Source of the DNA: an uncultured Prevotellaceae bacterium
GTDB lineage: Bacteria; Bacteroidota; Bacteroidia; Bacteroidales; Bacteroidaceae
NCBI GenBank assembly: GCA_900315095.1
Contig: OMXS01000019.1
Location: 1 to 64,000, forward strand
Length of the DNA: 64,000 bases
Direction of reading: 5' to 3'
The notes beneath the pieces were generated by a model, which did not search any database, was not told the origin of the DNA, and worked only from the letters and a program-made list of their open reading frames with translations. The position numbers and the translations under genes are program-made. Positions 1 to 64,000 of this stretch are shown here, in pieces (within the stretch, counting starts at the first letter, position 1; each line of letters begins with the position of its first letter).

Positions 1-33
1 GTGAAAGTCTTAAACTACTTAAAGAAAGTGGCG

Positions 34-684
34 CTATTTTTTCGCTTCGAACGTGATATCCTTGCGGATGGTGCTCAGGTAATTGGGCGTGACGCAGAGG
101 AATGAGGCGATGTCCTGTAAGTTGAGGTGCTCCACGATACCTGGGCAACGCTGCAACAGTAGGTCGTAACGCTCACGGGGTGAGGTGCAGTGAAGGTCAA
201 GGTAGCGCGAACGGAACTGTAAGAGGATATGCTCCGCGATGAGCGCACGCAGTTTCATCGTCTCCATGTCCTGACTGAAGAACTCTTTCAACTGTTCGCC
301 TGTAACCCTTAGCACACGGCTGGGCATCATTGCCTCGATAGTTGTCTGTGACTGACCGCCGTAGAGGAATGTGGGATAGTCAACGGCGAACTCGCCCTCG
401 AACGAGAACCATGTGATATGTTCCTTGACCTTCGGTCAAGCCTCTTTACGCTCGGCCATATCAAGCGAGCTTGATGGCTCTCGCTTAATCGGAGCCTTGT
501 AATCGCTGATGCCATAGTTCACATACTTGAAACATCCCTTGGTGACAAAGGCAAGCCAGCGTGACGGGTCACCCTCACGCTCCAACTGGTCTCCCTTGCG
601 ATAGGTAACTGTCTCGCCCTCACGCTCGCAGAACTCGCGAAGCATCCGCAAGTCAAAACTGTTATTACTGAATTTCTGTTCCAT
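34..684 (-). pseudogene. Crp/Fnr-family regulator, interrupted by an in-frame stop
   Basis: Two pieces in the same frame make one Crp/Fnr-type regulator of about 216 codons. The upstream piece (436-684) has the cyclic-nucleotide-binding-like beta-roll start, with YRKGDQLEREGDPSRWLAFV. The downstream piece (34-435) continues with FSFEGEFAVDYPTFLYGG and ends in a winged helix with LQDIASFLCVTPNYLSTIRK. They are separated by TGA at 436-438, which lies inside a 72-bp insertion flanked by CCTTG repeats at 423-427 and 495-499. Without the insertion the protein reads SDYK-EHITWFSFEGEF, as expected for the family. It is the last gene of the long minus-strand operon, 48 bp after its neighbour. Most likely inactive as a full-length protein. 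A restart at ATG 330 would give only the DNA-binding half. Confidence 0.8.
424..499. repeat. Palindromic insertion element in the Crp/Fnr gene
   Basis: A 72-bp segment interrupts the regulator and is bounded by the 5-bp direct repeat CCTTG (423-427 and 495-499), which looks like a target duplication. It contains two hairpins: CTTGACC/GGTCAAG (424-430 and 434-440, loop TTC) and AAGCGAG/CTCGCTT (463-469 and 480-486). Read on the gene strand it resembles the tandem units in the carboxylesterase gene at 4767-4916: both have GCGAGA, then GCTCGC, then TATG, then AGAGG in the same order and in the same reading frame. Confidence 0.65.
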
Positions 685-732
685 AGTCGGTTCGTTTTAT
701 TTTTCTTTGGCTAGCACATGTTCGTTTCATGG

Positions 733-1278
733 TTAGTAATTATCAAGGATTTCCTTAATACGCTTTTTGCGTTGTTCCTTGCGGTAGCTTTTTCTCCATT
801 TCTTTGGGATAAAGAAATTCAATACTTTCCACAGGTCCAGTTTGACACCCACCTCCAGGTTGGCGGCCGCGAGTTCTGCCTCCGTGTCTTTGGTTTTTAA
901 TAGTCTCATCAGCTTGCTATAGTCACGTTTCTTGCCATGCCCGAAAACCACCACCTCTTTAAGGTTAAGGAGTTTGGAAATCATGTAGACAGTATCTTGC
1001 ACCTCCTCGAGGTTAACTATGCGTGACTCGTAGTTGACATGCGAGAAAACAAGAGTCTGGCAACTGTCGGTTATATAGAATATGCCGAGAGAATCTGTCG
1101 TGGTGGTCCCTTGAGAGCTGACGACATTCGCCCCGGCGACAGGCTGGAGTGTCTCCACGTCGATTACCGAGAGCCGCCGCTGTGCGAACGTGTCAACAGA
1201 ACACACCATCAGAAAAGACATCACGAGCCACATTGTTGCGGCCCATGATGATTTCTGATTATGGCGTGTCGTATTCAT
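733..1278 (-). CDS. Secreted CarboxypepD_reg-like domain protein
   Basis: A 181-residue protein with a signal peptide (residues 1-33, ending DTFAQ) followed by one beta-sandwich of the CarboxypepD_reg-like type, as found at the N-terminus of TonB-dependent receptors. The stretch RRLSVIDVETLQPVAGANVV, then TDSLGIFYI and the FSHVNYESR turn, are typical. There is no plug or barrel after it; the C-terminus is a basic tail (KKWRKSYRKEQRKKR). It starts 4 bp after the TlpA-like gene and so belongs to the ECF operon. Periplasmic or outer-membrane-associated function unknown; it may act as an accessory domain for the barrel encoded upstream (inference). Confidence 0.75.
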   Translation of the reverse strand: MNTTRHNQKSSWAATMWLVMSFLMVCSVDTFAQRRLSVIDVETLQPVAGANVVSSQGTTTTDSLGIFYITDSCQTLVFSHVNYESRIVNLEEVQDTVYMISKLLNLKEVVVFGHGKKRDYSKLMRLLKTKDTEAELAAANLEVGVKLDLWKVLNFFIPKKWRKSYRKEQRKKRIKEILDNY

Positions 1279-1281
1279 AAG

Positions 1282-3285
1282 TTACTTGCTTAATTTCGCG
1301 ATAATCTCCTTGAAGGATTTCATGTCGCTTGTGTGCTCCCAGTGAAGGTCATGGATGTTCCCCTCCTTGTCAATCAGTTTGTAGGTAGGGAAAGCATACA
1401 CCTTCAGGTAATTCTCTATGGCGCTTTGCTGGTCAGCAGGCAGGTTGTAGTGCACGCAGTTTGGTCCTGTGAGGCCGTATTCCTTGATAGTGTTCTTCCA
1501 TGCCTGTTCAGGACTGTTGTTTGCGAGATATAGGTACACGATGTCGTAATCCTTCAGTTGTTCCTTCACGATGTGAGATTCAGACAATTGCTCCTTGCAG
1601 GGAGAGCACCATGTGCCCCAGATGTCCAGATAGACGATGCGCCCTTTATACGGTTCGATGATTTTGCGGAGTATCTGTTCGCCCTCGCTCATGTTCGCCA
1701 CATCTGACGACGGACGAAGACTGGCAGCGCCGGCCAGGTCTTGATTCTGCAAGGCTGCATATTTGTCGTTCAATGTTTTTACATTGTTAAATGCCAGAGG
1801 CAACTGGATTTCCTGTTCTGCACATTCCATCGTGTACGGAGGTAGCGGAGTGCGCGTGGCGTCGATGATTCTCATAAGGTAACATGCCGTATAGATATCG
1901 CGCAGGTTACGGTCGCAGCCAATGGAGTCAATCGTAGTGAGGTTGTTTCGGATGTCGGCGGCGGCCAGTTCTTTATCGAGAGGCTCTCCGATACTTTCAA
2001 ACAGCTTGATGGTCTTGGCAACGATGTCAATGCTTTCAAACTCCTCAATCATCTTGTGAGCCTCTTCATGACTCTTGGCACGGCTCAGCTTGCGGTCCAT
2101 CTCTTGTGACAGGGGAGCGTATTCGTCCAGCAGTCTGGAGTCTTCAGGTGTCAGCGTAATGATGCCCCGCTTCTCTAAGTCACGTACAGATTGCACCACT
2201 CGGTCGCCTGCGCTGAATGGGCGTTTCTCGTTCAACTGGTCGATGTAGTCGTTCATAAACGTCGTGAAGTCGCGATAAAGGGTATATGGCTTCACTCTCT
2301 GCTGCCATAGTTCGCCAACATAGTCCATATATTCCTGTGGCAGTTCGCGTCCAGGCATGTGGAAGCGGGCCTGCATCAACGATTCGCCCTGCCCTGTCAG
2401 ATAATAGTCTGCCAGGTAGTCGATATACCGCTGTGAGAGGTTAGGATGCTGGGCGATGCGCTCTTGCAACTCGGCCATACGTGTTGAGCGGAGGCTGTCT
2501 GTATGCGCTTTAAACCGCATGGCATCTGCCTTGCCTGGTTCCATGACTTCGGTGCGGTCGTTGGCAAAGGCATGGGGAAAGGCCAGGAGTTCGTTCTGCA
2601 CTCTGACGTCGTCGCCCATGAAAAGCCTCTGTCCTGTCTTGAAGTCGCAAAGCAGGAAGTAGGTCTTTCCGGGTTCCATGACACTGCTGAGTTGTAAGCG
2701 TTTCCAGTCGATGAACACCTGCGAAGAGTTTATCAGCGGCATCTTGAGGCAGAAGCGCCCCAGCGAGTCCATCCTGGCATAGAAACCATCTTGTTTTCTG
2801 GTGAAGATATTATTGACGCCAACACCAAACTCCCTGCCGAGTTTCCATGCCTGTTCAGGCATATCCTTCAGCCATCCGATGATGGTCACGCTGTCGCCCA
2901 TCTGGTAGTTGTTGTCAGCAAAACCCTTGCGGAGATCCTTCGTGGGGTAGTCGGGCAAGGCGGGAGTAGTTATGAGACTGCAAATGGCGGGTTTCTTGTT
3001 GCCGATGGCGATGGCGCGTCGTCCCTCCTTCATCTTGCCCACTCTGATAATGGTACCGTTGTTGAGCATCAGCGTATAGGCATCTTTCTTTTCCGTCTGG
3101 CTGACGATGTCCCACACCTTGTTGTCGAAGATGGCATGCTTCTCGGCAAAGCCTATCATCCATTCGCCCGTCGCCTCGTTGCGCCAGTAGGTGTCGGCTA
3201 TAGCCTTATTCTCTGTCCTTGCTTCTTGTGCCTGTCCTGTCATTGAAGTAAGGACGAGCAGCAAGGTGAATAATAGAGTCTTCAT
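1282..3285 (-). CDS. TlpA-like thioredoxin-fold secreted protein, paralogue 1
   Basis: A 667-residue protein with signal peptide MKTLLFTLLLVLTSMTGQAQ. The first roughly 100 residues form a short domain beginning IADTYWRNEATGEW; the middle is a long alpha-rich region. The last 120 residues are a thioredoxin fold with the redox motif WCSPC at 559-563 and a cis-proline at about 633 (AFPTY). Family knowledge: TlpA/ResA-type disulphide reductases act in the periplasm; many Bacteroidota have large versions of unknown substrate. It is one of three paralogues in the window (see 11234-13523 and 13548-15884) but lacks their extra 130-residue N-terminal beta domain. It is 5 bp from the esterase gene upstream, in the ECF operon. 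Confidence 0.85.
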   Translation of the reverse strand: MKTLLFTLLLVLTSMTGQAQEARTENKAIADTYWRNEATGEWMIGFAEKHAIFDNKVWDIVSQTEKKDAYTLMLNNGTIIRVGKMKEGRRAIAIGNKKPAICSLITTPALPDYPTKDLRKGFADNNYQMGDSVTIIGWLKDMPEQAWKLGREFGVGVNNIFTRKQDGFYARMDSLGRFCLKMPLINSSQVFIDWKRLQLSSVMEPGKTYFLLCDFKTGQRLFMGDDVRVQNELLAFPHAFANDRTEVMEPGKADAMRFKAHTDSLRSTRMAELQERIAQHPNLSQRYIDYLADYYLTGQGESLMQARFHMPGRELPQEYMDYVGELWQQRVKPYTLYRDFTTFMNDYIDQLNEKRPFSAGDRVVQSVRDLEKRGIITLTPEDSRLLDEYAPLSQEMDRKLSRAKSHEEAHKMIEEFESIDIVAKTIKLFESIGEPLDKELAAADIRNNLTTIDSIGCDRNLRDIYTACYLMRIIDATRTPLPPYTMECAEQEIQLPLAFNNVKTLNDKYAALQNQDLAGAASLRPSSDVANMSEGEQILRKIIEPYKGRIVYLDIWGTWCSPCKEQLSESHIVKEQLKDYDIVYLYLANNSPEQAWKNTIKEYGLTGPNCVHYNLPADQQSAIENYLKVYAFPTYKLIDKEGNIHDLHWEHTSDMKSFKEIIAKLSK

Positions 3286-3289
3286 ATAG

Positions 3290-5005
3290 CTAATTAGATG
3301 ATTGCAGGTTTATGATATATTTCATGAAACGGTCGATGAGCATGATGCGCTCCTTATTGGGGACCTCGATAAGTGATGCGCCGTTGTTAAACTGCATCAC
3401 GGTGGCCTTGCCCTCTTCAAATACAGGCCATGATGGCAGTCCTTCTCCGTTAGGGTTGCCTCCCGTCTTTGCGAAATTCACCCAATACTGTTGCATGATG
3501 TCGCTTACTTTCTTCTCCTGAGGATATTTCCCGGGCTCTTCGTCAAAGGCACCTTTCAGGTATAGCATGTCATCGGCATGGGCAGCGCCGCGGCGGTTGC
3601 CTTTTGCATATACTGTCCGTTCCGACTTCTGTGCGAGGTATGCCGAATAAACGGGGTTCTTGCCCGTTTTCTTCTGCATGGTGGCCCATTTATAGGCAGA
3701 CCACCCAAAGGAAATGTCGCGTATGAAGTCGCGCATGCTGTAAAGACGTTCCTCGTCGGTAGTGCCAGGATAGTAAGCCTTCAAGCTGTCTGCCCATTCC
3801 CCTGGAAACATGCTAAACTGGCGATTATACTCCTCTGTGCTCACCGAATCATAGTCAACGGCACCTTCGTCGCTGTTGTGCATAATCAGCACTGGCACAT
3901 CATTATATTCGCCTTTCTCGTAGAGATTGTAGATAGGCTCTGGAATCACATAACCATCTACGATAGGCGTGCAGCCATGGAAGTTCACGCCGTTGCCCGT
4001 GAGCTCCTTGGCATCCATCTGGCGCATCTCCTTGATGGATTTCTTGTTCAGTTCACTCATGAACATCAGGCCTATCATCTGTGCCTGTGCCTGGTTTATC
4101 GCACTCATAGGCGAGATGAAAGCTCCGCTCTGACTGATGCAGGCACGGAACAGTCCCTTTGCCAGCGGCGAGGCACACAGGACATGACAGCTCATGGCTC
4201 CTGCCGACTCTCCGAAGATGGTTACCTTAGAAGGGTCGCCGCCAAAGTTCTTTATATTGCGCTGAACCCACTGAAGAGCAAAGATTTGGTCAAGTATGCC
4301 ATAGTTGCCAGAATGTCCCTCGGGCGACTCTTTTGCCAGGTCGCCATGTGCCAGGAATCCCAATGAGCCGGCACGATACTCTATGGAAACAGCGACTACT
4401 CCCTTGCGGGCCAGACTTTGCCACAGGTCGCCGCCATAATGCTCTGTCTGGAAACCGCCGCCATGGATGAACACCATTACTGGCAGGGCCTCGTCGACGG
4501 ACTTGGCTGGCGTGACAACACTAAGGTACAGACAGTCCTCACTCATCATGTCGTATTTCACATAGCTTTTCTCAGGCTGAGGAGGCCATTTGGCCACGTC
4601 CTCTGCTTTCATCACACCCGTCCATGGCTTGGCTGGCTGTGGCGCTTTCCAACGAAGGTCGCCCACAGGGGGAGCGGCATAAGGAATGGCCTTGTACACA
4701 GCAAGGTCTGTCCCTTCGAGAATGCCCTCGACATCGCCTGTCTCAATATGGGTTTTCAACAGCGGTTGAATACCATTCGACCTCTGTCGCGACTCGACAT
4801 AGTTGGAGTAAACTCCACTCTGCTCTCGCTGCTCCATCGGTTGAACTTTGTTCGACCTCTGTCGCGACTCAACATAGTTGATGCGAGCGTCACTCTGTTC
4901 TCGCTGCTCCATCGGTTGAGCCATTGTAAAAACCATGCAAAATAATCCGCAGGCTAAAAAGAATAATCTTCTCTTCATATCGCTTGTCGTTTTATGCTTG
5001 TCCAT
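3290..5005 (-). CDS. Carboxylesterase type B with tandem N-terminal repeat insert
   Basis: A 571-residue alpha/beta hydrolase of the carboxylesterase type B family. It has the oxyanion motif HGGGF (181-185), the nucleophile elbow GESAG with Ser267, the acid motif NSDEG and the histidine region RGAAHADDMLY, so the triad looks complete. A second start at 4978 puts the signal peptide MKRRLFFLACGLFCMVFTMA first and may be the true one. Between the signal peptide and the catalytic domain lie two tandem 25-residue units (30-54 and 55-79), each beginning QPMEQREQS and containing NYVESRQRSN; these are not part of the family fold. It sits in the ECF operon, 13 bp after the barrel gene. Substrate unknown. 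Confidence 0.88.
   Translation of the reverse strand: MDKHKTTSDMKRRLFFLACGLFCMVFTMAQPMEQREQSDARINYVESRQRSNKVQPMEQREQSGVYSNYVESRQRSNGIQPLLKTHIETGDVEGILEGTDLAVYKAIPYAAPPVGDLRWKAPQPAKPWTGVMKAEDVAKWPPQPEKSYVKYDMMSEDCLYLSVVTPAKSVDEALPVMVFIHGGGFQTEHYGGDLWQSLARKGVVAVSIEYRAGSLGFLAHGDLAKESPEGHSGNYGILDQIFALQWVQRNIKNFGGDPSKVTIFGESAGAMSCHVLCASPLAKGLFRACISQSGAFISPMSAINQAQAQMIGLMFMSELNKKSIKEMRQMDAKELTGNGVNFHGCTPIVDGYVIPEPIYNLYEKGEYNDVPVLIMHNSDEGAVDYDSVSTEEYNRQFSMFPGEWADSLKAYYPGTTDEERLYSMRDFIRDISFGWSAYKWATMQKKTGKNPVYSAYLAQKSERTVYAKGNRRGAAHADDMLYLKGAFDEEPGKYPQEKKVSDIMQQYWVNFAKTGGNPNGEGLPSWPVFEEGKATVMQFNNGASLIEVPNKERIMLIDRFMKYIINLQSSN
4767..4916 (-). repeat. Two tandem 75-bp in-frame repeats in the esterase gene
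   Basis: Two adjacent 75-bp units encode residues 30-54 and 55-79 of the esterase. The ends are nearly identical (QPMEQREQS and NYVESRQRSN) while the centres differ (DARI versus GVYS). Each unit contains the palindrome GTCGCGAC, and the second contains GGAGTTTACTCC. The order of short motifs matches the 72-bp insertion in the Crp/Fnr gene, so both look like members of one palindromic element that inserts in coding frames. Confidence 0.7.
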
Positions 5006-5017
5006 TGTCGTGTAGTT

Positions 5018-7309
5018 TTATTCGCTGTCGCCTCCGTTTCCTCCGTTTCCGTTGCTGTCACCGCCTTTCACGTCATCATTGGTGATAGTGCGCTCGGCTT
5101 TCTTCACGCTGGCTCTCAGTTCGCCAATGCGGTAGCTGACACTTATGCCGAATCGTTGTTGGACGCTCTTCGACCACATGTCGGCATGGAAAAAGCTGTC
5201 CTCCATAGTGGAGTTGTATTTCTTGTATTTTTTCAAGAAGTCGGTGGCAGAAAGAGAGATGTTGAGGCGATTTTTCAACAGAGACTTCTGGATGCTCAGG
5301 CTGTAGCTGCTGTAACCGCTGCCCTTGCCTTGAAGGCTTACGCGAGGCGTCAGGGCAAAGATATTAAATGAAAGACGCCAGTCCTTAGGCAGCGTCTGCT
5401 GTGCTCCGCCATAGACAAAAAGGTCCCATCCGTGGTTCCGAAGCGTTCCGCCGTTATCCATATCGGAATAGGAAAGCCGGCCATTCATGTAGATGCGGGT
5501 GTTCCTTGTAGCATTCCAGTTAACGTAGGCGGTCAGGCTTGTTCCTTCGATATGTCCGATATTCTCGTAGGTAGAGTAAAGCACGTCCTTACCCGTTGGG
5601 TTCTTAATGCCTGGAAGTTCTGTGTCGGCAATGAGTCTCGTGACCTGTTCGATGCTGTTACGCGTGAAGCCATAGCGCAGGGCGAGGTTGATGTTGAACT
5701 TCGGTGTGAAATTACTGTAACTAAGGCTGAACGAATGGCTCTTCTCGCTGTCAAGATAGGAGTTTCCCTGATTGATGCTTGTAGGATTAGAGTCGTCGAG
5801 GTAGGGGTTGAGATACCATATTCCAGGACGGTATATTCGCATGTCATAACCCAGTCGCAGGTTTGACATCTGCGTCAGTTTATAGCCGATGCTTACAGAA
5901 GGCACGAAGTCATTGAAATGCTTCTTGAAGTCGTCGCCTCGCCCGAGTTTATACTCCACATCCTGTAAGGTATGCTCATAGCGCATTCCCAGGCGACCGG
6001 AGATTTTCTTCAGTCGCAGTCCGTAGCCGAAATAGGCGGCAAAAATGTCATTACGATGCTTATAGTGTGAAGAGTGGTCTCTGTCAAATTCGTAGTCGCC
6101 GCTGTTATAGGCCGCCTGTTCGTACCTGTCATCCTCCGAAGTGTTGTTGCGCAGTATATATTTCAAGCCGGTCTCCAGCGTGTGTATCTTGCCAAAGGGC
6201 GTGGTGTAGTCCACTTGGAAGGTGTGCTCTGTGGTGTGCTGGTTGCCGTCGTTGTGCTGGTTCTTCAGGCGTTCCAGGAAGCTTTCCCAGCCATCGGCGG
6301 CTTGCATGTCAAGATAATTGGTGTAAGAGTCCGACTTGTCTGGCTCAGTCTCTAATCTATAAGACAGTGTCAGGAGACGTTCCGGCACCGAGAAGCTGCG
6401 CTGATAGTCGATACCGCCATCAATAGAAAAATAGTTGCTCTTTGATGTTCCGGCGGTGCTATAGCGGTATAGCATGCTGTTTGTCAGCGGAGAGGTGGCA
6501 ATGGTGTTCATGTCGCTATTGCTTTTGTTCCCTCCTCCCCAAAGGTCGAAAGTGGCTGTAAGAAGGCGCAGGGTGTCAATCTCATAACTGGCCTCGAATG
6601 TTCCGTACTGGAAACTGCCATGTCCCTTCGACGACCCCTCTGAATTGATATCGGAGGATGAGTCGCTGAAGTTGCCTAAGGTTTTCCTGCTGTTGCCCGA
6701 GTATCCGCGTGGGCTGCGGTTATACGAATAGTTATATCGGGCGCTCATGGTCAGCTTGCCGCTTTTAATGGTGGCATAGGTTCCACCGCCAGCTCCACGG
6801 TTGCTTGCGCTTGCGCTGAATGTGGCTGTATAGCCTTCAATGCCTTGGTTGTGAGTTATGATATTTAGGATGCCGCCCACGCCTTCCGCATCGTATTTCG
6901 GACCAGGGTTGGTGATTACTTCTATCTTCTTAATGCTGTTGGCAGGCATGCTTTTGAGTACCTCCTTGGGATTGTTAGACATCATCTGGTTGGGTTTGTT
7001 GTTCACATATACCTTGAACGAACTGGAACCGTTTACCTGTATGTTGTCCTCGCCGTCGACAGTCACCATAGGCACCTTGCGCAGCATATCTATCACGGAG
7101 TTGGTCTTTGAGTCAGGGTCGCTTTCTATGTCGTAGGTTATCTTGTCAACGTCGGACTTTACGAGTGACTTCTGCTTCACTATCTCCACACCTTGCAGTT
7201 CCAGAGACTTAAAGATACTGTCTGCACGGATGGAGTCGGCCTTGGTTTGAGCAAAAGAGTTGAGCAGAGATAAAACACAAGTGATTAGTACAAAAAAGAC
7301 TCTCTTCAT
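5018..7309 (-). CDS. Outer-membrane beta-barrel, TonB-dependent receptor type
   Basis: A 763-residue protein with signal peptide MKRVFFVLITCVLSLLNSFA. A plug-like region (about 40-150) contains DKITYDIESDPDSKTNSVID, VTVDGEDNIQVNGSSSFKVY and VGGILNIITH. The rest is a series of amphipathic strands as in the OMP_b-brl_3 outer-membrane family. Unlike most relatives it has no CarboxypepD_reg-like domain in front; such a domain is encoded separately at 733-1278 in the same operon. The C-terminus ends in a low-complexity tail rich in G, N and D, so it lacks the usual terminal aromatic residue. Ligand unknown. Spaced 10 bp from the TraB/GumN gene. Confidence 0.85.
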   Translation of the reverse strand: MKRVFFVLITCVLSLLNSFAQTKADSIRADSIFKSLELQGVEIVKQKSLVKSDVDKITYDIESDPDSKTNSVIDMLRKVPMVTVDGEDNIQVNGSSSFKVYVNNKPNQMMSNNPKEVLKSMPANSIKKIEVITNPGPKYDAEGVGGILNIITHNQGIEGYTATFSASASNRGAGGGTYATIKSGKLTMSARYNYSYNRSPRGYSGNSRKTLGNFSDSSSDINSEGSSKGHGSFQYGTFEASYEIDTLRLLTATFDLWGGGNKSNSDMNTIATSPLTNSMLYRYSTAGTSKSNYFSIDGGIDYQRSFSVPERLLTLSYRLETEPDKSDSYTNYLDMQAADGWESFLERLKNQHNDGNQHTTEHTFQVDYTTPFGKIHTLETGLKYILRNNTSEDDRYEQAAYNSGDYEFDRDHSSHYKHRNDIFAAYFGYGLRLKKISGRLGMRYEHTLQDVEYKLGRGDDFKKHFNDFVPSVSIGYKLTQMSNLRLGYDMRIYRPGIWYLNPYLDDSNPTSINQGNSYLDSEKSHSFSLSYSNFTPKFNINLALRYGFTRNSIEQVTRLIADTELPGIKNPTGKDVLYSTYENIGHIEGTSLTAYVNWNATRNTRIYMNGRLSYSDMDNGGTLRNHGWDLFVYGGAQQTLPKDWRLSFNIFALTPRVSLQGKGSGYSSYSLSIQKSLLKNRLNISLSATDFLKKYKKYNSTMEDSFFHADMWSKSVQQRFGISVSYRIGELRASVKKAERTITNDDVKGGDSNGNGGNGGDSE

Positions 7310-7318
7310 AATTCTTTG

Positions 7319-8254
7319 TTATTTTGTTTTTATTTGTTCTACACTGTATCCTGCATTGCGAAGCAGTTTTACGATGCCGTATGGACCTATCAGGTGACCT
7401 GCGCCGAAGACGAACATCGTGGGAGCCTCGTTCATGGCATCGGTTATCTTGGGTAGCCATTTCTCGTTGCGTTTTCTAAAGAGATCAGGGGCCTTGTCCA
7501 CTTGTGAAAGCCACGCGCTGTCTGTGTCAAAACTGTCGTAGTCACCCCTCTTCCAGTAATCTGCTGCTCGCACTAAGCCAACAACCTCGTCTGTGACTTG
7601 TTGCTTGCGCTGTTCAAAATTGCTAAGGAATGACATCAGAGAATCCACCTGTGTGTCCATTTTCTCTATCCATGTGTCCCGCATTTTTGTAAGACTGTCC
7701 TGACTCTGTATTTGGTCGAGTTGTCCAAGTGTCATGCCGCGTTCCTTGGCCCTCGTGATGCAAGCTAAATCCATGGGCGTACCTGTCATTCCAAGCTCTG
7801 GATGTTTCCTCATCTCCTCTGTCGTAAAAATCATGGAGAACGTGGTGAGGAAAACAAATGGCTGATAGTTCCACGTTGTTTTCATTAATGAGTCAGTCAG
7901 ATTTATGTGGAATGTCTCGTTGAACTTGGTGTTCAAGATGTCTGTCTGTTCCTTGCTCAGGACGTCGAATATGGTTTTTCCGTCAGGAAGCGTTGTTGCC
8001 TGTTGCCCGGCGGTTTGCAGTTCACCTATCTTCTGCTGGTCACTAATGTCATACTCGGAATACAGTTGCTTGCACTCCGCCTCTGCCTTTAGGAACTCAG
8101 GTATGCTATCGAGTATTTTTCCGTCCAGTGTATGAAACGACCCCAGTATGTACGATGGTTTCCCCATGTTGCCCTTGCTTATTTTAAACAGGAACTGGGC
8201 GTTAGCTGTTGTGGCTATTATGCCGAACAGCATGATGATGATTGATTTCTTCAT
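7319..8254 (-). CDS. TraB/GumN family protein
   Basis: A 311-residue secreted protein (signal peptide ends TTANA). The family hallmarks are present near both ends: SYILGSFHTLDGKI (about 34-47) and FVFGAGHLIGPYGIVKLL (about 283-300), each with the conserved glycine-histidine. The TraB/PrgY/GumN family is proposed to include metal-dependent proteases related to Tiki; activity of this member is not known. It lies 62 bp downstream of the preceding gene, the largest gap in the ECF operon, and 10 bp upstream of the barrel gene. Confidence 0.85.
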   Translation of the reverse strand: MKKSIIIMLFGIIATTANAQFLFKISKGNMGKPSYILGSFHTLDGKILDSIPEFLKAEAECKQLYSEYDISDQQKIGELQTAGQQATTLPDGKTIFDVLSKEQTDILNTKFNETFHINLTDSLMKTTWNYQPFVFLTTFSMIFTTEEMRKHPELGMTGTPMDLACITRAKERGMTLGQLDQIQSQDSLTKMRDTWIEKMDTQVDSLMSFLSNFEQRKQQVTDEVVGLVRAADYWKRGDYDSFDTDSAWLSQVDKAPDLFRKRNEKWLPKITDAMNEAPTMFVFGAGHLIGPYGIVKLLRNAGYSVEQIKTK

Positions 8255-8315
8255 TTGTATAGTTGTCGGTTCTTTTTTCCTACTGATATAAGTTGCACTA
8301 TTTTATCTACGAATA

Positions 8316-9491
8316 CTATTTCACTACGATTCTTGGACTATACTCGAACAGCTTCTGATTGTCGAGGAGTTGTTTAACGTTTAGGTTAGACAGAACGATG
8401 CCTTTGTTGTTCGCTCCCCATGCGTTGAAGGGTTCAATATCGGGTTCAACGAAAGTGATGGTCTGTACATCAAGTGGCAGGGGCTCGAACTCCATCAAGA
8501 AAGCGATGTGGTCGCCTGCATTACCATTCATAAAGAACAGCTCGTCTAATGGCGTGCCCAGTATTTTGCGGAGTTTATAAGGCCGTCCAAACTTGTCAAG
8601 AAGGGCTGTTCCGCTATTGAAATTGAAATACTCTTGCGTCCAGTTTTGTTCACATGCTATGGCAACATAAGCAGCATCTGGCGTACGCCAGAGTGCCAGC
8701 GTCTCATCCTCGATGGGCTTGATGAGGTGGGCATCGGTCAGCACCTTCCATGTGTTCCAGTCCTGCATGTCGTAGGGTTTGTCCACACTCATGTGCTCTT
8801 TGAGCAGACGAGGACTGCGGAACTGCGGTATGGTGTCGTAATACTGGGCAGTTCCGTAATACTGATTGTCGATTTTTACAGGCATTCCCATCATATTCCA
8901 GCAGGAAACACCATATATTTTTATATCTTTAGTTGTTTCGGGCAGCGGCGCAAAGAATATCTTCAGGTCGAGCACATCGCCTTTCTTAGCCTTTACGGTG
9001 AAGTGTTTGTTATAGGTATCTGGTTCCGTACGGCGAATGCGATATTGCACCCCCGTCTCCTGATCCACGAGACTTGTCTCTTCTGAGGCAAGAAACAGGT
9101 TGCTCACTTCGTCGGCTGGCATAGGGAAATAGCAATGAAGCACCGTCTCGTTGTTCTCTTCCGTCAGTCGCCAACTCAGCGGAACATATGGCTGATCTTC
9201 TAACTTACCTGCCATTTCTGGGAACAATTTCAAGTAATCTTTCTCTATAGCGACATTCTTTACATCGCAATAGTCCTTAATCCAATCCATGTTAGTCCCA
9301 TGCCACACGGCTGTAGTCTTCTTCTTGTCAGTTTTTACTTCTGGGCGAGCGAAGAAAACGCCCACTTCCTTTGCATACTCCTTTACACCGGACTTATCCG
9401 ACTGAAGGTCGTAAGTTATACTAACATTTGTTTGTGCCTGCATTAAAAGGGCTGTTAGTGTCAGAATGATAAAGAAAATAAATCTTTTCAT
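8316..9491 (-). CDS. Secreted beta-rich protein of unknown function
   Basis: A 391-residue protein with signal peptide MKRFIFFIILTLTALLMQAQ. No known family was recognised with certainty. Two stretches, DLKIFFAPLPETTKDIKIYG and AFLMEFEPLPLDVQTITFVE, repeat the pattern FxPLPxxT/VxxI and resemble the N-terminal beta domain of the TlpA paralogues (FSLVFEPIQANTWMIDVAEP at 15884-13548). This suggests one or two copies of the same beta-sandwich (inference). It is the third gene of the ECF operon, 12 bp after the anti-sigma-like gene. Confidence 0.7.
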   Translation of the reverse strand: MKRFIFFIILTLTALLMQAQTNVSITYDLQSDKSGVKEYAKEVGVFFARPEVKTDKKKTTAVWHGTNMDWIKDYCDVKNVAIEKDYLKLFPEMAGKLEDQPYVPLSWRLTEENNETVLHCYFPMPADEVSNLFLASEETSLVDQETGVQYRIRRTEPDTYNKHFTVKAKKGDVLDLKIFFAPLPETTKDIKIYGVSCWNMMGMPVKIDNQYYGTAQYYDTIPQFRSPRLLKEHMSVDKPYDMQDWNTWKVLTDAHLIKPIEDETLALWRTPDAAYVAIACEQNWTQEYFNFNSGTALLDKFGRPYKLRKILGTPLDELFFMNGNAGDHIAFLMEFEPLPLDVQTITFVEPDIEPFNAWGANNKGIVLSNLNVKQLLDNQKLFEYSPRIVVK

Positions 9492-9502
9492 ATGTTGTTG
9501 TT

Positions 9503-10468
9503 TTAATATTGTAGTGAACTAAAATATACGTTTGTCAGTTGTTCGCGGAAATTCTGATAACAAGCGAATGACACGTCTGTTTCTATAGGTGAGTGGGTGC
9601 AGTAGAGCAGAATACGTTTGCCTGTGATGCGTTCTGCCAGCCAGAAGTATTTCTCCTCCTTGTGCAGGTCTTTCAGAGTGAAGACAAACTGCTGGTGTGA
9701 GAAGTTGAGCATATATCCAGGTGATTTGCTGTCGTACCAGCATGCCATTTGCAGCAGTCGTCCGAAGACGTCGAAGTCTTCCTTGTCCTCAAAGACGTAT
9801 GCTGTGCCTGACACCGTGGAGTCGTTCTTTGCGGTGGCGCAGTTGAGTGGCACGCCTATAACCTTATTGTAGTTTGCCATCTTAGCGATGAACTCATCCA
9901 TGCGACTGGGTGTCTGATAGATGCTGTCGTTTATTTCATTAGTGGCATAGTGCAGGCCGTAGTCAGCCGGATGGTATGTGATGGTTGATGGTTGATGGTT
10001 GTTTGAAGATGTGGCATACCCCGTCACATGTGTGTCTTCGTTTTCTTTAGTGGGCAGAGTCTTATCCCTGCTTGTCGTGGAGACCGTTACGGTTTCCGTT
10101 CTCTTCGTCTCATCTTTATGGACAGGGAGATTCTGCGCTATATTGTTGTCGGAGCGCGGCTGCTTTTCCACCGTGTCAGGGGCGGTGATTTTCTGCATGT
10201 TTCTTGCCACTTGCTCTACGTTCCCCGTCTCTTTGTCATTCCCTCCATAATTAAGTGCCAGCAGCAACAGACCGCATGCGGCGACAGCACCGATGGCGGT
10301 GTATAGCCATTTGCGGCGGTTGGAAGTTGCTTCTGCTTTCTCCATATGGGGCTGAGACTCCTCCATACGCTTCATCATACGCTCGCTGAAGCCGGCAGGC
10401 AACTGTGGCTTGTCGGCATATTTGCGGCGTAGTGCTTCGCGGAGGTCGGTATCTTTATGGTTTGTCAT
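9503..10468 (-). CDS. Probable membrane-anchored anti-sigma factor
   Basis: A 321-residue protein with a charged cytoplasmic N-terminus (LREALRRKYADKPQLPAGFSER region), one membrane segment at about 54-73 (LYTAIGAVAACGLLLLALNY) and a long extracytoplasmic part. Its start overlaps the end of the ECF sigma gene by 14 bp, the usual arrangement for a sigma/anti-sigma pair. The sequence gives no recognised zinc-binding anti-sigma motif, so the role rests on topology and position. The coding sequence carries three exact tandem heptamers (ATGGTTG on the plus strand, 9981-10001). A change of one unit would shift the frame between the membrane segment and the C-terminal domain. Confidence 0.7.
   Translation of the reverse strand: MTNHKDTDLREALRRKYADKPQLPAGFSERMMKRMEESQPHMEKAEATSNRRKWLYTAIGAVAACGLLLLALNYGGNDKETGNVEQVARNMQKITAPDTVEKQPRSDNNIAQNLPVHKDETKRTETVTVSTTSRDKTLPTKENEDTHVTGYATSSNNHQPSTITYHPADYGLHYATNEINDSIYQTPSRMDEFIAKMANYNKVIGVPLNCATAKNDSTVSGTAYVFEDKEDFDVFGRLLQMACWYDSKSPGYMLNFSHQQFVFTLKDLHKEEKYFWLAERITGKRILLYCTHSPIETDVSFACYQNFREQLTNVYFSSLQY
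9981..10001. repeat. Tandem heptamer (ATGGTTG) x3 in anti-sigma gene
   Basis: Three perfect copies of a 7-bp unit lie inside the anti-sigma-like gene; on the coding strand the unit is CAACCAT. Seven is not a multiple of three, so loss or gain of a unit would truncate the protein. Similar heptamers occur in the GH67-like gene and in waaA. Confidence 0.75.
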
Positions 10469-11033
10469 GTTTCGTCTGAAGTTGTTTATAGAGTTTCTTG
10501 CGTAAACGGTAGAGGCGGTTTGCCAGCGCGTGAGGAGTGGAGTCCATTATGAACGCACATTCGTCCAGCGGTCGGTTCTCGTAGTAGTGCAGTGTGAGCA
10601 GCATTTGCTCGTCGGGCATTAGGCCGTCCATGAGTTGTTTCAGTCGCTGTATGCGTTCCTCCTTGCCTGTGGAGAGTTCTGCTTCCAGTTGTTCGTCGCT
10701 GATGTCTGTCTGCCATACCTCGCTTTCTTCGATGGAGACAACCAGCGGTCTGCGGCGTTTCAGGAAGTCGAGTGTGAGGCGGTAGGCGATGCGGCACAGC
10801 CATGTGGAGAGCGATGCCTTGCTGGCGTCATAACTGTCGATGTGGTTGAAAGCGCGCAGGAACGTGTCCTGTGTCAGTTCTTCGGCATCCATCACGTCTG
10901 GAACCATCCGCGCTATCATGGCAAAGACACGCTCAGCATAGCGACCGACCATTTCCGTCTGTCCCTCATGCCGCCCTTCACGGATGTCATCCACAATTTG
11001 CTTCTCTGACAATGCGCTCTTTTCTACTCTCAC
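10455..11033 (-). CDS. RNA polymerase ECF-type sigma factor
   Basis: A 192-residue sigma-70 family protein of the extracytoplasmic-function type. Region 2 (about 25-95) includes the core-binding stretch DAEELTQDTFLRAFNHIDSY and STWLCRIAYRLTLDFLKRRR; region 4 (about 130-185) includes LMPDEQMLLTLHYYENRPLD and a helix-turn-helix ending in LANRLYRLRKKL. It heads the minus-strand operon and is followed by an overlapping anti-sigma-like gene. Its upstream region (11061-11093) shares a 13-bp motif with the region upstream of 15884, so it probably controls itself and the TlpA operon. Confidence 0.92.
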   Translation of the reverse strand: MRVEKSALSEKQIVDDIREGRHEGQTEMVGRYAERVFAMIARMVPDVMDAEELTQDTFLRAFNHIDSYDASKASLSTWLCRIAYRLTLDFLKRRRPLVVSIEESEVWQTDISDEQLEAELSTGKEERIQRLKQLMDGLMPDEQMLLTLHYYENRPLDECAFIMDSTPHALANRLYRLRKKLYKQLQTKHDKP

Positions 11034-11050
11034 TTCTGCATTTCTACTCG

Positions 11051-11093
11051 TTATACGACAAGTTTAGGGAAATATCCCGCACTACCCTAAACT
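11051..11093 (-). promoter_or_regulatory. Candidate ECF-dependent promoter and 9-bp inverted repeat
   Basis: Upstream of the sigma gene, AGTTTAGGG (11061-11069) and CCCTAAACT (11085-11093) form a perfect inverted repeat. It encloses GAAATATCCCGCA (11069-11081), which recurs exactly at 15926-15938 before the TlpA operon. Read towards the gene, GGGATA could be the -35 element, with CGTATAA about 15 bp further as the -10 element. The inverted repeat may be an operator or an mRNA-independent protein site. Confidence 0.55.
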
Positions 11094-11179
11094 TTTTTGC
11101 TAATTATTTGATTTTTTGCATGCTACTTGGTTATACTATTGCAATTAGTCAATGGAGTTACTATTATTATATACACAAG

Positions 11180-11213
11180 AAACCCCAAAATATTGCATTA
11201 TTCGGGGTTTTTC
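11180..11213. terminator. Possible terminator hairpin
   Basis: AAACCCC (11180-11186) pairs with GGGGTTT (11204-11210) and is followed by more T on the plus strand. It lies just beyond the 3' end of the minus-strand TlpA pseudogene, for which the T-run is weaker (TTTCTTG). Confidence 0.4.
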
Positions 11214-11233
11214 TTGCACCTTTGTGTTGTTAT

Positions 11234-13523
11234 TTATTTCAATTGTTCCAACAGGTCAGCCAGTTCTTCAAGGTCACGAGGATCCACCCTTAAGTCGAGC
11301 AGATTTCCGTCGCGATTGAAAAGTTTGTAGGTGGGCCATGAATGGACGTTGAGATGGCGCTCGATAGCCGCCTGCTGCTCTTCGGGCAGATTGTAATGAG
11401 CCACATTCGGTCCACTGACATTATACTCCTTGATAACGTTCTCCCATGAGGTCTGTGAACTCTTGTTGGCCAGATAGAGATATTGAATGTCGTAGTCTTT
11501 CAGTCGGGCATACTCCTCGGTGGAGTGGCTGAGTGCTTCCCGGCAAGGGCTGCACCAAGTGCCCCACACATCGAGCAGGACAAACTTGCCCTTATACGGT
11601 TCGAGAATCTTTTTCAGCAGAGCCTCACCTTCGCTGAGGTCAGCAAGGTTATCAGATGATTTCAGCACCAGTTTGTCGAACTCGCGGTTCTCTAGGGCGA
11701 GGTAATAGTCGTTCGCCTTTTCTATCCGCTCGATGCCAAAGTGATTCTTCACCATCGCCTTCAGCGTGTCGATGACCATCGGCGACACGGCTGTATGCGT
11801 CTCATCGATGAGGGCATTGACTAACTGTGAGAGACATACGTCCTTGATGATTTGGTCGACACCTATGGAATCAAGCACAAAGGCCTCTTGCTGCATCCGC
11901 TTGATGTAATCAATTCCTCTCAGTACTTTCTGGCCCTTCGAACTGCTGAATATCTTGTTTACTTTCTCTATCATCTCCGCATTGTCGGCATTGAGTTTGT
12001 CAGCCACTTTCTGCCACTCTTCCTGGGGTGCAGCCGCAATTTTGGCCTTAGCATCGATAATCCAGTTATTCCATCGGTTGAGCAGTTCCAGTTCCTCATT
12101 GTTTGAGGCAAATGCATGGAAGTAATCAATATACTGCCAATTCACATTCCAAGTCCGGTAGCGTATAAACTGGTCGAGATAGTCATCCCTAAAACAGGCG
12201 AAGTCGCGATAGAGCGTGTAGGGCTTGACGGCCTTCTGCCAGCATTCCCTGGTCACATAGTCCATATATTCCTGAGGTAGTTCGTAGTTCGGCATCGCAT
12301 AGCGTCCCTGCATCAGCGACTCGCCTTGAGCCGTCTGATAATAACCCTTCATAAAGTCGATGTAACGCTGCGAGAGGTTTGGATGCTGGGCGATGGTCTC
12401 TTCAAGGCCGGCTGTAGCGAGGGCACGGCTGTTGTCAGTCTTTGCCTTGAAATCCATCGCATTCACCTTGCCCCGTTGGTCTCTCGGAATACGTTCTTTA
12501 ATCCCGTCATAAGGATGTGCTATGAGTTCGTTCTGCAGTCTGACATCGTCGCCCATCCAGAGCGTCTGACCCGTCATAAAGTCGGAAAGGTAGAAGTAGG
12601 TTTTGCCAGGTTCCAGCATGCTCCTTTGGTGTGAGCGATCCCAGTCTATGAATACCTCTGAAGAGTTGAGCAGGGGCATCTTCAAGGTAAAGCGTCCCAG
12701 CGAATCCATCTTGGCATATGTGGTCTCTTCCTCATCAACGAGGAAGTTCGTAACGTCTACTTTAAAGTCACCGCCTTGCCTCCTTGCCTCCTCCGGCATG
12801 TCCTTCAGCCAACCAATGATGGTCACGCTGTCCTTCGGGTTGTAGCCGTTATCGACAAAGCCCGTACGCTGGTCCTTCATAGGATAGTCGGGCAGGGCGG
12901 TGCCAGTTATCGGACTACAGGTAATTGCCTTGTTATTTCCGATGGCAATCTGGCGCAGGCCATTTTTTATCTTGCCGATGCGGATAGTAGTACCGTCGTT
13001 GAGCGTCAGCGTATAGGCATCTTTCTTCACCGTCTGGATGCTGCTTGGCGAATCCTACCAGCCAGTCGCCCGTCGTCTCGTTGCGCCAGTAGGTATCGGC
13101 AATGCCTGTGGGCTGGCTGTCAGCATCGTGTACGTTGGTAATGCTCCACAAATTGGGCTCTGCCACGTTTATCAGATATGTATTCTCTGGGATAGGCTCG
13201 AAGATGAGCGAAAAATCCACTTTGCCGCCTGCCGGGATTATGTAGGGCTCGGTCAGCGAGATAACTGTGGCTCCTTTCACGGCGTAAGTCTTACCGTCAG
13301 CCGTTAGCGTAGGCTTGGTGGCCAAGGGCACGGACTCGCCTGTCGTCTGCTGGGGCATCTCAAGATGAAGGAACACTTCTGTGCGGTCGTCGTAAATCGC
13401 TACTTTTGTTACCTTAATGTCGGGTACGTTAGTATGGCCTGTCACAACGTTGTCCCATACTTTTTTCTGCGCCCAACCCGTCGTTGCGACAAGGGCGAGT
13501 AGGATGATGATTGCTTTTCTCAT
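11234..13523 (-). pseudogene. TlpA-like protein, paralogue 2, frameshifted by a deletion
   Basis: The N-terminal part (12933-13523, about 163 family-like residues, signal peptide MRKAIIILLALVATTGWAQ) matches the beta domain and the IADTYWRNETTGDWLVGFAKQH stretch of paralogue 3. The C-terminal part (11234-13030) continues with KKDAYTLTLNDGTT and ends in a thioredoxin fold with WCSPC. Compared with the intact paralogues, 35 bp encoding roughly IYNNKVLDIVSQ are missing at the junction 13037/13038, which shifts the frame. A GTG at 13030 could restart translation but the product would lack a signal peptide. Otherwise the reading frame is undamaged, so the loss looks recent. Confidence 0.85.
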
Positions 13524-13547
13524 AAACGAGTGGTGATGTATTTCTTT

Positions 13548-15884
13548 TTATAACTTTTCCAGAAGGCGTGCAAGTCCTTCAAGGTCGTGAGCATTTACAT
13601 CGATATCAAGGACATTGCCCTCGCGGTCGATGAGTTTGTAAGTGGGGAATGTTTGTACATTCAGGAAGTGCTCAATGGCACTCTGCTGATCGTTGGGCAG
13701 GTTGTAGTGTACTACATTTTCGCCAACGATATTGTACTCCTTGATGACATTCTTCCACGACTCGTCGCTGCTGCGGTTTGCCAGATAGAGATAGACGAGG
13801 TCGTAGTCCTTCAGTCGCTCGTATTCCTCTTGTGATTGCGAAAGCAGTTCCTTGCAGGGACCGCACCACGTCCCCCATACATCGAGCAGGATGATCTTTC
13901 CCTTGTATGGCTCGCAGATTTTGCGCAGCATCTTCTCTCCGTCAGTCATGTTGGCCACATCGTTACCTTTATGGAGCTTTACCAACTGTGAGACATCCAT
14001 GTTCTGAATGGCAACATACTTGTCGTTCAGAGCTTTGACAGTATTGAGGGCAGAAGTCAACTGAATGTTCTTTTCAGCATAGGCTAACAGAGCAGGTTCG
14101 AGGGGTTGGTGAGTATTGTCAATCTGCAGGTAAAGACAGCGGGCGAGATAGATGTCGCGCAGAGCTTGATCGCAACCCACAGAGTCGATGACGGCGAGGT
14201 TCTCGCGGAGACTCATAGCCGCCATTTCATTTCGGAGGGGTTCGCCAACACGGTTAAACAGTGCATATACTTTCTGAACAGTCTCGTCATGATTGAAAGC
14301 ACTGACGAGTTCATCTATCTTTTCGCTATTCTGCGGAACCGACAGTTTGGCCTCCAGTTCCTTCAGCATGGGGAGGTAAACCTTCAGAGCCTCGTTCTCC
14401 TCACTTGTCAGTGTCACGACGCCCTGCTGTTCCAATTGTCTGATAATCGCCAACGTCTCGTCGGCTGAATTTCTGGGACGCTTACTGATAATCTGGTCAA
14501 GGTAGTCGCGCATAAAACTGGAGAAATCACGATAGAGCGTATAGGGCTTGGCGACTTTTCTCCAGAGTTCACGGCCCGTGTAGTCCATATATTCTTGTGG
14601 CAGTTCGAAGTTCGGCATCGAAAAGCGAGCCTGCATCATCGACTCTCCTTGTGAAGCCAGATAATAGCCTTTCACGAAGTCGATGTATCGCTGTGAGAGA
14701 TTGGGATTCTTTTGGATGGTTTCTTCAAGTCTGGCCAGACTGGCTGCACGGTTGCTGTCTGTCTTTGCCTTGAACTGCATGGCGCTGACCTTACCTGCGT
14801 CTTCATGTTCCAAACGGTCATTGTTCCAGTCATGGGGATGGACCAGCAGCTCGTTCTGCAAACGAACGTCGTCGCCCATCCACAGCATCTGCCCCGTCTT
14901 GAAATCGTTGAGGAAGAAGTATGTCTTGCCTGGTTCCAGCATGGTGCTCTCCGTGGTGCGTCCCCAGTCGAGGAACACTTGCGACGAGTTGAGCAACGGC
15001 ATGCGGAGGGTGAATCGTCCAAGGGAGTCCATCTTGGCAAAGGCATTCTCCTGCTGGACGGTTATGATGTTCTGGAAACCAATATTAAACTCTTTGCCTT
15101 TCTGCCAAGCCTGTGCTGGCATATCCTTCAGCCAGCCGATTATCGTCACACTGTCAGTTGCCTTATAACCGTTGTCAACGAAGCCCGTGCGTTGGTCTTT
15201 TGTGGGATAGTCAGGCAGGGCGGCGCCTGTGATCGGACTACAGACAATTGCCTTGTTTTTGCCGATGGCAATCTGACGCAGACCATTCTTTATCTTGCCG
15301 ACATGGATAGTCGTTCCATCGTTGAGCGTCAGTGTATAGGCATCTTTCTTTTCTATTTGGCTGACGATGTCTAATACCTTATTATTATAGATGACATGTT
15401 GCTTGGCAAATCCTATCAGCCAGTCACCCGTTGCCTCAATACGCCAGTAGGTGTCGGCAATGCCCGTGGGCTGGCTGTCAGCATCGCGGATATTAGCGAT
15501 GCTCCACGCATTTGGCTCTGCCACATCAATCATCCATGTGTTCGCTTGGATGGGCTCGAAGACGAGCGAGAAATCCACTTTACCATCTGCCGGGATAGCG
15601 TAGGGTTCATTCAGTTTGATGACCGTCGCCTCCTTCACGGCATATTCTTTCCCGTCAGCCTTCAGAATAGGCTTGGCTGCAATGGGGACAGATTGCCCAG
15701 CCATCCGCTGAGGTACTTCAAGACGAAGGAACACCTCCGTGCGATCATCATAAAATGCTATTTTCGTTACTTTGATGATGGGAGCACTGGCATATCCCGT
15801 CACAATGTCATTCCATACTTTTTTCTGCGCCCAACCCGTCGTTGCGACAAGGGCGAGCAGGAGGAAAGATAATATATTTTTCAT
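13548..15884 (-). CDS. TlpA-like thioredoxin-fold secreted protein, paralogue 3
   Basis: A 778-residue intact member of the three-gene family. Signal peptide MKNILSFLLLALVATTGWAQ; an N-terminal beta domain (about 20-150) with KIAFYDDRTEVFLRLEVPQ and VFEPIQANTWMIDVAEPN; the shared IADTYWRIEATGDWLIGFAK segment; a long alpha-rich middle; and a thioredoxin domain with WCGPC at 673-677 and a cis-proline in TFPTYK. Periplasmic disulphide chemistry is the likely role by family; the partner is unknown. It is the first gene of its operon, 24 bp before the frameshifted paralogue, and is preceded by the shared ECF-type motif at 15926-15938. Confidence 0.88.
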   Translation of the reverse strand: MKNILSFLLLALVATTGWAQKKVWNDIVTGYASAPIIKVTKIAFYDDRTEVFLRLEVPQRMAGQSVPIAAKPILKADGKEYAVKEATVIKLNEPYAIPADGKVDFSLVFEPIQANTWMIDVAEPNAWSIANIRDADSQPTGIADTYWRIEATGDWLIGFAKQHVIYNNKVLDIVSQIEKKDAYTLTLNDGTTIHVGKIKNGLRQIAIGKNKAIVCSPITGAALPDYPTKDQRTGFVDNGYKATDSVTIIGWLKDMPAQAWQKGKEFNIGFQNIITVQQENAFAKMDSLGRFTLRMPLLNSSQVFLDWGRTTESTMLEPGKTYFFLNDFKTGQMLWMGDDVRLQNELLVHPHDWNNDRLEHEDAGKVSAMQFKAKTDSNRAASLARLEETIQKNPNLSQRYIDFVKGYYLASQGESMMQARFSMPNFELPQEYMDYTGRELWRKVAKPYTLYRDFSSFMRDYLDQIISKRPRNSADETLAIIRQLEQQGVVTLTSEENEALKVYLPMLKELEAKLSVPQNSEKIDELVSAFNHDETVQKVYALFNRVGEPLRNEMAAMSLRENLAVIDSVGCDQALRDIYLARCLYLQIDNTHQPLEPALLAYAEKNIQLTSALNTVKALNDKYVAIQNMDVSQLVKLHKGNDVANMTDGEKMLRKICEPYKGKIILLDVWGTWCGPCKELLSQSQEEYERLKDYDLVYLYLANRSSDESWKNVIKEYNIVGENVVHYNLPNDQQSAIEHFLNVQTFPTYKLIDREGNVLDIDVNAHDLEGLARLLEKL

Positions 15885-15904
15885 ATTTCGTTAAATGACT
15901 CTAT

Positions 15905-15938
15905 ATTTATTACACTCGTTTAGTAGAAATATCCCGCA
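15905..15938 (-). promoter_or_regulatory. Candidate ECF-dependent promoter of the TlpA operon
   Basis: GAAATATCCCGCA at 15926-15938 is identical to the motif at 11069-11081. Read towards the gene, GGGATA is followed after about 16 bp by GTAATAA. The motif ends 42 bp from the start codon, against 36 bp in the sigma gene. Confidence 0.55.
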
Positions 15939-16014
15939 TTCCAACGTTAAATTTCCTTAAACATTAATTGGGGATGTCCGCAACGCCATAAATAAAGAGT
16001 CTTACATTTGCATT

Positions 16015-17835
16015 TTATTGTGTGCAGGTAACGACACAAACGAAGCCACCACGTGGCTGACATGTTATTTCTGCAGGCAGTTTGCTCGTTGTGGTTATCT
16101 GCCACGGCGATGCTGTATCGTGGCTGTCAGCAAACAATGTGGCGTGCTTATAAGTGCCGATGAAACTGATGTCGCATTTCAGGGTGCATGTCTCGTCGGT
16201 GCCGTTGATGCCTGCCACATACCATACGTTACTGATACGGCGTGCCACCACAGCACTCTTGCCAGGATAACCGCTTACAAGGCGCGTCTCATCCCATGCA
16301 GCGGGAAGCTGTCCAAGGAAATCCTGTACGGCCTGTGGTTGCGAAAGGAAACTCTCGGGACGGTCTGCCAAGTGTTGCAGTCCACTCTCGAAGAGTACCG
16401 TCAGCGCTAGTTCGTGAGCATGACTCGTGATGTGCGGATGCTGTGAGTCGCTGAAGGCGCATGGTGTGTAGTCCATTGGTCCGATGACATTGCGGGTGAA
16501 GGGCAATGTGGCGTTATGGCATGCTGCCTGACGGGTGAATGTAGGCACGTTGTTGTACCACTCCGCACCGTAAACGCCCTCTGTGGAGAGCAGGTTAGGA
16601 TAGGTGCGCTGCCATCCTCGCGGAATGGTTGCACCGTGGAAGTTCACCAGCAGATGGTGCCGTGCAGCGCACTCCAGCAGTTCCTGACAATAGTCCATGT
16701 TCATCTGGTTGTCGCCGGAGAAGAAGTCTATCTTCACACCAGCGACGCCGATTTTCTCGCACCATGCAAACTCGCGCTCACGGTCTTCTGCCTTGTTGAG
16801 GCGGAACTTCGGAGTGGGTGCCCCGTCTATCCATCCCACGCTTGAGTTATACCATATCAGCGGGCGCACACCTTGCTGACGGGCATAGGCAACAGCATCC
16901 TCGATGGTCTTTCCGTCCTTCATCTCGTCCCACTCGGCGTCTATCAGCACGTAGGGCAGATGCAGCGTGGCAGCCATATCCACATATTTCCTTATTATAT
17001 TATAGTCGTTAGAGCCGTGGTTATATGCCCAGTACACCCACGACACCACACCTGGTTGTATCCAACAGGTGTCCTCCAGCCGGCACGGCTCCGAGACATC
17101 GGTGACAAGTGTGGATGACACCACATCGGCCAACGACCCTATGATGACTACGCGCCACGGGGTGTGCCACTCGCCGTTGAGTTTTTCCTCGTTCTTGTCG
17201 GGCACCACGCGGAACCGCTCGCCGTCGTTATACAGGCACGAAGCACTCTGCTGCCGCTCGATGTTCGCCTCTGTTATCAGCGCGAAAACGCCATTGACAG
17301 GCTCCAGCAGGGCAGGGTAACCCCAGCGGTTGTTATATCCGTCGGGAGATGTGAAGGTGCCGCTGAAACTTGGAACGGGCTTCACCTTTGCCGTTGTGCC
17401 GAAGGGGAAGAATCCCTCGTACGACTCCGCCCACTGCTGCATCCATCGGGACATTCCCTCGGGGATGATATATGCTGTATGCTCCTCAGGGATGGCAGCG
17501 TCTTTCAGACCTTGATACTCAAAGCGCAGCGCTATGCCGTCGTTGTAGAGACGCAGCACTAGCGCTCCACAGCGATACTCATTTGCCTCGTTGGTGCACC
17601 GACTCTTTTTTCCTGCCAGCATCTGATAGTCGGCAGTGATGTGTTTCGCCTTGCTCTTGCTGAGCATTGTCACGTCAACACCCGTCTCCACTTCCAGCAC
17701 CTGTTGCTGCTGATAGCGCACCACCAGCGTCTGCTGTCGCGGTTCCACCGTTAGTTTGCCGTTGGGAGACTGCTGCGCCATCATGACAGTGGCGCAGCAA
17801 GAGAGTAATATGGAGGATAATGTCTGTTTTCTCAT
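16015..17835 (-). CDS. Glycoside hydrolase family 97, retaining type
   Basis: A 606-residue secreted enzyme (signal peptide ends VMMAQ). The N-terminal beta-sandwich (about 22-255) is followed by a (beta/alpha)8 barrel starting near WVYWAYNHGSNDY, and a C-terminal beta domain. GVKIDFF places an aspartate at 370, and LLSTEG a glutamate at 419. In GH97, an Asp nucleophile at this position marks the retaining branch, whose characterised member is an alpha-galactosidase; the inverting SusB branch has Glu residues instead. Alpha-galactosidase is therefore the best guess, not proven. It follows the GH43 gene by 29 bp and is probably co-transcribed with it. Confidence 0.88.
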   Translation of the reverse strand: MRKQTLSSILLSCCATVMMAQQSPNGKLTVEPRQQTLVVRYQQQQVLEVETGVDVTMLSKSKAKHITADYQMLAGKKSRCTNEANEYRCGALVLRLYNDGIALRFEYQGLKDAAIPEEHTAYIIPEGMSRWMQQWAESYEGFFPFGTTAKVKPVPSFSGTFTSPDGYNNRWGYPALLEPVNGVFALITEANIERQQSASCLYNDGERFRVVPDKNEEKLNGEWHTPWRVVIIGSLADVVSSTLVTDVSEPCRLEDTCWIQPGVVSWVYWAYNHGSNDYNIIRKYVDMAATLHLPYVLIDAEWDEMKDGKTIEDAVAYARQQGVRPLIWYNSSVGWIDGAPTPKFRLNKAEDREREFAWCEKIGVAGVKIDFFSGDNQMNMDYCQELLECAARHHLLVNFHGATIPRGWQRTYPNLLSTEGVYGAEWYNNVPTFTRQAACHNATLPFTRNVIGPMDYTPCAFSDSQHPHITSHAHELALTVLFESGLQHLADRPESFLSQPQAVQDFLGQLPAAWDETRLVSGYPGKSAVVARRISNVWYVAGINGTDETCTLKCDISFIGTYKHATLFADSHDTASPWQITTTSKLPAEITCQPRGGFVCVVTCTQ

Positions 17836-17864
17836 CCTTGATTTAACTAAAGGTATATGAATGT

Positions 17865-19487
17865 TTATTTTTCTGTCTTGCTATAGTTGAAAGAGTCGAT
17901 GTCAACATATCCGCCTGCCTTCTTCGTGGCATAGCAGAAGATGCCGAACTTCGTTCCCATGAAGAAGCGGCGCCAGTCGAAGCGCATGCGGTAGTCGGTG
18001 GTTCCTATCTTTGTCCATTGACTGCCGTCAAGACTATAGTAGAAGTTTGCTGCATCACGGCCTCCACGCTCCGTAGGACGGAAATCAGCATCTATGCGCA
18101 GCCACACTTTCTGCTGGTTCAGCGCCACCTGCTCGATGCATTTTTCATCAAACTTTGTCACTTCCTTGTCGCGGTCAGAGAGTTCAACGGTCATCTCGTT
18201 CATCTCAAGCGTGAGTTTCTTGCCGTTTTTCTTCACGATGAGCGCTCCCGTCTCGCTGTTGAAGGCAGCAAGTCCGGCACAGTCGCCGTCTTTCATCTTT
18301 GAGCAGTCCATGGCGATGATGCCGCTGCATGTAGGTCCTTCCATGCGCTGTGTAAGCGTGTTAGGAGCGAGATAGAGCGTGTTCACCACGCGGTTTGTCT
18401 TCAGACGTAGGAAGCCTGGACGTTCTGTGAGCGACCATGCCTCGTCTATCGGGTTATGGTTCCACTGCCAATGCAGTCCCAGTTTTTTATCAGAGAAGTC
18501 ATCACTCTTTACGATGCTCGTCTCGGGCTGTCCGCTAACCAATGGTCTTACGGTCTCAGGCACCTTGCCATTCTCGTCGCCCAACATAGGCCATCCGTTT
18601 ATCCATCGGCACGGCATCACGGTAAGCACGCGTCCCACGCCGCCACGGTCTTGGAAGATGATGCCATACCAGTCGCCGTCCTGAGTGTCAACGATGGTGC
18701 CCTGTGCCTCGTATGAGAAGCCTCCGAACTCCGATTCCAGTATCACCTGTTTCTCGTATGGTCCATGGATGTCGTCGGCACGGTAGCACACCTCGCGGCG
18801 ATGGCGCCCCGGAGCGTATGTGTGAGATATCATCAACAGGTAGTACTTGCCGTTGTGCTTTATCATGCGGCTGCCTTCCAGCAGACCTCTCTCGTCCTCC
18901 TCGCGTTGGAAAATCTGCATGTGTGTCCCCTCGATGACGTCAGAGAGGTCGGGCTTCAGTTCCATCAGTTCGCCTGTACCGTAAACCACATACACGCGGC
19001 CGTCGTCATCGAAGAAGAGCGAGCAATCGTGGAAGTGGCGCATCCTTGAAACAATCTTCCAAGGACCTTCCGCTTTCTCGGCAGAGAAGATATAGGTATC
19101 GCCCATCTTTCCATGCTCGTTGGGTGCCAGCAGGGCATAGAACTTGCCGTTATGATACTTCAGCGATGTGGCCCATTGTCCGCGTCCGTAGACGGTGCCT
19201 TGCTGAAGGTCGTACTTCGGCGAGTCGGTAAGGCGGTCGAAGATATATCCCACCGTCTCCCAGTTCTTCAGGTCCTTCGATGCCATCACCGGCGCACCGG
19301 GCATCAGGTGCATCGTGGTTGAAACCAGGTAGAACGTGTCGCCCACGCGTATAATGTCGGGGTCGGGAACGTCAGCCCACAGCATAGGGTTCTTTATCTT
19401 CTCTGTGTTCAGAGTTACGTAGTCGCTATTCTGTGCCATTGCCACTGTGGCAATGAGCAAAAGGTAAAGTAATGTTATCTTTCTCAT
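17865..19487 (-). CDS. Glycoside hydrolase family 43 (xylosidase/arabinofuranosidase type)
   Basis: From the ATG at 19487 the protein has 540 residues and begins with signal peptide MRKITLLYLLLIATVAMAQ; the frame is open for 25 more codons upstream. A five-bladed beta-propeller holds the three GH43 acids: Asp42 in ADVPDPD, Asp154 in FHDCSLFFDDDG and Glu204 in GLLEGSRM. After it (about 330-540) comes a beta-sandwich of the type found after the catalytic domain of beta-xylosidases, with FSDKKLGLHWQWNHNP. Activity on xylose- or arabinose-containing side chains is likely. A TATCTTTG element at 19503-19496 would give a leader of only a few bases, so the start or promoter needs care. Confidence 0.87.
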   Translation of the reverse strand: MRKITLLYLLLIATVAMAQNSDYVTLNTEKIKNPMLWADVPDPDIIRVGDTFYLVSTTMHLMPGAPVMASKDLKNWETVGYIFDRLTDSPKYDLQQGTVYGRGQWATSLKYHNGKFYALLAPNEHGKMGDTYIFSAEKAEGPWKIVSRMRHFHDCSLFFDDDGRVYVVYGTGELMELKPDLSDVIEGTHMQIFQREEDERGLLEGSRMIKHNGKYYLLMISHTYAPGRHRREVCYRADDIHGPYEKQVILESEFGGFSYEAQGTIVDTQDGDWYGIIFQDRGGVGRVLTVMPCRWINGWPMLGDENGKVPETVRPLVSGQPETSIVKSDDFSDKKLGLHWQWNHNPIDEAWSLTERPGFLRLKTNRVVNTLYLAPNTLTQRMEGPTCSGIIAMDCSKMKDGDCAGLAAFNSETGALIVKKNGKKLTLEMNEMTVELSDRDKEVTKFDEKCIEQVALNQQKVWLRIDADFRPTERGGRDAANFYYSLDGSQWTKIGTTDYRMRFDWRRFFMGTKFGIFCYATKKAGGYVDIDSFNYSKTEK

Positions 19488-19652
19488 AATGGTTGCAAAG
19501 ATAAAAAGAAAGTACAACATTACCTTCTTTCGTTGTTTCATAATCTTTATGAAATGTATCAAGAATGTAAATAAAACATAGCGTGCTTAGTTAAATAAGT
19601 CTAAAATACTTAACTTTATGTCGTGTATGCTTTACATTTTGAAAATAATCAT

Positions 19653-19660
19653 TACTTTTG
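19653..19660 (+). promoter_or_regulatory. -7 element TACTTTTG
   Basis: Matches the Bacteroidota -7 consensus TAnnTTTG upstream of the membrane protein/Xre operon. No clear -33 element at the usual distance. Confidence 0.5.
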
Positions 19661-19696
19661 CAGCGTGATTAATGTCGTACTGCGCAGCAACAATAG

Positions 19697-19706
19697 TCAC
19701 ATGTGA
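19697..19706. promoter_or_regulatory. Palindrome TCACATGTGA, candidate operator
   Basis: A perfect 10-bp palindrome lies about 35 bp after the -7 element and 39 bp before the start of the operon that encodes a small Xre-type regulator. It could be that regulator's own operator (inference). Confidence 0.35.
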
Positions 19707-19744
19707 TAGTAAAAACAATAGTAATAACCTAAACTCAGATTAAA

Positions 19745-20248
19745 ATGAAAAAGGATTATCTGTTTCCATACCGATTCAAATGGATAGGGTGGAGTCTGTT
19801 TCTTCCCTTTGCCCTTCTGTTTTTCGTTGTGCCTGCTTTCTTTGACTTTATCGACGACGATCTTATAAGTTTCCCGACGCTTATGATTATCATCAGTGAA
19901 CTTGACAACTTCGATGGTGGTAATGTGCAAAATGGCCTTATTGCAGGATTCCAGCGTGAAGGGATGTTCGACGAAATCCGCATTGTCGCAATGTCGCTGG
20001 GCTTGCTCTTCGTGGCCTTTGCCCGTGAGAAAGACGAGGATGAATATGTTGAACACCTACGGCTGCATTCGTTCGTTTGGGCGATTAAGGCCAATACCGT
20101 GCTGCTCATTCTAGGTACATGGTTCCTCTTCGGCGGTCTCTACCTGTGGTTTGTGTTGTTCTGGCTGATTTCGCTATTCCTCATCTACATTGCGAAATTC
20201 CAATGGGAACTGCGCAAAATGAGAAAGGAGGGCGGCGATGAAGAATAA
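19745..20248 (+). CDS. Multi-pass membrane protein, partner of an Xre regulator
   Basis: A 167-residue protein with hydrophobic segments near 14-33, 80-92 and 111-150, the last probably two helices, and a basic C-terminus (FQWELRKMRKEGGDEE). No family was recognised. The stop overlaps the start of the small helix-turn-helix gene by 11 bp, so the two are translated together. Membrane protein plus short Xre regulator pairs are common in Bacteroidota and Firmicutes, but their role here is unknown. Confidence 0.75.
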   Translation: MKKDYLFPYRFKWIGWSLFLPFALLFFVVPAFFDFIDDDLISFPTLMIIISELDNFDGGNVQNGLIAGFQREGMFDEIRIVAMSLGLLFVAFAREKDEDEYVEHLRLHSFVWAIKANTVLLILGTWFLFGGLYLWFVLFWLISLFLIYIAKFQWELRKMRKEGGDEE

Positions 20249-20438
20249 CATTCGCGTGGAGCGTGCCATCCTGCGCATGACACAGCAGCAGTTGGCTGAG
20301 CGCATTGGCGTGACAAGACAGACGATAAACGCTATTGAAGCGGGCAAGTATGTGCCTTCCACGGTGCTTGCGCTGAAGATGGCGGCCGTGTTCGGCAAGA
20401 GCGTCAACGATGTCTTCATGCTTGACGAGAACGATTAA
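20238..20438 (+). CDS. Small Xre-family helix-turn-helix regulator
   Basis: A 66-residue protein that is almost only one HTH_3 domain: RVERAILRMTQQQLAERIGV forms the first helices, TRQTINAIEAGKYVPS the recognition helix, and LALKMAAVFGKSVNDVFML the closing helices. This length and sequence are typical of the short YozG-like regulators. It overlaps the membrane protein gene by 11 bp and probably regulates that operon. Confidence 0.9.
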   Translation: MKNNIRVERAILRMTQQQLAERIGVTRQTINAIEAGKYVPSTVLALKMAAVFGKSVNDVFMLDEND

Positions 20439-20514
20439 ACGGGTAATGGGTGTTGAATGTTGGGCGTTTTACACTTTTTAATGTCAAAAGGCGGTCACAC
20501 TCCGCAAAAATAAT

Positions 20515-20522
20515 TACCTTTG
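20515..20522 (+). promoter_or_regulatory. -7 element TACCTTTG
   Basis: Consensus match 31 bp before the ATG at 20553. It overlaps the first possible TTG start of the frame, which rules out the longer reading. Confidence 0.6.
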
Positions 20523-20552
20523 CAGGAGATAACAAACATAATCTATGAAATA

Positions 20553-21989
20553 ATGAAAAAAGCAGTTTTATTATGTATGTTGCTTGTTGCTGCATTGGCA
20601 CAGGCACAAACGGCAAGAAAGTTCACCCTTAATCTTACTGACGACGGAAAGGCGCAGATGGTGTGTTTCCTTCCTGCCACTCCTTCCGGCAAGGCCATTG
20701 TAGGCGTTCCTGGCGGCGGCTACTCTGTTCTCTCGAACACCCACGAGGGCTATCTGGCGTCAGAATGGCTCAACGGACAGGGTATTTCCTACTTCGTTGT
20801 TAACTACCGTCTTCCCAATGGCGACCGTACTCTGCCTATAAGCGACGTGGAGAATGGCATCCGTATCGTGCGTGACTCTGCCGCGGTGTGGGGCATCAAT
20901 CCTCACGATGTGGGCATCATGGGATTCTCGGCAGGCGGACATCTGGCATCGGTGATTTCAACACATGCCGCCTTCGACGTGCGTCCCGATTTCTCAATAC
21001 TTTTCTATCCTGTAATCTCTATGGACGAGGCAGTGTCTCACAAGTGGTCGTGCCGCAACTTCCTTGGCGAGGAAGGACAGAAGAACCCTGAACTGGTGAG
21101 AGATTTCTCTACGCAGAACGCTGTGCGCCGTCATCTCACGCCACCGGCACTTATCATCATGGCAAGCGACGACCGCCTGGTGCCTCCCGTTACCAACGGC
21201 GTGCAGTACTACTCGGCGATGCGCAACGCGGGCAACGAGTGCGCCATGTATATCTATCCTACGGGCGACCACGGCTTTGGCTTCGGTCCTTGGTTTAAGT
21301 ATCACGACCAGATGCTCACCGATATAGGCAACTGGCTCAACGCACGTCACACCCCGAAGCAGGGTGCTGTCAAGGTGGCTTGCATCGGCAACAGCATCAC
21401 CGACGGCCACGGCATCGAGATGGCTCCGCAGTATGGTTACCCCGCTCTGCTGCAGAAGAAACTGGGCGACGGCTACTGGGTGAAGAACTTCGGTGTGAGC
21501 GGTCGTACGATGCTCAACAAGGGCGATTTCCCATATATGAACGAGATGGCATGGAAGGATGCGCTGGCATTCAAGCCCGACATCGTGGTGATAAAACTCG
21601 GCACCAACGACTCTAAGCCGCAGAACTGGCAGCACAGCGCTGAGTTCAAGCACGACCTGCAGCAGATGATCACCTCTCTGCGCCCTGACCTCGCTCAGCC
21701 GAAGAAAAAGGGGAAGAAAAAGGCTGCAGCAGACACCGCCACTCCTAAGATAATCCTATGCACCCCGATACCTGCTTTCAAGTCGTCGTGGGACATCAAC
21801 GAGAACATCATCAAGAACGAGATAATCCCGATAGAGCAGGAGGTGGCACGCGAGTACGGTCTTCAGGTGATTGACCTCCACACGCTCTTTGCCGACGGCG
21901 AGCAGATGGTGCAGCCAGACGGCATACACCCCAATGAGAAGGGTGTGCAGCGAATTGCAGAAGCCGTTGGCGAGGCAATAAGGAAGTAA
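20553..21989 (+). CDS. Two-domain esterase: alpha/beta hydrolase plus SGNH hydrolase
   Basis: A 478-residue secreted protein (signal peptide ends LAQAQ). The first half (about 20-270) is an alpha/beta hydrolase with GGGYS as oxyanion region, GFSAGG (nucleophile Ser126) and TGDHGFGFG for the histidine. The second half (about 273-478) is an SGNH hydrolase with GNSITDGHG (Ser281), GVSGRT, LGTNDSK and DGIHPNEKG, so all four SGNH blocks are present. A lysine-rich loop, PKKKGKKKAAAD, is inserted in the second domain. Both domain types include acetyl-xylan and other carbohydrate acetylesterases, which would fit the xylan theme of the window. Two esterases in one chain would allow deacetylation at different positions (inference). 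Confidence 0.88.
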   Translation: MKKAVLLCMLLVAALAQAQTARKFTLNLTDDGKAQMVCFLPATPSGKAIVGVPGGGYSVLSNTHEGYLASEWLNGQGISYFVVNYRLPNGDRTLPISDVENGIRIVRDSAAVWGINPHDVGIMGFSAGGHLASVISTHAAFDVRPDFSILFYPVISMDEAVSHKWSCRNFLGEEGQKNPELVRDFSTQNAVRRHLTPPALIIMASDDRLVPPVTNGVQYYSAMRNAGNECAMYIYPTGDHGFGFGPWFKYHDQMLTDIGNWLNARHTPKQGAVKVACIGNSITDGHGIEMAPQYGYPALLQKKLGDGYWVKNFGVSGRTMLNKGDFPYMNEMAWKDALAFKPDIVVIKLGTNDSKPQNWQHSAEFKHDLQQMITSLRPDLAQPKKKGKKKAAADTATPKIILCTPIPAFKSSWDINENIIKNEIIPIEQEVAREYGLQVIDLHTLFADGEQMVQPDGIHPNEKGVQRIAEAVGEAIRK

Positions 21990-22017
21990 GTCTTTTTTTG
22001 AAAAGATAGAAAGAAGA

Positions 22018-22054
22018 TAGAGGAAGATTTTGCAGACAACAATATCTTCCTCTA
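22018..22054. terminator. Bidirectional terminator-like hairpin
   Basis: TAGAGGAAGAT (22018-22028) pairs perfectly with ATCTTCCTCTA (22044-22054) between two converging genes. No long T-run follows in either direction. Confidence 0.5.
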
Positions 22055-22080
22055 ACTATAATAATTTAGCGAACAGCGCT

Positions 22081-22536
22081 TTACCACTTCAGTTCTTCCT
22101 GAAGTATCACGCCGTCCTCCATCGGGCTGTCTGCCTCGGTGAAGGCGTTTGCCTTATACTGTATGCACAGCATGGTGAGGTTCTCCTTGCCTGTGTTCTT
22201 CAGCGCGCGTTTCCCCTCTGGCGACACTCTGATAATTGTTCCTTCGCTTACGGGGAAGATGTCGCCGTCTACCTGATACAGTCCTTCACCCTTGAGGATG
22301 ATGTAAAGTTCCTCGTGAGTCTTGTGCGTGTGAAGGAAACCGCTGTCTTGTCCCGGCACGAGAGTCTGAAAACTCAGTTCGCTGCCCGTTGCTCCTACTG
22401 CCTGACCGGCAAACACCTTGCCCTTCAGTATGAAGTCGGGGCCCATTGGCAGTTCATGCTCAATAATCTGGTCAATCTTTCCTACACTTGCTGCGGCATA
22501 TTCTTTGCCTTGCTTAATTGTCTCAATCTGTCTCAT
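22081..22536 (-). CDS. Cupin-domain protein
   Basis: A 151-residue single-domain cupin. The first metal-binding motif is seen in GFLHTHKTHEELYIILKGEG (His, His, Glu) and the second in the VSEGTIIRVSPEGKRALKNT stretch, where the usual histidine is not obvious. No signal peptide, so cytoplasmic. Small cupins of this kind bind a metal or a small ligand; the reaction is unknown. It is transcribed divergently from an HxlR-type regulator, which probably controls it. Confidence 0.85.
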   Translation of the reverse strand: MRQIETIKQGKEYAAASVGKIDQIIEHELPMGPDFILKGKVFAGQAVGATGSELSFQTLVPGQDSGFLHTHKTHEELYIILKGEGLYQVDGDIFPVSEGTIIRVSPEGKRALKNTGKENLTMLCIQYKANAFTEADSPMEDGVILQEELKW

Positions 22537-22566
22537 AATGTTTTATTGTTTTGTTGTTTACTGCTG

Positions 22567-22574
22567 CAAAATTA
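22567..22574 (-). promoter_or_regulatory. -7 element TAATTTTG for the cupin gene
   Basis: Reverse-strand consensus match 31 bp before the cupin start codon. Confidence 0.5.
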
Positions 22575-22620
22575 CTGCAAAATCGCATTCTGTGCAAGAG
22601 GGCACTTTTTGGTGGGGTAG

Positions 22621-22634
22621 TTACCAAAAGGTAA
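22621..22634. promoter_or_regulatory. Inverted repeat TTACC-AAAA-GGTAA, candidate operator
   Basis: Perfect 5-bp arms in the shared cupin/HxlR intergenic region; it uses the same GGTAA half-site as the repeat at 22705-22721. Confidence 0.55.
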
Positions 22635-22704
22635 GTAATGCGCCGTTTTGCCACTTTCCGAAAAACAACATTAACTCAGTTTAACGTATGATGTTTGGTT
22701 AGTT

Positions 22705-22721
22705 GGTAACTTTTGGTTACC
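22705..22721. promoter_or_regulatory. Inverted repeat GGTAAC-TTTTG-GTTACC, candidate operator
   Basis: Perfect 6-bp arms that run into the HxlR gene's -7 element TACCTTTG (22718-22725). A protein bound here would block that promoter, which fits autorepression by the HxlR protein. Confidence 0.6.
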
Positions 22722-22725
22722 TTTG
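22718..22725 (+). promoter_or_regulatory. -7 element TACCTTTG for the HxlR gene
   Basis: Consensus match 18 bp before the ATG at 22744, overlapping the operator-like inverted repeat. Confidence 0.6.
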
Positions 22726-22743
22726 CCGCAAAATAAGTGTTTT

Positions 22744-23088
22744 ATGGCAGACATTACCGCAGAATATTTGGCTTGTCCGATACGAAATGTGCTCAGTCGC
22801 TTTGGCGACAAGTGGTCGTTGCTAGTGCTTTTCCTGCTTAACAGGAGCGACACGGGCGTGATGAGATTCAACGAGATAAGGCGTTTCATGACAGACTGTT
22901 CGCAGAAGATGCTCACGCAGACGCTGCGCAACTTAGAGCAAAGCCACTTGGTGCATCGTGAGGTGTTCGCCGAGGTGCCGCCGCGGGTGGAGTATTCGCT
23001 CACCGAGACGGGAAAGTCGCTGATGCCCGCTATCGGCGCTCTGGTCAGTTGGGGCAAGGAGCATTTCAGCGAAGTGGTTACCGACTGA
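22744..23088 (+). CDS. HxlR-family winged-helix regulator
   Basis: A 114-residue regulator of the HxlR (DUF24) family. CPIRNVLSRFGDKWSLLVLF is the classic start of the domain, with the conserved cysteine at about residue 11 and KW; FNEIRRFM and SQKMLTQTLRNLEQSHLVHR form the recognition region, and PPRVEYSLTETG the wing. The ATG at 22744 is chosen because the upstream frame overlaps the promoter. Members sense redox or electrophile stress through the N-terminal cysteine in several species; that role is possible here. Confidence 0.92.
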   Translation: MADITAEYLACPIRNVLSRFGDKWSLLVLFLLNRSDTGVMRFNEIRRFMTDCSQKMLTQTLRNLEQSHLVHREVFAEVPPRVEYSLTETGKSLMPAIGALVSWGKEHFSEVVTD

Positions 23089-23155
23089 CCTTCGTTTTGT
23101 GGCCTGTATCGCCGCGTTTCATGTCCTCTCGCATGCCGTTTGGTATATCCCTCGA

Positions 23156-23197
23156 CTCCTCACTTGTGCCTGTTGGGAGCGCGTAATGGCATCAATG
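23156..23197. repeat. Interspersed module, copy 1
   Basis: CTCCTCACTTGTGCCT (23156-23171), 16 variable bases, then GGCATCAATG (23188-23197). The same layout with identical spacing occurs at 54679-54720, and a partial copy at 46220-46252. Confidence 0.6.
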
Positions 23198-23408
23198 GCG
23201 GCGTGGTTGATTGTTTCTGGTTCGCATAGTTGTTTATAAGTCGGTTCTTAATCGTTTTTATTTATTTTGCTTTTATATTGACTCTCCTCCTGTAGAGGGG
23301 ATGGGGAAGTGTGTTGTGAGCCTGGGCTTTCGGCTATCGGTTTGCTGCTTACGACTTGTCTCTTACGGACTGTCAATCGTCGGTTGTATGCTGCCAATTC
23401 TCTTACTG

Positions 23409-23439
23409 CAAAGATACAAAACGAAAGAGCATTTTGCAA
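23409..23439 (-). promoter_or_regulatory. Orphan consensus promoter pointing into gene-free DNA
   Basis: On the minus strand, TTG (23439-23437), a 20-bp spacer and TATCTTTG (23416-23409) match the Bacteroidota -33/-7 promoter. The layout is the same as the promoter before the PorP gene, including flanking TTGCAAAA and TTGTATCTTTGCA. No gene follows for over 300 bp; a small RNA or a promoter carried by a repeat are possible. Confidence 0.5.
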
Positions 23440-23641
23440 GAAAAAGCGCGAATTTCTTCCGACCATTTTAAGGTCGGAAAATTTTGCCCTAAAAGTGGCG
23501 AAACCCTTTGTTCCGGGGCGTTTCAGCCAGGGTCGGAAAAGGTCGGAAATGGGTCGGAAGATTTTTGAAAATGCTCATTTTTTTTCTTTTGAAAGACATC
23601 TGAAACAAATATTTTTATTAAAGCGTTGTTTTTTGATAAAT

Positions 23642-23876
23642 GCGACAAATGCGACAAAAACGACAAACGACAAAACGACAAATAGGGTTTTTGAGATTCG
23701 CATGACTACATACAGTAGCATGAAGATAAGAAGGGACAAAAATATATGTATATATATTTTATATTATATATATATTATAATATATATATAATATAAGAAA
23801 TGAGACACCTAAAATCCTGAATTCCGAAAATGGCTTTTTGTCGTTTGTCGTTTGTCGTTTTTGTCGCATTTGTCGC
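23642..23876. repeat. 33-bp perfect inverted repeat around an AT-rich core
   Basis: Arms 23642-23674 and 23844-23876 are exact reverse complements and are themselves built of short tandem units (GCGACAAAT, ACGACAA). The pairing continues beyond with a one-base offset. Between them, 23741-23797 is nearly pure A/T with ATATATA palindromes. The arrangement resembles the element at 62615-62790. Confidence 0.85.
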
Positions 23877-24134
23877 TTTTTTGTGTCTTTCTCCGAATAA
23901 GGCCGACTCCCTTTAGGCTTGATTATCAAGCATTTGCCTATCCATACGGAAAAGGTTGACTACCTTTCCTGAGATGGTTGACTGCGCAGCCATACCGTGA
24001 AAAACACTCAGGGGTGCCCAGCGGTAGGGTGGGGCAGACAGCCCCGAGAGCGACCGTTGGTTACCATGTAGTTGCGTTGAGTAGTTGCAATGGCGCCTAA
24101 TGGTATATAATCGCAAAAATAATTGCCTATTTAC

Positions 24135-24165
24135 TTGCAAAACGGGATTTTTTTTTGTATCTTTG
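24135..24165 (+). promoter_or_regulatory. Consensus promoter of the type IX secretion locus
   Basis: TTG (24135-24137), 20-bp spacer, TATCTTTG (24158-24165), 93 bp before the PorP-type gene. Confidence 0.65.
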
Positions 24166-24257
24166 CATAAGAAAATGACAGTGGTTATAGTGGAACCAAA
24201 GAGCCAACACGAGCCCATGCTGCATCCATGAAAAACACGTGCTAAACCTCCATAAAT

Positions 24258-25253
24258 ATGCGAAACTTGAATGATTTTACAATAAAATCGGTATTGTTGC
24301 GTTATAATTCCGTGTTGAAACGGTTAAACATATTGATTTTCTTGCTCGTCGTGGCTGCTCAGTCGGCTATGGCGCAGTATGATGTGGAGTTCAGTCATTA
24401 CTTCGACATGGAGCCATATTACAACGCTGCTGCCGTGGGCAAGCAAGACAAACTGAACATCGTGGGAGCCTACTCGATGCAGTTCGCTGGCTTCGAGCAT
24501 AACCCTAGGACGATGTTCATCAGCGCCGATGCCCCGTTCATCTTCCTGAACAGTTATCACGGCGCGGGAGTGCAGATACTTAATGACAAGCTGGGATTCT
24601 TCACCCATCAGCGCATTGCGGTGCAGTATGCTCTGAAACGCCCGCTCTTCGGCGGAACGCTGAGCGTGGGAGTGCAGGGAGGTCTGATTCTCGAGGGCTA
24701 CGACGGCTCTGACGTGGTGTTCCCCGACAAGGATGACGACCAGGCATTCTCTAAGTCGGACATCAACGGAAACACTTTCGACCTGGGCGCCGGCATCTAT
24801 TATTCATACGGCAGATGGTACGTGGGAGCCTCTGTTCAGCACATCACAGCGCCCCTCGTAGAACTGGGCGAACTGAACCAGTTGCAGATAGACAGAACGT
24901 ATTATTTGACTGGTGGATACAATATTCGGCTAAGAAATCCGTTTTTAACTATACCGACCAGTGCCATCGTGCGCTATGACGGCACAGCATACCGCGCCGA
25001 CATCACCGCCAGACTGGTGTATAAGAACGAAAACAAGATGCTCTACGGCGGTGTGGGATACAGCCCCACGAATTCTGTGACTGCCTTTGTAGGCGGCAGT
25101 TTCCACGGCATCAATCTCGGATACAGTTACGAGGCGTACACCACGGGCATAGGGCTCGGACATGGCAGTCACGAACTGTTTGTGGGCTATCAGATAGACT
25201 TGAACCTTCAGAAGAAGGGCAGAAACCTGCATAAGAGCGTGAGATACTTGTAG
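24258..25253 (+). CDS. porP: PorP/SprF-family type IX secretion protein
   Basis: A 331-residue outer-membrane beta-barrel protein. The signal peptide core is LNILIFLLVVAAQSAMA, preceded by an unusually long N-region of about 23 residues. The mature start QYDVEFSHYFDMEPYYNAAA is the hallmark of the family, in which a YNPA-like motif follows soon after cleavage; repeated barrel strands such as LSVGVQGGLILEGYDG follow. PorP binds the GldK ring and links the type IX translocon to the outer membrane. Its place directly ahead of gldK-N matches the porPKLMN order known from Porphyromonas gingivalis. Confidence 0.9.
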   Translation: MRNLNDFTIKSVLLRYNSVLKRLNILIFLLVVAAQSAMAQYDVEFSHYFDMEPYYNAAAVGKQDKLNIVGAYSMQFAGFEHNPRTMFISADAPFIFLNSYHGAGVQILNDKLGFFTHQRIAVQYALKRPLFGGTLSVGVQGGLILEGYDGSDVVFPDKDDDQAFSKSDINGNTFDLGAGIYYSYGRWYVGASVQHITAPLVELGELNQLQIDRTYYLTGGYNIRLRNPFLTIPTSAIVRYDGTAYRADITARLVYKNENKMLYGGVGYSPTNSVTAFVGGSFHGINLGYSYEAYTTGIGLGHGSHELFVGYQIDLNLQKKGRNLHKSVRYL

Positions 25254-25268
25254 AGTTGGGATTTGTAG

Positions 25269-25290
25269 GGGCGCACCTCCGTGTGCGCCC
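25269..25290. repeat. GC-rich hairpin, interspersed type
   Basis: GGGCGCAC (25269-25276) pairs with GTGCGCCC (25283-25290), loop CTCCGT, between the PorP gene and gldK. It may attenuate or terminate transcription, or may be a dispersed palindromic repeat; no T-run follows. Confidence 0.45.
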
Positions 25291-25416
25291 GATGAGGAAG
25301 GATTTTTGAACGTTTTCGTTAAGCCAAGTGAGCAGAGTGGAACTTGTTCCTTCTCTGCCATGGCGAGAAAAAGTCGAATGAAATTCAACGTATAATAAAT
25401 ATAAGAATTGATATAA

Positions 25417-26874
25417 ATGAAAAGGAAGAATATTCTTATCGCTTTTGCCGTTATGGCACTTGTTGCTTTTGCATCGTGCATGAGCAGCAAGAGCAGTTCC
25501 ATTTCCGGCAGAGGCGGCGAAGTGACAGGCATTGGTCATGGTAAAGGGTTCACCGAGCCAACACCTTACGGAATGACGCAGATTCCACGCGGATTCCTGC
25601 ACATGGGAATCGAGAAGCAAGACAGCCTTTGGGGCAAGCAGACGCCAGTGAAGGACATTTCGGTTGACGGATTCTGGATGGACGAGACAGAGGTGACCAA
25701 TTCTGAGTACAAGCAGTTCGTCTATTGGGTGCGCGACTCTATCCTCCGCACACGTCTGGCCGACCCGGCATACGGCGGCGACGAGTCATATCTCATCACC
25801 GAGGACAAGAACGGTGACCCCGTTCCGCCACACCTCAACTGGAAGAAGTCGCTCCCGAGAAAGCCCAACGAGGACGAGCAGCGCGCCTTCGAGAGCCTCT
25901 ATGTGACCAATCCCGTCACAGGAGAGAAACTCCTCGATGCGTCACAGCTCAACTATCGCTACGAGATTTACGACTACACTACGGCAGCGCTGCGCCGCAA
26001 CCGTCTGAACCCCGCCGAGCGTAACCTGAACACCGACGTCACCGTGAATCCCGACGAGGTGGTGATGATTTCAAAGGACACGGCATACATCGACGACGAG
26101 GGAAGGATAGTTAGGGAAACCATCGACCGTCCGCTGTCAGGACCGTGGGACTTCCTCAACACCTACATCGTGAATGTCTATCCCGACACCACATGCTGGG
26201 TGAACGACTTCCAGAACAGCGACAACGAGGTGTACCTGCGCACTTACTTCAGCAGTCCTTCATACAACGACTATCCCGTAGTGGGCGTCACATGGGAGCA
26301 GGCAAACGCCTTCTGTGCATGGCGCACCGAGTATCTGCTGAAAGGACTGGGAGGCGAGGCACGCTACATCCAGCGCTATCGCCTGCCTACTGAGGCAGAG
26401 TGGGAGTATGCTGCACGCGGCAAGGAAGGCAACGAGTTCCCGTGGGAAAGCGAAGACCCGTCGAACAGCCGAGGGTGCTTCAACGCTAACTTCAAGCCCG
26501 ACCGAGGCAACTACACCAAGGACGGTAACCTGATAACGAGCAGGGCGGGCATCTATACCTCCAACTCTAACGGACTTTACGACATGGCGGGCAACGTGGC
26601 AGAATGGACAAGCACCATCTATACCGAGGCAGGAGTGCAGGCGATGAACGACCTTAACCCGCAACTGGAGTACAAGGCAGCCAAGGAAGACCCGTACAAA
26701 CTGAAGAAGAAGAGCGTGCGCGGAGGCTCGTGGAAAGACCCTGAGAGCTACATCCGCTCGGCATGGCGCACATGGGAATACCAGAACCAGCCACGCTCGT
26801 ACATCGGATTCCGCTGTGTACGCTCTCTGGCTAACACTCAAAGTGCTAAACAAAAGAAAGGTAAGAAAAAGTAA
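25417..26874 (+). CDS. gldK: GldK/PorK, type IX secretion lipoprotein
   Basis: A 485-residue lipoprotein: lipobox AFASC after a hydrophobic signal, so Cys21 is probably lipidated. The body is a formylglycine-generating-enzyme-like (FGE-sulfatase) fold with VDGFWMDETEVTNSEYKQFV, RLPTEAEWEYAARG, YDMAGNVAEWTSTIY and VRGGSWKDP, and IGFRCVRS at the end. GldK proteins have lost the enzyme function and form, with GldN, the large ring under the outer membrane of the type IX secretion machine. The C-terminus is lysine-rich (SAKQKKGKKK). It starts 163 bp after the PorP gene and is followed by gldL after 11 bp. Confidence 0.95.
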   Translation: MKRKNILIAFAVMALVAFASCMSSKSSSISGRGGEVTGIGHGKGFTEPTPYGMTQIPRGFLHMGIEKQDSLWGKQTPVKDISVDGFWMDETEVTNSEYKQFVYWVRDSILRTRLADPAYGGDESYLITEDKNGDPVPPHLNWKKSLPRKPNEDEQRAFESLYVTNPVTGEKLLDASQLNYRYEIYDYTTAALRRNRLNPAERNLNTDVTVNPDEVVMISKDTAYIDDEGRIVRETIDRPLSGPWDFLNTYIVNVYPDTTCWVNDFQNSDNEVYLRTYFSSPSYNDYPVVGVTWEQANAFCAWRTEYLLKGLGGEARYIQRYRLPTEAEWEYAARGKEGNEFPWESEDPSNSRGCFNANFKPDRGNYTKDGNLITSRAGIYTSNSNGLYDMAGNVAEWTSTIYTEAGVQAMNDLNPQLEYKAAKEDPYKLKKKSVRGGSWKDPESYIRSAWRTWEYQNQPRSYIGFRCVRSLANTQSAKQKKGKKK

Positions 26875-26885
26875 TTGGGAAAGAA

Positions 26886-27755
26886 ATGACAAGATATAGC
26901 AAACTGAATTTCGTTTACCGTCTGCAGAAGTGGATGGATAGCGTGCCAGGACAGACATTCCTGAACTATGCGTATAGTTGGGGTGCAAGTATCGTGATTC
27001 TGGGTACCCTCTTCAAACTGACTCACCTCCCGGGTGCTAACCTCATGCTCTACCTGGGTATGGGAACCGAGGTGGTGGTGTTCTTCCTCTCGGCGTTCGA
27101 CCGTCCGTTTGACAAGACGGCCATCGGCATGGAACTGCCTACTCACGTCGGACTTGACGAAGAGGAGCAGCAGAAAGAAGAGGCAGAGAATATCGTTGAG
27201 GGACCAGCAGTGGCAGCTGCAGCAGCTACACAGGGCGGACCGTCGACCATCATCATCGGTGGCGGTGGCTCGGTGGGCGGCGCTCAGACAGCAGCGGCAG
27301 CAGCAAGCGAGGGCATCGGCGCTGGCGAAGGAATCGCAGCAGAAGGTGGCCTGAACATCCCCGCAGCAGCCGTTGTGGGACAGGTGGGCAGCATACCGCA
27401 GCCTGTGGCTCCCGACATGGCAGAGGCCACAAGCGCTTACGTCGAGGAACTCAAGAAACTCACCGAGGTGCTCGAGAAGGTTTCCATACAGAGCCAGCGT
27501 CTCACCACCGACTCGGAGGAGATGGAAAACCTCAACCGTACGCTCACGGGCATCTGCAAAATCTACGAGATGCAGCTTAAAAGCGCAAGCTCGCAGATTG
27601 GCACCATCGACGAAATCAACGCCCAGACGCGCAAGATGGCAAGTCAGATAGAGCAACTCAACAACATCTATGCTAACATGATTGAGGCAATGAAGGCTCC
27701 TCTGCTCTCACCACAGGCGAGAATGACAGGGATGGGCAATGCCGAAAACGTATAA
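26886..27755 (+). CDS. gldL: GldL/PorL, type IX secretion motor protein
   Basis: A 289-residue inner-membrane protein. Two membrane helices lie near the N-terminus (FLNYAYSWGASIVILGTLFK and LMLYLGMGTEVVVFFLSAF), with the conserved glutamate in GTEVVVFF that is thought to handle protons. The rest is cytoplasmic: a long alanine/glycine-rich linker and a helical end (EELKKLTEVLEKVSIQSQRL). With GldM it forms the proton-driven rotary motor of the type IX system. The linker of about 70 residues rich in A and G is longer than the core fold needs. Confidence 0.95.
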   Translation: MTRYSKLNFVYRLQKWMDSVPGQTFLNYAYSWGASIVILGTLFKLTHLPGANLMLYLGMGTEVVVFFLSAFDRPFDKTAIGMELPTHVGLDEEEQQKEEAENIVEGPAVAAAAATQGGPSTIIIGGGGSVGGAQTAAAAASEGIGAGEGIAAEGGLNIPAAAVVGQVGSIPQPVAPDMAEATSAYVEELKKLTEVLEKVSIQSQRLTTDSEEMENLNRTLTGICKIYEMQLKSASSQIGTIDEINAQTRKMASQIEQLNNIYANMIEAMKAPLLSPQARMTGMGNAENV

Positions 27756-27784
27756 ATCTACGTAAGTACTTGACGAAGTAGAAA

Positions 27785-29341
27785 ATGGCAATAAAGAAAA
27801 GACCAGTATCTCCGCGCCAGAAGATGATCAACCTCATGTACGTCGTCCTCATGGCAATGCTTGCGCTCAACGTCTCCACGGAAGTGCTGCAGGGGTTCTC
27901 GCTCGTTGAGGAAAGTCTCAACCGAACCACCGCAAACTCCAGCCAGCAGAACGCAACCATGTACGGCAGCTTCGAGGAGCAGATGAAGAAAAACCCCGAG
28001 AAGGTGCGACAATGGTTCGAGAAGGCTACTACCGTGAAGCAGATGAGCGACTCGCTGTATAACTTCGCGCAGCAGCTGAAGGAGGCTATAGTGCGCGAGG
28101 CCGACGGCAAGAACGGAGATGTGAAGAACATAGAAAACAAGGAAAACCTCGAGGCGGCAAACCAGGTGATGCTCGCGCCGGGAACAGGCAAGGGAAAGGC
28201 GCTCTATGACGCCATCAATGCCTACCGCACGAAAATCCTGTCTATGGTGACCGACGAGCAGCAGAAGAAGATAATAAGCAGCAACCTCTCTACAGAACTG
28301 CCTAAGAACGCCATGACAATGGGAAAGAACTGGCAGGAGTACATGTTCGAGGACATGCCGGTGGCTGCAGCCGTGACGCTGCTCTCTAAGTTGCAGAGCG
28401 ACATACGCTATGCCGAGGGCGAGGTGCTGCACACTCTCGTGGCTAACGTTGACGTCAAGGATATCCGCGTGAACAAGCTCGACGCCTTCGTCATACCTGA
28501 GAAGACAACGCTGTATCCTGGCGAACAGTTCGTGTCGCAGATTGTGATGGCTGCCGTAGACACCACCATGCAGCCCGAGATTTACATCAACGGAACACGC
28601 GTGAACACCACCAACGGGCGCTATTCGTTCTCCGCAGGTGGAGTGGGAGAGCACCAGTTCAGCGGTTATCTCATCACGCGCAATGCTGCAGGCGAGGAAC
28701 TGCGACGCGACTTCACCCAGAAGTACAGCGTGATTCCTACACCCGACGGCGCCACCGTGGCAGCCGATCTTATGAACGTGCTTTATGCAGGATTCAAGAA
28801 CCCTATCAGCGTCAGCGTGCCGGGTATTCCTGCAAACCAGGTTACGGTGAGCATGAGCGGAGGAAGCCTCACACCTACAGGCAACGGACATTACATCGCC
28901 GTACCGTCGGCAGTGGGCAAGGATGTGTCGTTCAACATATCGGTTAACGATCACGGCAAGACACGCTCGCTGACACCGTTCACCTTCCACGTGCGTAAGT
29001 TGCCCGACCCGACACCTTACATGATTGTAGGCGACAACCGTTTCCGTGGAGGAAGACTGGCTAAGGCGTCACTTATGGGAGCATCGGGCATCAAGGCAGC
29101 CATCGACGACGGACTGCTCGACATCGAGTTCCGTGTGACGGGCTTCGAGGCGGTGTTCTTCGACAACATGGGTAATGCTGTGCCGATGGTGGGCAATGGT
29201 TCACAGTTCAGCGAGCGACAGAAGGATGCTTTCCGCAAACTCTCGCGCAATCGCCGCTTCTACATCTCGCGTGTCACGGCAGTAGGTCCCGACGGCATCT
29301 CACGCCAGCTGAACGCTTCAATGGAGATAATTGTTAATTAG
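27785..29341 (+). CDS. gldM: GldM/PorM, type IX secretion motor protein
   Basis: A 518-residue protein with one membrane helix near the N-terminus (KMINLMYVVLMAMLALNVST) after a short cytoplasmic tail, and a long periplasmic part of helical and immunoglobulin-like domains (YPGEQFVSQIVMAAVDTTMQ; FTFHVRKLPDPTPYMIVGDN). It transfers motor energy from GldL to the GldK/GldN ring. Start ATG at 27785 begins MAIKKRPVSPRQKMIN, typical of the family. 29 bp separate it from gldL. Confidence 0.95.
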   Translation: MAIKKRPVSPRQKMINLMYVVLMAMLALNVSTEVLQGFSLVEESLNRTTANSSQQNATMYGSFEEQMKKNPEKVRQWFEKATTVKQMSDSLYNFAQQLKEAIVREADGKNGDVKNIENKENLEAANQVMLAPGTGKGKALYDAINAYRTKILSMVTDEQQKKIISSNLSTELPKNAMTMGKNWQEYMFEDMPVAAAVTLLSKLQSDIRYAEGEVLHTLVANVDVKDIRVNKLDAFVIPEKTTLYPGEQFVSQIVMAAVDTTMQPEIYINGTRVNTTNGRYSFSAGGVGEHQFSGYLITRNAAGEELRRDFTQKYSVIPTPDGATVAADLMNVLYAGFKNPISVSVPGIPANQVTVSMSGGSLTPTGNGHYIAVPSAVGKDVSFNISVNDHGKTRSLTPFTFHVRKLPDPTPYMIVGDNRFRGGRLAKASLMGASGIKAAIDDGLLDIEFRVTGFEAVFFDNMGNAVPMVGNGSQFSERQKDAFRKLSRNRRFYISRVTAVGPDGISRQLNASMEIIVN

Positions 29342-29373
29342 AAGTGATGTTGAGAACAATAGTGCTGGCATTC

Positions 29374-29427
29374 CTAGACCATCTAGTCTATCTAGTATAT
29401 CTAGGCCGTCTAGACAATCTAGAATCT
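29374..29427. repeat. Six CTAG motifs at exact 9-bp intervals
   Basis: CTAG begins at 29374, 29383, 29392, 29401, 29410 and 29419 in the gldM-gldN gap; the 9-bp unit follows CTAGnnnnT in the first five copies. CTAG is usually rare in bacterial DNA. Confidence 0.8.
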
Positions 29428-29459
29428 ATAGCCCGATAATAAAAAGAATAGATAAAATC

Positions 29460-30506
29460 ATGAACATGAAAAAGATATTGATGATATTGCTCGCAGCAAC
29501 GGCGGTGCTCTCGGCAAACGCACAGCCGCAGAAACGACGTGCAGAGCAGCAACAGCAGCGCAAGACACAGTCGCAGCAACTATCCACAAGGGCGCAGTTG
29601 TCGTTCCCTACGGCACAGACGATGTCTGAGGACGTGGTGTGGAGGCGTGACATCTATCGTGAGCTCGACCTCAACGAGGATGCCAATGCAGGACTCTACT
29701 ATCCCGTGGAGCCCATCGGCTCGCAGATGAACCTTTTCACCTACATCTTCAAACTGATGATGACAGGTAACATCAAGGTTTACGAGTACCGTCTCGACGG
29801 CAACGAGGTGTTCAGTGACGATGCTCGCGTGGCGCAGAAAGCGTTCCTCGACAACTATCACATCTATTATGAGAAGGACCAGAACGGGCGCACGCACATA
29901 GACAATAGCGACATCCCCTCGCGTGAGGTGCGCGGCTATTACATCAAGGAGAGTGCCTACTACGACCAGTCAACGGCAACGTTCCACACCAAGGTGCTCG
30001 CACTCTGTCCTATCATGAGCCGTGAGGATGACTTCGGCGACGGAGCAGCCAAGTACCCGCTCTTCTGGGTGAAGTACGAGGACATAGCGCCGTTCCTGAG
30101 CAAGCAGACCATCATGACGAGCAATCTTAACAACGCCGCCACGATGAGCGTCGACGACTACTTCACGAAGAACATGTATCGTGGAAAGATATATAAGACC
30201 ACTAATATGCTCGGCAAGACTCTCGCGCAGTATTGCACCGACGACTCTGCTATGACTAAGGAGCAGAAGCGCATAGAGATGGAATTGGCCGAGTTCGAAA
30301 AGAACATCTGGGGCGACCAGCAGCGCAAAGACTCGCTCGACAGCATTGCCAACTCTTCCGACAAGAAGGTGAAGAAGAAGCGCAACCGCCGCGACGGCAC
30401 CGTAGAGGTGGAGCAGGCAACAGTAAAGAAGCGCCGCTCGTCATCATCCTCTTCAGGCGGCTCAGGCTCTCAGCCTCGCGTCTCCGTTCGCCGACAGAGA
30501 CATTAG
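29460..30506 (+). CDS. gldN: GldN/PorN, type IX secretion ring protein
   Basis: A periplasmic protein of 348 residues from ATG 29460 (signal peptide MNMKKILMILLAATAVLSANAQ). The open frame extends 43 codons upstream but that part encodes the CTAG repeat and no sensible N-terminus. VVWRRDIYRELDLNEDANAG and LYYPVEPIGSQMNLFTYIFK are hallmark stretches of GldN/PorN. It partners GldK in the ring. The C-terminus is a basic and serine-rich tail (KKRNRRDGTVEV; SSSSSSGGSGSQ) that is probably disordered. The stop codon lies in the loop of a 10-bp hairpin. Confidence 0.95.
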   Translation: MNMKKILMILLAATAVLSANAQPQKRRAEQQQQRKTQSQQLSTRAQLSFPTAQTMSEDVVWRRDIYRELDLNEDANAGLYYPVEPIGSQMNLFTYIFKLMMTGNIKVYEYRLDGNEVFSDDARVAQKAFLDNYHIYYEKDQNGRTHIDNSDIPSREVRGYYIKESAYYDQSTATFHTKVLALCPIMSREDDFGDGAAKYPLFWVKYEDIAPFLSKQTIMTSNLNNAATMSVDDYFTKNMYRGKIYKTTNMLGKTLAQYCTDDSAMTKEQKRIEMELAEFEKNIWGDQQRKDSLDSIANSSDKKVKKKRNRRDGTVEVEQATVKKRRSSSSSSGGSGSQPRVSVRRQRH

Positions 30507-30516
30507 TGTCTCTGTC
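30493..30516 (+). terminator. Hairpin spanning the gldN stop codon
   Basis: GACAGAGACA (30493-30502) pairs perfectly with TGTCTCTGTC (30507-30516); the TTAG loop contains the stop codon. No T-run follows, so it may protect the mRNA end rather than terminate. Confidence 0.45.
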
Positions 30517-30605
30517 CCCTATGCTGCGATGCCATCGCAGCCGCGATAAGGAGGCCTTCTAAAAAGCAGGAGCCCCTGTCCCCTATGCTGCGATGTCATC
30601 GCAGC
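30512..30605. repeat. Two 30-bp hairpin-bearing direct repeats
   Basis: 30512-30541 and 30576-30605 differ by one base. Each contains GCTGCGATG and CATCGCAGC arms. A third partial copy (CCATCGCAGCC) lies at 30634-30644. They sit between gldN and the next gene. Confidence 0.75.
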
Positions 30606-30704
30606 TTGGATAGAGATTCGGGTGCCATCGCAGCCTCAAAGCAGACAACCAAACGGGCAGCCCCGTGCTGCCCTAAATATTAACCATTTAAACACAATTA
30701 CTGT

Positions 30705-31304
30705 ATGAAAAAGATTTTTACTCTTATCCTTGTTGCCGTGGCAACGATGGTGGCAGTACCAGCCAGCGCTCAGGTGCAGTTCGGTCTCAAGGGTGGTTTG
30801 AACGTCACAAGCATGTCGTTCTCTGAGAAAGTGCTGTCAAAGGAGAACCGTGCAGGATTCTTCATTGGCCCTACCGCTAAGTTCACTCTCCCCATCGTGG
30901 GACTCGGTGTTGACGCCAGTGCCCTCTACGACCAGCGCGAGGCAGAGGTGGAAGGCGATAAGATTAAGCAGCAGGCTATCAACATCCCCATCAACCTCCG
31001 CTATGGCGTAGGTCTCGGTGAGACAGCAAGCCTTTACTTCTTTGCAGGTCCGCAGTTCGGCTTTAACGTTGGCGACAAGGAGCATAAACTCACCGATGGC
31101 GAGACATGGAAGCTCAGCGGTTCTACGCTAAGCGTAAACTTCGGTCTCGGTGTGATGATTCTCAACCACGTTCAGATAGGTGCCAACTACAACCTCGTAT
31201 GTGGCAAAACAGGCGAGCTCTCTGTAATCGAGGGTACAGGCAACGCACTTAAGAATAAAGGCCGTGCCAACGCATGGCAGATCAGCGCAGCTTACTATTT
31301 CTAA
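30705..31304 (+). CDS. Small outer-membrane beta-barrel protein (PorT/OmpW-like size)
   Basis: A 199-residue protein with signal peptide MKKIFTLILVAVATMVAVPASA, then VQFGLKGGLNVTSMSFSEK, the usual start of the OMP_b-brl_2 family that includes PorT. Eight amphipathic strands can be drawn and it ends in AWQISAAYYF with a terminal phenylalanine, as expected for BAM-inserted barrels. PorT itself is needed for type IX secretion in P. gingivalis, but this short general family has many members, so only 'barrel protein' is safe. It lies 198 bp after gldN. Confidence 0.85.
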   Translation: MKKIFTLILVAVATMVAVPASAQVQFGLKGGLNVTSMSFSEKVLSKENRAGFFIGPTAKFTLPIVGLGVDASALYDQREAEVEGDKIKQQAINIPINLRYGVGLGETASLYFFAGPQFGFNVGDKEHKLTDGETWKLSGSTLSVNFGLGVMILNHVQIGANYNLVCGKTGELSVIEGTGNALKNKGRANAWQISAAYYF

Positions 31305-31334
31305 GCAAGCTTTATCATCTTGATAATAATCGCG

Positions 31335-31371
31335 ACGGGTGTGTACTCCATTGGAGTGCCGCCCGTTTTTT
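31335..31371 (+). terminator. Rho-independent terminator
   Basis: ACGGG (31335-31339) pairs with CCCGT (31362-31366), with an inner stem ACTCC/GGAGT, followed by TTTTTT, 31 bp after the barrel gene. Confidence 0.75.
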
Positions 31372-31643
31372 ATTTCTACGCGTTTCTTTCTACAGCCTTT
31401 TCCTTCGCTCTTCTATCGGTTCCCGCCCCTGTAGGGAACCAACGGCCACTAGCCGAATGGAAAAGCAATTGGGCAGGGGTGGGGTCAGTAATTAAGTGCA
31501 AATTACTCATGCGCTCTGCTCTGCCGCTTATTCGCGAAGGTGATGGATATAAAGTAGAGGATGCGCTCGTTTTGTCATATGTTTTTCCCTTTTCACGGGA
31601 GATGTGTTAAAAAACAGGGTAAAACAGAAAATAATAGCTTCCT
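31372..31643. other. Intergenic stretch, no gene seen
   Basis: No coding frame with supporting context. 31430-31490 holds a GC-rich sequence starting GGGAACCAACGGCC that may be a decayed interspersed repeat. Confidence 0.5.
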
Positions 31644-31677
31644 TTTGACGTTTTTTTTGTATTTTTCTCTACCTTTG
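31644..31677 (+). promoter_or_regulatory. Promoter TTTG-n22-TACCTTTG
   Basis: TTTG at 31644-31647 and TACCTTTG at 31670-31677, 53 bp before the ATG at 31730. Confidence 0.6.
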
Positions 31678-31729
31678 TAAGGTTTAACTAGGATAATTAC
31701 TTATTGTGTATTTTAAATACGCTGTTAAA

Positions 31730-34297
31730 ATGATGATGAATAATAGCTTTCTTAAGACACTCACGCTGTTTGTGCTTTTCGCCATTTTTCACGTTTATGG
31801 GGTAAAGGCGCAAACTCATGCTGATGCAACCAGCCAGAAATGGAAGGGTATTGATGTGAATGATGTTCTTAACGGCAATTACCCCGATGATAACACCTTG
31901 GAAAGTGGCTATCCTTTCCTTTTGTATAATGTGGGAACCGGCCGCTTTATCATGCAGGGTGGTGACTGGGCTATGGAGGGCCGTCTGTTCTTTTCGGACT
32001 TCGGTCGAACAATGTATCTGTATAATAACGGTCGCATCAATGCAGCTATCACCGAGAGTGCAAACGTAAATAAGAACAGTTTCTGCGCCCGACCTCCTGA
32101 GCCGTTTGGAAAAAACTGGTCGGATGCAAATTATAATACCATCAACCTTACAACTCTGATGGATGGAAGCGTACAGCCGGATAAAGGCGAACCGAAAGTG
32201 TATGACATGACTTGGAAGTTTCAGCGGGTTGAAGACCCGTCTGATACGGAGACTTATACCTATTATATGTACATGGTATGGACAAAGCCCACACCGAATA
32301 AAAAATATTATCTCGGAGCAGCTTGGGGAGAATGTCACAAGAACCCTCCTGTTGGTAAGGGTGACGGGCAGTTCGTATATTGGGACGATGACCGTTCTTG
32401 CTGGACAACAGCTAACGTAATTGGAAACACCGAAACAAGAAAACTGGAAAATGGTGACGATGTTGAGATACAAAAACTCTACCAGTGGCGACTGATATCA
32501 CTCGAAGAGTTTATAGAGGTGCTGAACACTGATGGGATAGGGCTTAACCCCAGCATCTCGTCGCTAATCAAAGACCGCGATTTCACCCGTAACGCCAATG
32601 ACTTTTACGGTAATCATGACTGGACTGTCTCTACACTGAGTGGTCACACCTACGAAAATGGTACGAAACGTTATCCCTATACATGGGGTGATTACAGGAA
32701 AGGACAATCGCCCTTGAGTAAAAACAACCAACAGTCGAGAGGCCTTGTGAATGAAAAATGGGACTCGCCCGTCAGGTTAAAAGAAGTTTTTGACAAGTGG
32801 ACTTCTACAAGCGATAATGATCAGGCTGCTGGAAAGAAGAATGCCAAGTATGGTTTTATGATTTTCGAAGGTGTGGGCACCGTCACGACCAACTTCCAAG
32901 CCCCCAAGCCAGGATGGTACGAGATAGAGTGTGCAGGCTTCAGTATGAGCGAACAAGACCATGACGCCTATCTGTTCGCCCGTGTGATTCCCGATAATAA
33001 AATCAATACTCCGGAAAGCTCGTTTTCGATTCCTAGTGAGGAAACTGAGGATGATCCTACCTATGGCCAGGTGACTTTGGAGAAAATGCGTTACGATGCA
33101 TATCAGAAAAATAACTACGAGAATTGTTTGGAAGTGGGCAAGGAGTTGCTCCGCAACAGAGATGATCACAGGCAGAAGGTGTGGGTGCTCGTTTCGGAGG
33201 AAGACTTTGAAAACAAAAAGACTATCCGCCTGGGATTCAGGAAAGATAAGGCAACAAAGAGCGCAGAAACCGGAGGTGGTTACTATGACACCGACTGGGT
33301 GTGCGTGGATGACATCCGCGCCTCATATATGGGCATAGGACCCGTGTTCTTCTATGAGGACGAAGAGGATTTGAGATACTTAAGCCATGAAGATGCCGAC
33401 GCAGCACGTTTTACGCCTAACGAATATGCCCCGGCAGTCAAGAGCGGCAGATATGGTGGCTCTGCCAACCTGCTACGCAAGTTCACGAAGGGCGAGTGGA
33501 ACACCTTCTCGTTCCCGCTGCCCCTTACGGGTGAGCAGGTGCGCAATGCTTTCGGAGACGACTGCGAACTGCTCAAATTGAATAGTATCGGCAACCTGTC
33601 GCGCAACGACTGCATTATCGATTTTGAGACAGTTAACCTGCTTACACTCGACCCCGTTGTTACAGCAGGGAACCTCTATATGCTGAAACCAACAAAGGAG
33701 CCCGCCTATGGTGAAACACCACGTGGCAACCTGGCTTACTATTACGACCTCGGCAAGATGTTCTTCTCCACCAAGGGCGATGCTGAAGATCCTGATTATA
33801 AGTATCCTAAGATGAAACTGAATGAATGGAGTGGAGGACAGAATGTAGGTTCATATAATAATACGAACGACGGATGCGGTCATGTGACATATACCCAGAC
33901 GCCTGGTTTCAAGAGTTTCCGAGTTTCCGGGGATGGTTTATACAATGGCTCTGTAGCTTCTGAAGGCAGCTATGCCCCGAAGGGTTCATATGCCATGAGC
34001 GGCGGCAAGATGTATGAGCTAAGTCGTGACACGCGTATCAAGGGCTTCCGTGGATGGATAACACTCACGCACAGCATTTTTGATGACGCGTCAAGTGCTG
34101 CGGCAGGATCAAGAATCGCCATCGACGGTGTCATTGACGGTGAGACATCCTCCATTGAATGGAATACCATCGTTCCAGTGAATCCGAACACCATCACAGA
34201 TGTCTATGATTTGTCTGGACGTAAGGTGGGAACATCGGTTAGCAACCTGCCCAAGGGTCTGTACATCGTTGGAGGAAAGAAACTGTTGGTAAAGTAA
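31730..34297 (+). CDS. Large secreted protein with type IX sorting tail
   Basis: From ATG 31730 the protein has 855 residues. Signal peptide: MMMNNSFLKTLTLFVLFAIF, cleaved after VKAQ. The body is beta-rich without a recognised catalytic domain; the part around GEWNTFSFPLPLTGEQVRNA resembles segments common in large surface proteins of Prevotella. The last 40 residues, with VYDLSGRKVGTSVSNLPKGL and YIVGGKKLLVK, are a typical type A C-terminal sorting signal, so the type IX machine encoded just upstream should export it. The upstream GTG frame start would place the signal peptide internally. A 54-residue peptide gene follows after 15 bp. Confidence 0.85.
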   Translation: MMMNNSFLKTLTLFVLFAIFHVYGVKAQTHADATSQKWKGIDVNDVLNGNYPDDNTLESGYPFLLYNVGTGRFIMQGGDWAMEGRLFFSDFGRTMYLYNNGRINAAITESANVNKNSFCARPPEPFGKNWSDANYNTINLTTLMDGSVQPDKGEPKVYDMTWKFQRVEDPSDTETYTYYMYMVWTKPTPNKKYYLGAAWGECHKNPPVGKGDGQFVYWDDDRSCWTTANVIGNTETRKLENGDDVEIQKLYQWRLISLEEFIEVLNTDGIGLNPSISSLIKDRDFTRNANDFYGNHDWTVSTLSGHTYENGTKRYPYTWGDYRKGQSPLSKNNQQSRGLVNEKWDSPVRLKEVFDKWTSTSDNDQAAGKKNAKYGFMIFEGVGTVTTNFQAPKPGWYEIECAGFSMSEQDHDAYLFARVIPDNKINTPESSFSIPSEETEDDPTYGQVTLEKMRYDAYQKNNYENCLEVGKELLRNRDDHRQKVWVLVSEEDFENKKTIRLGFRKDKATKSAETGGGYYDTDWVCVDDIRASYMGIGPVFFYEDEEDLRYLSHEDADAARFTPNEYAPAVKSGRYGGSANLLRKFTKGEWNTFSFPLPLTGEQVRNAFGDDCELLKLNSIGNLSRNDCIIDFETVNLLTLDPVVTAGNLYMLKPTKEPAYGETPRGNLAYYYDLGKMFFSTKGDAEDPDYKYPKMKLNEWSGGQNVGSYNNTNDGCGHVTYTQTPGFKSFRVSGDGLYNGSVASEGSYAPKGSYAMSGGKMYELSRDTRIKGFRGWITLTHSIFDDASSAAAGSRIAIDGVIDGETSSIEWNTIVPVNPNTITDVYDLSGRKVGTSVSNLPKGLYIVGGKKLLVK

Positions 34298-34312
34298 AAA
34301 AGGAGACACAAG

Positions 34313-34477
34313 ATGAAAAAGAAAACTTATCAGAAACCTGCCACAGAAATCATAGATGTCGTCTTGTCTCAGTTGATAGCTGCCAGCCCGGGATGGTCGC
34401 AAGACGGTAATGATCCCATAAATGTAGGAAAAGAGGAAGAGCATGATAATGACAGCACATTCCTTGACCTTGACTAA
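34313..34477 (+). CDS. Small acidic-tailed peptide (54 residues)
   Basis: ATG at 34313, TAA at 34475-34477, with AGGAG at 34301-34305 as a good ribosome-binding site. The peptide starts basic (MKKKTYQKPATEIIDV), continues with a hydrophobic-small stretch VLSQLIAASPGW, and ends strongly acidic (GKEEEHDNDSTFLDLD). Short Bacteroidota peptides of the form KKxYxxPxxE...L(L/I)AxS are familiar to me as a frequent class with unknown role, but I cannot check this one. It lies 15 bp behind a type IX cargo gene and is probably co-transcribed. Confidence 0.7.
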   Translation: MKKKTYQKPATEIIDVVLSQLIAASPGWSQDGNDPINVGKEEEHDNDSTFLDLD

Positions 34478-34528
34478 TTTTTGCCATAAAGACAAAAAGT
34501 CCTTTTAGACATATTAAACGACCACTAT

Positions 34529-34573
34529 GAATTGTACGCGCTTGGCTACTATAGAGCTGGGCGCGTACAATTC
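34529..34573. terminator. 13-bp perfect inverted repeat
   Basis: GAATTGTACGCGC (34529-34541) and GCGCGTACAATTC (34561-34573) frame a 19-base loop after the small peptide gene. It probably closes the transcript although no T-run follows. Confidence 0.5.
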
Positions 34574-34634
34574 GTATGGGAAAATTGGCACAGAAAAAAA
34601 TGGAGAATAATTTGGTCGTGTGTGCGGAATCTTG

Positions 34635-34642
34635 TATTTTTG
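34635..34642 (+). promoter_or_regulatory. -7 element TATTTTTG before priA
   Basis: Consensus match 30 bp upstream of the priA start codon at 34672. Confidence 0.5.
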
Positions 34643-34671
34643 TGTGCTAAATCTAATTGTTACTCGTAGAG

Positions 34672-36942
34672 ATGTATTTCGTTGATGTCATACTGCCAGT
34701 ACCCCTTGAGGGGCTGTTCACCTACGGCCTGCCCGAGCAATGGGCGGCGCGGGTGACTATGGGCGTGCGTGTTCTGGTGCCGTTGGGCAAGAGCAAGCAC
34801 TATATTGCTATGGCTGTGAGAGTGCATCAGACGGAACCACAGGTGAAATGGAAAAACATCGAACAGGTGCTCGACGACAAGCCGGTGCTCAGGCAGGAGC
34901 AGATGAGGCTGTGGCAGTGGATTAGCGACTATTACATGTCGCCCATAGGTGATGTGTTTAAGGCGGCGATGCCTAGCGGAATGAAGACAGAGGAAGGCTA
35001 TCGTCCGCGCACCGAGACATGCCTGGACCTCGCAGAGAAATGGCGCTCGGAGCAGAACCTGCATCTGGCACTCGACATGATGCGGCGTGCGGAGAAGCAA
35101 CGCAAGGTGTTTGAGACCTTTCTCACCATGACAGGATGGGACCAGATAGAGGGCAGCGTGCCGCAGGGACAGATAGAGGAGGTGTCGCGTGACGAGCTGA
35201 TGAATGCCACCCATTGCACCGCTGCTGTGCTGAAATCGCTTATCGACAAGGGATTCCTGATGACATACGAGCGCGAGGTGGGACGATTGAACCACGGAGG
35301 AGAGCCAGACTACACTAGGATACAGGCGCTGAGCACGGCGCAGCAGGATGCGTATAACGATATTCTTATGGGTTTCCTGAAGAAGAACGTGGTGCTACTG
35401 CACGGCGTGACATCCAGCGGTAAGACAGAACTGTATATCCACTTGATAAAGCGTGCTATAGAGCGCCATGAGCAGGTGCTTTATCTGATGCCTGAGATTG
35501 CGCTTACGGTGCAGATGCAGCAACGACTGCAGCGTGTCTTCGGCAACCGCCTGGGTATCTATCACTCGAAATACAGCGATGCCGAGCGCGTGGAGATATG
35601 GAAGAAACAACTCTCTGACGCACCTTATGACGTTATTCTCGGCGCGCGCTCTGCGGTGTTCCTTCCTTTCCAGAAACTCGGGCTGGTTATAATAGACGAG
35701 GAGCATGAGACTTCCTTCAAGCAGCAAGATCCGGCACCGCGATATCATGCTCGTTCGGCGGCTATAGTGTTGGCGTCGATGTATGGCGCGAAAACTCTGC
35801 TGGGCACGGCAACACCCTCGGCAGAGAGTTATCATAACGTTCTCACAGGGAAATATGCCCTTGCCACGTTAAACACACGATATAAGGACATCGCGCTGCC
35901 AGAGATACGCGTTGTGGACACCAAAGACTTGCAGCGCAGGAAGATGATGCACGGACCTTTCTCGCCGCAGTTGCTCGCTGCCGTGCGTGCTGCTCTCGAC
36001 AACGGTGAGCAGGCGATACTGTTCCAGAACCGCCGGGGATTTGCCCCTATGGTGGAGTGCAAGCAATGTGGATGGGTGCCGAAGTGCCAGAACTGCGACG
36101 TGTCGCTGACGCTGCATAAGAACACCTCGCAGCTGTCGTGCCACTATTGTGGTTTCACATATCGTGTACCGGAGCAGTGCCCAAGCTGCGAGAGCCGTGA
36201 ACTGATGACGCGCGGGTTCGGTACGGAGAAGGTGGAGGACCAGATACTGGAGCTGTTCCCCGATGCTCGTGTGGCGCGCATGGACCTTGACACCACTCGC
36301 ACACGCAGCGCATACGAGCGTATCATAGGTGATTTCTCAGCAGGCAGGACTAATATCCTCATTGGAACGCAGATGGTGACTAAGGGACTCGACTTCGACC
36401 GTGTCTCGGTGGTGGGCATACTCAATGCCGACTCCATGCTCAACTATCCTGACTTCCGTGCCTATGAGCATGCCTTCACCATGATGTCGCAGGTAAGCGG
36501 ACGTGCCGGCAGGAAAGGGAAGCAAGGGCTTGTGCTGCTGCAGACAAAGAACAAGGACCTGGATGTGGTGCGACAGGTGGTGACCAACGATTTCCAGTCG
36601 TTCTTCCGTGACCTTGAACAGGAGCGACGTGACTTCCGTTATCCGCCGTTCTCACACCTTATTTATGTTTATATGCGCAACAAGGACAACCGCCTGCTGG
36701 AGAGTGCTGCGATGGAGATGGGCGCTCGTCTGCGCCAGTGGTTCGGTGGGCGCGTGCTGGGTCCTGATAAGCCAGCGGTGGCTAAAGTGAAGACCATGAA
36801 CATTCGGAAGATAGTGCTGAAACTGGAACTAGGCATCGACCTCGCCAGCGTGCGCAAGTATCTTAGACAGGCAGAGCAGCAGATGATGCAAAACAAGCAA
36901 TATGCCTCATTGCAGATATATTTCGATGTCGATCCTTTGTAG
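34672..36942 (+). CDS. priA: Primosomal protein N' (replication restart helicase PriA)
   Basis: A 756-residue superfamily 2 helicase. The N-terminal 3'-DNA-end-binding domain is seen in YFVDVILPVPLEGLFTYGLP; Walker A GVTSSGKTE at 245-253; the DEEH box at 342-345; then two zinc-binding cysteine pairs in CKQCGWVPKCQNC and CHYCGFTYRVPEQCPSC; then helicase motifs ILIGTQMVTKGLDFDRVSVV and QVSGRAGRKGKQG. PriA reloads the replisome at stalled forks. Start ATG 34672 gives the usual N-terminus; the TTG five codons upstream is unlikely. Housekeeping gene, so the region is core chromosome. Confidence 0.96.
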   Translation: MYFVDVILPVPLEGLFTYGLPEQWAARVTMGVRVLVPLGKSKHYIAMAVRVHQTEPQVKWKNIEQVLDDKPVLRQEQMRLWQWISDYYMSPIGDVFKAAMPSGMKTEEGYRPRTETCLDLAEKWRSEQNLHLALDMMRRAEKQRKVFETFLTMTGWDQIEGSVPQGQIEEVSRDELMNATHCTAAVLKSLIDKGFLMTYEREVGRLNHGGEPDYTRIQALSTAQQDAYNDILMGFLKKNVVLLHGVTSSGKTELYIHLIKRAIERHEQVLYLMPEIALTVQMQQRLQRVFGNRLGIYHSKYSDAERVEIWKKQLSDAPYDVILGARSAVFLPFQKLGLVIIDEEHETSFKQQDPAPRYHARSAAIVLASMYGAKTLLGTATPSAESYHNVLTGKYALATLNTRYKDIALPEIRVVDTKDLQRRKMMHGPFSPQLLAAVRAALDNGEQAILFQNRRGFAPMVECKQCGWVPKCQNCDVSLTLHKNTSQLSCHYCGFTYRVPEQCPSCESRELMTRGFGTEKVEDQILELFPDARVARMDLDTTRTRSAYERIIGDFSAGRTNILIGTQMVTKGLDFDRVSVVGILNADSMLNYPDFRAYEHAFTMMSQVSGRAGRKGKQGLVLLQTKNKDLDVVRQVVTNDFQSFFRDLEQERRDFRYPPFSHLIYVYMRNKDNRLLESAAMEMGARLRQWFGGRVLGPDKPAVAKVKTMNIRKIVLKLELGIDLASVRKYLRQAEQQMMQNKQYASLQIYFDVDPL

Positions 36943-36992
36943 TTGACTGATGTATTGTCATTAATAATCGTTTAAAAATAGAGGAAGAAGAA

Positions 36993-37091
36993 ATGACTAA
37001 AACCTTTTCTGTCTTTATGTCAATGTTTAAGAAATACACAGGAATGACTCTCTCTGCATACCGTGAGATCGCGCGTAAGAAGAGAGGATAG
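36993..37091 (+). pseudogene. AraC-family C-terminal fragment (32 codons)
   Basis: ATG 36993 to TAG 37089-37091, preceded by GAGGAAG. The 32 residues include FKKYTGMTLSAYREIARKK, which matches the last helix of the second helix-turn-helix of AraC-family regulators (usually FKKYxGxTPxxYR). No other part of such a regulator is found upstream, where priA ends 50 bp before. It may be the remnant of a lost regulator or a very short expressed peptide. Confidence 0.6.
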
Positions 37092-37176
37092 CCGAGAAAG
37101 CATGTGCGTAATGATAAAAAATCTTAATTAAAATGCAATTTGTTCGCAAAATATTATAGGAGTTTAGTTTTTTTCC

Positions 37177-37184
37177 TAACTTTG
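37177..37184 (+). promoter_or_regulatory. -7 element TAACTTTG
   Basis: Consensus match 71 bp before the lipoprotein start codon. Confidence 0.55.
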
Positions 37185-37254
37185 CAGCGAATGAAACAAA
37201 AACAAATTGAAAAACAATTCACAGTTTTAAATTAACAACTAAATTCTAAATTAA

Positions 37255-38148
37255 ATGAAAAAGATTTTTTATTTCGCAGCATTGGCACTGAGCGTAATCG
37301 CATTCTCAAGCTGCACAGACAAGCAGGCAAATGGTAACAACAACGGAAGTGACAGCACCGCCACAGAACAGGAGGGTGAGGCTAAGATGGGTCCTATGGG
37401 AACATTCACTATTCCTGAGGGTTCTGCACTCAAGGATGCTGACAACATCTCTTATATCCTCTTCCCAAGCAGCTATGCAAGTGCAATGGAGAAAGGCGAG
37501 GACATCAACGGAAAGACTGCTATCTACTACAACAGAGAACTTGCTGAGGCTGGTGAGACCAACAGTAAGCTTTCAGGAAATGAGGTTCGCTATCCTAACA
37601 ACCTTCTCATCCCTATCTACAAGGACGCTAAGGCAAAGAAGGGTGATGTCGTTCTGACATGGTGGCAGAGCGGTTCAGGTATGGAGCGTGCTATCGTTAC
37701 CGACGACAGCGATCCTACACAGCCAAAGGTTCACTATCTTGACCTGAGCTACAAAGGCGACGGTTCTGGTTTCGCAGAGAAGCATGACAACGAGCAGCTG
37801 AAGCCAAACTCATTCGTTGTTCTGAACGACGGCGAGTGGCAGCCAGGTGCACCTCTTGCTGTTAAAGACGACGGCAAGTATAACAAGGGTATCCTCGTTA
37901 ATGCAGTAGGCGACAAGGTTCTGTATCTTGGTTTCGCAGGCAAGCTCATTGAGGCTAACAAGAGCGATGTTAAACTGCTTCCTGTTAAGCCAGCTGTTAA
38001 CGTAGGCGACAATGTTAAGTCTGTATTCGTTGGCACATTCTCTAAGGACACTAAGGTTGAAAAGATCGACTCAAAGCTCGGTCGCATCTGGGTTAAGGAA
38101 GGTGACAGAGATGCTGAGCCAGTAAGTATCTTCGAGGTAATGAAGTAA
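37255..38148 (+). CDS. Lipoprotein of unknown function
   Basis: A 297-residue protein with signal MKKIFYFAALALSVIAFSSC, in which Cys20 is the predicted lipidation site, followed by an N/G/S/T-rich linker. Two beta-rich repeats may be present: the stretches KAKKGDVVLTWWQSGSGMER and KSVFVGTFSKDTKVEKID each lie in SH3-like surroundings (uncertain). Codons are strongly biased to a small set (AAG, GTT, GAC), as in the SusC gene, which suggests high expression. Single-gene unit with its own promoter and a strong terminator. Confidence 0.75.
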   Translation: MKKIFYFAALALSVIAFSSCTDKQANGNNNGSDSTATEQEGEAKMGPMGTFTIPEGSALKDADNISYILFPSSYASAMEKGEDINGKTAIYYNRELAEAGETNSKLSGNEVRYPNNLLIPIYKDAKAKKGDVVLTWWQSGSGMERAIVTDDSDPTQPKVHYLDLSYKGDGSGFAEKHDNEQLKPNSFVVLNDGEWQPGAPLAVKDDGKYNKGILVNAVGDKVLYLGFAGKLIEANKSDVKLLPVKPAVNVGDNVKSVFVGTFSKDTKVEKIDSKLGRIWVKEGDRDAEPVSIFEVMK

Positions 38149-38170
38149 TTCCTTATACCAATATTATAGC

Positions 38171-38203
38171 AAAAAGCACGGAGTAAGCTCCGTGCTTTTT
38201 TGT
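38171..38203 (+). terminator. Strong rho-independent terminator
   Basis: AAAAAGCACGGAG (38171-38183) pairs perfectly with CTCCGTGCTTTTT (38188-38200), loop TAAG, with a T-rich end, 22 bp after the lipoprotein gene. Confidence 0.9.
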
Positions 38204-38221
38204 TTATCCAAGATGTATTTT

Positions 38222-38249
38222 CGCTCAACGCTCAACACTCATCGTTCAA
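38222..38249. repeat. Degenerate heptamers of the CTCAACN type, four units
   Basis: CGCTCAA, CGCTCAA, CACTCAT and CGTTCAA follow one another; the last one contains the stop codon of the SGNH gene. A related array of CTCAACT units lies inside waaA. Confidence 0.65.
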
Positions 38250-39436
38250 CGTTTATAAATTTCTGCTGCGAGCTTTCCCATTGCAGCATAACCTGTAGGG
38301 TTGAGGTGGAGCCAGTCGTCGCTGTATTCGGCTTTCAGTTTAGTAGGGTCTTGTGGGTCGCGCACCAGTTCATCGAAGTCGATGACAGCGTCGAATGCTC
38401 CCGAAGTCCTTATCCATTCGTTAACCACCTGGCGTGCAGCCTCGTGGAAGAAACTGTAGTATGAGTTTCCTTTGAACGGAGTTATCGTAGCGCCGATAAC
38501 CTTCCATCCCTTGGCATGTCCCTGATCAATGAAACTCTTATATGCCTCAGTAAGTTTTTTGGCCACTTCCTCAGAATTGCCTCTGCTTCCGCCGATGTCG
38601 TTCACTCCTTGGAAGATAATGAGTGTCTTCACCCCTTGCTGTTCGAGGATGTCACGGTTGAAACGTTTTACTGCTGGTTCGCTCAGTCCTCCCCACAACA
38701 CGGAGTTACCGCCGATGCCAAGATTAAGAACTGATGTCTCGCCTCCCAGGGCCTCTGCCATTGCGTCGGTCCAGCGGTTCTGCTTGTTGGTGGTACTTCC
38801 ACGCCCATCGGTGATGCTGTTGCCAAGTACAACAATTGCATTAGCCTCTGCAGGATTACTTCTCAATACGTCGAGTGATGCGATGTTATACCAATGGTCC
38901 ACCTTCTCTGCGTCAACGAACTTCGTCTTCGGTTTTGCTACACCTTTTATAATATAAGAGGTGGTACGTGAACCGCGATGCGACGATGCGTTCACTGGTG
39001 TGCTCTCGCCGTAGTTTATGGTTATGGAAAGGAGTTGCAGCGGTTTCAGGTTATAACCAATGACATCAGACGTGAGGTCTTTGCCTGGCTCGATGGTAAT
39101 ATTCCGCTTTCCGTTGAATGTGACATACTTTGCTGTTTTTGCGTCGATATCGCTTGCTTCTTTTGCGTCAGCTATGAATACCGACTTGATGTCAACAGGC
39201 TCCTTGCTGTGCACGTTTGAGAGTTTCAACTGGAGTTGTGTTCCTCCTTTTGAGACATGGATTATTTGTCTGATAGCACGGTTGGATAGTGATGAAGCGG
39301 GCATGTCGCTTGGTCCGGTGAACTCTATTGCAGTTGCCCATGTTGCTTCCCATACTGATGTTGGTGAATTCTTCTGCTGTGCCGAAATCGTCATCGACAT
39401 TGCAGCTGTCAGTAGTAAAATAGTTAATTTCCTCAT
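38246..39436 (-). CDS. Secreted SGNH-family esterase
   Basis: A 396-residue protein with signal peptide MRKLTILLLTAAMSMTISA. The first part (about 25-195) is a beta-sandwich that includes IRQIIHVSKGGTQLQLKLSN and SSHRGSRTTSYI. The second part is an SGNH hydrolase with GNSITDGRGSTT (Ser), GIGGN, QGVNDIGG and DDWLHLNPTGY (Asp, His), so the catalytic set is complete. It is a close relative of the N-terminal half of the gene at 51637-54498. Probably a carbohydrate acetylesterase. It is divergent from susC and has its own TAAATTTG element. Confidence 0.87.
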   Translation of the reverse strand: MRKLTILLLTAAMSMTISAQQKNSPTSVWEATWATAIEFTGPSDMPASSLSNRAIRQIIHVSKGGTQLQLKLSNVHSKEPVDIKSVFIADAKEASDIDAKTAKYVTFNGKRNITIEPGKDLTSDVIGYNLKPLQLLSITINYGESTPVNASSHRGSRTTSYIIKGVAKPKTKFVDAEKVDHWYNIASLDVLRSNPAEANAIVVLGNSITDGRGSTTNKQNRWTDAMAEALGGETSVLNLGIGGNSVLWGGLSEPAVKRFNRDILEQQGVKTLIIFQGVNDIGGSRGNSEEVAKKLTEAYKSFIDQGHAKGWKVIGATITPFKGNSYYSFFHEAARQVVNEWIRTSGAFDAVIDFDELVRDPQDPTKLKAEYSDDWLHLNPTGYAAMGKLAAEIYKR

Positions 39437-39474
39437 TTCTTATTGACTCTTAGTTGATGTTGTTTTGTGTTTGC

Positions 39475-39482
39475 AAATTTAG
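39475..39482 (-). promoter_or_regulatory. -7 element TAAATTTG for the SGNH gene
   Basis: Reverse-strand consensus match 39 bp before the start codon at 39436. Confidence 0.5.
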
Positions 39483-39529
39483 CAAAATGTTTTCAAACGA
39501 GATGCAACATTTGTAACCTATATGTTTAC

Positions 39530-39631
39530 TTATGTCTCAAATCATGAGAATTATGTCATAAAAGGAGTGGAATATTTGCGTTTTTTCGTCATTTGAGACA
39601 TAATGAGACATTTTTTGTTTAATATGAGACA
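39530..39631. promoter_or_regulatory. TGAGACA box cluster and 13-bp inverted repeat upstream of susC
   Basis: TTATGTCTCAAAT (39530-39542) and ATTTGAGACATAA (39591-39603) are perfect reverse complements. TGAGACA occurs at 39594, 39604 and 39625 on the plus strand and at 39533-39539 on the minus strand. The last copy ends exactly 30 bp before the -7 element at 39662, as at 46506. Confidence 0.7.
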
Positions 39632-39661
39632 TATTTTTGTCTTGCAAAAAGAAATTCAAAT

Positions 39662-39669
39662 TAATTTTG
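39662..39669 (+). promoter_or_regulatory. -7 element TAATTTTG before susC
   Basis: Consensus match followed by a leader of about 120 bases before the susC start codon. Confidence 0.6.
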
Positions 39670-39793
39670 CAGCGGAAGAAAATGACTAAAAACTTAATGC
39701 CATTTCAGTCTTAGCGAGATTTCACGATGGCGCACCTAAATAAATGTAACTGAAAATTTCATACTTAATTTATCTTTATTAATACTAATTTTT

Positions 39794-42700
39794 ATGGATT
39801 TAAACCTTAGAAAAACAGCTCTCCTTGTGGGATTGTGCTCCGTTGTCGGAATCATCAGTCCTCTACAAGTATCGGCTGCCGAAAATTCGGTGCAAGCCGT
39901 ACAGCAGTCAAAGAAAGTGAGCGGTAACGTAAGCGATTCGCAAGGACCGCTTATCGGAGCCACTGTTATGGAAAAGGGTACTACGAACGGTACGGTTACC
40001 GACTTCGACGGTAACTTCGAACTGAACGTTAAGCCCGGTGCCACTCTCGTTGTTTCCTATATCGGTTATGTCGATCAGGAAATTGTAGTTGGCAATCAGT
40101 CAACAATCACCGTTTCATTGGTGGAAGAAGGCCATAACCTCAACGAGGTGGTGGTAATCGGTTACGGTACACAGCGTCGCGAGGCAGTGACCGGTTCTGT
40201 TGTCAATGTGAACGGTGAGAAACTGAACCAGATGGCTGCCACTAACGCCGCTTATGCTTTGCAAGGTCGCGTTGCAGGTGTTAATATGCAGCAGACATCA
40301 TCACAACCAGGTGCAGAGATGCAGATCCGCATCCGTGGTCAGCGCTCACTCAACGCCAGCAACGACCCTCTGATTGTGCTCGATGGAATCCCATTCATGG
40401 GTAACCTTTCTGATATTAACCCGTCGGACATCAAGAGCATGGACATCCTCAAGGATGCTTCTGCAACAGCTATCTACGGTAGCCGCGGTGCCAACGGTGT
40501 AATCATCATCACAACAGTGAAGGGTTCTATGGGAACTCCTGCCAAGGTAAGTTACAACGCTTACGTTGGTTTCAAGAAGGTGTTCCACAAGTATCCTATG
40601 ATGAACAGCGCTCAGTATCAGAAACTGCGTGACTATGCCGGACTTTACACCAACTCCCTCGACGAACCACAGGATGAGAACGGCAAACCTCTCTATGATA
40701 CTGACTGGCAAGACCTCTTCTATAAGACTGGTATCACACAGAGCCATGATGTAAGCGTTACTGGCGGCACCAACGGCGGAAGCTACAGTTTCGGTGCTGG
40801 TTACTATCGTGACGAGGCTGTTATCCCGACACAGAGTTACAGTCGTTACAGCATCCGCGGTAACTTCGACCAGAAGGTGGGCGACTGGTTCCGCTTCGGC
40901 TTGAGTACAAACACCAGTTATCGTTCTACAGAGGGCGGCAACGTAGGCCTTTACAATGTGCTGTCAAAGACTCCTATGATTAATCCTTACAATGAGGACG
41001 GCACTTTGAAGCGCACTGTCGATATGCCTATTGATGGTGGTCAGTATGTTTGGACAAAGGAGCGTCTTGAGGACCTGAGCCAACTCTACCTTAATGAGAA
41101 TAAGGGTATAGGTACTTACAACACTCTCTTCGCAGAGGTTAAATGCCCATGGGTAGAAGGCCTCTCTTACCGTATCAACATTGGTCTTAACTACCGCACA
41201 TCAAAGACTGGCGCGTTCACCGGAACCGGTATCAACGCCTCTAACCCCAACGAGCCTAACTCTGCTTCTGTTCAGCAGACAATCACAAGAAACTGGGCTG
41301 TTGAGAACATCCTTACTTACGACAAGACCTTCGCAGAGAAGCATCACCTGAACCTTACTGGCCTGTTCTCTGCTGAGAAGACATACTACGAGCAGAACCA
41401 CATGTCAGGAAAGAGCATTCCTGCTGAGTACTTCCAGTATTTCCAGATCGGTGCAGCCGAGCAAGACCTCGCTGTGAACCCCAACAACCAGAACTATTGG
41501 CGCAGCGGTCTTATCTCTTGGATGGGACGTGCTATGTATGACTATGACAATAAGTACATGCTCTCTGTTGCCTTCCGTTCAGATGCTTCTTCACGTCTGG
41601 CAAAGGGACACCAGTGGCACACATACCCAGCTGTTTCTGCTGGTTGGAACATGGCTCGCGAGGAGTTCATGAAGAGCCTACCTTGGGTAGACAACTTGAA
41701 ACTGCGCGTCGGTTATGGTGAGACCTCTAACCAGAGTATTAACCCATACTCAACCCTCGGTGCTTTGAGCACAAAGGTTTACAACTTCGGTTCTACAAAC
41801 GCCACAGGTTACTATGTTTCAACGCTGCCTAACCCAGAACTTGGATGGGAGTACAGTTCTACATGGAACTTCGGTCTTGACTACTCGCTCTTTAATGGAC
41901 GCATTTACGGTACATTTGAGTATTACATCCAGAACACTCACGACCTACTGCTTAGCGTGAACCTGCCACCTACATCAGGTGTGGGCAGCTACATGGCTAA
42001 CATCGGTAAGACACGTAACAAAGGTTTCGAGTTCTCTCTCAACGGCATCATCATCGACAACAAGAACGGTTGGAACTGGGAGGCAGGAATCAACCTTTAT
42101 GCTAACCGCAATAAGTTGGTTGAACTGGCATCGGGTGCTGAGCGCGACGTTAACAACCGCTGGTTCGTTGGTCACCCAATCGATGTAATCTACGACTATA
42201 AAAAGATTGGTCTCTGGCAGGAAAGCGATGACATCCCACTTGTTGTTGACGGTGAGGAGACATCCCTGCTCCAGGTGCTCGAGCCAGGTGGAAATGTCGG
42301 TATGATTAGAGTAGAATATACTGGTGAATATGACGAGAATGGCGTTCCTAAGCGTCAGATCAATACCGACGACCGCCAGGTGATGGATATGGAACCAGAT
42401 CTTATGGGAGGTTTCAACACCACAGTGGCTTATAAAGGCTTCGACCTCACAGTACTTGGCGCATTCCAGATTGGTGGTAAACTTATTAGTGCCATCCACT
42501 CTTCTAATGGTTATCTGAACATGCTCAGCGGTCGTCGCGGACAACTTGACGTTGACTACTGGACAGAAGAGAACACCGGTGCTAAGTACCCGAAACCAGG
42601 TGGAATGTCAAGCAACGACAACCCAATCTACGGTTCTACTCTCGGTTACTTCAACGCAGGTTATCTGAAGGTACGCGCCATCACTCTTGGTTACAACTTC

Positions 42701-42955
42701 GAGAACATCAAAGCAGTGAAGAACCTCGGCATCAGCCGTCTGCGTGCTTACTTCACCGTTCAGAATCCGTTTGTGCTCTTCTCTCCGTACAACAACGAGT
42801 GCGGTCTTGACCCAGAGACAAACACCTTGAGTAACAACGGCGGTTCAATGGCAGTGACAATGGATGGTTACACTGGCTCACATAAGATTCCAGTGATTGG
42901 TTACAACACACCATCTACTCGCAACTTCCTGTTCGGTATTAATTTAACATTCTAA
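39794..42955 (+). CDS. SusC-like TonB-dependent outer-membrane transporter
   Basis: A 1053-residue transporter. The order is: signal peptide ending VSAAE; a CarboxypepD_reg-like domain (about 41-115, VSGNVSDSQGPLIGATVMEK); a TonB-box region LNEVVVIGYGTQ; a plug with RIRGQRSLNASNDPLIVLDG and DASATAIYGSRGANGVIIIT; then a 22-strand barrel ending NFLFGINLTF with terminal phenylalanine. SusC proteins pull oligosaccharides through the outer membrane with the help of the SusD lipoprotein, encoded 14 bp downstream. The neighbours point to a glucuronoxylan-type glycan. Strong codon bias suggests high expression. Confidence 0.96.
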   Translation: MDLNLRKTALLVGLCSVVGIISPLQVSAAENSVQAVQQSKKVSGNVSDSQGPLIGATVMEKGTTNGTVTDFDGNFELNVKPGATLVVSYIGYVDQEIVVGNQSTITVSLVEEGHNLNEVVVIGYGTQRREAVTGSVVNVNGEKLNQMAATNAAYALQGRVAGVNMQQTSSQPGAEMQIRIRGQRSLNASNDPLIVLDGIPFMGNLSDINPSDIKSMDILKDASATAIYGSRGANGVIIITTVKGSMGTPAKVSYNAYVGFKKVFHKYPMMNSAQYQKLRDYAGLYTNSLDEPQDENGKPLYDTDWQDLFYKTGITQSHDVSVTGGTNGGSYSFGAGYYRDEAVIPTQSYSRYSIRGNFDQKVGDWFRFGLSTNTSYRSTEGGNVGLYNVLSKTPMINPYNEDGTLKRTVDMPIDGGQYVWTKERLEDLSQLYLNENKGIGTYNTLFAEVKCPWVEGLSYRINIGLNYRTSKTGAFTGTGINASNPNEPNSASVQQTITRNWAVENILTYDKTFAEKHHLNLTGLFSAEKTYYEQNHMSGKSIPAEYFQYFQIGAAEQDLAVNPNNQNYWRSGLISWMGRAMYDYDNKYMLSVAFRSDASSRLAKGHQWHTYPAVSAGWNMAREEFMKSLPWVDNLKLRVGYGETSNQSINPYSTLGALSTKVYNFGSTNATGYYVSTLPNPELGWEYSSTWNFGLDYSLFNGRIYGTFEYYIQNTHDLLLSVNLPPTSGVGSYMANIGKTRNKGFEFSLNGIIIDNKNGWNWEAGINLYANRNKLVELASGAERDVNNRWFVGHPIDVIYDYKKIGLWQESDDIPLVVDGEETSLLQVLEPGGNVGMIRVEYTGEYDENGVPKRQINTDDRQVMDMEPDLMGGFNTTVAYKGFDLTVLGAFQIGGKLISAIHSSNGYLNMLSGRRGQLDVDYWTEENTGAKYPKPGGMSSNDNPIYGSTLGYFNAGYLKVRAITLGYNFENIKAVKNLGISRLRAYFTVQNPFVLFSPYNNECGLDPETNTLSNNGGSMAVTMDGYTGSHKIPVIGYNTPSTRNFLFGINLTF

Positions 42956-42969
42956 AAATGTAGGGAATT

Positions 42970-44976
42970 ATGAAAAGCTTAATAAATAAAATCAAAACTG
43001 TTGGTTTAGCATCACTGGGACTGGCGATGCTCTGGTCTTGCTCTGAAGTGCTTGACGAGACTCCGCGTAGCATCTATGACCCAGGTTTCTTCCAGACAGA
43101 CAAGGGTATTGAAGGCGGTCTTACATCGCTCTATTCTCACCTGCGCAACGTTTACGGCAACGGTTACTATATGAATATTCAAGAGACAGGTACCGATGAA
43201 TATACTTACGGACAGAGTGCTGACGGCAACTTCAAGGATGCCGACCTCTCTGGCGCTGGCTCCCTTACTTCTTCAAGCAGCCGTTCAGATGTGCTGTGGA
43301 ACAATGTTTTCACTTATATAAACACCGCCAGCGGTATCATCGAGAACGCTGTTGCTGCAGGCATCGACGAGTCAAAGATCTCAGAGGCACGTTTCTTCCG
43401 TGCATTCGATTACTTCAACCTCGTTCGCACCTTCGGTGGTGTGCCACTCGACTTCGGTTCTGGCGAGCTGGCGTTCAATGCCACTCCTTCGCGTACATCT
43501 GTTCGTAACACCGTACCAGAGGTTTACACCAAGGCCATCTTCCCTGACCTGATTATAGCTGTGGCTAATCTTCCCGAGACTCCACGTACAACAGGCGCTG
43601 TGACGAAGACCGTTGCACGCAAGTATCTTGCTGAGGCTTACCTGACATACGCATGGTGGCTTGAGAACCCGAAGAACATTCCTACTTACCCAGAGTGCTC
43701 GCGCGTTGACCCAGACGGTCATGATGCAGCATGGTATTTCCAGCAGGCATACGACATTGCAGTAGAGGCTATCCAGAACCCTGGACCATACGGACTCTGC
43801 GAGACATTCTACGACCTCACCACTTACGCCAACGAGCGTAACAAGGAGATGCTGCTTTGGGCTGACCATACTGGCGACAGTGAGCAGTATAACGGTTCGG
43901 CAGAGAGCGGCGGTTCTTACGGATGGGCTAACGGAAACTCTCCTGACAACTTTGCAGGATGGATGTCAGCATGGAACTATCCTAACATGCAGATGAGCGA
44001 TGCAGAAGGCAACTCTATTGCTCCTGTTCAGCGTGAGGCTATCCAACCGTTAGGCCGTCCTTGGACACGTATGGCTCCAACCATCGACGCAATCGAGAAC
44101 TTCACAGACAAGGACAAGGATTCTCGCTATGACGCTTCATTCACAACAGTATTCCACGGTAACTGGCACTATGGTGCTAATGCTGACGTAGAATATGTTG
44201 TGGGTAACGACGGTAACCCCATTCAGAAGGGTGGCATAATACTTCGCTTCCTCGACGAGGAACCTTCAACAGCCATCAGTTATCCTTCATCTAACAAAAA
44301 CGACAAGTCGAAGGTGGGTGCTGGAACATTGGCAGGTTACAGCGAGTATGTTATCGGTCCGGAGGGCATCAGCCGTCTGCGCTACCCGATTCTTTATAAG
44401 ATAGGTATGGGCCCGATGAACACCGTTGATGCAAATGGCAACAGACAACTCGGTTCTCCTAACGGAATGAACTCTCGTCCTTACTACATCGCTAAGTTCT
44501 CTGAACTCTACCTCATCGCTGCCGAAGCTGCCGTAAAGGGCGCTTCTACCAAGAGCGGCTACAGTGCCCGTGAACTCGTGAACGTGCTTCGTGCTCGTGC
44601 AGGTAAGTGGACACACAAGGTGAATGGCGACAATGAGTATTGCGAGGAACTTGCAGTGCCAGAAGATCACAGTGCAGAACTTGTGGCTGCAACACCTGCG
44701 ACCATCACTATCGATTATATTCTTGATGAGCGCATGCGTGAGTATTTCGGCGAAGGTCTCCGTTGGTTCGACCTCACTCGTACTCAGACATGGGCAGAGA
44801 AGGCAGGCACCTACCGTATCGGCGGCTCAAGCCAGACCTCTCACACTCCAGAGACTGTTACTCGTAACATCCCTGCAGAATACTATCTGCGTCCTATTCC
44901 ACAGGCAACTATCGATGCTTTCGAGATGTCTGATGAAGAGCGCGTGGCTTATCAGAACCCTGCATATAGAAATTAA
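42970..44976 (+). CDS. SusD-like glycan-binding lipoprotein
   Basis: A 668-residue RagB/SusD-family protein. The signal ends SLGLAMLWSC, giving a lipidated cysteine at about residue 25. Family marks include TDKGIEGGLTSLYSHLRNVY, SEARFFRAFDYFNLVRTFGG and, near the end, YILDERMREYFGEGLRWFDL followed by YYLRPIPQATIDA. It caps the SusC barrel and binds the glycan outside the cell. At 668 residues it is longer than a minimal SusD (about 550). It lies 14 bp after susC. Confidence 0.95.
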   Translation: MKSLINKIKTVGLASLGLAMLWSCSEVLDETPRSIYDPGFFQTDKGIEGGLTSLYSHLRNVYGNGYYMNIQETGTDEYTYGQSADGNFKDADLSGAGSLTSSSSRSDVLWNNVFTYINTASGIIENAVAAGIDESKISEARFFRAFDYFNLVRTFGGVPLDFGSGELAFNATPSRTSVRNTVPEVYTKAIFPDLIIAVANLPETPRTTGAVTKTVARKYLAEAYLTYAWWLENPKNIPTYPECSRVDPDGHDAAWYFQQAYDIAVEAIQNPGPYGLCETFYDLTTYANERNKEMLLWADHTGDSEQYNGSAESGGSYGWANGNSPDNFAGWMSAWNYPNMQMSDAEGNSIAPVQREAIQPLGRPWTRMAPTIDAIENFTDKDKDSRYDASFTTVFHGNWHYGANADVEYVVGNDGNPIQKGGIILRFLDEEPSTAISYPSSNKNDKSKVGAGTLAGYSEYVIGPEGISRLRYPILYKIGMGPMNTVDANGNRQLGSPNGMNSRPYYIAKFSELYLIAAEAAVKGASTKSGYSARELVNVLRARAGKWTHKVNGDNEYCEELAVPEDHSAELVAATPATITIDYILDERMREYFGEGLRWFDLTRTQTWAEKAGTYRIGGSSQTSHTPETVTRNIPAEYYLRPIPQATIDAFEMSDEERVAYQNPAYRN

Positions 44977-44992
44977 TAATCTGTAATGGAGT

Positions 44993-45039
44993 GCGGGAGT
45001 TTAGGAGTGCAGACATTACGCTCGCTCTTAAACTCCCGC
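44993..45039 (+). terminator. Hairpin after the SusD gene
   Basis: GCGGGAGTTTA (44993-45003) pairs perfectly with TAAACTCCCGC (45029-45039), starting 17 bp after the stop. There is no T-run; it may stabilise the susCD transcript end. Confidence 0.5.
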
Positions 45040-45094
45040 TTCTATACAAAATACTTCCACTCTTTACACTTCGATACTCCAATATTCCGATATA

Positions 45095-46171
45095 ATGAAA
45101 GCATTTTTGTCTTTTGTCCTGCTGCTTATATGTCCTTTGTCAGGCTTTTGTGCCAACGATGACATTTGCTTGTGGCTTCGTTTCGATCATGCTGGTGTCA
45201 TTGCTCCAGCATCTGTTGAGACAAGAGATATTGAAATGCTTGACAATATATCGCTCTCAACGGTGACTATTGCCGCCAATGAATTGCGTGAGAACTGGAC
45301 AGGAGTGCCTGTGACACTTCAAATCGTAGAAGATACTACGCATAAGAACGAATATTTCAAAATAGAGAAACGTGAGAACGACCTTATGGAAGGTCCGCAA
45401 GACAGTCCCAATAGAATATATATTACGGCGGGCTCAGCAAGTGGACTCCTATACGGGGCATATTTCATTCTTCGTTCGCAAGCGATGGGCGACGGCTGTC
45501 TTTGCAAGACTCTTGGCAATGAGGATGTCATCGAACAAGAACCGGCATACTCAAAGCGCCTTGTGCAAATAGACGTCCATGAGTTCCCCAAACAGCTGTC
45601 TTTGAAAAGCTTCGCTCGTGCATGTGCCTCCATCGGCATCAACGGCATCGTTCTTACTGGTAAATCACGCAAAAATATAAAAGAAATAAAGGACATCTTT
45701 GCTCCATATCATATAGAATTGCTTAACAACATCGACACTCAAGACATCACAACCATTGACATCAGACAAAACAACTCGCTCCATCTCCAATATTTAGCAC
45801 CTCTTTGGCAAATACCAACACCCGACACTAATCATCCGACATCCGCAATCCTCGGTGTCATACAACAGCCGTCATCCATCACCCAACACCCATTCTCCTC
45901 CCTAAATCTCTATGCTTTCGGGAGAATGGCTTGGATGCCGCAGATAATTAAAGAACGTGTGGCATTTGAGTGGCTCGCACAGACGTTCACCGAGAACCCT
46001 TTGTTCGTTATTCCCATGCGCGACGTGCTGATGAAAAGTGCCAATCCAACGCCTGCTGACATAGAGAACTTTGTTTCCGTCTGGCATCAGATGAGCAGGA
46101 CCATCGATTCTCAACAGCATTCTATTGTTGAGGAAATGCTCAACAGACAGCTCGAAGACTCCCTCGAATAA
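45095..46171 (+). CDS. GH67 alpha-glucuronidase-like protein lacking the catalytic barrel
   Basis: A 358-residue secreted protein (signal peptide ends GFCAN). The start DDICLWLRFDHAG and the region IYITAGSASGLLYGAYFILR match the N-terminal domain of GH67 alpha-glucuronidases. KSFARACASIGINGIVLTGK matches the first strand of their barrel. The end, LNLYAFGRMAWMPQIIKERV plus AFEWLAQTFTENP, matches their C-terminal domain. Normal GH67 enzymes have about 650-730 residues; here about 300 residues with the catalytic acids are absent and are replaced by a short P/T/S-rich stretch encoded by heptamer repeats (45819-45893). The frame is open, so a non-catalytic product may be made. Confidence 0.7.
   Translation: MKAFLSFVLLLICPLSGFCANDDICLWLRFDHAGVIAPASVETRDIEMLDNISLSTVTIAANELRENWTGVPVTLQIVEDTTHKNEYFKIEKRENDLMEGPQDSPNRIYITAGSASGLLYGAYFILRSQAMGDGCLCKTLGNEDVIEQEPAYSKRLVQIDVHEFPKQLSLKSFARACASIGINGIVLTGKSRKNIKEIKDIFAPYHIELLNNIDTQDITTIDIRQNNSLHLQYLAPLWQIPTPDTNHPTSAILGVIQQPSSITQHPFSSLNLYAFGRMAWMPQIIKERVAFEWLAQTFTENPLFVIPMRDVLMKSANPTPADIENFVSVWHQMSRTIDSQQHSIVEEMLNRQLEDSLE
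45819..45893. repeat. Degenerate heptamers at the site of the missing GH67 barrel
   Basis: Units CACCCGA, CACTAAT, CATCCGA and CATCCGC run from 45819 to 45846, and CATCCAT, CACCCAA and CACCCAT from 45873 to 45893. The pattern is CAyCCrN on the coding strand, the same orientation as CAACCAT in the anti-sigma gene. Confidence 0.65.
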
Positions 46172-46500
46172 CTTCTTCTTGTTAAGATAACGCCCGTTCC
46201 TATCGCTGCGTTTTACGTTTTGTGCTTAATGGCATCGCGAAAGGGCATCAATCGCACTCCCAAACATGGTGTTTTGCAATGCGAAAGATGGTCTTTCGCA
46301 TTGTGAAAAGCCATCTTTCGTTTCCTTGTTGCATATCAATAGGTTTCTTGAGGTTATTTCTTGCGATGTCTCAATGAATCATCGAGAAATCTGCGGGAAG
46401 GAAACACCCTGAACAAACGTCTCATAGACCTTCTGTTGTCTCATTATCGTGAGGATTTTTCGCACTTCTGACTTTTTTATTTACCGAAATATATTATATG
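46172..46500. other. Intergenic region with repeats, no gene seen
   Basis: Contains a partial interspersed module (TTGTGC at 46220, GGCATCAAT at 46244), a 12-bp hairpin CAATGCGAAAGA/TCTTTCGCATTG (46277-46303, loop TGG) and TGTCTCA boxes at 46367 and 46437 with a variant CGTCTCA at 46419. Confidence 0.6.
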
Positions 46501-46505
46501 TTTTT

Positions 46506-46550
46506 TGAGACATTTCAAAATGCTGAAACGTCGCTTTTTCTCTAATTTTG
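46506..46550 (+). promoter_or_regulatory. TGAGACA box plus -7 element TAATTTTG
   Basis: TGAGACA at 46506-46512 is followed after exactly 30 bp by TAATTTTG at 46543-46550. Box, spacing and -7 sequence are the same as before susC. Confidence 0.65.
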
Positions 46551-46600
46551 TGGCAACAATCATTGAAAAATCTATGTTTAATATCTAAAACTAAACCATT

Positions 46601-48622
46601 ATGAAAAAATTCTATTCCTTATTATTTATGCTAATGGCATTTGCTGTTGGCGTTAGTGCACAGGATGCAGAAGAGTTGTCACTTTCTCCTGGCTGGAACT
46701 GTAGCAAGGACGTGACTTACGAAGGTCCAAGCTATCCTGCTTCAATCACCATGAAGGCAGGAAATAATTATGTTTACGCCAACCAAACTATCAATGCCGA
46801 CGATTTCGTTAGTTATAAAATCGTCTTCGGCGAGGCTGTGGCCGAGGGTCAGCTGTTGCTTACCATCGAGGGCGGTCACATGGAAAAAATCAGTCAGCCA
46901 GTAGCAGACGGTACGACAGAACTTACTGGCACCTTCGAAGATATTGAATTCGGCGAGGACGAGGAAGGCAACATTGACCGTAGCATCTCACGTCTTGCGC
47001 TGCAGAATGCAAGCGGAGCAGAGTTGACTTTCACTATCACAAGTTTCACTCTTGTTACCGAGGATGGCGAGGAGATACAACCGGCGCTCGCTTCTAACAC
47101 ATCTTTCAGCTGGTCAACATGGAAGAACGAGCCACAGTGCACAATCGTTCCTACCGAGGCAACTGCAGTTGAGATGTGGAAGTTTGGCCAGTGGGGCACT
47201 CTTGCACACAACTTCGGTCAGAACATCATCCCCGGAAAAGATGAGATTCATCGTTTCACAGCAGTAAGCAGCCAGCCTTTCCCTGCAGATTTCCAGTGGA
47301 AGGTGATTCGCGGTTCTGTTGATGACGATGCTTCTTATCCAGGAATGATTACCGAGGGCGAGACATCTGTGACACTCGAACTTACAGAGGACAATATCAA
47401 GAAGAGCGAGGAAGACGCTATCAACTACTTCACTGGCATCGCCATTCAATGTCGTAACTCCGGCGTTTTGCCATTAGACGTGAAGATTTTCTATGAGGTT
47501 GCGTATGGCAATGGTGTCATCTCACGCGAGCAACTGCCAATAAAGGTTGGTTCTTACGGCAGTCACGCGGAGATTATCGACCCGAACCCTTCAATGGAGC
47601 AGGGCGAGAATGGTCTGCCTATCCGTGTAAATATCCCTGGAAACTGGGGTGATGTGAAACTCTGGAAAGAAACATTCAGCGCTGCCGACTTTGTTGGTTA
47701 TAAGATAGAACTTGCCGAGAAGCCTGAGGATGAGGCTATCCAGATATACTATCGCACAGCTACTCACGGCGACCAGGGCGGTGTCTATGTGCCTTGGGAG
47801 ACTAACGAAGAACAGAAGTGCGAGGTTTCTGAGGACGGAACTATCATGACTGGAGAGTTCGATCTTGACAAACTTGAGGATGATATCGATGTACTGCGCT
47901 TCGCAATGCAGAACCGTACAGGCAACACCGTGAGCGTAATTATAAAGAATGTATGGTTGCTCACTGAGGAAGGCGAATATGTTGAGACTGCTGGTCTTAC
48001 TGCCGACGGTTGGAACGCAGCATCATTCCTGCCTGTAGGAGGCAGCTACGATGAGAACGGTAACATCTGGGACGCATACGTTCAGTTCTATGCCGCTAAT
48101 GATTATCTCGGCACTTACAGCGGTACTGTAGAGGAAGGCACTCACCACAGAATAACATTCTACACAGAGGAACCGCTTCCTGCTTCTATCATTCCTATCT
48201 GCCAGAACATCGGTTTCGACTCAAACTACAACTGGACATTTGAAGATGTGTACCTCGAGTCTGAGGGTGCAGAAACCACAGAGTTCACAGTGAACGTTGC
48301 AAAGAGTTACAATAGTCTTTATCTTCGCTATGTTGGCGAGCCACAAGGCAGCAAGAACAATATCCAGCGCAAGGAGGGAGAGGAAGAAAACGGTGCTCTA
48401 AAGGTACGTTTCACCAAGATTATCCGCGACGTTGTTGAGGGCGAGATGGAAGTTCCGTCAGCAATCGAGGGTGTTCAGAACAATGCTAACGTAAATGTTG
48501 CAAAGCGTCAGTTCTTCAATGCTTCAGGTGTTGAATTGTCACAGCCTGTTCGCGGCATCAATATCGTTCGTGAGACACTGAGCGACGGCACCGTTCGTTC
48601 GCATAAGGTGGTAATAAAATAA
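46601..48622 (+). CDS. Secreted repeat protein, probable surface glycan-binding role
   Basis: A 673-residue protein (signal peptide ends GVSAQ). The first segment (about 25-155) and a segment at about 320-470 share a pattern: a strand, then ADDFVSYKIVFGEA / AADFVGYKIELAEK, then a strand-rich part ending in ITSFTLVTEDGEEI / IKNVWLLTEEGEYV. This suggests at least two copies of one beta-sandwich; the gene downstream has another. The end, RQFFNASGVELSQPVRGINI followed by VRETLSDGTVRSHKVVIK, resembles type IX sorting tails of Prevotella. No catalytic motif was seen; carbohydrate binding is an inference from the locus. Confidence 0.75.
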   Translation: MKKFYSLLFMLMAFAVGVSAQDAEELSLSPGWNCSKDVTYEGPSYPASITMKAGNNYVYANQTINADDFVSYKIVFGEAVAEGQLLLTIEGGHMEKISQPVADGTTELTGTFEDIEFGEDEEGNIDRSISRLALQNASGAELTFTITSFTLVTEDGEEIQPALASNTSFSWSTWKNEPQCTIVPTEATAVEMWKFGQWGTLAHNFGQNIIPGKDEIHRFTAVSSQPFPADFQWKVIRGSVDDDASYPGMITEGETSVTLELTEDNIKKSEEDAINYFTGIAIQCRNSGVLPLDVKIFYEVAYGNGVISREQLPIKVGSYGSHAEIIDPNPSMEQGENGLPIRVNIPGNWGDVKLWKETFSAADFVGYKIELAEKPEDEAIQIYYRTATHGDQGGVYVPWETNEEQKCEVSEDGTIMTGEFDLDKLEDDIDVLRFAMQNRTGNTVSVIIKNVWLLTEEGEYVETAGLTADGWNAASFLPVGGSYDENGNIWDAYVQFYAANDYLGTYSGTVEEGTHHRITFYTEEPLPASIIPICQNIGFDSNYNWTFEDVYLESEGAETTEFTVNVAKSYNSLYLRYVGEPQGSKNNIQRKEGEEENGALKVRFTKIIRDVVEGEMEVPSAIEGVQNNANVNVAKRQFFNASGVELSQPVRGINIVRETLSDGTVRSHKVVIK

Positions 48623-48642
48623 GAATGTAATATATATTAATA

Positions 48643-49668
48643 ATGAAAAGAATAATCTTGTTTTTCGTGGCAATGTGTTTGCTCTGTGCGGGTTCCTTCG
48701 CACAGGGCAACTCAACAAAGTTGCCTATCTACGCTGACCTTGGCGGCGGCGTGCTTAAGAGTGACGGAACATATGCGACATCGTTTCCCGCTACTGTGAC
48801 ACTTGCAGGCCAGTGGGCAGACATCCGCTTGTGGCGTGCTCCGTTCAGTGTAACCGAGTATCCCGCGTTCCGTGTGCGTTTGCAGCGTGGTTTCGAGGAT
48901 GAAGGCATTCTTCAACTTTTTGCCCGCAACGACTACGAGGCAGGCCAGTATGGCGGTCCATACATTCCCTTCGGTTCTAATGTTGTGAAGATTGAGGGCG
49001 ACTTCGTTGACTTCGATGAGGACGGAACCTATGATGACGACCCCGTGATTACTGAGTTTGCCATTCAGTACACTCATTCTGATGGCAACATAACGTTCAC
49101 TGTTCGTGATGCAGTTATCTATGATGAGGATGGCAACGAGATTCCTTCGCGCAACATAAAGAACGACAGCTGGAAACCATCGGACACTTGGGTAGAGCCA
49201 GATCCTGTGTATGATGCCAGCGTGAAGTTTGAACATAAGGGCGTAGTTGGTCCTTACAGTTACCCTGTGACACGCGGCAAGGGACACGTTTATAAGTTCA
49301 AGACCGCAGCTCCTATTCCTGAGGGATTCACACTGATATGCGTTCTAGACGATGGTGACTATACAACATTGGTTTATCCAGTGCCCGCAGGTGTGACAGA
49401 GTACACTTCGCCAGCAATCACCGAGGACTATATGCGACTCTATCTGGAGTTTGAGGGCGACTATCCAACGACTGTTCACTTCACAGAAATATCCTATCAA
49501 GAGACCACTGCTACAGGCATAGAAAGCATCTTGAAAGATGCTGGCGTGCAGAAGCGTGAGTATTTCTCTCCTTCAGGAATGCTTCTTGACAGTCCTGCAA
49601 AGGGAATCAACATCGTGCGCGACCAAATGGAAGATGGTACGGTGCGCACTCATAAAATCATGAATTAA
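48643..49668 (+). CDS. Secreted beta-sandwich protein, relative of the preceding gene
   Basis: A 341-residue protein with signal peptide MKRIILFFVAMCLLCAGSFA. The stretch GQWADIRLWRAPFSVTEYPA and the following strands parallel NWGDVKLWKETFSAADFVGY in the upstream protein, so both carry the same domain. The last 45 residues (REYFSPSGMLLDSPAKGINI, then VRDQMEDGTVRTHKIM) match the upstream protein's sorting-like tail. It begins 20 bp after the preceding stop and 22 bp before the CE15 gene, so the three are one operon. Function unknown; probably binds the target glycan at the surface (inference). Confidence 0.75.
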   Translation: MKRIILFFVAMCLLCAGSFAQGNSTKLPIYADLGGGVLKSDGTYATSFPATVTLAGQWADIRLWRAPFSVTEYPAFRVRLQRGFEDEGILQLFARNDYEAGQYGGPYIPFGSNVVKIEGDFVDFDEDGTYDDDPVITEFAIQYTHSDGNITFTVRDAVIYDEDGNEIPSRNIKNDSWKPSDTWVEPDPVYDASVKFEHKGVVGPYSYPVTRGKGHVYKFKTAAPIPEGFTLICVLDDGDYTTLVYPVPAGVTEYTSPAITEDYMRLYLEFEGDYPTTVHFTEISYQETTATGIESILKDAGVQKREYFSPSGMLLDSPAKGINIVRDQMEDGTVRTHKIMN

Positions 49669-49690
49669 CTAAAAATATATAATTTATAGC

Positions 49691-51640
49691 ATGAAAAAAT
49701 TACTTTTATCAACAATCGTGATGTCATTCTTCTGCGCTGGTGCTTTTGCGCAGGACATCCCATTGGTCTATGACGTGGAGAACACCGCGGCAGCAAACCC
49801 CGACCCAGTGTTCCCTACATTCTCTGAACTGCCCAAGTGCGAGCCTCTCACCGACCCGTTCGCATTCTCTGACGGCAGCGGTCGTGCCACTTCTTTTAGC
49901 CAGTGGTCGAAACGCCGCGGCGAAATCAAGCGTGAGATTGAACATTATGAAATCGGCGACAAGCCAGCAGTAAGTCTTGATGACATCGAGGCTTCTATGG
50001 ACGGAAACAAACTTACTGTTGTTGTAACCGTAAACGGCAAGTCTCTGACTCTGACTTCAACCATCAATTATCCTGCAGGTGGAACAGCGCCCTATCCATT
50101 GATGATAGGTGCCAGCAACAACTCGCTGCCAGGCTCGTTGCTCTCAAGCCGAAACATTGCGACAATGAACTTCACCGAGAGTCAGGTGAACGGCTATTCA
50201 CAAATGGGTGGCAGCGGTTCGCGTGGCACTTATCCATTTGACAACCTCTATCCTGACCTCATTGACAACGGTGCCTATAGTGAGTGGGCATGGGGTTTCA
50301 GCCGTCTGCTCGACGGACTCCAGAAACTTGGTCCAGAGGTTACTAAGATAGATATGAACCACATCGGAGTTACCGGATGTTCTTATGCCGGCAAGATGGC
50401 TCTCTTCTGTGGCGCCTTTGACGAGCGTGTGGCACTTACTATAGCACAGGAGCCAGGTGGCGGCGGTGCTGCTGCATGGCGTGTCACTCGCGTTCACAAT
50501 CGTGATTATAAGAAAGAAGACTCTTGGGAAGGTCTCGACAACACCGACTATCACTGGTTTATGGAAAGTCTGAGAAACACATTCGGTGAGGATAAGACCT
50601 TCTATCTTCCTTACGACCATCACGAACTGGCTGCTATGTGCTGCCCACGTGCACTCCTTATGCTTGGCAATCCTGACTATAAGTGGCTTGCAGACGGTTC
50701 TGGCTATGTTTCGATGGAAGGTGCTCGCAAGGTGTGGGAGCAGTATGGCATTCAGGATCGTTGCGGTTACTCTATCGTGGCAGGTCATGGTCACTGTTCG
50801 CTTCCTTCTTCTCAGTATCCTGAGGTCGAAGCATTCCTCGACAGATTCTTGCTTGGCTTGGATGTAAATACCGATGGTGTGACCTATGCTTCCAACTATC
50901 AGGCAGGTGGCGACCGTGCCACTCCACTTGAGGACCTCGACCAATGGATGGGATGGTGGGGCGTTACCGACACTCCTCCAGCACTTCCCGACAACCGTCC
51001 TGTTCCTGTTCGCTTCTGGAGTTATGCTGAAGATATGGCATCATCAGCCGTTACCGATTGGGTGATTGAAGAAGATGCAGCTTCTCCTTCAGGCAAATGT
51101 GCACGTGCAGCCGTGACAAACACCACAGCACCTACAGACAAATCGCAAGCACTTGCCTACACATTCAATGTGACACAGCAGCAGAACTACTACCTCTATG
51201 CTTATGTTAACTGCGCTGCTTCATCCAACGATGCTTTCTGGATTTGCGTTGACGACGGCGACCCACTTAAGTCAAATGGTAACAAGACTACAGGAGGATA
51301 TGCTTGGCAGGGACTTTATGCAAAACTCGCTGCAGCCGACAAGAGCAAGTACAAGCTTAACCTTGCACCTGGCGAGCATACCGTTTACATCTATGTTAAG
51401 GAACCTGATGCAAAGGTTGCGCTCATCTGCGTCAGCAACACCGATGCTCTCAGCGACTTCAAGACCGAGGTTGCAGACATCGACCTTAGCAATATCTCTA
51501 CAGGCATCAGAACAATAAACTTCGAACAACTGTATGATGACAATGCAACTTGGTATGACCTCAGCGGTCGCAAGTTGTTTGAAAAACCGGCAAACAAGGG
51601 CATTTATATAGTTAATGGTAAAAAAGTGGTTATTAAATGA
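49691..51640 (+). CDS. CE15 glucuronoyl esterase with C-terminal domain and sorting tail
   Basis: A 649-residue secreted protein. The alpha/beta hydrolase domain (about 65-390) has the nucleophile motif GCSYAGK (Ser231), followed by IAQEPGGGGAAAWR with a probable acid at Glu254, and GHGHCSLP with the catalytic histidine at about 368. Family 15 carbohydrate esterases cut the ester between lignin alcohols and 4-O-methyl-glucuronate of xylan. Most have Arg after the serine (GCSRxGK); here it is Tyr. A beta domain follows (about 440-600), then a sorting tail (TWYDLSGRKLFEKPANKG, IYIVNGKKVVIK). Its stop overlaps the next start by 4 bp. Confidence 0.87.
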   Translation: MKKLLLSTIVMSFFCAGAFAQDIPLVYDVENTAAANPDPVFPTFSELPKCEPLTDPFAFSDGSGRATSFSQWSKRRGEIKREIEHYEIGDKPAVSLDDIEASMDGNKLTVVVTVNGKSLTLTSTINYPAGGTAPYPLMIGASNNSLPGSLLSSRNIATMNFTESQVNGYSQMGGSGSRGTYPFDNLYPDLIDNGAYSEWAWGFSRLLDGLQKLGPEVTKIDMNHIGVTGCSYAGKMALFCGAFDERVALTIAQEPGGGGAAAWRVTRVHNRDYKKEDSWEGLDNTDYHWFMESLRNTFGEDKTFYLPYDHHELAAMCCPRALLMLGNPDYKWLADGSGYVSMEGARKVWEQYGIQDRCGYSIVAGHGHCSLPSSQYPEVEAFLDRFLLGLDVNTDGVTYASNYQAGGDRATPLEDLDQWMGWWGVTDTPPALPDNRPVPVRFWSYAEDMASSAVTDWVIEEDAASPSGKCARAAVTNTTAPTDKSQALAYTFNVTQQQNYYLYAYVNCAASSNDAFWICVDDGDPLKSNGNKTTGGYAWQGLYAKLAAADKSKYKLNLAPGEHTVYIYVKEPDAKVALICVSNTDALSDFKTEVADIDLSNISTGIRTINFEQLYDDNATWYDLSGRKLFEKPANKGIYIVNGKKVVIK

Positions 51641-54498
51641 TGGTTATTATCAATAGTCTTTTAAAGAAAGGGTTGATTCTTTCAGCCCTTCTTTTATTAC
51701 CCCTTTATGTGATGGCCGACCATTGGGTGGGTACTTGGGGAACTGCTCCACAGTTGGTGGAGTCGAACAACAATCCTCCATCTCCGGGATTGCAGAATAA
51801 CTCTCTACGCCAAATCGTACAAGTATCTATTGGAGGAGAGACAGTAAGGCTGAAGCTTACTAATGAGTTCAGCGCTGGCTCTACTGAAATTAAGGCCGTG
51901 GAACTGGCACGTGCCACTACGGCAGGCAGTAACTACACCATCGACGAGTCGTCAACCGTTAGCCTTACTTTCGACGGCAACGCCTCGGTTACTATGGCTG
52001 CAGGAGCGAAAGTGACATCAGATGCTGTGGCATTCCACATGTCGCCACGCGAGAATGTTGCCATTACGATTCACTATGGCGCGGCATCCTCGACAAGCGT
52101 TTCAGGTCATCCAGGCTCGCGCACCACATCTTATCTGAAATCGGGAAACACAACAGACTTCAGCGGAGCAACAAAAACAGATCATTGGTACAACATACTG
52201 GCTCTGGAAGTGATGGCTTCTGACGAGAGTGGGGCAGTGGCAATACTCGGTAACTCGATTACTGACGGTCGCGGTTCTACAACTAACCAGCAGAACCGAT
52301 GGGCAGATGTGCTCTCGCGTCGCCTCCTTGCAAATGATGAAACAAACGATGTGGCTGTGCTGAACATGGGAATTGGCGGTAACTGTGTGCTCAGCGGCGG
52401 TCTCGGTCCTACGGCAAAAGAACGCTACACGCGTGACCTTCTCTCGCAAGAGGGCGTGAAATGGATTATCCTTTTTGAGGCTGTGAACGATCTTGGCTAT
52501 AGTCAGAACGGCGTGCAGACGGCTAACAGCATCATAGATGTTTACAAGGAGATAATCCGTGCGGCACATGCCAAGGGCATCTATGTCTTCGGCGGCACCA
52601 TAACTCCGTTCAAGAACAGTTCTTACTACAGTTCAGCACACGAGAAAGGACGCAAGACTCTGAACGAATGGATACGCACCACGGCGATGCTCGACGGAGT
52701 GATAGACTTCGATGAGGCAGTTCGCAACCCCTCGGACACCGAGGCCTTGCAGCAGCAATATCTCTTCGAGAACGACTGGCTGCACCTGAATGCGTCGGGA
52801 TACGAGGCTATGGGCAACGCCGTTGACCTTTCGTTGTTCTCTACAACAGCACCGCTGGCACCCGATGAGGAACAAGGAGGCGGCGGCGAGGAAGAGGTGT
52901 TCTCTTCAAACCTGCCCATCTTTTACATCAACACTACGGAGGCAATCAATGCTGACGAAAAGGTGAAGGGAACGATGAAGGTGATTGACAACGGCGAGGG
53001 CAACCGCAACTATTCAACTGATACAAACTACAACTACGATGGATATATTGGCATAAAGTGGCGCGGCAACAGTTCGCTCAGTTTCGAGCAGAAGAAGTAC
53101 ACCATAGAGACATGGGACGAAGCGGGAGAGGACATCAAAGCCTCTATTCTCGGTATGCCCGAGGAGAGCGACTGGGTGCTGTTGGCTCCGTATAACGATA
53201 TCTCGCTAGTGCGTGATGTGTTCGCTTTCGACATGTGGAATCAGATGGGACACTGGGGACCGCGAACACGCATGTGCGAAGTGTTTGTAAATGGCGAGTA
53301 CATGGGTGTCTATGCCTTTTGCGAAAGGATAAAACGCGACAAGAACCGTGTTGACATCTCGAAACTCAAGGAGACCGACATTGAAGGCCGTAACCTGACA
53401 GGTGGTTACATCGTTCGCGTGGATGCTTTCGACGAGGAGGATGAAACGTTCGAGTCGTCTGTACCTGGAATACAGACAAGTCAATGGCCTTGGGGTGGCG
53501 GAAGCAATACAGGAACCGTGACTTGGACCATATACTACCCGAAGAAGGAAGACATTCAGCCAGAGCAGAAAGCCTATATCAAAGGCTTTATTGACAATAT
53601 GGAAAGTTCCTTTCAGCAGAGCAACTACACCGACCCTGACGAGGGTTACGCTAAATGGATAGATGTGCCTTCGTTTGTCGATTATTTCATTCATACCGAA
53701 CTTAGTCTTAATGCCGACGGTTTCAAGCGAAGCAGTTACTTTTATAAGGCAAAGGACGCTTCCGATGGTACACAGGCAAAGTTGGTGGCAGGTCCGGTGT
53801 GGGATTATAACCTTGCTTATGGCAACTGCAACTTCTGTAATGCCAACAACGTTAATGCCTGGGTGTATAACGGATGCGAGACAAACCCTACGCCTGTGTT
53901 TTGGAAGAAGCTGACGCAAGACCCTAACTTCATGGCGGCTGTTAAGGAACGCTACGCTCAGTTGCGAGGGACCATACTCAGCGAAGAGCGCATCAACGAT
54001 TTCTTCGACTCTTACGCCGAATTGCTTGATGAGGCAAAAGACCGCCACTATGCAAAGTACGACGATCTGTTCTCCTCTGGCGACAACGGCGGAGGTTGGT
54101 GGGGATGGGGCGGAAGCACCAGTCCTATCGCATACTTCGCGGCATATTTCGTGGAGTCTTACGAGGAAGAGATTGCTACGGTGAAGAACTGGTTTAGCCA
54201 GCGACTTGCCTTTCTCGACCAAAACTGGGGCTATGAACCCACCGCAATATCCAAGCCGCAAGGCTATTTCGATATCAATGTGAAGGCCGATGGCGGCAAA
54301 ATAGAGGTGAATGCCGACCGCGACCTGCTGCAAGTGGAGGTGTACTCGCTTGCGGGAAACCTTCTTGAGAAGGAAACTTCACCTAAAGGGAAGGCAAAGT
54401 TCATGATGAACATGCCCTCCAACCAGCATAAGCCGATGCTCGTGGTGTGCTATGCTGCCGACGGCTCGTACATCACTTATAAGATAATGGAAAAGTAA
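51637..54498 (+). CDS. SGNH esterase fused to a CotH-like kinase domain
   Basis: A 953-residue secreted protein. Residues about 28-400 repeat the architecture of the SGNH esterase at 38246-39436: the beta domain with NSLRQIVQVSIGGETVRLKL, then GNSITDGRGSTT, GIGGN, EAVNDLG and NDWLHLNASGY. After a G/E linker, about 430-830 is a CotH domain: GIKWRGNSSLSFEQKKYTIE, WVLLAPYNDISLVRDVFAFD, NGEYMGVYAFCERIKRDKNR and GPVWDYNLAYGN. CotH proteins of spores are protein kinases; those in carbohydrate loci are uncharacterised. The end (VEVYSLAGNLLEKETS, ITYKIMEK) looks like a sorting tail. Translation is coupled to the CE15 gene. Confidence 0.87.
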   Translation: MMVIINSLLKKGLILSALLLLPLYVMADHWVGTWGTAPQLVESNNNPPSPGLQNNSLRQIVQVSIGGETVRLKLTNEFSAGSTEIKAVELARATTAGSNYTIDESSTVSLTFDGNASVTMAAGAKVTSDAVAFHMSPRENVAITIHYGAASSTSVSGHPGSRTTSYLKSGNTTDFSGATKTDHWYNILALEVMASDESGAVAILGNSITDGRGSTTNQQNRWADVLSRRLLANDETNDVAVLNMGIGGNCVLSGGLGPTAKERYTRDLLSQEGVKWIILFEAVNDLGYSQNGVQTANSIIDVYKEIIRAAHAKGIYVFGGTITPFKNSSYYSSAHEKGRKTLNEWIRTTAMLDGVIDFDEAVRNPSDTEALQQQYLFENDWLHLNASGYEAMGNAVDLSLFSTTAPLAPDEEQGGGGEEEVFSSNLPIFYINTTEAINADEKVKGTMKVIDNGEGNRNYSTDTNYNYDGYIGIKWRGNSSLSFEQKKYTIETWDEAGEDIKASILGMPEESDWVLLAPYNDISLVRDVFAFDMWNQMGHWGPRTRMCEVFVNGEYMGVYAFCERIKRDKNRVDISKLKETDIEGRNLTGGYIVRVDAFDEEDETFESSVPGIQTSQWPWGGGSNTGTVTWTIYYPKKEDIQPEQKAYIKGFIDNMESSFQQSNYTDPDEGYAKWIDVPSFVDYFIHTELSLNADGFKRSSYFYKAKDASDGTQAKLVAGPVWDYNLAYGNCNFCNANNVNAWVYNGCETNPTPVFWKKLTQDPNFMAAVKERYAQLRGTILSEERINDFFDSYAELLDEAKDRHYAKYDDLFSSGDNGGGWWGWGGSTSPIAYFAAYFVESYEEEIATVKNWFSQRLAFLDQNWGYEPTAISKPQGYFDINVKADGGKIEVNADRDLLQVEVYSLAGNLLEKETSPKGKAKFMMNMPSNQHKPMLVVCYAADGSYITYKIMEK

Positions 54499-54520
54499 TA
54501 TAACTCAGATTACCGTTTAT

Positions 54521-54568
54521 TGACCACGAATTTCCAGCGAAAATGCTGCTTAATTCGTGGTCATTTTT
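54521..54568 (+). terminator. Rho-independent terminator of the locus
   Basis: TGACCACGAATT (54521-54532) pairs perfectly with AATTCGTGGTCA (54552-54563), followed by TTTTT. Confidence 0.88.
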
Positions 54569-54783
54569 CGCCTCAGAAACACCCCTTTTTAATGCCATTT
54601 GTATCTGTCTGGTTTTCAATATGATACAAATGGGGTGACAAAGTTAATAAGATTGTTGAACAAAGTTAATAACTTTGTCTCCTCACTTGTGCCTTTTGAC
54701 ATTGCCATTAGGCATCAATGACCACCTCACTAATGGCTTTTGGGAATGTCATAGATATAAAAATGGCGAAAAAAAGATTTGAT
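54569..54783. repeat. Repeat-rich intergenic stretch
   Basis: Holds an 11-bp inverted repeat CCATTTGTATC/GATACAAATGG (54595-54605, 54623-54633), two ACAAAGTTAATAA copies ending in a small hairpin (54638-54677), and copy 2 of the CTCCTCACTTGTGCCT module (54679-54720). No gene seen. Confidence 0.6.
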
Positions 54784-54817
54784 TTTGTGCGGGTAATTAT
54801 ATTTTTTCGTATATTTG
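54784..54817 (+). promoter_or_regulatory. Promoter TTTG-n22-TATATTTG
   Basis: TTTG at 54784-54787 and TATATTTG at 54810-54817, 34 bp before the start codon at 54851. Confidence 0.6.
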
Positions 54818-54850
54818 CAAGCGATATGAAAACTAAACAATGAATAGATT

Positions 54851-55510
54851 ATGAAAACAAGACGTACACTTACATGCATACTGTTGATAATGGGAGCGAT
54901 TATTCTTTGCGCCCCATCGGTTAATGCTCAAAGTAAAAGCGTAAAGAGCAAACCCCGTGCAACAAAGACGAAAGTTGTTGTTCCGAAGCAGCAACGACCC
55001 GCAACTCCATCGCCTGTAGAGACAAAGGAACGCACGATTAAGGACTTGCTCTACTTCCCCTACAGTTGCCTTCCTGCCGATGTAAGCAACGCAGAGGAAG
55101 CGCAAAACATGCTTACAAACTACTTCGGAAGTTGTGAGAGAGTGGATAACATATACTATGGACTCCATAGAAACGACTCTTTTGACTACACTTACCGTGG
55201 AGTGCCCATTGGTTTGACCTTCTACGACTGGTTCGACAACCGCCAATGGTATCATTTCTACTTTGACACTATGGCTGAGGCAATGAAGTTTTATAATGCT
55301 TTGGCTGTTGACCTGAAGGGCGTAGGCATACCGATGACAAAAGACAAAGCCTATGGTGGCGTGTCAAATCGCAGCCGTAGCTTGCAGTATTTCAAGAGTG
55401 TTTACATCTTCCCTCCGATGATTGTGAAGGAAGCCGATGCTGCCAATATCCACCGCGCCGATGTAGTTGGCAAATATCAAGTGGAGTTTGGAGTGTATAA
55501 AAAGAAATAA
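54851..55510 (+). CDS. Secreted protein of unknown function
   Basis: A 219-residue protein with signal peptide MKTRRTLTCILLIMGAIILC extended to VNAQ. A basic, proline-rich linker (KSKPRATKTKVVVPKQQRPA) comes next, then a compact domain of about 150 residues with DLLYFPYSCLPADVSNAEEA and FYDWFDNRQWYHFYFD, rich in aromatic residues. I recognise no family. It is a single-gene unit with its own promoter and a large hairpin at the 3' end. It is not obviously part of the polysaccharide locus. Confidence 0.7.
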   Translation: MKTRRTLTCILLIMGAIILCAPSVNAQSKSVKSKPRATKTKVVVPKQQRPATPSPVETKERTIKDLLYFPYSCLPADVSNAEEAQNMLTNYFGSCERVDNIYYGLHRNDSFDYTYRGVPIGLTFYDWFDNRQWYHFYFDTMAEAMKFYNALAVDLKGVGIPMTKDKAYGGVSNRSRSLQYFKSVYIFPPMIVKEADAANIHRADVVGKYQVEFGVYKKK

Positions 55511-55528
55511 ATTGCAGGACGGATAAAA

Positions 55529-55574
55529 GAGTTAGGGAGTTAAGACATGACACGATGTCTTAACTCCCTAATTC
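55529..55574. terminator. Bidirectional terminator-like hairpin, 20-bp arms
   Basis: Arms 55529-55548 and 55555-55574 pair with one mismatch, loop of six bases, between converging genes. TTT follows on the plus strand and TTTT on the minus strand. Confidence 0.75.
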
Positions 55575-55602
55575 TTTGACTCTGTTTAAAATGTCCTTAT
55601 AT

Positions 55603-57087
55603 TTAAAGAGTGATTTCCACTCCCAGTCCCAATACACGGTTGCTGCGGGTAAAGGAGTCGCCCACGATTGTTGCGCCAGTAGTTTGGTCTGCCTGACTCA
55701 CGCGGTCGTAGTCCTCATAGTTTGTCTGGAAATATGCGATTGATGCCTTTACGGTATTGTTGAACTTATAAGTCATACCAAAACCATAGCTGTATGAGTT
55801 AACAACAAAAGACATGTCGTTCATGTACTCGTCAGTAAGCTGATAGCGTGTCAACTGTCCGCCTGCTGAGATATTTATTTTGTCGGTAATGTCCCACTCT
55901 GCACCTGCCAGATATTCGTTTGTGCCTCCGTCGAGAAGTTTCTCGTTGTGGTTATACCAATGAGCGTCTGTGTCGAAGTAGTGATGATAACCGATGTTGA
56001 GGTTCACGCCTGGTGCTACTGTCCATTGTACGCCAGCAGCGAGCAAAGCGGGAGCGTCCTCGTCCACCTTTGTTCCATCTTGGAACTTGTTTACAGCCTC
56101 AATCTCCATTGCCTTCTCAAGAGTGGAGTTGTTCTTCATCTTCATCTGAGTGTTAAACTCATACTTTGCAGCAAAGTTGAAGTTACCTACACGCCAGTCA
56201 ATACCCAGTATCGGAGCGATGCCAAAGCCTTCCTGATTGCTCATAAGGTTAACGCCCTGTGAGTATTTTTCGAGAGAGCCCAGTTGCTCCAGCGCAGCCT
56301 GTCCCTTCGCTTTAGCTGCTGCTGCCTGCTCAGGAGTAATCATTCCTGCTTCGGCTGCCATATCTGCCTGCCACATCTGCTTGTTGATGTCAGTTGTTGC
56401 CGAAGAGAGGAAGCTACCGAAGTCAACATATGTGTCTTGCGCCATCTTCACCTGTATATTGCTCATGCGTGCCTTGTAAGAAGCATTGCCGTAGAGTGCG
56501 CGCAAACCTCCATAAACCGAGAGGTTAGGAGTAATCTTATAGGCTGCACCCAGTTGGAAACCGAAGTAATATTGACGTCCACGCATGTATGCGTTGCAGT
56601 CGTATCCCTGAACGCCCAGCGGTTCGAGTTGCTTGCTTATCATTGCCACAGCACTCTCGAAAGAGCCGAGTCCGTTTTCAAACTCGCACACGCCGCCACC
56701 GCCAGGTATAGAGAAGTTGAACTGTAGGCTCCATTTGCCCTTATTCCATGCTGCTTGTATGGATGGGATTACGGGTGCGTCGGCAATTCCCTCGAAAACC
56801 TTTGTGGCGCTGTCGTTCTTCTTTCCCAAGAGGAACAGCGGATTTGTAGAAGTGATGGTTCGTGTTTGGTGGGCATACTGCCAGTTGATTGCGAGGTGGA
56901 ATCCCTCTGGCATGAAAATCACTCCAGCAGGGTTGCTGTAAACACCGTCAAGACCTATCGCTGCATCACGTGCAGGATTCTTTAGAAAAGCAACACTCTG
57001 GTTTGTGTTTGTAAGGATGCCACCGGCAAATGCGCTGCTTGCAATTGCAAACAACATTGAAAGAACAATAAATCTAAATTTAATCAT
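55603..57087 (-). CDS. FadL/OmpP1/TodX-type outer-membrane transport protein
   Basis: A 494-residue barrel from ATG 57087 (the TTG three codons upstream is unlikely). Signal peptide MIKFRFIVLSMLFAIASSAF. NQSVAFLKNPARDAAIGLDG followed by VYSNPAGVIFM is the FadL-family hatch with its NPA motif; long barrel strands follow, ending RSNRVLGLGVEITL. Family members pass long-chain fatty acids or other hydrophobic compounds through the outer membrane. A helical stretch rich in A, Q and E (AGMITPEQAAAAKAKGQAAL) forms a large extracellular loop or insertion. Preceded by TAACTTTG at 57123-57116. Confidence 0.88.
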   Translation of the reverse strand: MIKFRFIVLSMLFAIASSAFAGGILTNTNQSVAFLKNPARDAAIGLDGVYSNPAGVIFMPEGFHLAINWQYAHQTRTITSTNPLFLLGKKNDSATKVFEGIADAPVIPSIQAAWNKGKWSLQFNFSIPGGGGVCEFENGLGSFESAVAMISKQLEPLGVQGYDCNAYMRGRQYYFGFQLGAAYKITPNLSVYGGLRALYGNASYKARMSNIQVKMAQDTYVDFGSFLSSATTDINKQMWQADMAAEAGMITPEQAAAAKAKGQAALEQLGSLEKYSQGVNLMSNQEGFGIAPILGIDWRVGNFNFAAKYEFNTQMKMKNNSTLEKAMEIEAVNKFQDGTKVDEDAPALLAAGVQWTVAPGVNLNIGYHHYFDTDAHWYNHNEKLLDGGTNEYLAGAEWDITDKINISAGGQLTRYQLTDEYMNDMSFVVNSYSYGFGMTYKFNNTVKASIAYFQTNYEDYDRVSQADQTTGATIVGDSFTRSNRVLGLGVEITL

Positions 57088-57115
57088 CTTAAACAATCTT
57101 TGTAAAAAACGGCTG

Positions 57116-57123
57116 CAAAGTTA
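57116..57123 (-). promoter_or_regulatory. -7 element TAACTTTG for the FadL-type gene
   Basis: Reverse-strand consensus match 29 bp before the start codon. Confidence 0.55.
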
Positions 57124-57233
57124 CATCTATTGTTCAAAAATATTAAATATTATAGCCTCCGCCTAACACTTTTTAACTATATTTTTGCACATTTCTGCAC
57201 AAAATGCGCAATTTGTGCAATGAAAAGTGTAAA

Positions 57234-57320
57234 GTTTAGAGTGGAGAGTTATGATTACTTTTCACTCAAATACTCATTGAGTTATGTAAAAAGCTGTAGT
57301 CAAAACTCTCCACTCTAAAC
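57234..57320. terminator. 17-bp perfect inverted repeat
   Basis: GTTTAGAGTGGAGAGTT (57234-57250) and AACTCTCCACTCTAAAC (57304-57320) are separated by 53 bases containing ACTCAA/TTGAGT. It lies 13 bp beyond the end of the PgpH gene, on the minus strand, and may close that transcript. Confidence 0.5.
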
Positions 57321-57333
57321 GCTTCGCTCTCTG

Positions 57334-59400
57334 CTATGAAAGATTCTCTTTCTTCAGTTCAGGGTAAACGATTCGCGTGTGATAAATAGCCTTAAGACGT
57401 TCTATGAGCACCTGCTTTGAGAGGCGGATGTCATGGAATGTGATGGGGCAGTCGTGGAATAATCCGTCTGCCACCTGTGAGTCTATAATCTTATTCACCA
57501 GGTTAGCAATGCTTTCCTCCGTGTATTCTTGTAGCGAATGAGATGCTGCCTCAACGCCGTCAGCCATCATCAGGATTGCCTGTTCTCGTGTGAAGGGGTT
57601 TGGTCCTGGATAGGTGAACAACATCTCGTCTATAGGCTCGTCGGGATGCTCGTTCTTATAAGAGATGTAGAAGAACTTTGTCTTTCCTGCCCCGTGGTGA
57701 GTGCTGATGAAGTCCTTTATCTCTGTTGGCAGGTTGTCTTGCTCAGCCAGTTTCAGTCCCTCGGTAACATGACTTATTATTATCTGTGCCGCCTCTATGC
57801 GCGACATATTGTCCAGAGGGTTCACTCCTCCCGCCTGGTTCTCTGTAAAGAATGCGGGGTTAGCCATCTTTCCGATGTCGTGGTAGAGCGCTCCTGTACG
57901 CACAAGTTGTGCTTTTGCTCCGATGCGGTCTGCTATCTGAGCCGCGAGATTGCTGACGGTTATGGAGTGCTGGAAAGTACCAGGTGCAACCTCACTTAGC
58001 CTGCGGAGCATTTCTTTCGATGTGTTTGAGAGTTCAACGAGAGTGACTGCGCTAGTGTATCCAAACACCTTCTCTATGATATACATAAGAGGATAAGCAA
58101 AGAGCAGCATCACACCATTCATAGTGAAGTAGCGCCACATGCTCATGTCTATGTCGTCGAACGTCTTCTCTTGCATTAACTGTAAAGCAAGATATATGAG
58201 GCACATTGCCACAGAAACAAATACTGCTGCACGTATTATCTGCGCGCGCTGAGTCAGTTCGCGCATTGAGTAGATGGCCGCGAGACCTGCCACCAGTTGA
58301 ATGATGATGAACTCGTACTGATATTTTACTGCTGCGGCGCAGATGAGCACCATAGTGACATGTGCAATGAATGCTGTGCGAGAGTCCATAAACACCCTAA
58401 CGAACATGGGTGTTATGGCCAGCGGCAGTACATAGACGTTTAGCACGGTGTGACGCATCATCAGAGACACAATCACCGGGAATATCGTTATCAGCGTATA
58501 GACCATAGCGATGCTTCGAGGGCTGTGGAAATAGTCCTTTCTGAACATGCCGAGATAGAGTGTGAACAGGAAAACAAGCATCGAGACATATATTATTTGC
58601 CCGATGACTGTCGATGTTATCTCTTGCTTTCCTGCCTGACGTCGTTGCATCTCGCGCTCAAAAGAACTGAGCACTAGAGCGTCATGCTCGTCAACGATGT
58701 CTCCTCGCTCGATGACTTTCTGTCCGCTTATCACCATTCCGCTTGCTACTGTTACCGCACTTAACAGGTCGTTGCGTTCTGTCTCGCTGCGATGGTTGTC
58801 ATAGATTAGGTTAGGCACGATGTATTTGTTCAGGTTCGCCTTCTGCAACAGTTGTTTGTAAGGAACTATTCGCGCGTCCATGAACAAGTGTTCGTATGCT
58901 GCCATTCCGCTATAAATATCCCTTGCGCCAATGCTTTGCGCTGTCTTGCCGTTCACGAGGCGCACCATCTTGGTTGTGTCCTTGAAATTCTCCGAATACT
59001 CGTGGGTGTTCATCACGCCCGCTTTGTATATTTGGCTGAGATTTTGCTTCAGCACCCATATCACGTTCGACGGCACTCCGGCAATGCCTTCGGCAAAGTC
59101 GTGATCGAATTTCTTTATTTCTGCCTGTCCGATGCTGTCGTTATAATTATAGTAAGGTTCGAAGCGGTTCAGTATACTGTCCTTTTCTGCCTTTATGGTC
59201 TCCTCGGTCTTGTAGATGGGGAAGTCAAACTTCGCAATAAACGAGCCATACATCCAAGGTTTGCCCACGTCATACTGCAACTGCGTTCCGCTGTCTTTAG
59301 GAAGGAACCATACTATTATGGTGACAATGGTGATAACCAGTGCCAGACGAGTGAAAGTGTTGCGCCAGAAGTGGGCTTCTCTATTATTAAATAGGTCCAT
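57334..59400 (-). CDS. PgpH-type membrane HD phosphodiesterase (7TMR-HD family)
   Basis: A 688-residue membrane protein from ATG 59400, which gives the sensible start MDLFNNREAHFWRNTFTRLA; the upstream frame is AT-rich noise. Order: one helix, an extracellular domain (about 45-290), seven membrane helices (about 300-475), then a cytoplasmic HD domain with HSITVSNLAAQIADRIGAKA, HD at 507-508 in ALYHDIGKM, ISHVTEG, STHHGAGK and ADGVEAAS. PgpH of Listeria hydrolyses cyclic di-AMP, and the same domain order supports that role here. A weak -7 element TATTTTCG lies at 59435-59428. Confidence 0.92.
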   Translation of the reverse strand: MDLFNNREAHFWRNTFTRLALVITIVTIIVWFLPKDSGTQLQYDVGKPWMYGSFIAKFDFPIYKTEETIKAEKDSILNRFEPYYNYNDSIGQAEIKKFDHDFAEGIAGVPSNVIWVLKQNLSQIYKAGVMNTHEYSENFKDTTKMVRLVNGKTAQSIGARDIYSGMAAYEHLFMDARIVPYKQLLQKANLNKYIVPNLIYDNHRSETERNDLLSAVTVASGMVISGQKVIERGDIVDEHDALVLSSFEREMQRRQAGKQEITSTVIGQIIYVSMLVFLFTLYLGMFRKDYFHSPRSIAMVYTLITIFPVIVSLMMRHTVLNVYVLPLAITPMFVRVFMDSRTAFIAHVTMVLICAAAVKYQYEFIIIQLVAGLAAIYSMRELTQRAQIIRAAVFVSVAMCLIYLALQLMQEKTFDDIDMSMWRYFTMNGVMLLFAYPLMYIIEKVFGYTSAVTLVELSNTSKEMLRRLSEVAPGTFQHSITVSNLAAQIADRIGAKAQLVRTGALYHDIGKMANPAFFTENQAGGVNPLDNMSRIEAAQIIISHVTEGLKLAEQDNLPTEIKDFISTHHGAGKTKFFYISYKNEHPDEPIDEMLFTYPGPNPFTREQAILMMADGVEAASHSLQEYTEESIANLVNKIIDSQVADGLFHDCPITFHDIRLSKQVLIERLKAIYHTRIVYPELKKENLS

Positions 59401-59468
59401 TTTTCTCTCTTTGTTGTTATTACTCTGCGAAAATACAAAAAAATATCGTATAATTGAAAAAAAAAGCG

Positions 59469-59476
59469 TAATTTTG
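59469..59476 (+). promoter_or_regulatory. -7 element TAATTTTG before gltX
   Basis: Consensus match 119 bp before gltX. The leader contains three GGAGTTAA-like octamers (59522-59547) and a GGAGTTA/TAACTCC stem. Confidence 0.5.
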
Positions 59477-59594
59477 CACGGAAAAATAATTGGAAGGGAA
59501 TTCATAAGGAGAATTTGACTTGGAGTTAAAGGAGTTAAGGAGTCATAACTCCAGCAAGGAATGATCCATCCCTTTAAGAGAAACTAACAAAGAA

Positions 59595-61121
59595 ATGTCA
59601 GAAAGAAGAGTGAGGGTGCGTTTCGCACCAAGCCCTACAGGTGCGTTGCACATTGGCGGCGTGCGTACGGCGTTGTATAATTATCTTTTTGCTCGTCAGC
59701 ATGGCGGCGATTTTGTTTTCCGTATTGAAGATACAGACAGCAGCAGGTTTGTTCCTGGTGCTGAGGAATATATCATTGAGTCGTTCCGATGGCTCGGGCT
59801 GAAGTTTGACGAAGGAGTAAGCTTCGGCGGAGAACATGGCCCTTACCGTCAGAGCGAGCGGCGCAGTATATATAAGGAATATGTAAAGCAACTGCTTGAC
59901 GCAGGCAAGGCATACATCGCTTTTGACACTCCGGAGGAACTGGAGCAGAAGCGTCAGGAGATAAAGAACTTCCAGTACGACGCCCACACACGCGGCATGA
60001 TGCGTAACTCGCTCACCATGTCGAAAGAGGCTGTAGATGAACTGATAGAAGACGGACGCCAGTATGTAGTGCGCTTCAAGATAGAACCGGGTGAGGAAAT
60101 CCATGTTCAAGACCTCATTCGAGGCGACGTTAAGATAAAGAGCGACATACTCGACGATAAGGTGCTTTACAAGAGCGCCGACGAACTGCCCACATATCAT
60201 CTCGCTAACATCGTTGACGACCATCTAATGGAGATAACCCACGTTATCCGCGGTGAGGAGTGGCTGCCGTCGGCACCGCTTCATGTGCTGCTTTATCGTG
60301 CCTTTGGATGGGAAGACACAATGCCACAGTTCGCCCACCTGCCGTTGTTGCTGAAACCAGACGGCAAGGGAAAACTCTCGAAGCGAGATGGCGATCGCCT
60401 TGGTTTCCCTGTATTCCCGCTCGAGTGGCATGACCCCAAGACGGGAGAGATAAGCAATGGTTTCCGCGAGCAGGGTTACTTCCCCGAGGCTGTGCTCAAT
60501 TTCCTTGCATTACTGGGATGGAATCCTGGCACAGAGCAAGAGATGTTCACCCTCGACGAACTCGTAGAGCAGTTCGACATAGCAAAATGCTCCAAGGCAG
60601 GAGCACGCTTTGATTATCAGAAGGGCATATGGTTCAACCATGAGTACATCCTTAAGAAGAGCGATGAAGAGATAGCAGAGCTTTTTGCCCCTATCGTTGC
60701 TGGCAATGGTGTTGAGGAATCGATGGAGCGTGTGCGTCAGGTGGTTCACATGATGAAAGACCGCGTGAACTTCGTTAAGGAGTTGTGGCCTCTGTGCTCG
60801 TTCTTCTTCATACCACCGATGGAATATGATGAGAAGACTGTTCGTAAGCGCTGGAAGGAAGACTCTCCTCGGGTTATGGCAGAACTTGCTGATGTCATTG
60901 AGGGCATCGACGACTTCTCCATCGAGAATCAGGAAAAGGTAGTCATGGCATGGGTAGAGAGCAAAGGCTATAAACTCGGTGATGTGATGAATGCTTTCCG
61001 CCTTGCACTTGTCGGTGTCGGCAAGGGTCCAGGCATGTTTGACATTACAGCGTTCCTTGGCAAGGAAGAGACATTGCGCCGCTTGCGCCGTGCCATAAAG
61101 GCAATTCCTGCCGGTGTGTGA
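59595..61121 (+). CDS. gltX: Glutamate-tRNA ligase
   Basis: A 508-residue class I aminoacyl-tRNA synthetase. [20 protein letters not shown] contains the HIGH-type motif (residues 19-22), [19 protein letters not shown] the glutamate site, and [16 protein letters not shown] the KMSKS-type loop. The anticodon-binding helical domain fills the last 180 residues. It charges tRNA-Glu. The spacing inside the Rossmann fold and the length fit bacterial GltX. It is followed 49 bp later by waaA on the same strand. Confidence 0.97.
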
Positions 61122-61170
61122 AGAACAATTACTCAAGGCAGCGAGAGTTGCTCTACTATAGTAACACAGA

Positions 61171-62454
61171 ATGTATAATTTAGTAATCTATCTGTATCTT
61201 TGTGGCGTCGCCATAGCCAGCATTTTCAACGAGAAAGTGCGCAAGATGTGGCGTGGCGAGCGTGAAGCTCTGAAGATACTGAGGCAGAAGGTTGACCCCA
61301 ACGCGCGCTATGCGTGGTTCCATGCCGCCTCGCTTGGCGAGTTCGAGCAGGGACGCCCCATTATGGAACGTCTGCGCAAGGAGCACCCTGAATACAAGAT
61401 ACTGCTCACATTCTTTTCGCCCTCGGGCTATGAGGTGCGTAAGAACTATGAGGGTGCAGACATTGTGTGCTATCTTCCGCTTGACACCATAATCAACGCG
61501 CGTCGTTTCCTGCGCGCGATACGTCCCGAAGTGGCTTTCTTCATCAAGTATGAGTTCTGGTATAATTACCTGCACATACTGAAGCATCGTGGCGTGCCGG
61601 TGTATAGTGTCAGTTCAATCTTCCGTCCGAATCAGATTTTTTTCCGTTGGTATGGTAAGCAATATGGCCGCGTGTTGAAGTGCTTCACACATTTCTTCGT
61701 ACAAAACCAGATAAGTAAAGATCTTCTCAGTACTATTAATATAAACAATGTGAGCATTACTGGTGATACTCGCTTCGACCGCGTCATGTCCATCAAGTCG
61801 CAGGCAAAACAACTGCCCATAGTCGAGGCATTTGTTGGGGGGACAGAGTGTCCGCCATCATCTGATACCCAGCATCCATCACCCAGTAAAGTATTCGTTG
61901 CCGGTTCTTCTTGGCCTCTTGATGAAGACATCTTTATCAAATACTTCAATGAGCATCCAGAATGGAAACTCATTATTGCCCCACATGTCATCGGTGAGGA
62001 TCACTTGAAGCAGATTCTCGGTATGACAAAGCGCAAAGTAGTGCGCTATACACAGGTGGATACCAACTCTCAACTTACAACTCTCAACTCTCAACTTAGT
62101 AATGCAGACATTCTGATAATCGACTGCTTCGGCCTGCTATCCAGCATTTATCGTTATGGTGATGTGGCTTACATCGGCGGCGGTTTCGGTGTCGGTATCC
62201 ACAACACTTTGGAGGCAGCTGTTTGGGATATGCCCGTCGTCTTCGGGCCCAACAATAAGAAGTTCCAAGAGGCTCAGGACTTGAAAGCCTGTGGCGGTGG
62301 ATTTGAAATTGCGAACTACGAGGAGTTTGAGCAACTGATGGAGCGTTTCGCATCCGATGAGGCTTTCCTCAAAGAAAGCGGTAGCAACGCTGGTCATTTC
62401 GTGAAAGACCAGGCCGGTGCTACCGAAAAAGTCTTGGCTTCCGTCAAATTATAA
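61171..62454 (+). CDS. waaA: 3-deoxy-D-manno-octulosonic acid (Kdo) transferase
   Basis: A 427-residue GT-B glycosyltransferase (also called kdtA). An N-terminal membrane anchor (YNLVIYLYLCGVAIASIF) is followed by WFHAASLGEFEQGRPIMERL, with the catalytic glutamate in GEFEQ, then AFFIKYEFWYNYLHILKHRG, FVAGSSWPLDEDIFIKYF, and GGGFGVGIHNTLEAAVWDMP for donor binding. It adds Kdo to lipid A. Two in-frame stretches look foreign to the fold: about 61836-61886 (GGTECPPSSDTQHPSPS) and 62065-62097 (NSQLTTLNSQL). Both are encoded by heptamer-like repeats and lie between conserved blocks, so they are probably surface loops. The gene still reads through. Confidence 0.93.
   Translation: MYNLVIYLYLCGVAIASIFNEKVRKMWRGEREALKILRQKVDPNARYAWFHAASLGEFEQGRPIMERLRKEHPEYKILLTFFSPSGYEVRKNYEGADIVCYLPLDTIINARRFLRAIRPEVAFFIKYEFWYNYLHILKHRGVPVYSVSSIFRPNQIFFRWYGKQYGRVLKCFTHFFVQNQISKDLLSTININNVSITGDTRFDRVMSIKSQAKQLPIVEAFVGGTECPPSSDTQHPSPSKVFVAGSSWPLDEDIFIKYFNEHPEWKLIIAPHVIGEDHLKQILGMTKRKVVRYTQVDTNSQLTTLNSQLSNADILIIDCFGLLSSIYRYGDVAYIGGGFGVGIHNTLEAAVWDMPVVFGPNNKKFQEAQDLKACGGGFEIANYEEFEQLMERFASDEAFLKESGSNAGHFVKDQAGATEKVLASVKL
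61841..61885. repeat. Repeat insert 1 in waaA
   Basis: A small hairpin GGACA/TGTCC (61841-61853) is followed by heptamers ATACCCA, GCATCCA and TCACCCA (61865-61885). The coding result is a P/S/T-rich loop just before KVFVAGSSWP. Confidence 0.55.
62069..62096. repeat. Repeat insert 2 in waaA: CTCAACT heptamers
   Basis: CTCAACT, TACAACT, CTCAACT and CTCAACT lie end to end (62069-62096). They encode the N/S/Q/L/T loop between VVRYTQVD and NADILIIDCFG. Confidence 0.75.
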
Positions 62455-63159
62455 TTTACTATTTGACCTTTGAGGTATTGGTGGGCTGCTCTTGACTGCA
62501 CCCAAACTTCAAGAAGGACCTGGCTTCAACGTCGTACGCTATGTCCTGACCATGAGCAACGAACTCCTTTGGGTACTTGATTGCTTGGTAGAGGAAGAAC
62601 AGAAAACAAGACCGAAGTGTTTCAGTTGTTTCAGTTTCAATTAAAAAATAGAGGCACTATGTACATCACCAACGCCCCTCTTTCTCTTATAACTACTTAG
62701 TAGTCAATAACATATATAATATATATAGTATAATAGAAGAGCTGGTGGTTAACTTTTAAAACAACTGAAACAACTGAAACTGAAACACTTTGTTTGTTGT
62801 TGGTACATCTAAAAAGTTGATAATCAATGAAATACAATGTTTTAACCGCAAGGCATCAGCCATGTTTAAGCCATCGGAAGACACAAATAGCTGTTTTTTC
62901 TTCCCTAAAAGGCCTCAAAAGACATGCATGAGACGCTTGTTTTGATGACAATTCCTGCACTTTTCGCCATTTTTTCCAATGTTAAATTCTTGTGTTCTGA
63001 TAACAAATACTTGTAGACTGATGGGGCCTAATAGTATTTAAATGGAAAAAAAGCGATTTCTTTGTAACAAATTCGCCGGAATACACGTATAAATAGATAG
63101 AAGCGTTCATCGATGACACTTTGAAAGTAAAGAAATCAATAATAAAAACAACCCAAAAG
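62455..63159. other. Intergenic region, repeats but no supported gene
   Basis: About 700 bp. The main structure is an inverted repeat of GTTTCA-type units around an AT-rich core (62615-62790). 62459-62620 read on the minus strand has an open, protein-like frame without a start codon, perhaps a gene remnant. Confidence 0.6.
62619..62780. repeat. 18-bp inverted repeat of tandem units around an AT-rich core
   Basis: GTTTCAGTTGTTTCAGTT (62619-62636) and its exact reverse complement (62763-62780). Both arms continue with more GTTTCA-type units. The core includes ATATATAATATATATAG (62713-62729). Same architecture as 23642-23876 with a different arm sequence. Confidence 0.8.
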
Positions 63160-63198
63160 ATGAAGAATTTATCTGAAACGTTTAGTCCTTTGCGGACT

Positions 63199-63702
63199 AT
63201 GAAAAAGTGGGCCGTTTGTGCCGTGTTAGTATTCGTGTGTGCTAGTGCTAATGCTCAAAGCACGAACTTCGAGAAGTTGGCTAAGATCAAGGGTGTGGAA
63301 TATACGCATGTCAGTAAGGACATGATTAAACTCGCAGCCCAGCAGGGGAAAGGCTTGCATGTGGGCGAGATGATCAACCTCGGCGATGGTGAAGGAGAGG
63401 AATTTTTCAATCAGTTCGACGACGTGAAAGTTTTCACATGCGAACAGAAAGGCAGCATCAAGAAATTCAAGAAGACAGCCTTGAATCTGCTGAAAGGCCG
63501 GCAATGGGAACCGCTGCTTGAGACGACAGGTGATGAAGGAGAAATCGTAAAGATCTATCTCTCCAAGAATGGTGAGCATTCCACCAACGTCATCATGTCA
63601 ATTGAAGACGATGAGGCCAATATGGTGGTCATCGACGGCACGTTCGATTTAGCCAAAATGATACAGGAGGGCATGAAGGGTAAGGTCGAAGTGAATAACT
63701 AA
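63199..63702 (+). CDS. DUF4252-like secreted protein
   Basis: From ATG 63199 the protein has 167 residues with signal peptide MKKWAVCAVLVFVCASANAQ; ATG 63160 would add 13 residues. The mature part begins NFEKLAKIKGVEYTHVSKDM and runs through FFNQFDDVKVFTCEQK, a pattern I associate with DUF4252 proteins of Bacteroidota, which commonly sit with an ECF sigma factor. No sigma gene is visible here because the window ends. Role unknown. The next gene follows after 13 bp. Confidence 0.75.
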   Translation: MKKWAVCAVLVFVCASANAQSTNFEKLAKIKGVEYTHVSKDMIKLAAQQGKGLHVGEMINLGDGEGEEFFNQFDDVKVFTCEQKGSIKKFKKTALNLLKGRQWEPLLETTGDEGEIVKIYLSKNGEHSTNVIMSIEDDEANMVVIDGTFDLAKMIQEGMKGKVEVNN

Positions 63703-63715
63703 AAAGCATAGAGAG

Positions 63716-64000
63716 ATGAAAAAGTTATTGTTATCATTGGCCTTGTTGCTCTGCGTGGGCAGTTCATTCGGACAGACGGCAGAGAAACTGATGGAGAAAT
63801 ACAAGGCGTTCCCGGGTGCCGAGTATAAAGAGAAGACGGAAGAAGCACTCAAGGATATTATTGAGGAAGGACCTGGTGACATGAGCCAGGAAGACTTTGA
63901 CTTTATCGTCAAGAATTTCAAGAAGTCAGAACAAGTGCAACTGACACTGGATGAAGCCCAGAAAGAACAACTGGACAAAGACCTCAGGGCGCTGAAAGGC
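63716..64000 (+). CDS. Secreted protein, 3' part outside the window
   Basis: ATG at 63716, preceded by GAGAG. The visible 95 residues start with signal peptide MKKLLLSLALLLCVGSSFGQ, then TAEKLMEKYKAFPGAEYKEK and a strongly charged, helical region. It resembles its upstream neighbour in layout (short secreted protein with an E/K/D-rich start) and is probably in the same operon. Family not certain; the end is cut by the window. Confidence 0.75.
   Translation, partial: MKKLLLSLALLLCVGSSFGQTAEKLMEKYKAFPGAEYKEKTEEALKDIIEEGPGDMSQEDFDFIVKNFKKSEQVQLTLDEAQKEQLDKDLRALKG

Follow-up and report, generated by a model that had tools for sequence, protein, structure and literature searches.

We analyzed a stretch of 64,000 nucleotides from an uncultured Prevotellaceae bacterium (hereafter, the window) and found that a palindromic segment lying within a regulator gene (positions 425..499, minus strand) is, judging from comparison with its relatives, very probably one member of a family of small, non-autonomous mobile elements, which has spread within Prevotella and, less densely, across the order, entering genes in frame. 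Our confidence in the family and in its insertions is high, and that in the mechanism of movement is low.

The Window Copy and the Regulator Gene

The sequence-only reading had described an in-frame, 72-bp palindromic insert in a Crp/Fnr regulator, and such an insert is indeed present at that place. The full copy at 425..499 covers model positions 1-77 of 77, its net inserted unit measures 72 nt and is flanked on both sides by an NAA edge, and its fold covaries. In the covariance model search (cmsearch) it scored 86.5 bits (E 8.4e-18), the copy itself being among the 28 rows from which the model was built. The N-terminal part of the regulator, a cyclic-nucleotide-binding fold of the Crp/Fnr type, occupies positions 500..684 on the minus strand, with the start codon at 684; the assignment is based on relatives and on a Pfam search of L041, a relative without the interruption (cNMP_binding, E 9.2e-10). 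NCBIfam gave zero matches for the regulator relative, and Pfam gave zero matches when the two pieces of the window regulator were searched alone. Past the element, the rest of the reading frame (34..424, minus strand) starts with EHITWFSFEGEF, the same as in relatives.

Read in the regulator frame, the unit encodes YKAPIKREPSSSLDMAERKEA and then reaches an in-frame TGA (436..438, minus strand), which probably terminates the regulator at residue 82; the gene is therefore probably inactive. The stop had been reported before, and it is there at 438-436; what does not carry over to the family is the stop itself, which is a trait of the window copy, the usual family frame being open in 35 of 41 in-gene copies, and the copy at the same site in another genome of the genus (G007) having no stop. 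Similarly, the CCTTG direct repeat said to flank the insert was confirmed by direct reading at its first edge (423..427) and its second edge (495..499), but the edges that recur family-wide are a left-hand NAA and, usually, a right-hand CAA. The repeat is longer at the window site because the subfamily begins with AAGG, while the empty sites of relatives read CAAGG; from this comparison, CAAGG appears to be the site that the window copy entered.

To look at this site in relatives, we searched 121 genomes of the genus with the 61 residues that precede the element, and 39 of them had a match to this N-terminal part of the regulator. Thirty regulator loci were then fetched and read at the element site. 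The element is missing in 22, where a GISD-like upstream end joins HITWF-like letters directly, so that most of the orthologous regulators read lack the extra 24 codons; relatives do have intact copies of the regulator gene. Three loci are filled, namely the window's own, that of G007, and that of G083, in which the sequence past the element is not the regulator's. Two contigs each hold part of the G007 regulator, and their overlap of 99 identical bases includes flank on both sides of the copy. Among the remaining loci, two (L052 from G116 and L062 from G101) carry an 11-residue insert at the element site, which resembles both element ends with the middle lost and is perhaps a remnant, one (L039, from G051) shows a 14-residue tandem duplication there, and two were unreadable. 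In a regulator tree built on the 183 upstream nucleotides, the filled copies do not form one clade, two changes being needed (likewise with the starred branches), and therefore either re-entry at one site or gene exchange must be assumed.

Other Copies in the Window and in Its Genome

The window holds three further copies. Two of them lie adjacent and in frame in a carboxylesterase gene (3290-5005) on the minus strand, whose COesterase domain spans residues 86-544. The copy at 4841..4918 (cmsearch E 5.5e-6) directly follows the putative signal peptide of the esterase, as judged by eye, and the second, at 4766..4838, was found with E 0.0021 (4766-4834); model R2, whose alignment contains this copy, gave it E 1.1e-7. 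As the first two E-values come from a model built without the esterase units, the motifs that had been noticed as shared between these units and the regulator insert do reflect membership in one family. The third copy, missed in the sequence-only reading, is intergenic (25308..25388, plus strand; 36.5 bits and E 3.3e-6 from a model that did not include it) and sits between the plus-strand open frames 24258-25253 and 25417-26874.

In the window's genome as a whole, a plain DNA search recovered the window copy plus three weak matches, one of which (C58) was later confirmed as a member by the model, and a motif pattern gave three matches, one being an esterase unit. Since the stems vary, a plain DNA search is too weak and a covariance model is needed. 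The model search, in which 150 of 976 candidates were scored, returned at least 26 matches at E <= 1, 24 of these at E <= 0.01; the list misses the copy at 25308-25388 and is therefore incomplete, so that genome counts are lower bounds. In one of the loci from this genome (L135:1501-1580), the element closely precedes a long open frame, for which an ATG within the element's terminal hairpin may be the start codon.

Fold, Edges and Relation to Y1 Transposases

The family was modelled from an alignment of 28 copies as a three-helix covariance model. Helix P1 (7 bp) encloses an internal loop and hairpin P2, and is followed by a single base, hairpin P3, and AA. The internal loop is conserved (approximately GATTAAGCGAGA on the 5' side and CGAGCGTGA on the 3' side), whereas P2 and P3 are variable hairpins. 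In the window copy, consensus structure and pair counts place the P1 5' arm at 491..497, pairing with the 3' arm at 439..445, the central hairpin P2, with tetraloop CTCG, at 455..478, and the terminal hairpin P3 at 427..437, all on the minus strand. Folded alone, the segment 415-510 (plus strand) gives only a modest signal (z = -2.14). The convincing evidence for the hairpins is the covariation over relatives, which is far above controls: 95.1% of cells are paired, versus 27-46% after sliding the partners by 1-3 columns, both sides have changed in 17 of 20 pairs, and none of 500 shuffles scored as high. Copies from other genera of the order behaved alike (94.8% paired versus 29-47% slid), in an alignment biased towards the model, to which it had been fitted.

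Edges and lengths were read on 184 distinct copies placed in the fetched genus loci, a set that favours the window subfamily, as the searches behind it were seeded with the window copy. AA is found at the left edge in 180 copies and at the right edge in 174, positions that are also strong in the model. Match length is mostly 72-81 bp, with two copies reaching 112 and 120, and net length is mostly 72-78 bp, being a multiple of three in 127 copies. Moreover, tandem copies 2-4 bases apart, some of them in frame, were observed in L031:1425-1560, L072, L130, L227 and at 4766-4918 of the window; arrays may have grown after insertion.

These properties call for comparison with REP-type elements moved by a Y1 transposase (RAYT/IS200-type), the repeats of which are described as 20-40 bp long with a GTAG or CGTC tag, CGTC repeats having been reported from Bacteroidetes in the part of the source cited (PMC3733652). 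As REP elements use these enzymes, we tested whether a Y1 transposase of the same genomes could move the element. Both are small palindromes in many copies, and the present element also has a strand-asymmetric structure, a terminal hairpin, and insertion beside a short fixed motif; in addition, a Y1 transposase was matched in 64 of the 121 genomes of the genus, and 7 of 50 Y1 loci scanned hold one copy, at a distance from the Y1 frame of 139-406 bases in four cases and of 700-1929 bases in the rest. However, in this sample of loci copies on both sides of the Y1 gene were found in 0 of 50, and a copy was present in 10 of 55 control loci (relatives of ArgRS, PurF and OxyR), which means that there is no excess near Y1 genes. 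Presence of the two is also uncoupled: G016 and G002 have three Y1 matches each and no element match, whereas element matches number 32 in G007 and 38 in G032, neither of which has a Y1 match. Furthermore, the element differs in size, and its edges are NAA and CAA, with no GTAG or CGTC at the foot of P1 (judged by eye). Altogether, we regard mobilization by these Y1 transposases as unlikely, although it is the alternative that survives best.

Insertion Sites in Conserved Genes

In three further conserved genes, filled and empty sites could be compared, and they support the mobile-element reading. ArgRS relatives were matched in 105 of 121 genomes; only 3-5 bases separate the flanks in all 29 other loci read, as opposed to 78 in the filled gene of G119. 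An OxyR-like regulator, filled in G096, is empty in 14/14 others (3 bases between flanks), and PurF, filled in G033, reads empty in 13/13 others (6 bases, at an ambiguous alignment boundary). The gap is exactly one NAA in 27 of 29 ArgRS and 14 of 14 OxyR empty loci, while the filled ArgRS and OxyR genes have NAA at the left edge and CAA at the right. AA or NAA stands on both sides of filled sites and once in empty ones; this may reflect either a target-site duplication or an element that itself ends in AA.

Further open frames that host the element match an aldo/keto reductase, a methyltransferase, an AcrB-type pump, a glutamate synthase, a CTP synthase and, outside the genus, a ZIP transporter. 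In four cases a Pfam domain spans the insert: the aldo/keto reductase (domain residues 19-336, element 80-106), the AcrB-type pump (19-896, element 489-514), a lysyltransferase (23-312, element 176-202) and a C_GCAxxG_C_C protein (19-150, element 72-98). Alignments to solved structures confirmed the families of the PurF, OxyR, CTP synthase and ArgRS hosts, but did not make the insert cleanly visible, as the PurF and ArgRS matches begin at or after the insert end, the best OxyR match stops within the insert, and the alignment of CTP synthase is unclear around it. Likewise, the NCBIfam profile match of PurF starts past the insert, and that of ArgRS starts at the insert end.

Some host frames look alike. 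Two copies from other genera of the order (L142:1501-1578 and L150:1501-1584) stand just before VPNLRF... in two open frames, a continuation that resembles the beginning of type I restriction specificity subunits (HsdS). Three loci (L177, L229 and L257) apparently encode the same kind of ATPase/HTH protein, by Pfam for L177 only, with the element at a similar site; in L257 it is apparently preceded by a second, partial unit. In G090, two similar open frames (L010 and L085) carry near-identical copies at the same KKKRK site, which suggests gene duplication after insertion.

Reading-Frame Statistics

The 184 copies were then sorted by two criteria: that the flanks on either side are open on the same strand, and that their frames join when the net unit is taken out. 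These classes are based on open frames and not on annotation. Both flanks are open in 63 copies; the frames join in 41 of them, of which some are not true in-gene copies, given that about one third of the 63 would join by chance, and do not join in 22. Net length is divisible by three in 38 of the 41 joined copies (the exceptions being three), versus 77 of 121 without open flanks; leaving out the 22 non-joining copies, Fisher's test gives p=2.6e-4, a value which is inexact and serves as a guide only, as the copies are related by descent. Regarding orientation, 31 joined copies run on the same strand as their host and 10 on the opposite one, and 7 of 41, the window copy included, contain an internal stop. 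Among the 32 joined copies that are open and of suitable length, 25 share one phase, in which a codon is split after AA. The usual frame reads approximately KAAIKREQSQACLSSAEREQARPKVK (consensus of 26 joined copies of length 78, two of them with a stop). This frame is open in 35/41 joined copies and in 87/143 others, so that openness is largely the element's own property, and is higher inside genes.

It could be argued that the family is a structured regulatory RNA motif or terminator, mostly intergenic, that falls inside open frames by chance. Strong RNA-like covariation would fit such a role, as would the 143 of 184 copies that are outside joined frames and the window copy that lies between two open frames. 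Nevertheless, the clean in-frame inserts in ArgRS, OxyR and PurF, which are empty in relatives, and the bias in length and phase are not what such a motif would leave, and Rfam returned zero matches for window positions 1-6000 plus 9 loci at gathering scores, and zero up to E = 5 for one 120-base copy. For the in-gene copies, this explanation is already contradicted, and for the family as a whole we consider it very improbable.

Slightly less probable still is that the encoded peptide represents a useful module, such as a tag or linker, spread by selection rather than as a selfish element. The frequently open peptide frame, in joined copies and others alike, and the position of some insertions near the N-terminus speak for a module, but the hosts are unrelated, their relatives live without the insert, many copies do not lie in joined frames, and 10 of the 41 that do are read on their reverse strand.

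Distribution of the Family

That the segment occurs well beyond the window, a point on which the sequence-only reading depended, was evident at every level searched within the order. A search by DNA only gave matches at E <= 0.01 in 58 of 101 genomes of the genus. Model R1 gave them, at the same threshold, in 110 of 121, and 51 have at least 20 matches, in a search that scored at most 39 candidates per genome, so that counts saturate. Model R2, with 16 candidates per genome, found a match at E <= 0.001 in 58 of 295 genomes of the order, representing 43 of 184 genera. A phylum-wide sample, less sensitive at 12 candidates per genome, gave matches at E <= 1e-4 in 3 of 395 genomes (the window's own, another from its family and a third from its class). 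Named genomes, when scanned with a pattern, yielded at least 120 stretches. Hosts among the 80 matches listed include Prevotella, Prevotellaceae, Bacteroidaceae, Bacteroides and Bacteroidales, together with Rikenellaceae, Paludibacteraceae and Candidatus Cryptobacteroides. In the same class, a one-contig genome of another family (G681) has a single good match (L473:1501-1576, 65.6 bits), possibly a transfer.

Phage and plasmid collections gave zero matches. Seven matching stretches from IMG/VR were inspected for open frames, and three contigs classed as viral (L475, L480 and L481) hold in-frame copies within open frames; these contigs may be prophages or host DNA.

Although many of the genomes are fragmented and several copies lie at contig ends, an assembly or binning artefact, with repeats misjoined into genes, is the least credible of the alternatives, as copies also occur in few-contig genomes (29 matches in G117, with 1 contig, and 33 in G010, with 3 contigs) and strain-titled records (Prevotella sp. 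tc2-28, Prevotellaceae bacterium HUN156 and MN60), the 99-base contig overlap with both flanks bridges the G007 regulator copy, and misassembly cannot yield covariation.

Comparison with Known Repeat Families

Palindromic elements of Rickettsia (RPE) were reportedly described by Ogata et al. in 2000 and 2002. Coding palindromes are described from Rickettsia, Wolbachia and Methanocaldococcus jannaschii in the sections of the literature cited here, according to which such palindromes occur both between genes and in frame in unrelated conserved genes, and one product, guanylate kinase, is active (PMC2229807, PMC2996958, PMC3767692, PMC10969869). The Prevotella family appears to behave in the same manner, being intergenic and also in frame within unrelated conserved protein genes, a likeness of behaviour that does not imply kinship. 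It had been suggested on first reading, and is now backed by the empty sites in three further conserved genes and by the length and frame statistics. The differences are several. RPE are 100-150 bp long, as compared with mostly 75-81 bp here, and the Prevotella family is distinguished by its NAA/CAA edges and by a fold of three helices that is asymmetric and contains a conserved internal loop. The hosts among the 80 matches listed include neither Rickettsia nor Wolbachia, and the family shows empty sites between species of one genus, whereas in Rickettsia every ortholog is reported, in the portion of the source cited, to have the insert at the same locus (PMC3767692).

Other small repeats resemble the family less closely. 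Porphyromonas gingivalis belongs to the same order as the window organism. Its BrickBuilt MITE is reported as strictly intergenic (PMC10969869), and coding insertions of the kind observed for the Prevotella element are not described in the relevant part of a report on P. gingivalis MITEs (PMC5771137). Like these MITEs, the Prevotella element is a small non-autonomous repeat, but it is without terminal inverted repeats, as the P1 3' arm is internal and P3 follows it, and no parent transposon was found for it in 2.06 Mb of fetched loci. For ERIC/RU-1 of enterobacteria, in-frame fusions in protein genes are reported in the passages cited (PMC2229807); these repeats differ in length (about 127 bp), in hosts and probably in sequence. 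Our literature search did not find a precedent for coding palindromes in Bacteroidota, which is weak evidence, as its coverage of subscription papers was thin.

Proposed Mode of Insertion

Returning to the reading of the segment as a mobile element, a single strand would fold into P1, the conserved internal loop, the variable hairpins P2 and P3, and then AA. As the stems vary freely and yet the pairing is kept, a putative mobilizing enzyme probably recognizes the fold together with the internal loop. Comparison of filled and empty sites shows entry at an AA dinucleotide, after which the left edge reads NAA and the right one usually CAA. Where insertion splits a lysine codon (AA|R), it would add approximately 25 residues of the usual frame given above; because the length is mostly a multiple of three and the sense frame usually open, the insert would leave the gene unbroken. 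Selection would remove copies that break needed genes, and the insert peptides would be translated within host proteins. An autonomous form, with the two halves of the element apart, was not found in the 2.06 Mb of fetched loci (overlaps included), the two candidates inspected both being tandem or broken copies.

Beyond this, we tentatively raise the possibility, to which we give less than even weight, that the family represents a new kind of mobile element, in which the folded strand and internal loop would be the recognition unit, the ends would be read at AA, the mover would not be a Y1 enzyme, and lengths and sense frame would have been shaped for life in genes as translated protein, core enzymes included. 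If true, adaptation of a selfish element to coding sequence would have arisen here independently.

Overall, a coding-palindrome family occurs in gut and rumen bacteria, some of them strain-titled, with hosts that include aminoacyl-tRNA synthetase and purine synthesis genes. Since filled and empty sites coexist within one genus and copies are many, movement of the element, tolerance of the insert by proteins, and its possible role in protein evolution become testable. For annotation, the REQS..SAEREQARPKVK motif in Prevotella proteins should be taken as an insertion, and not as a domain.
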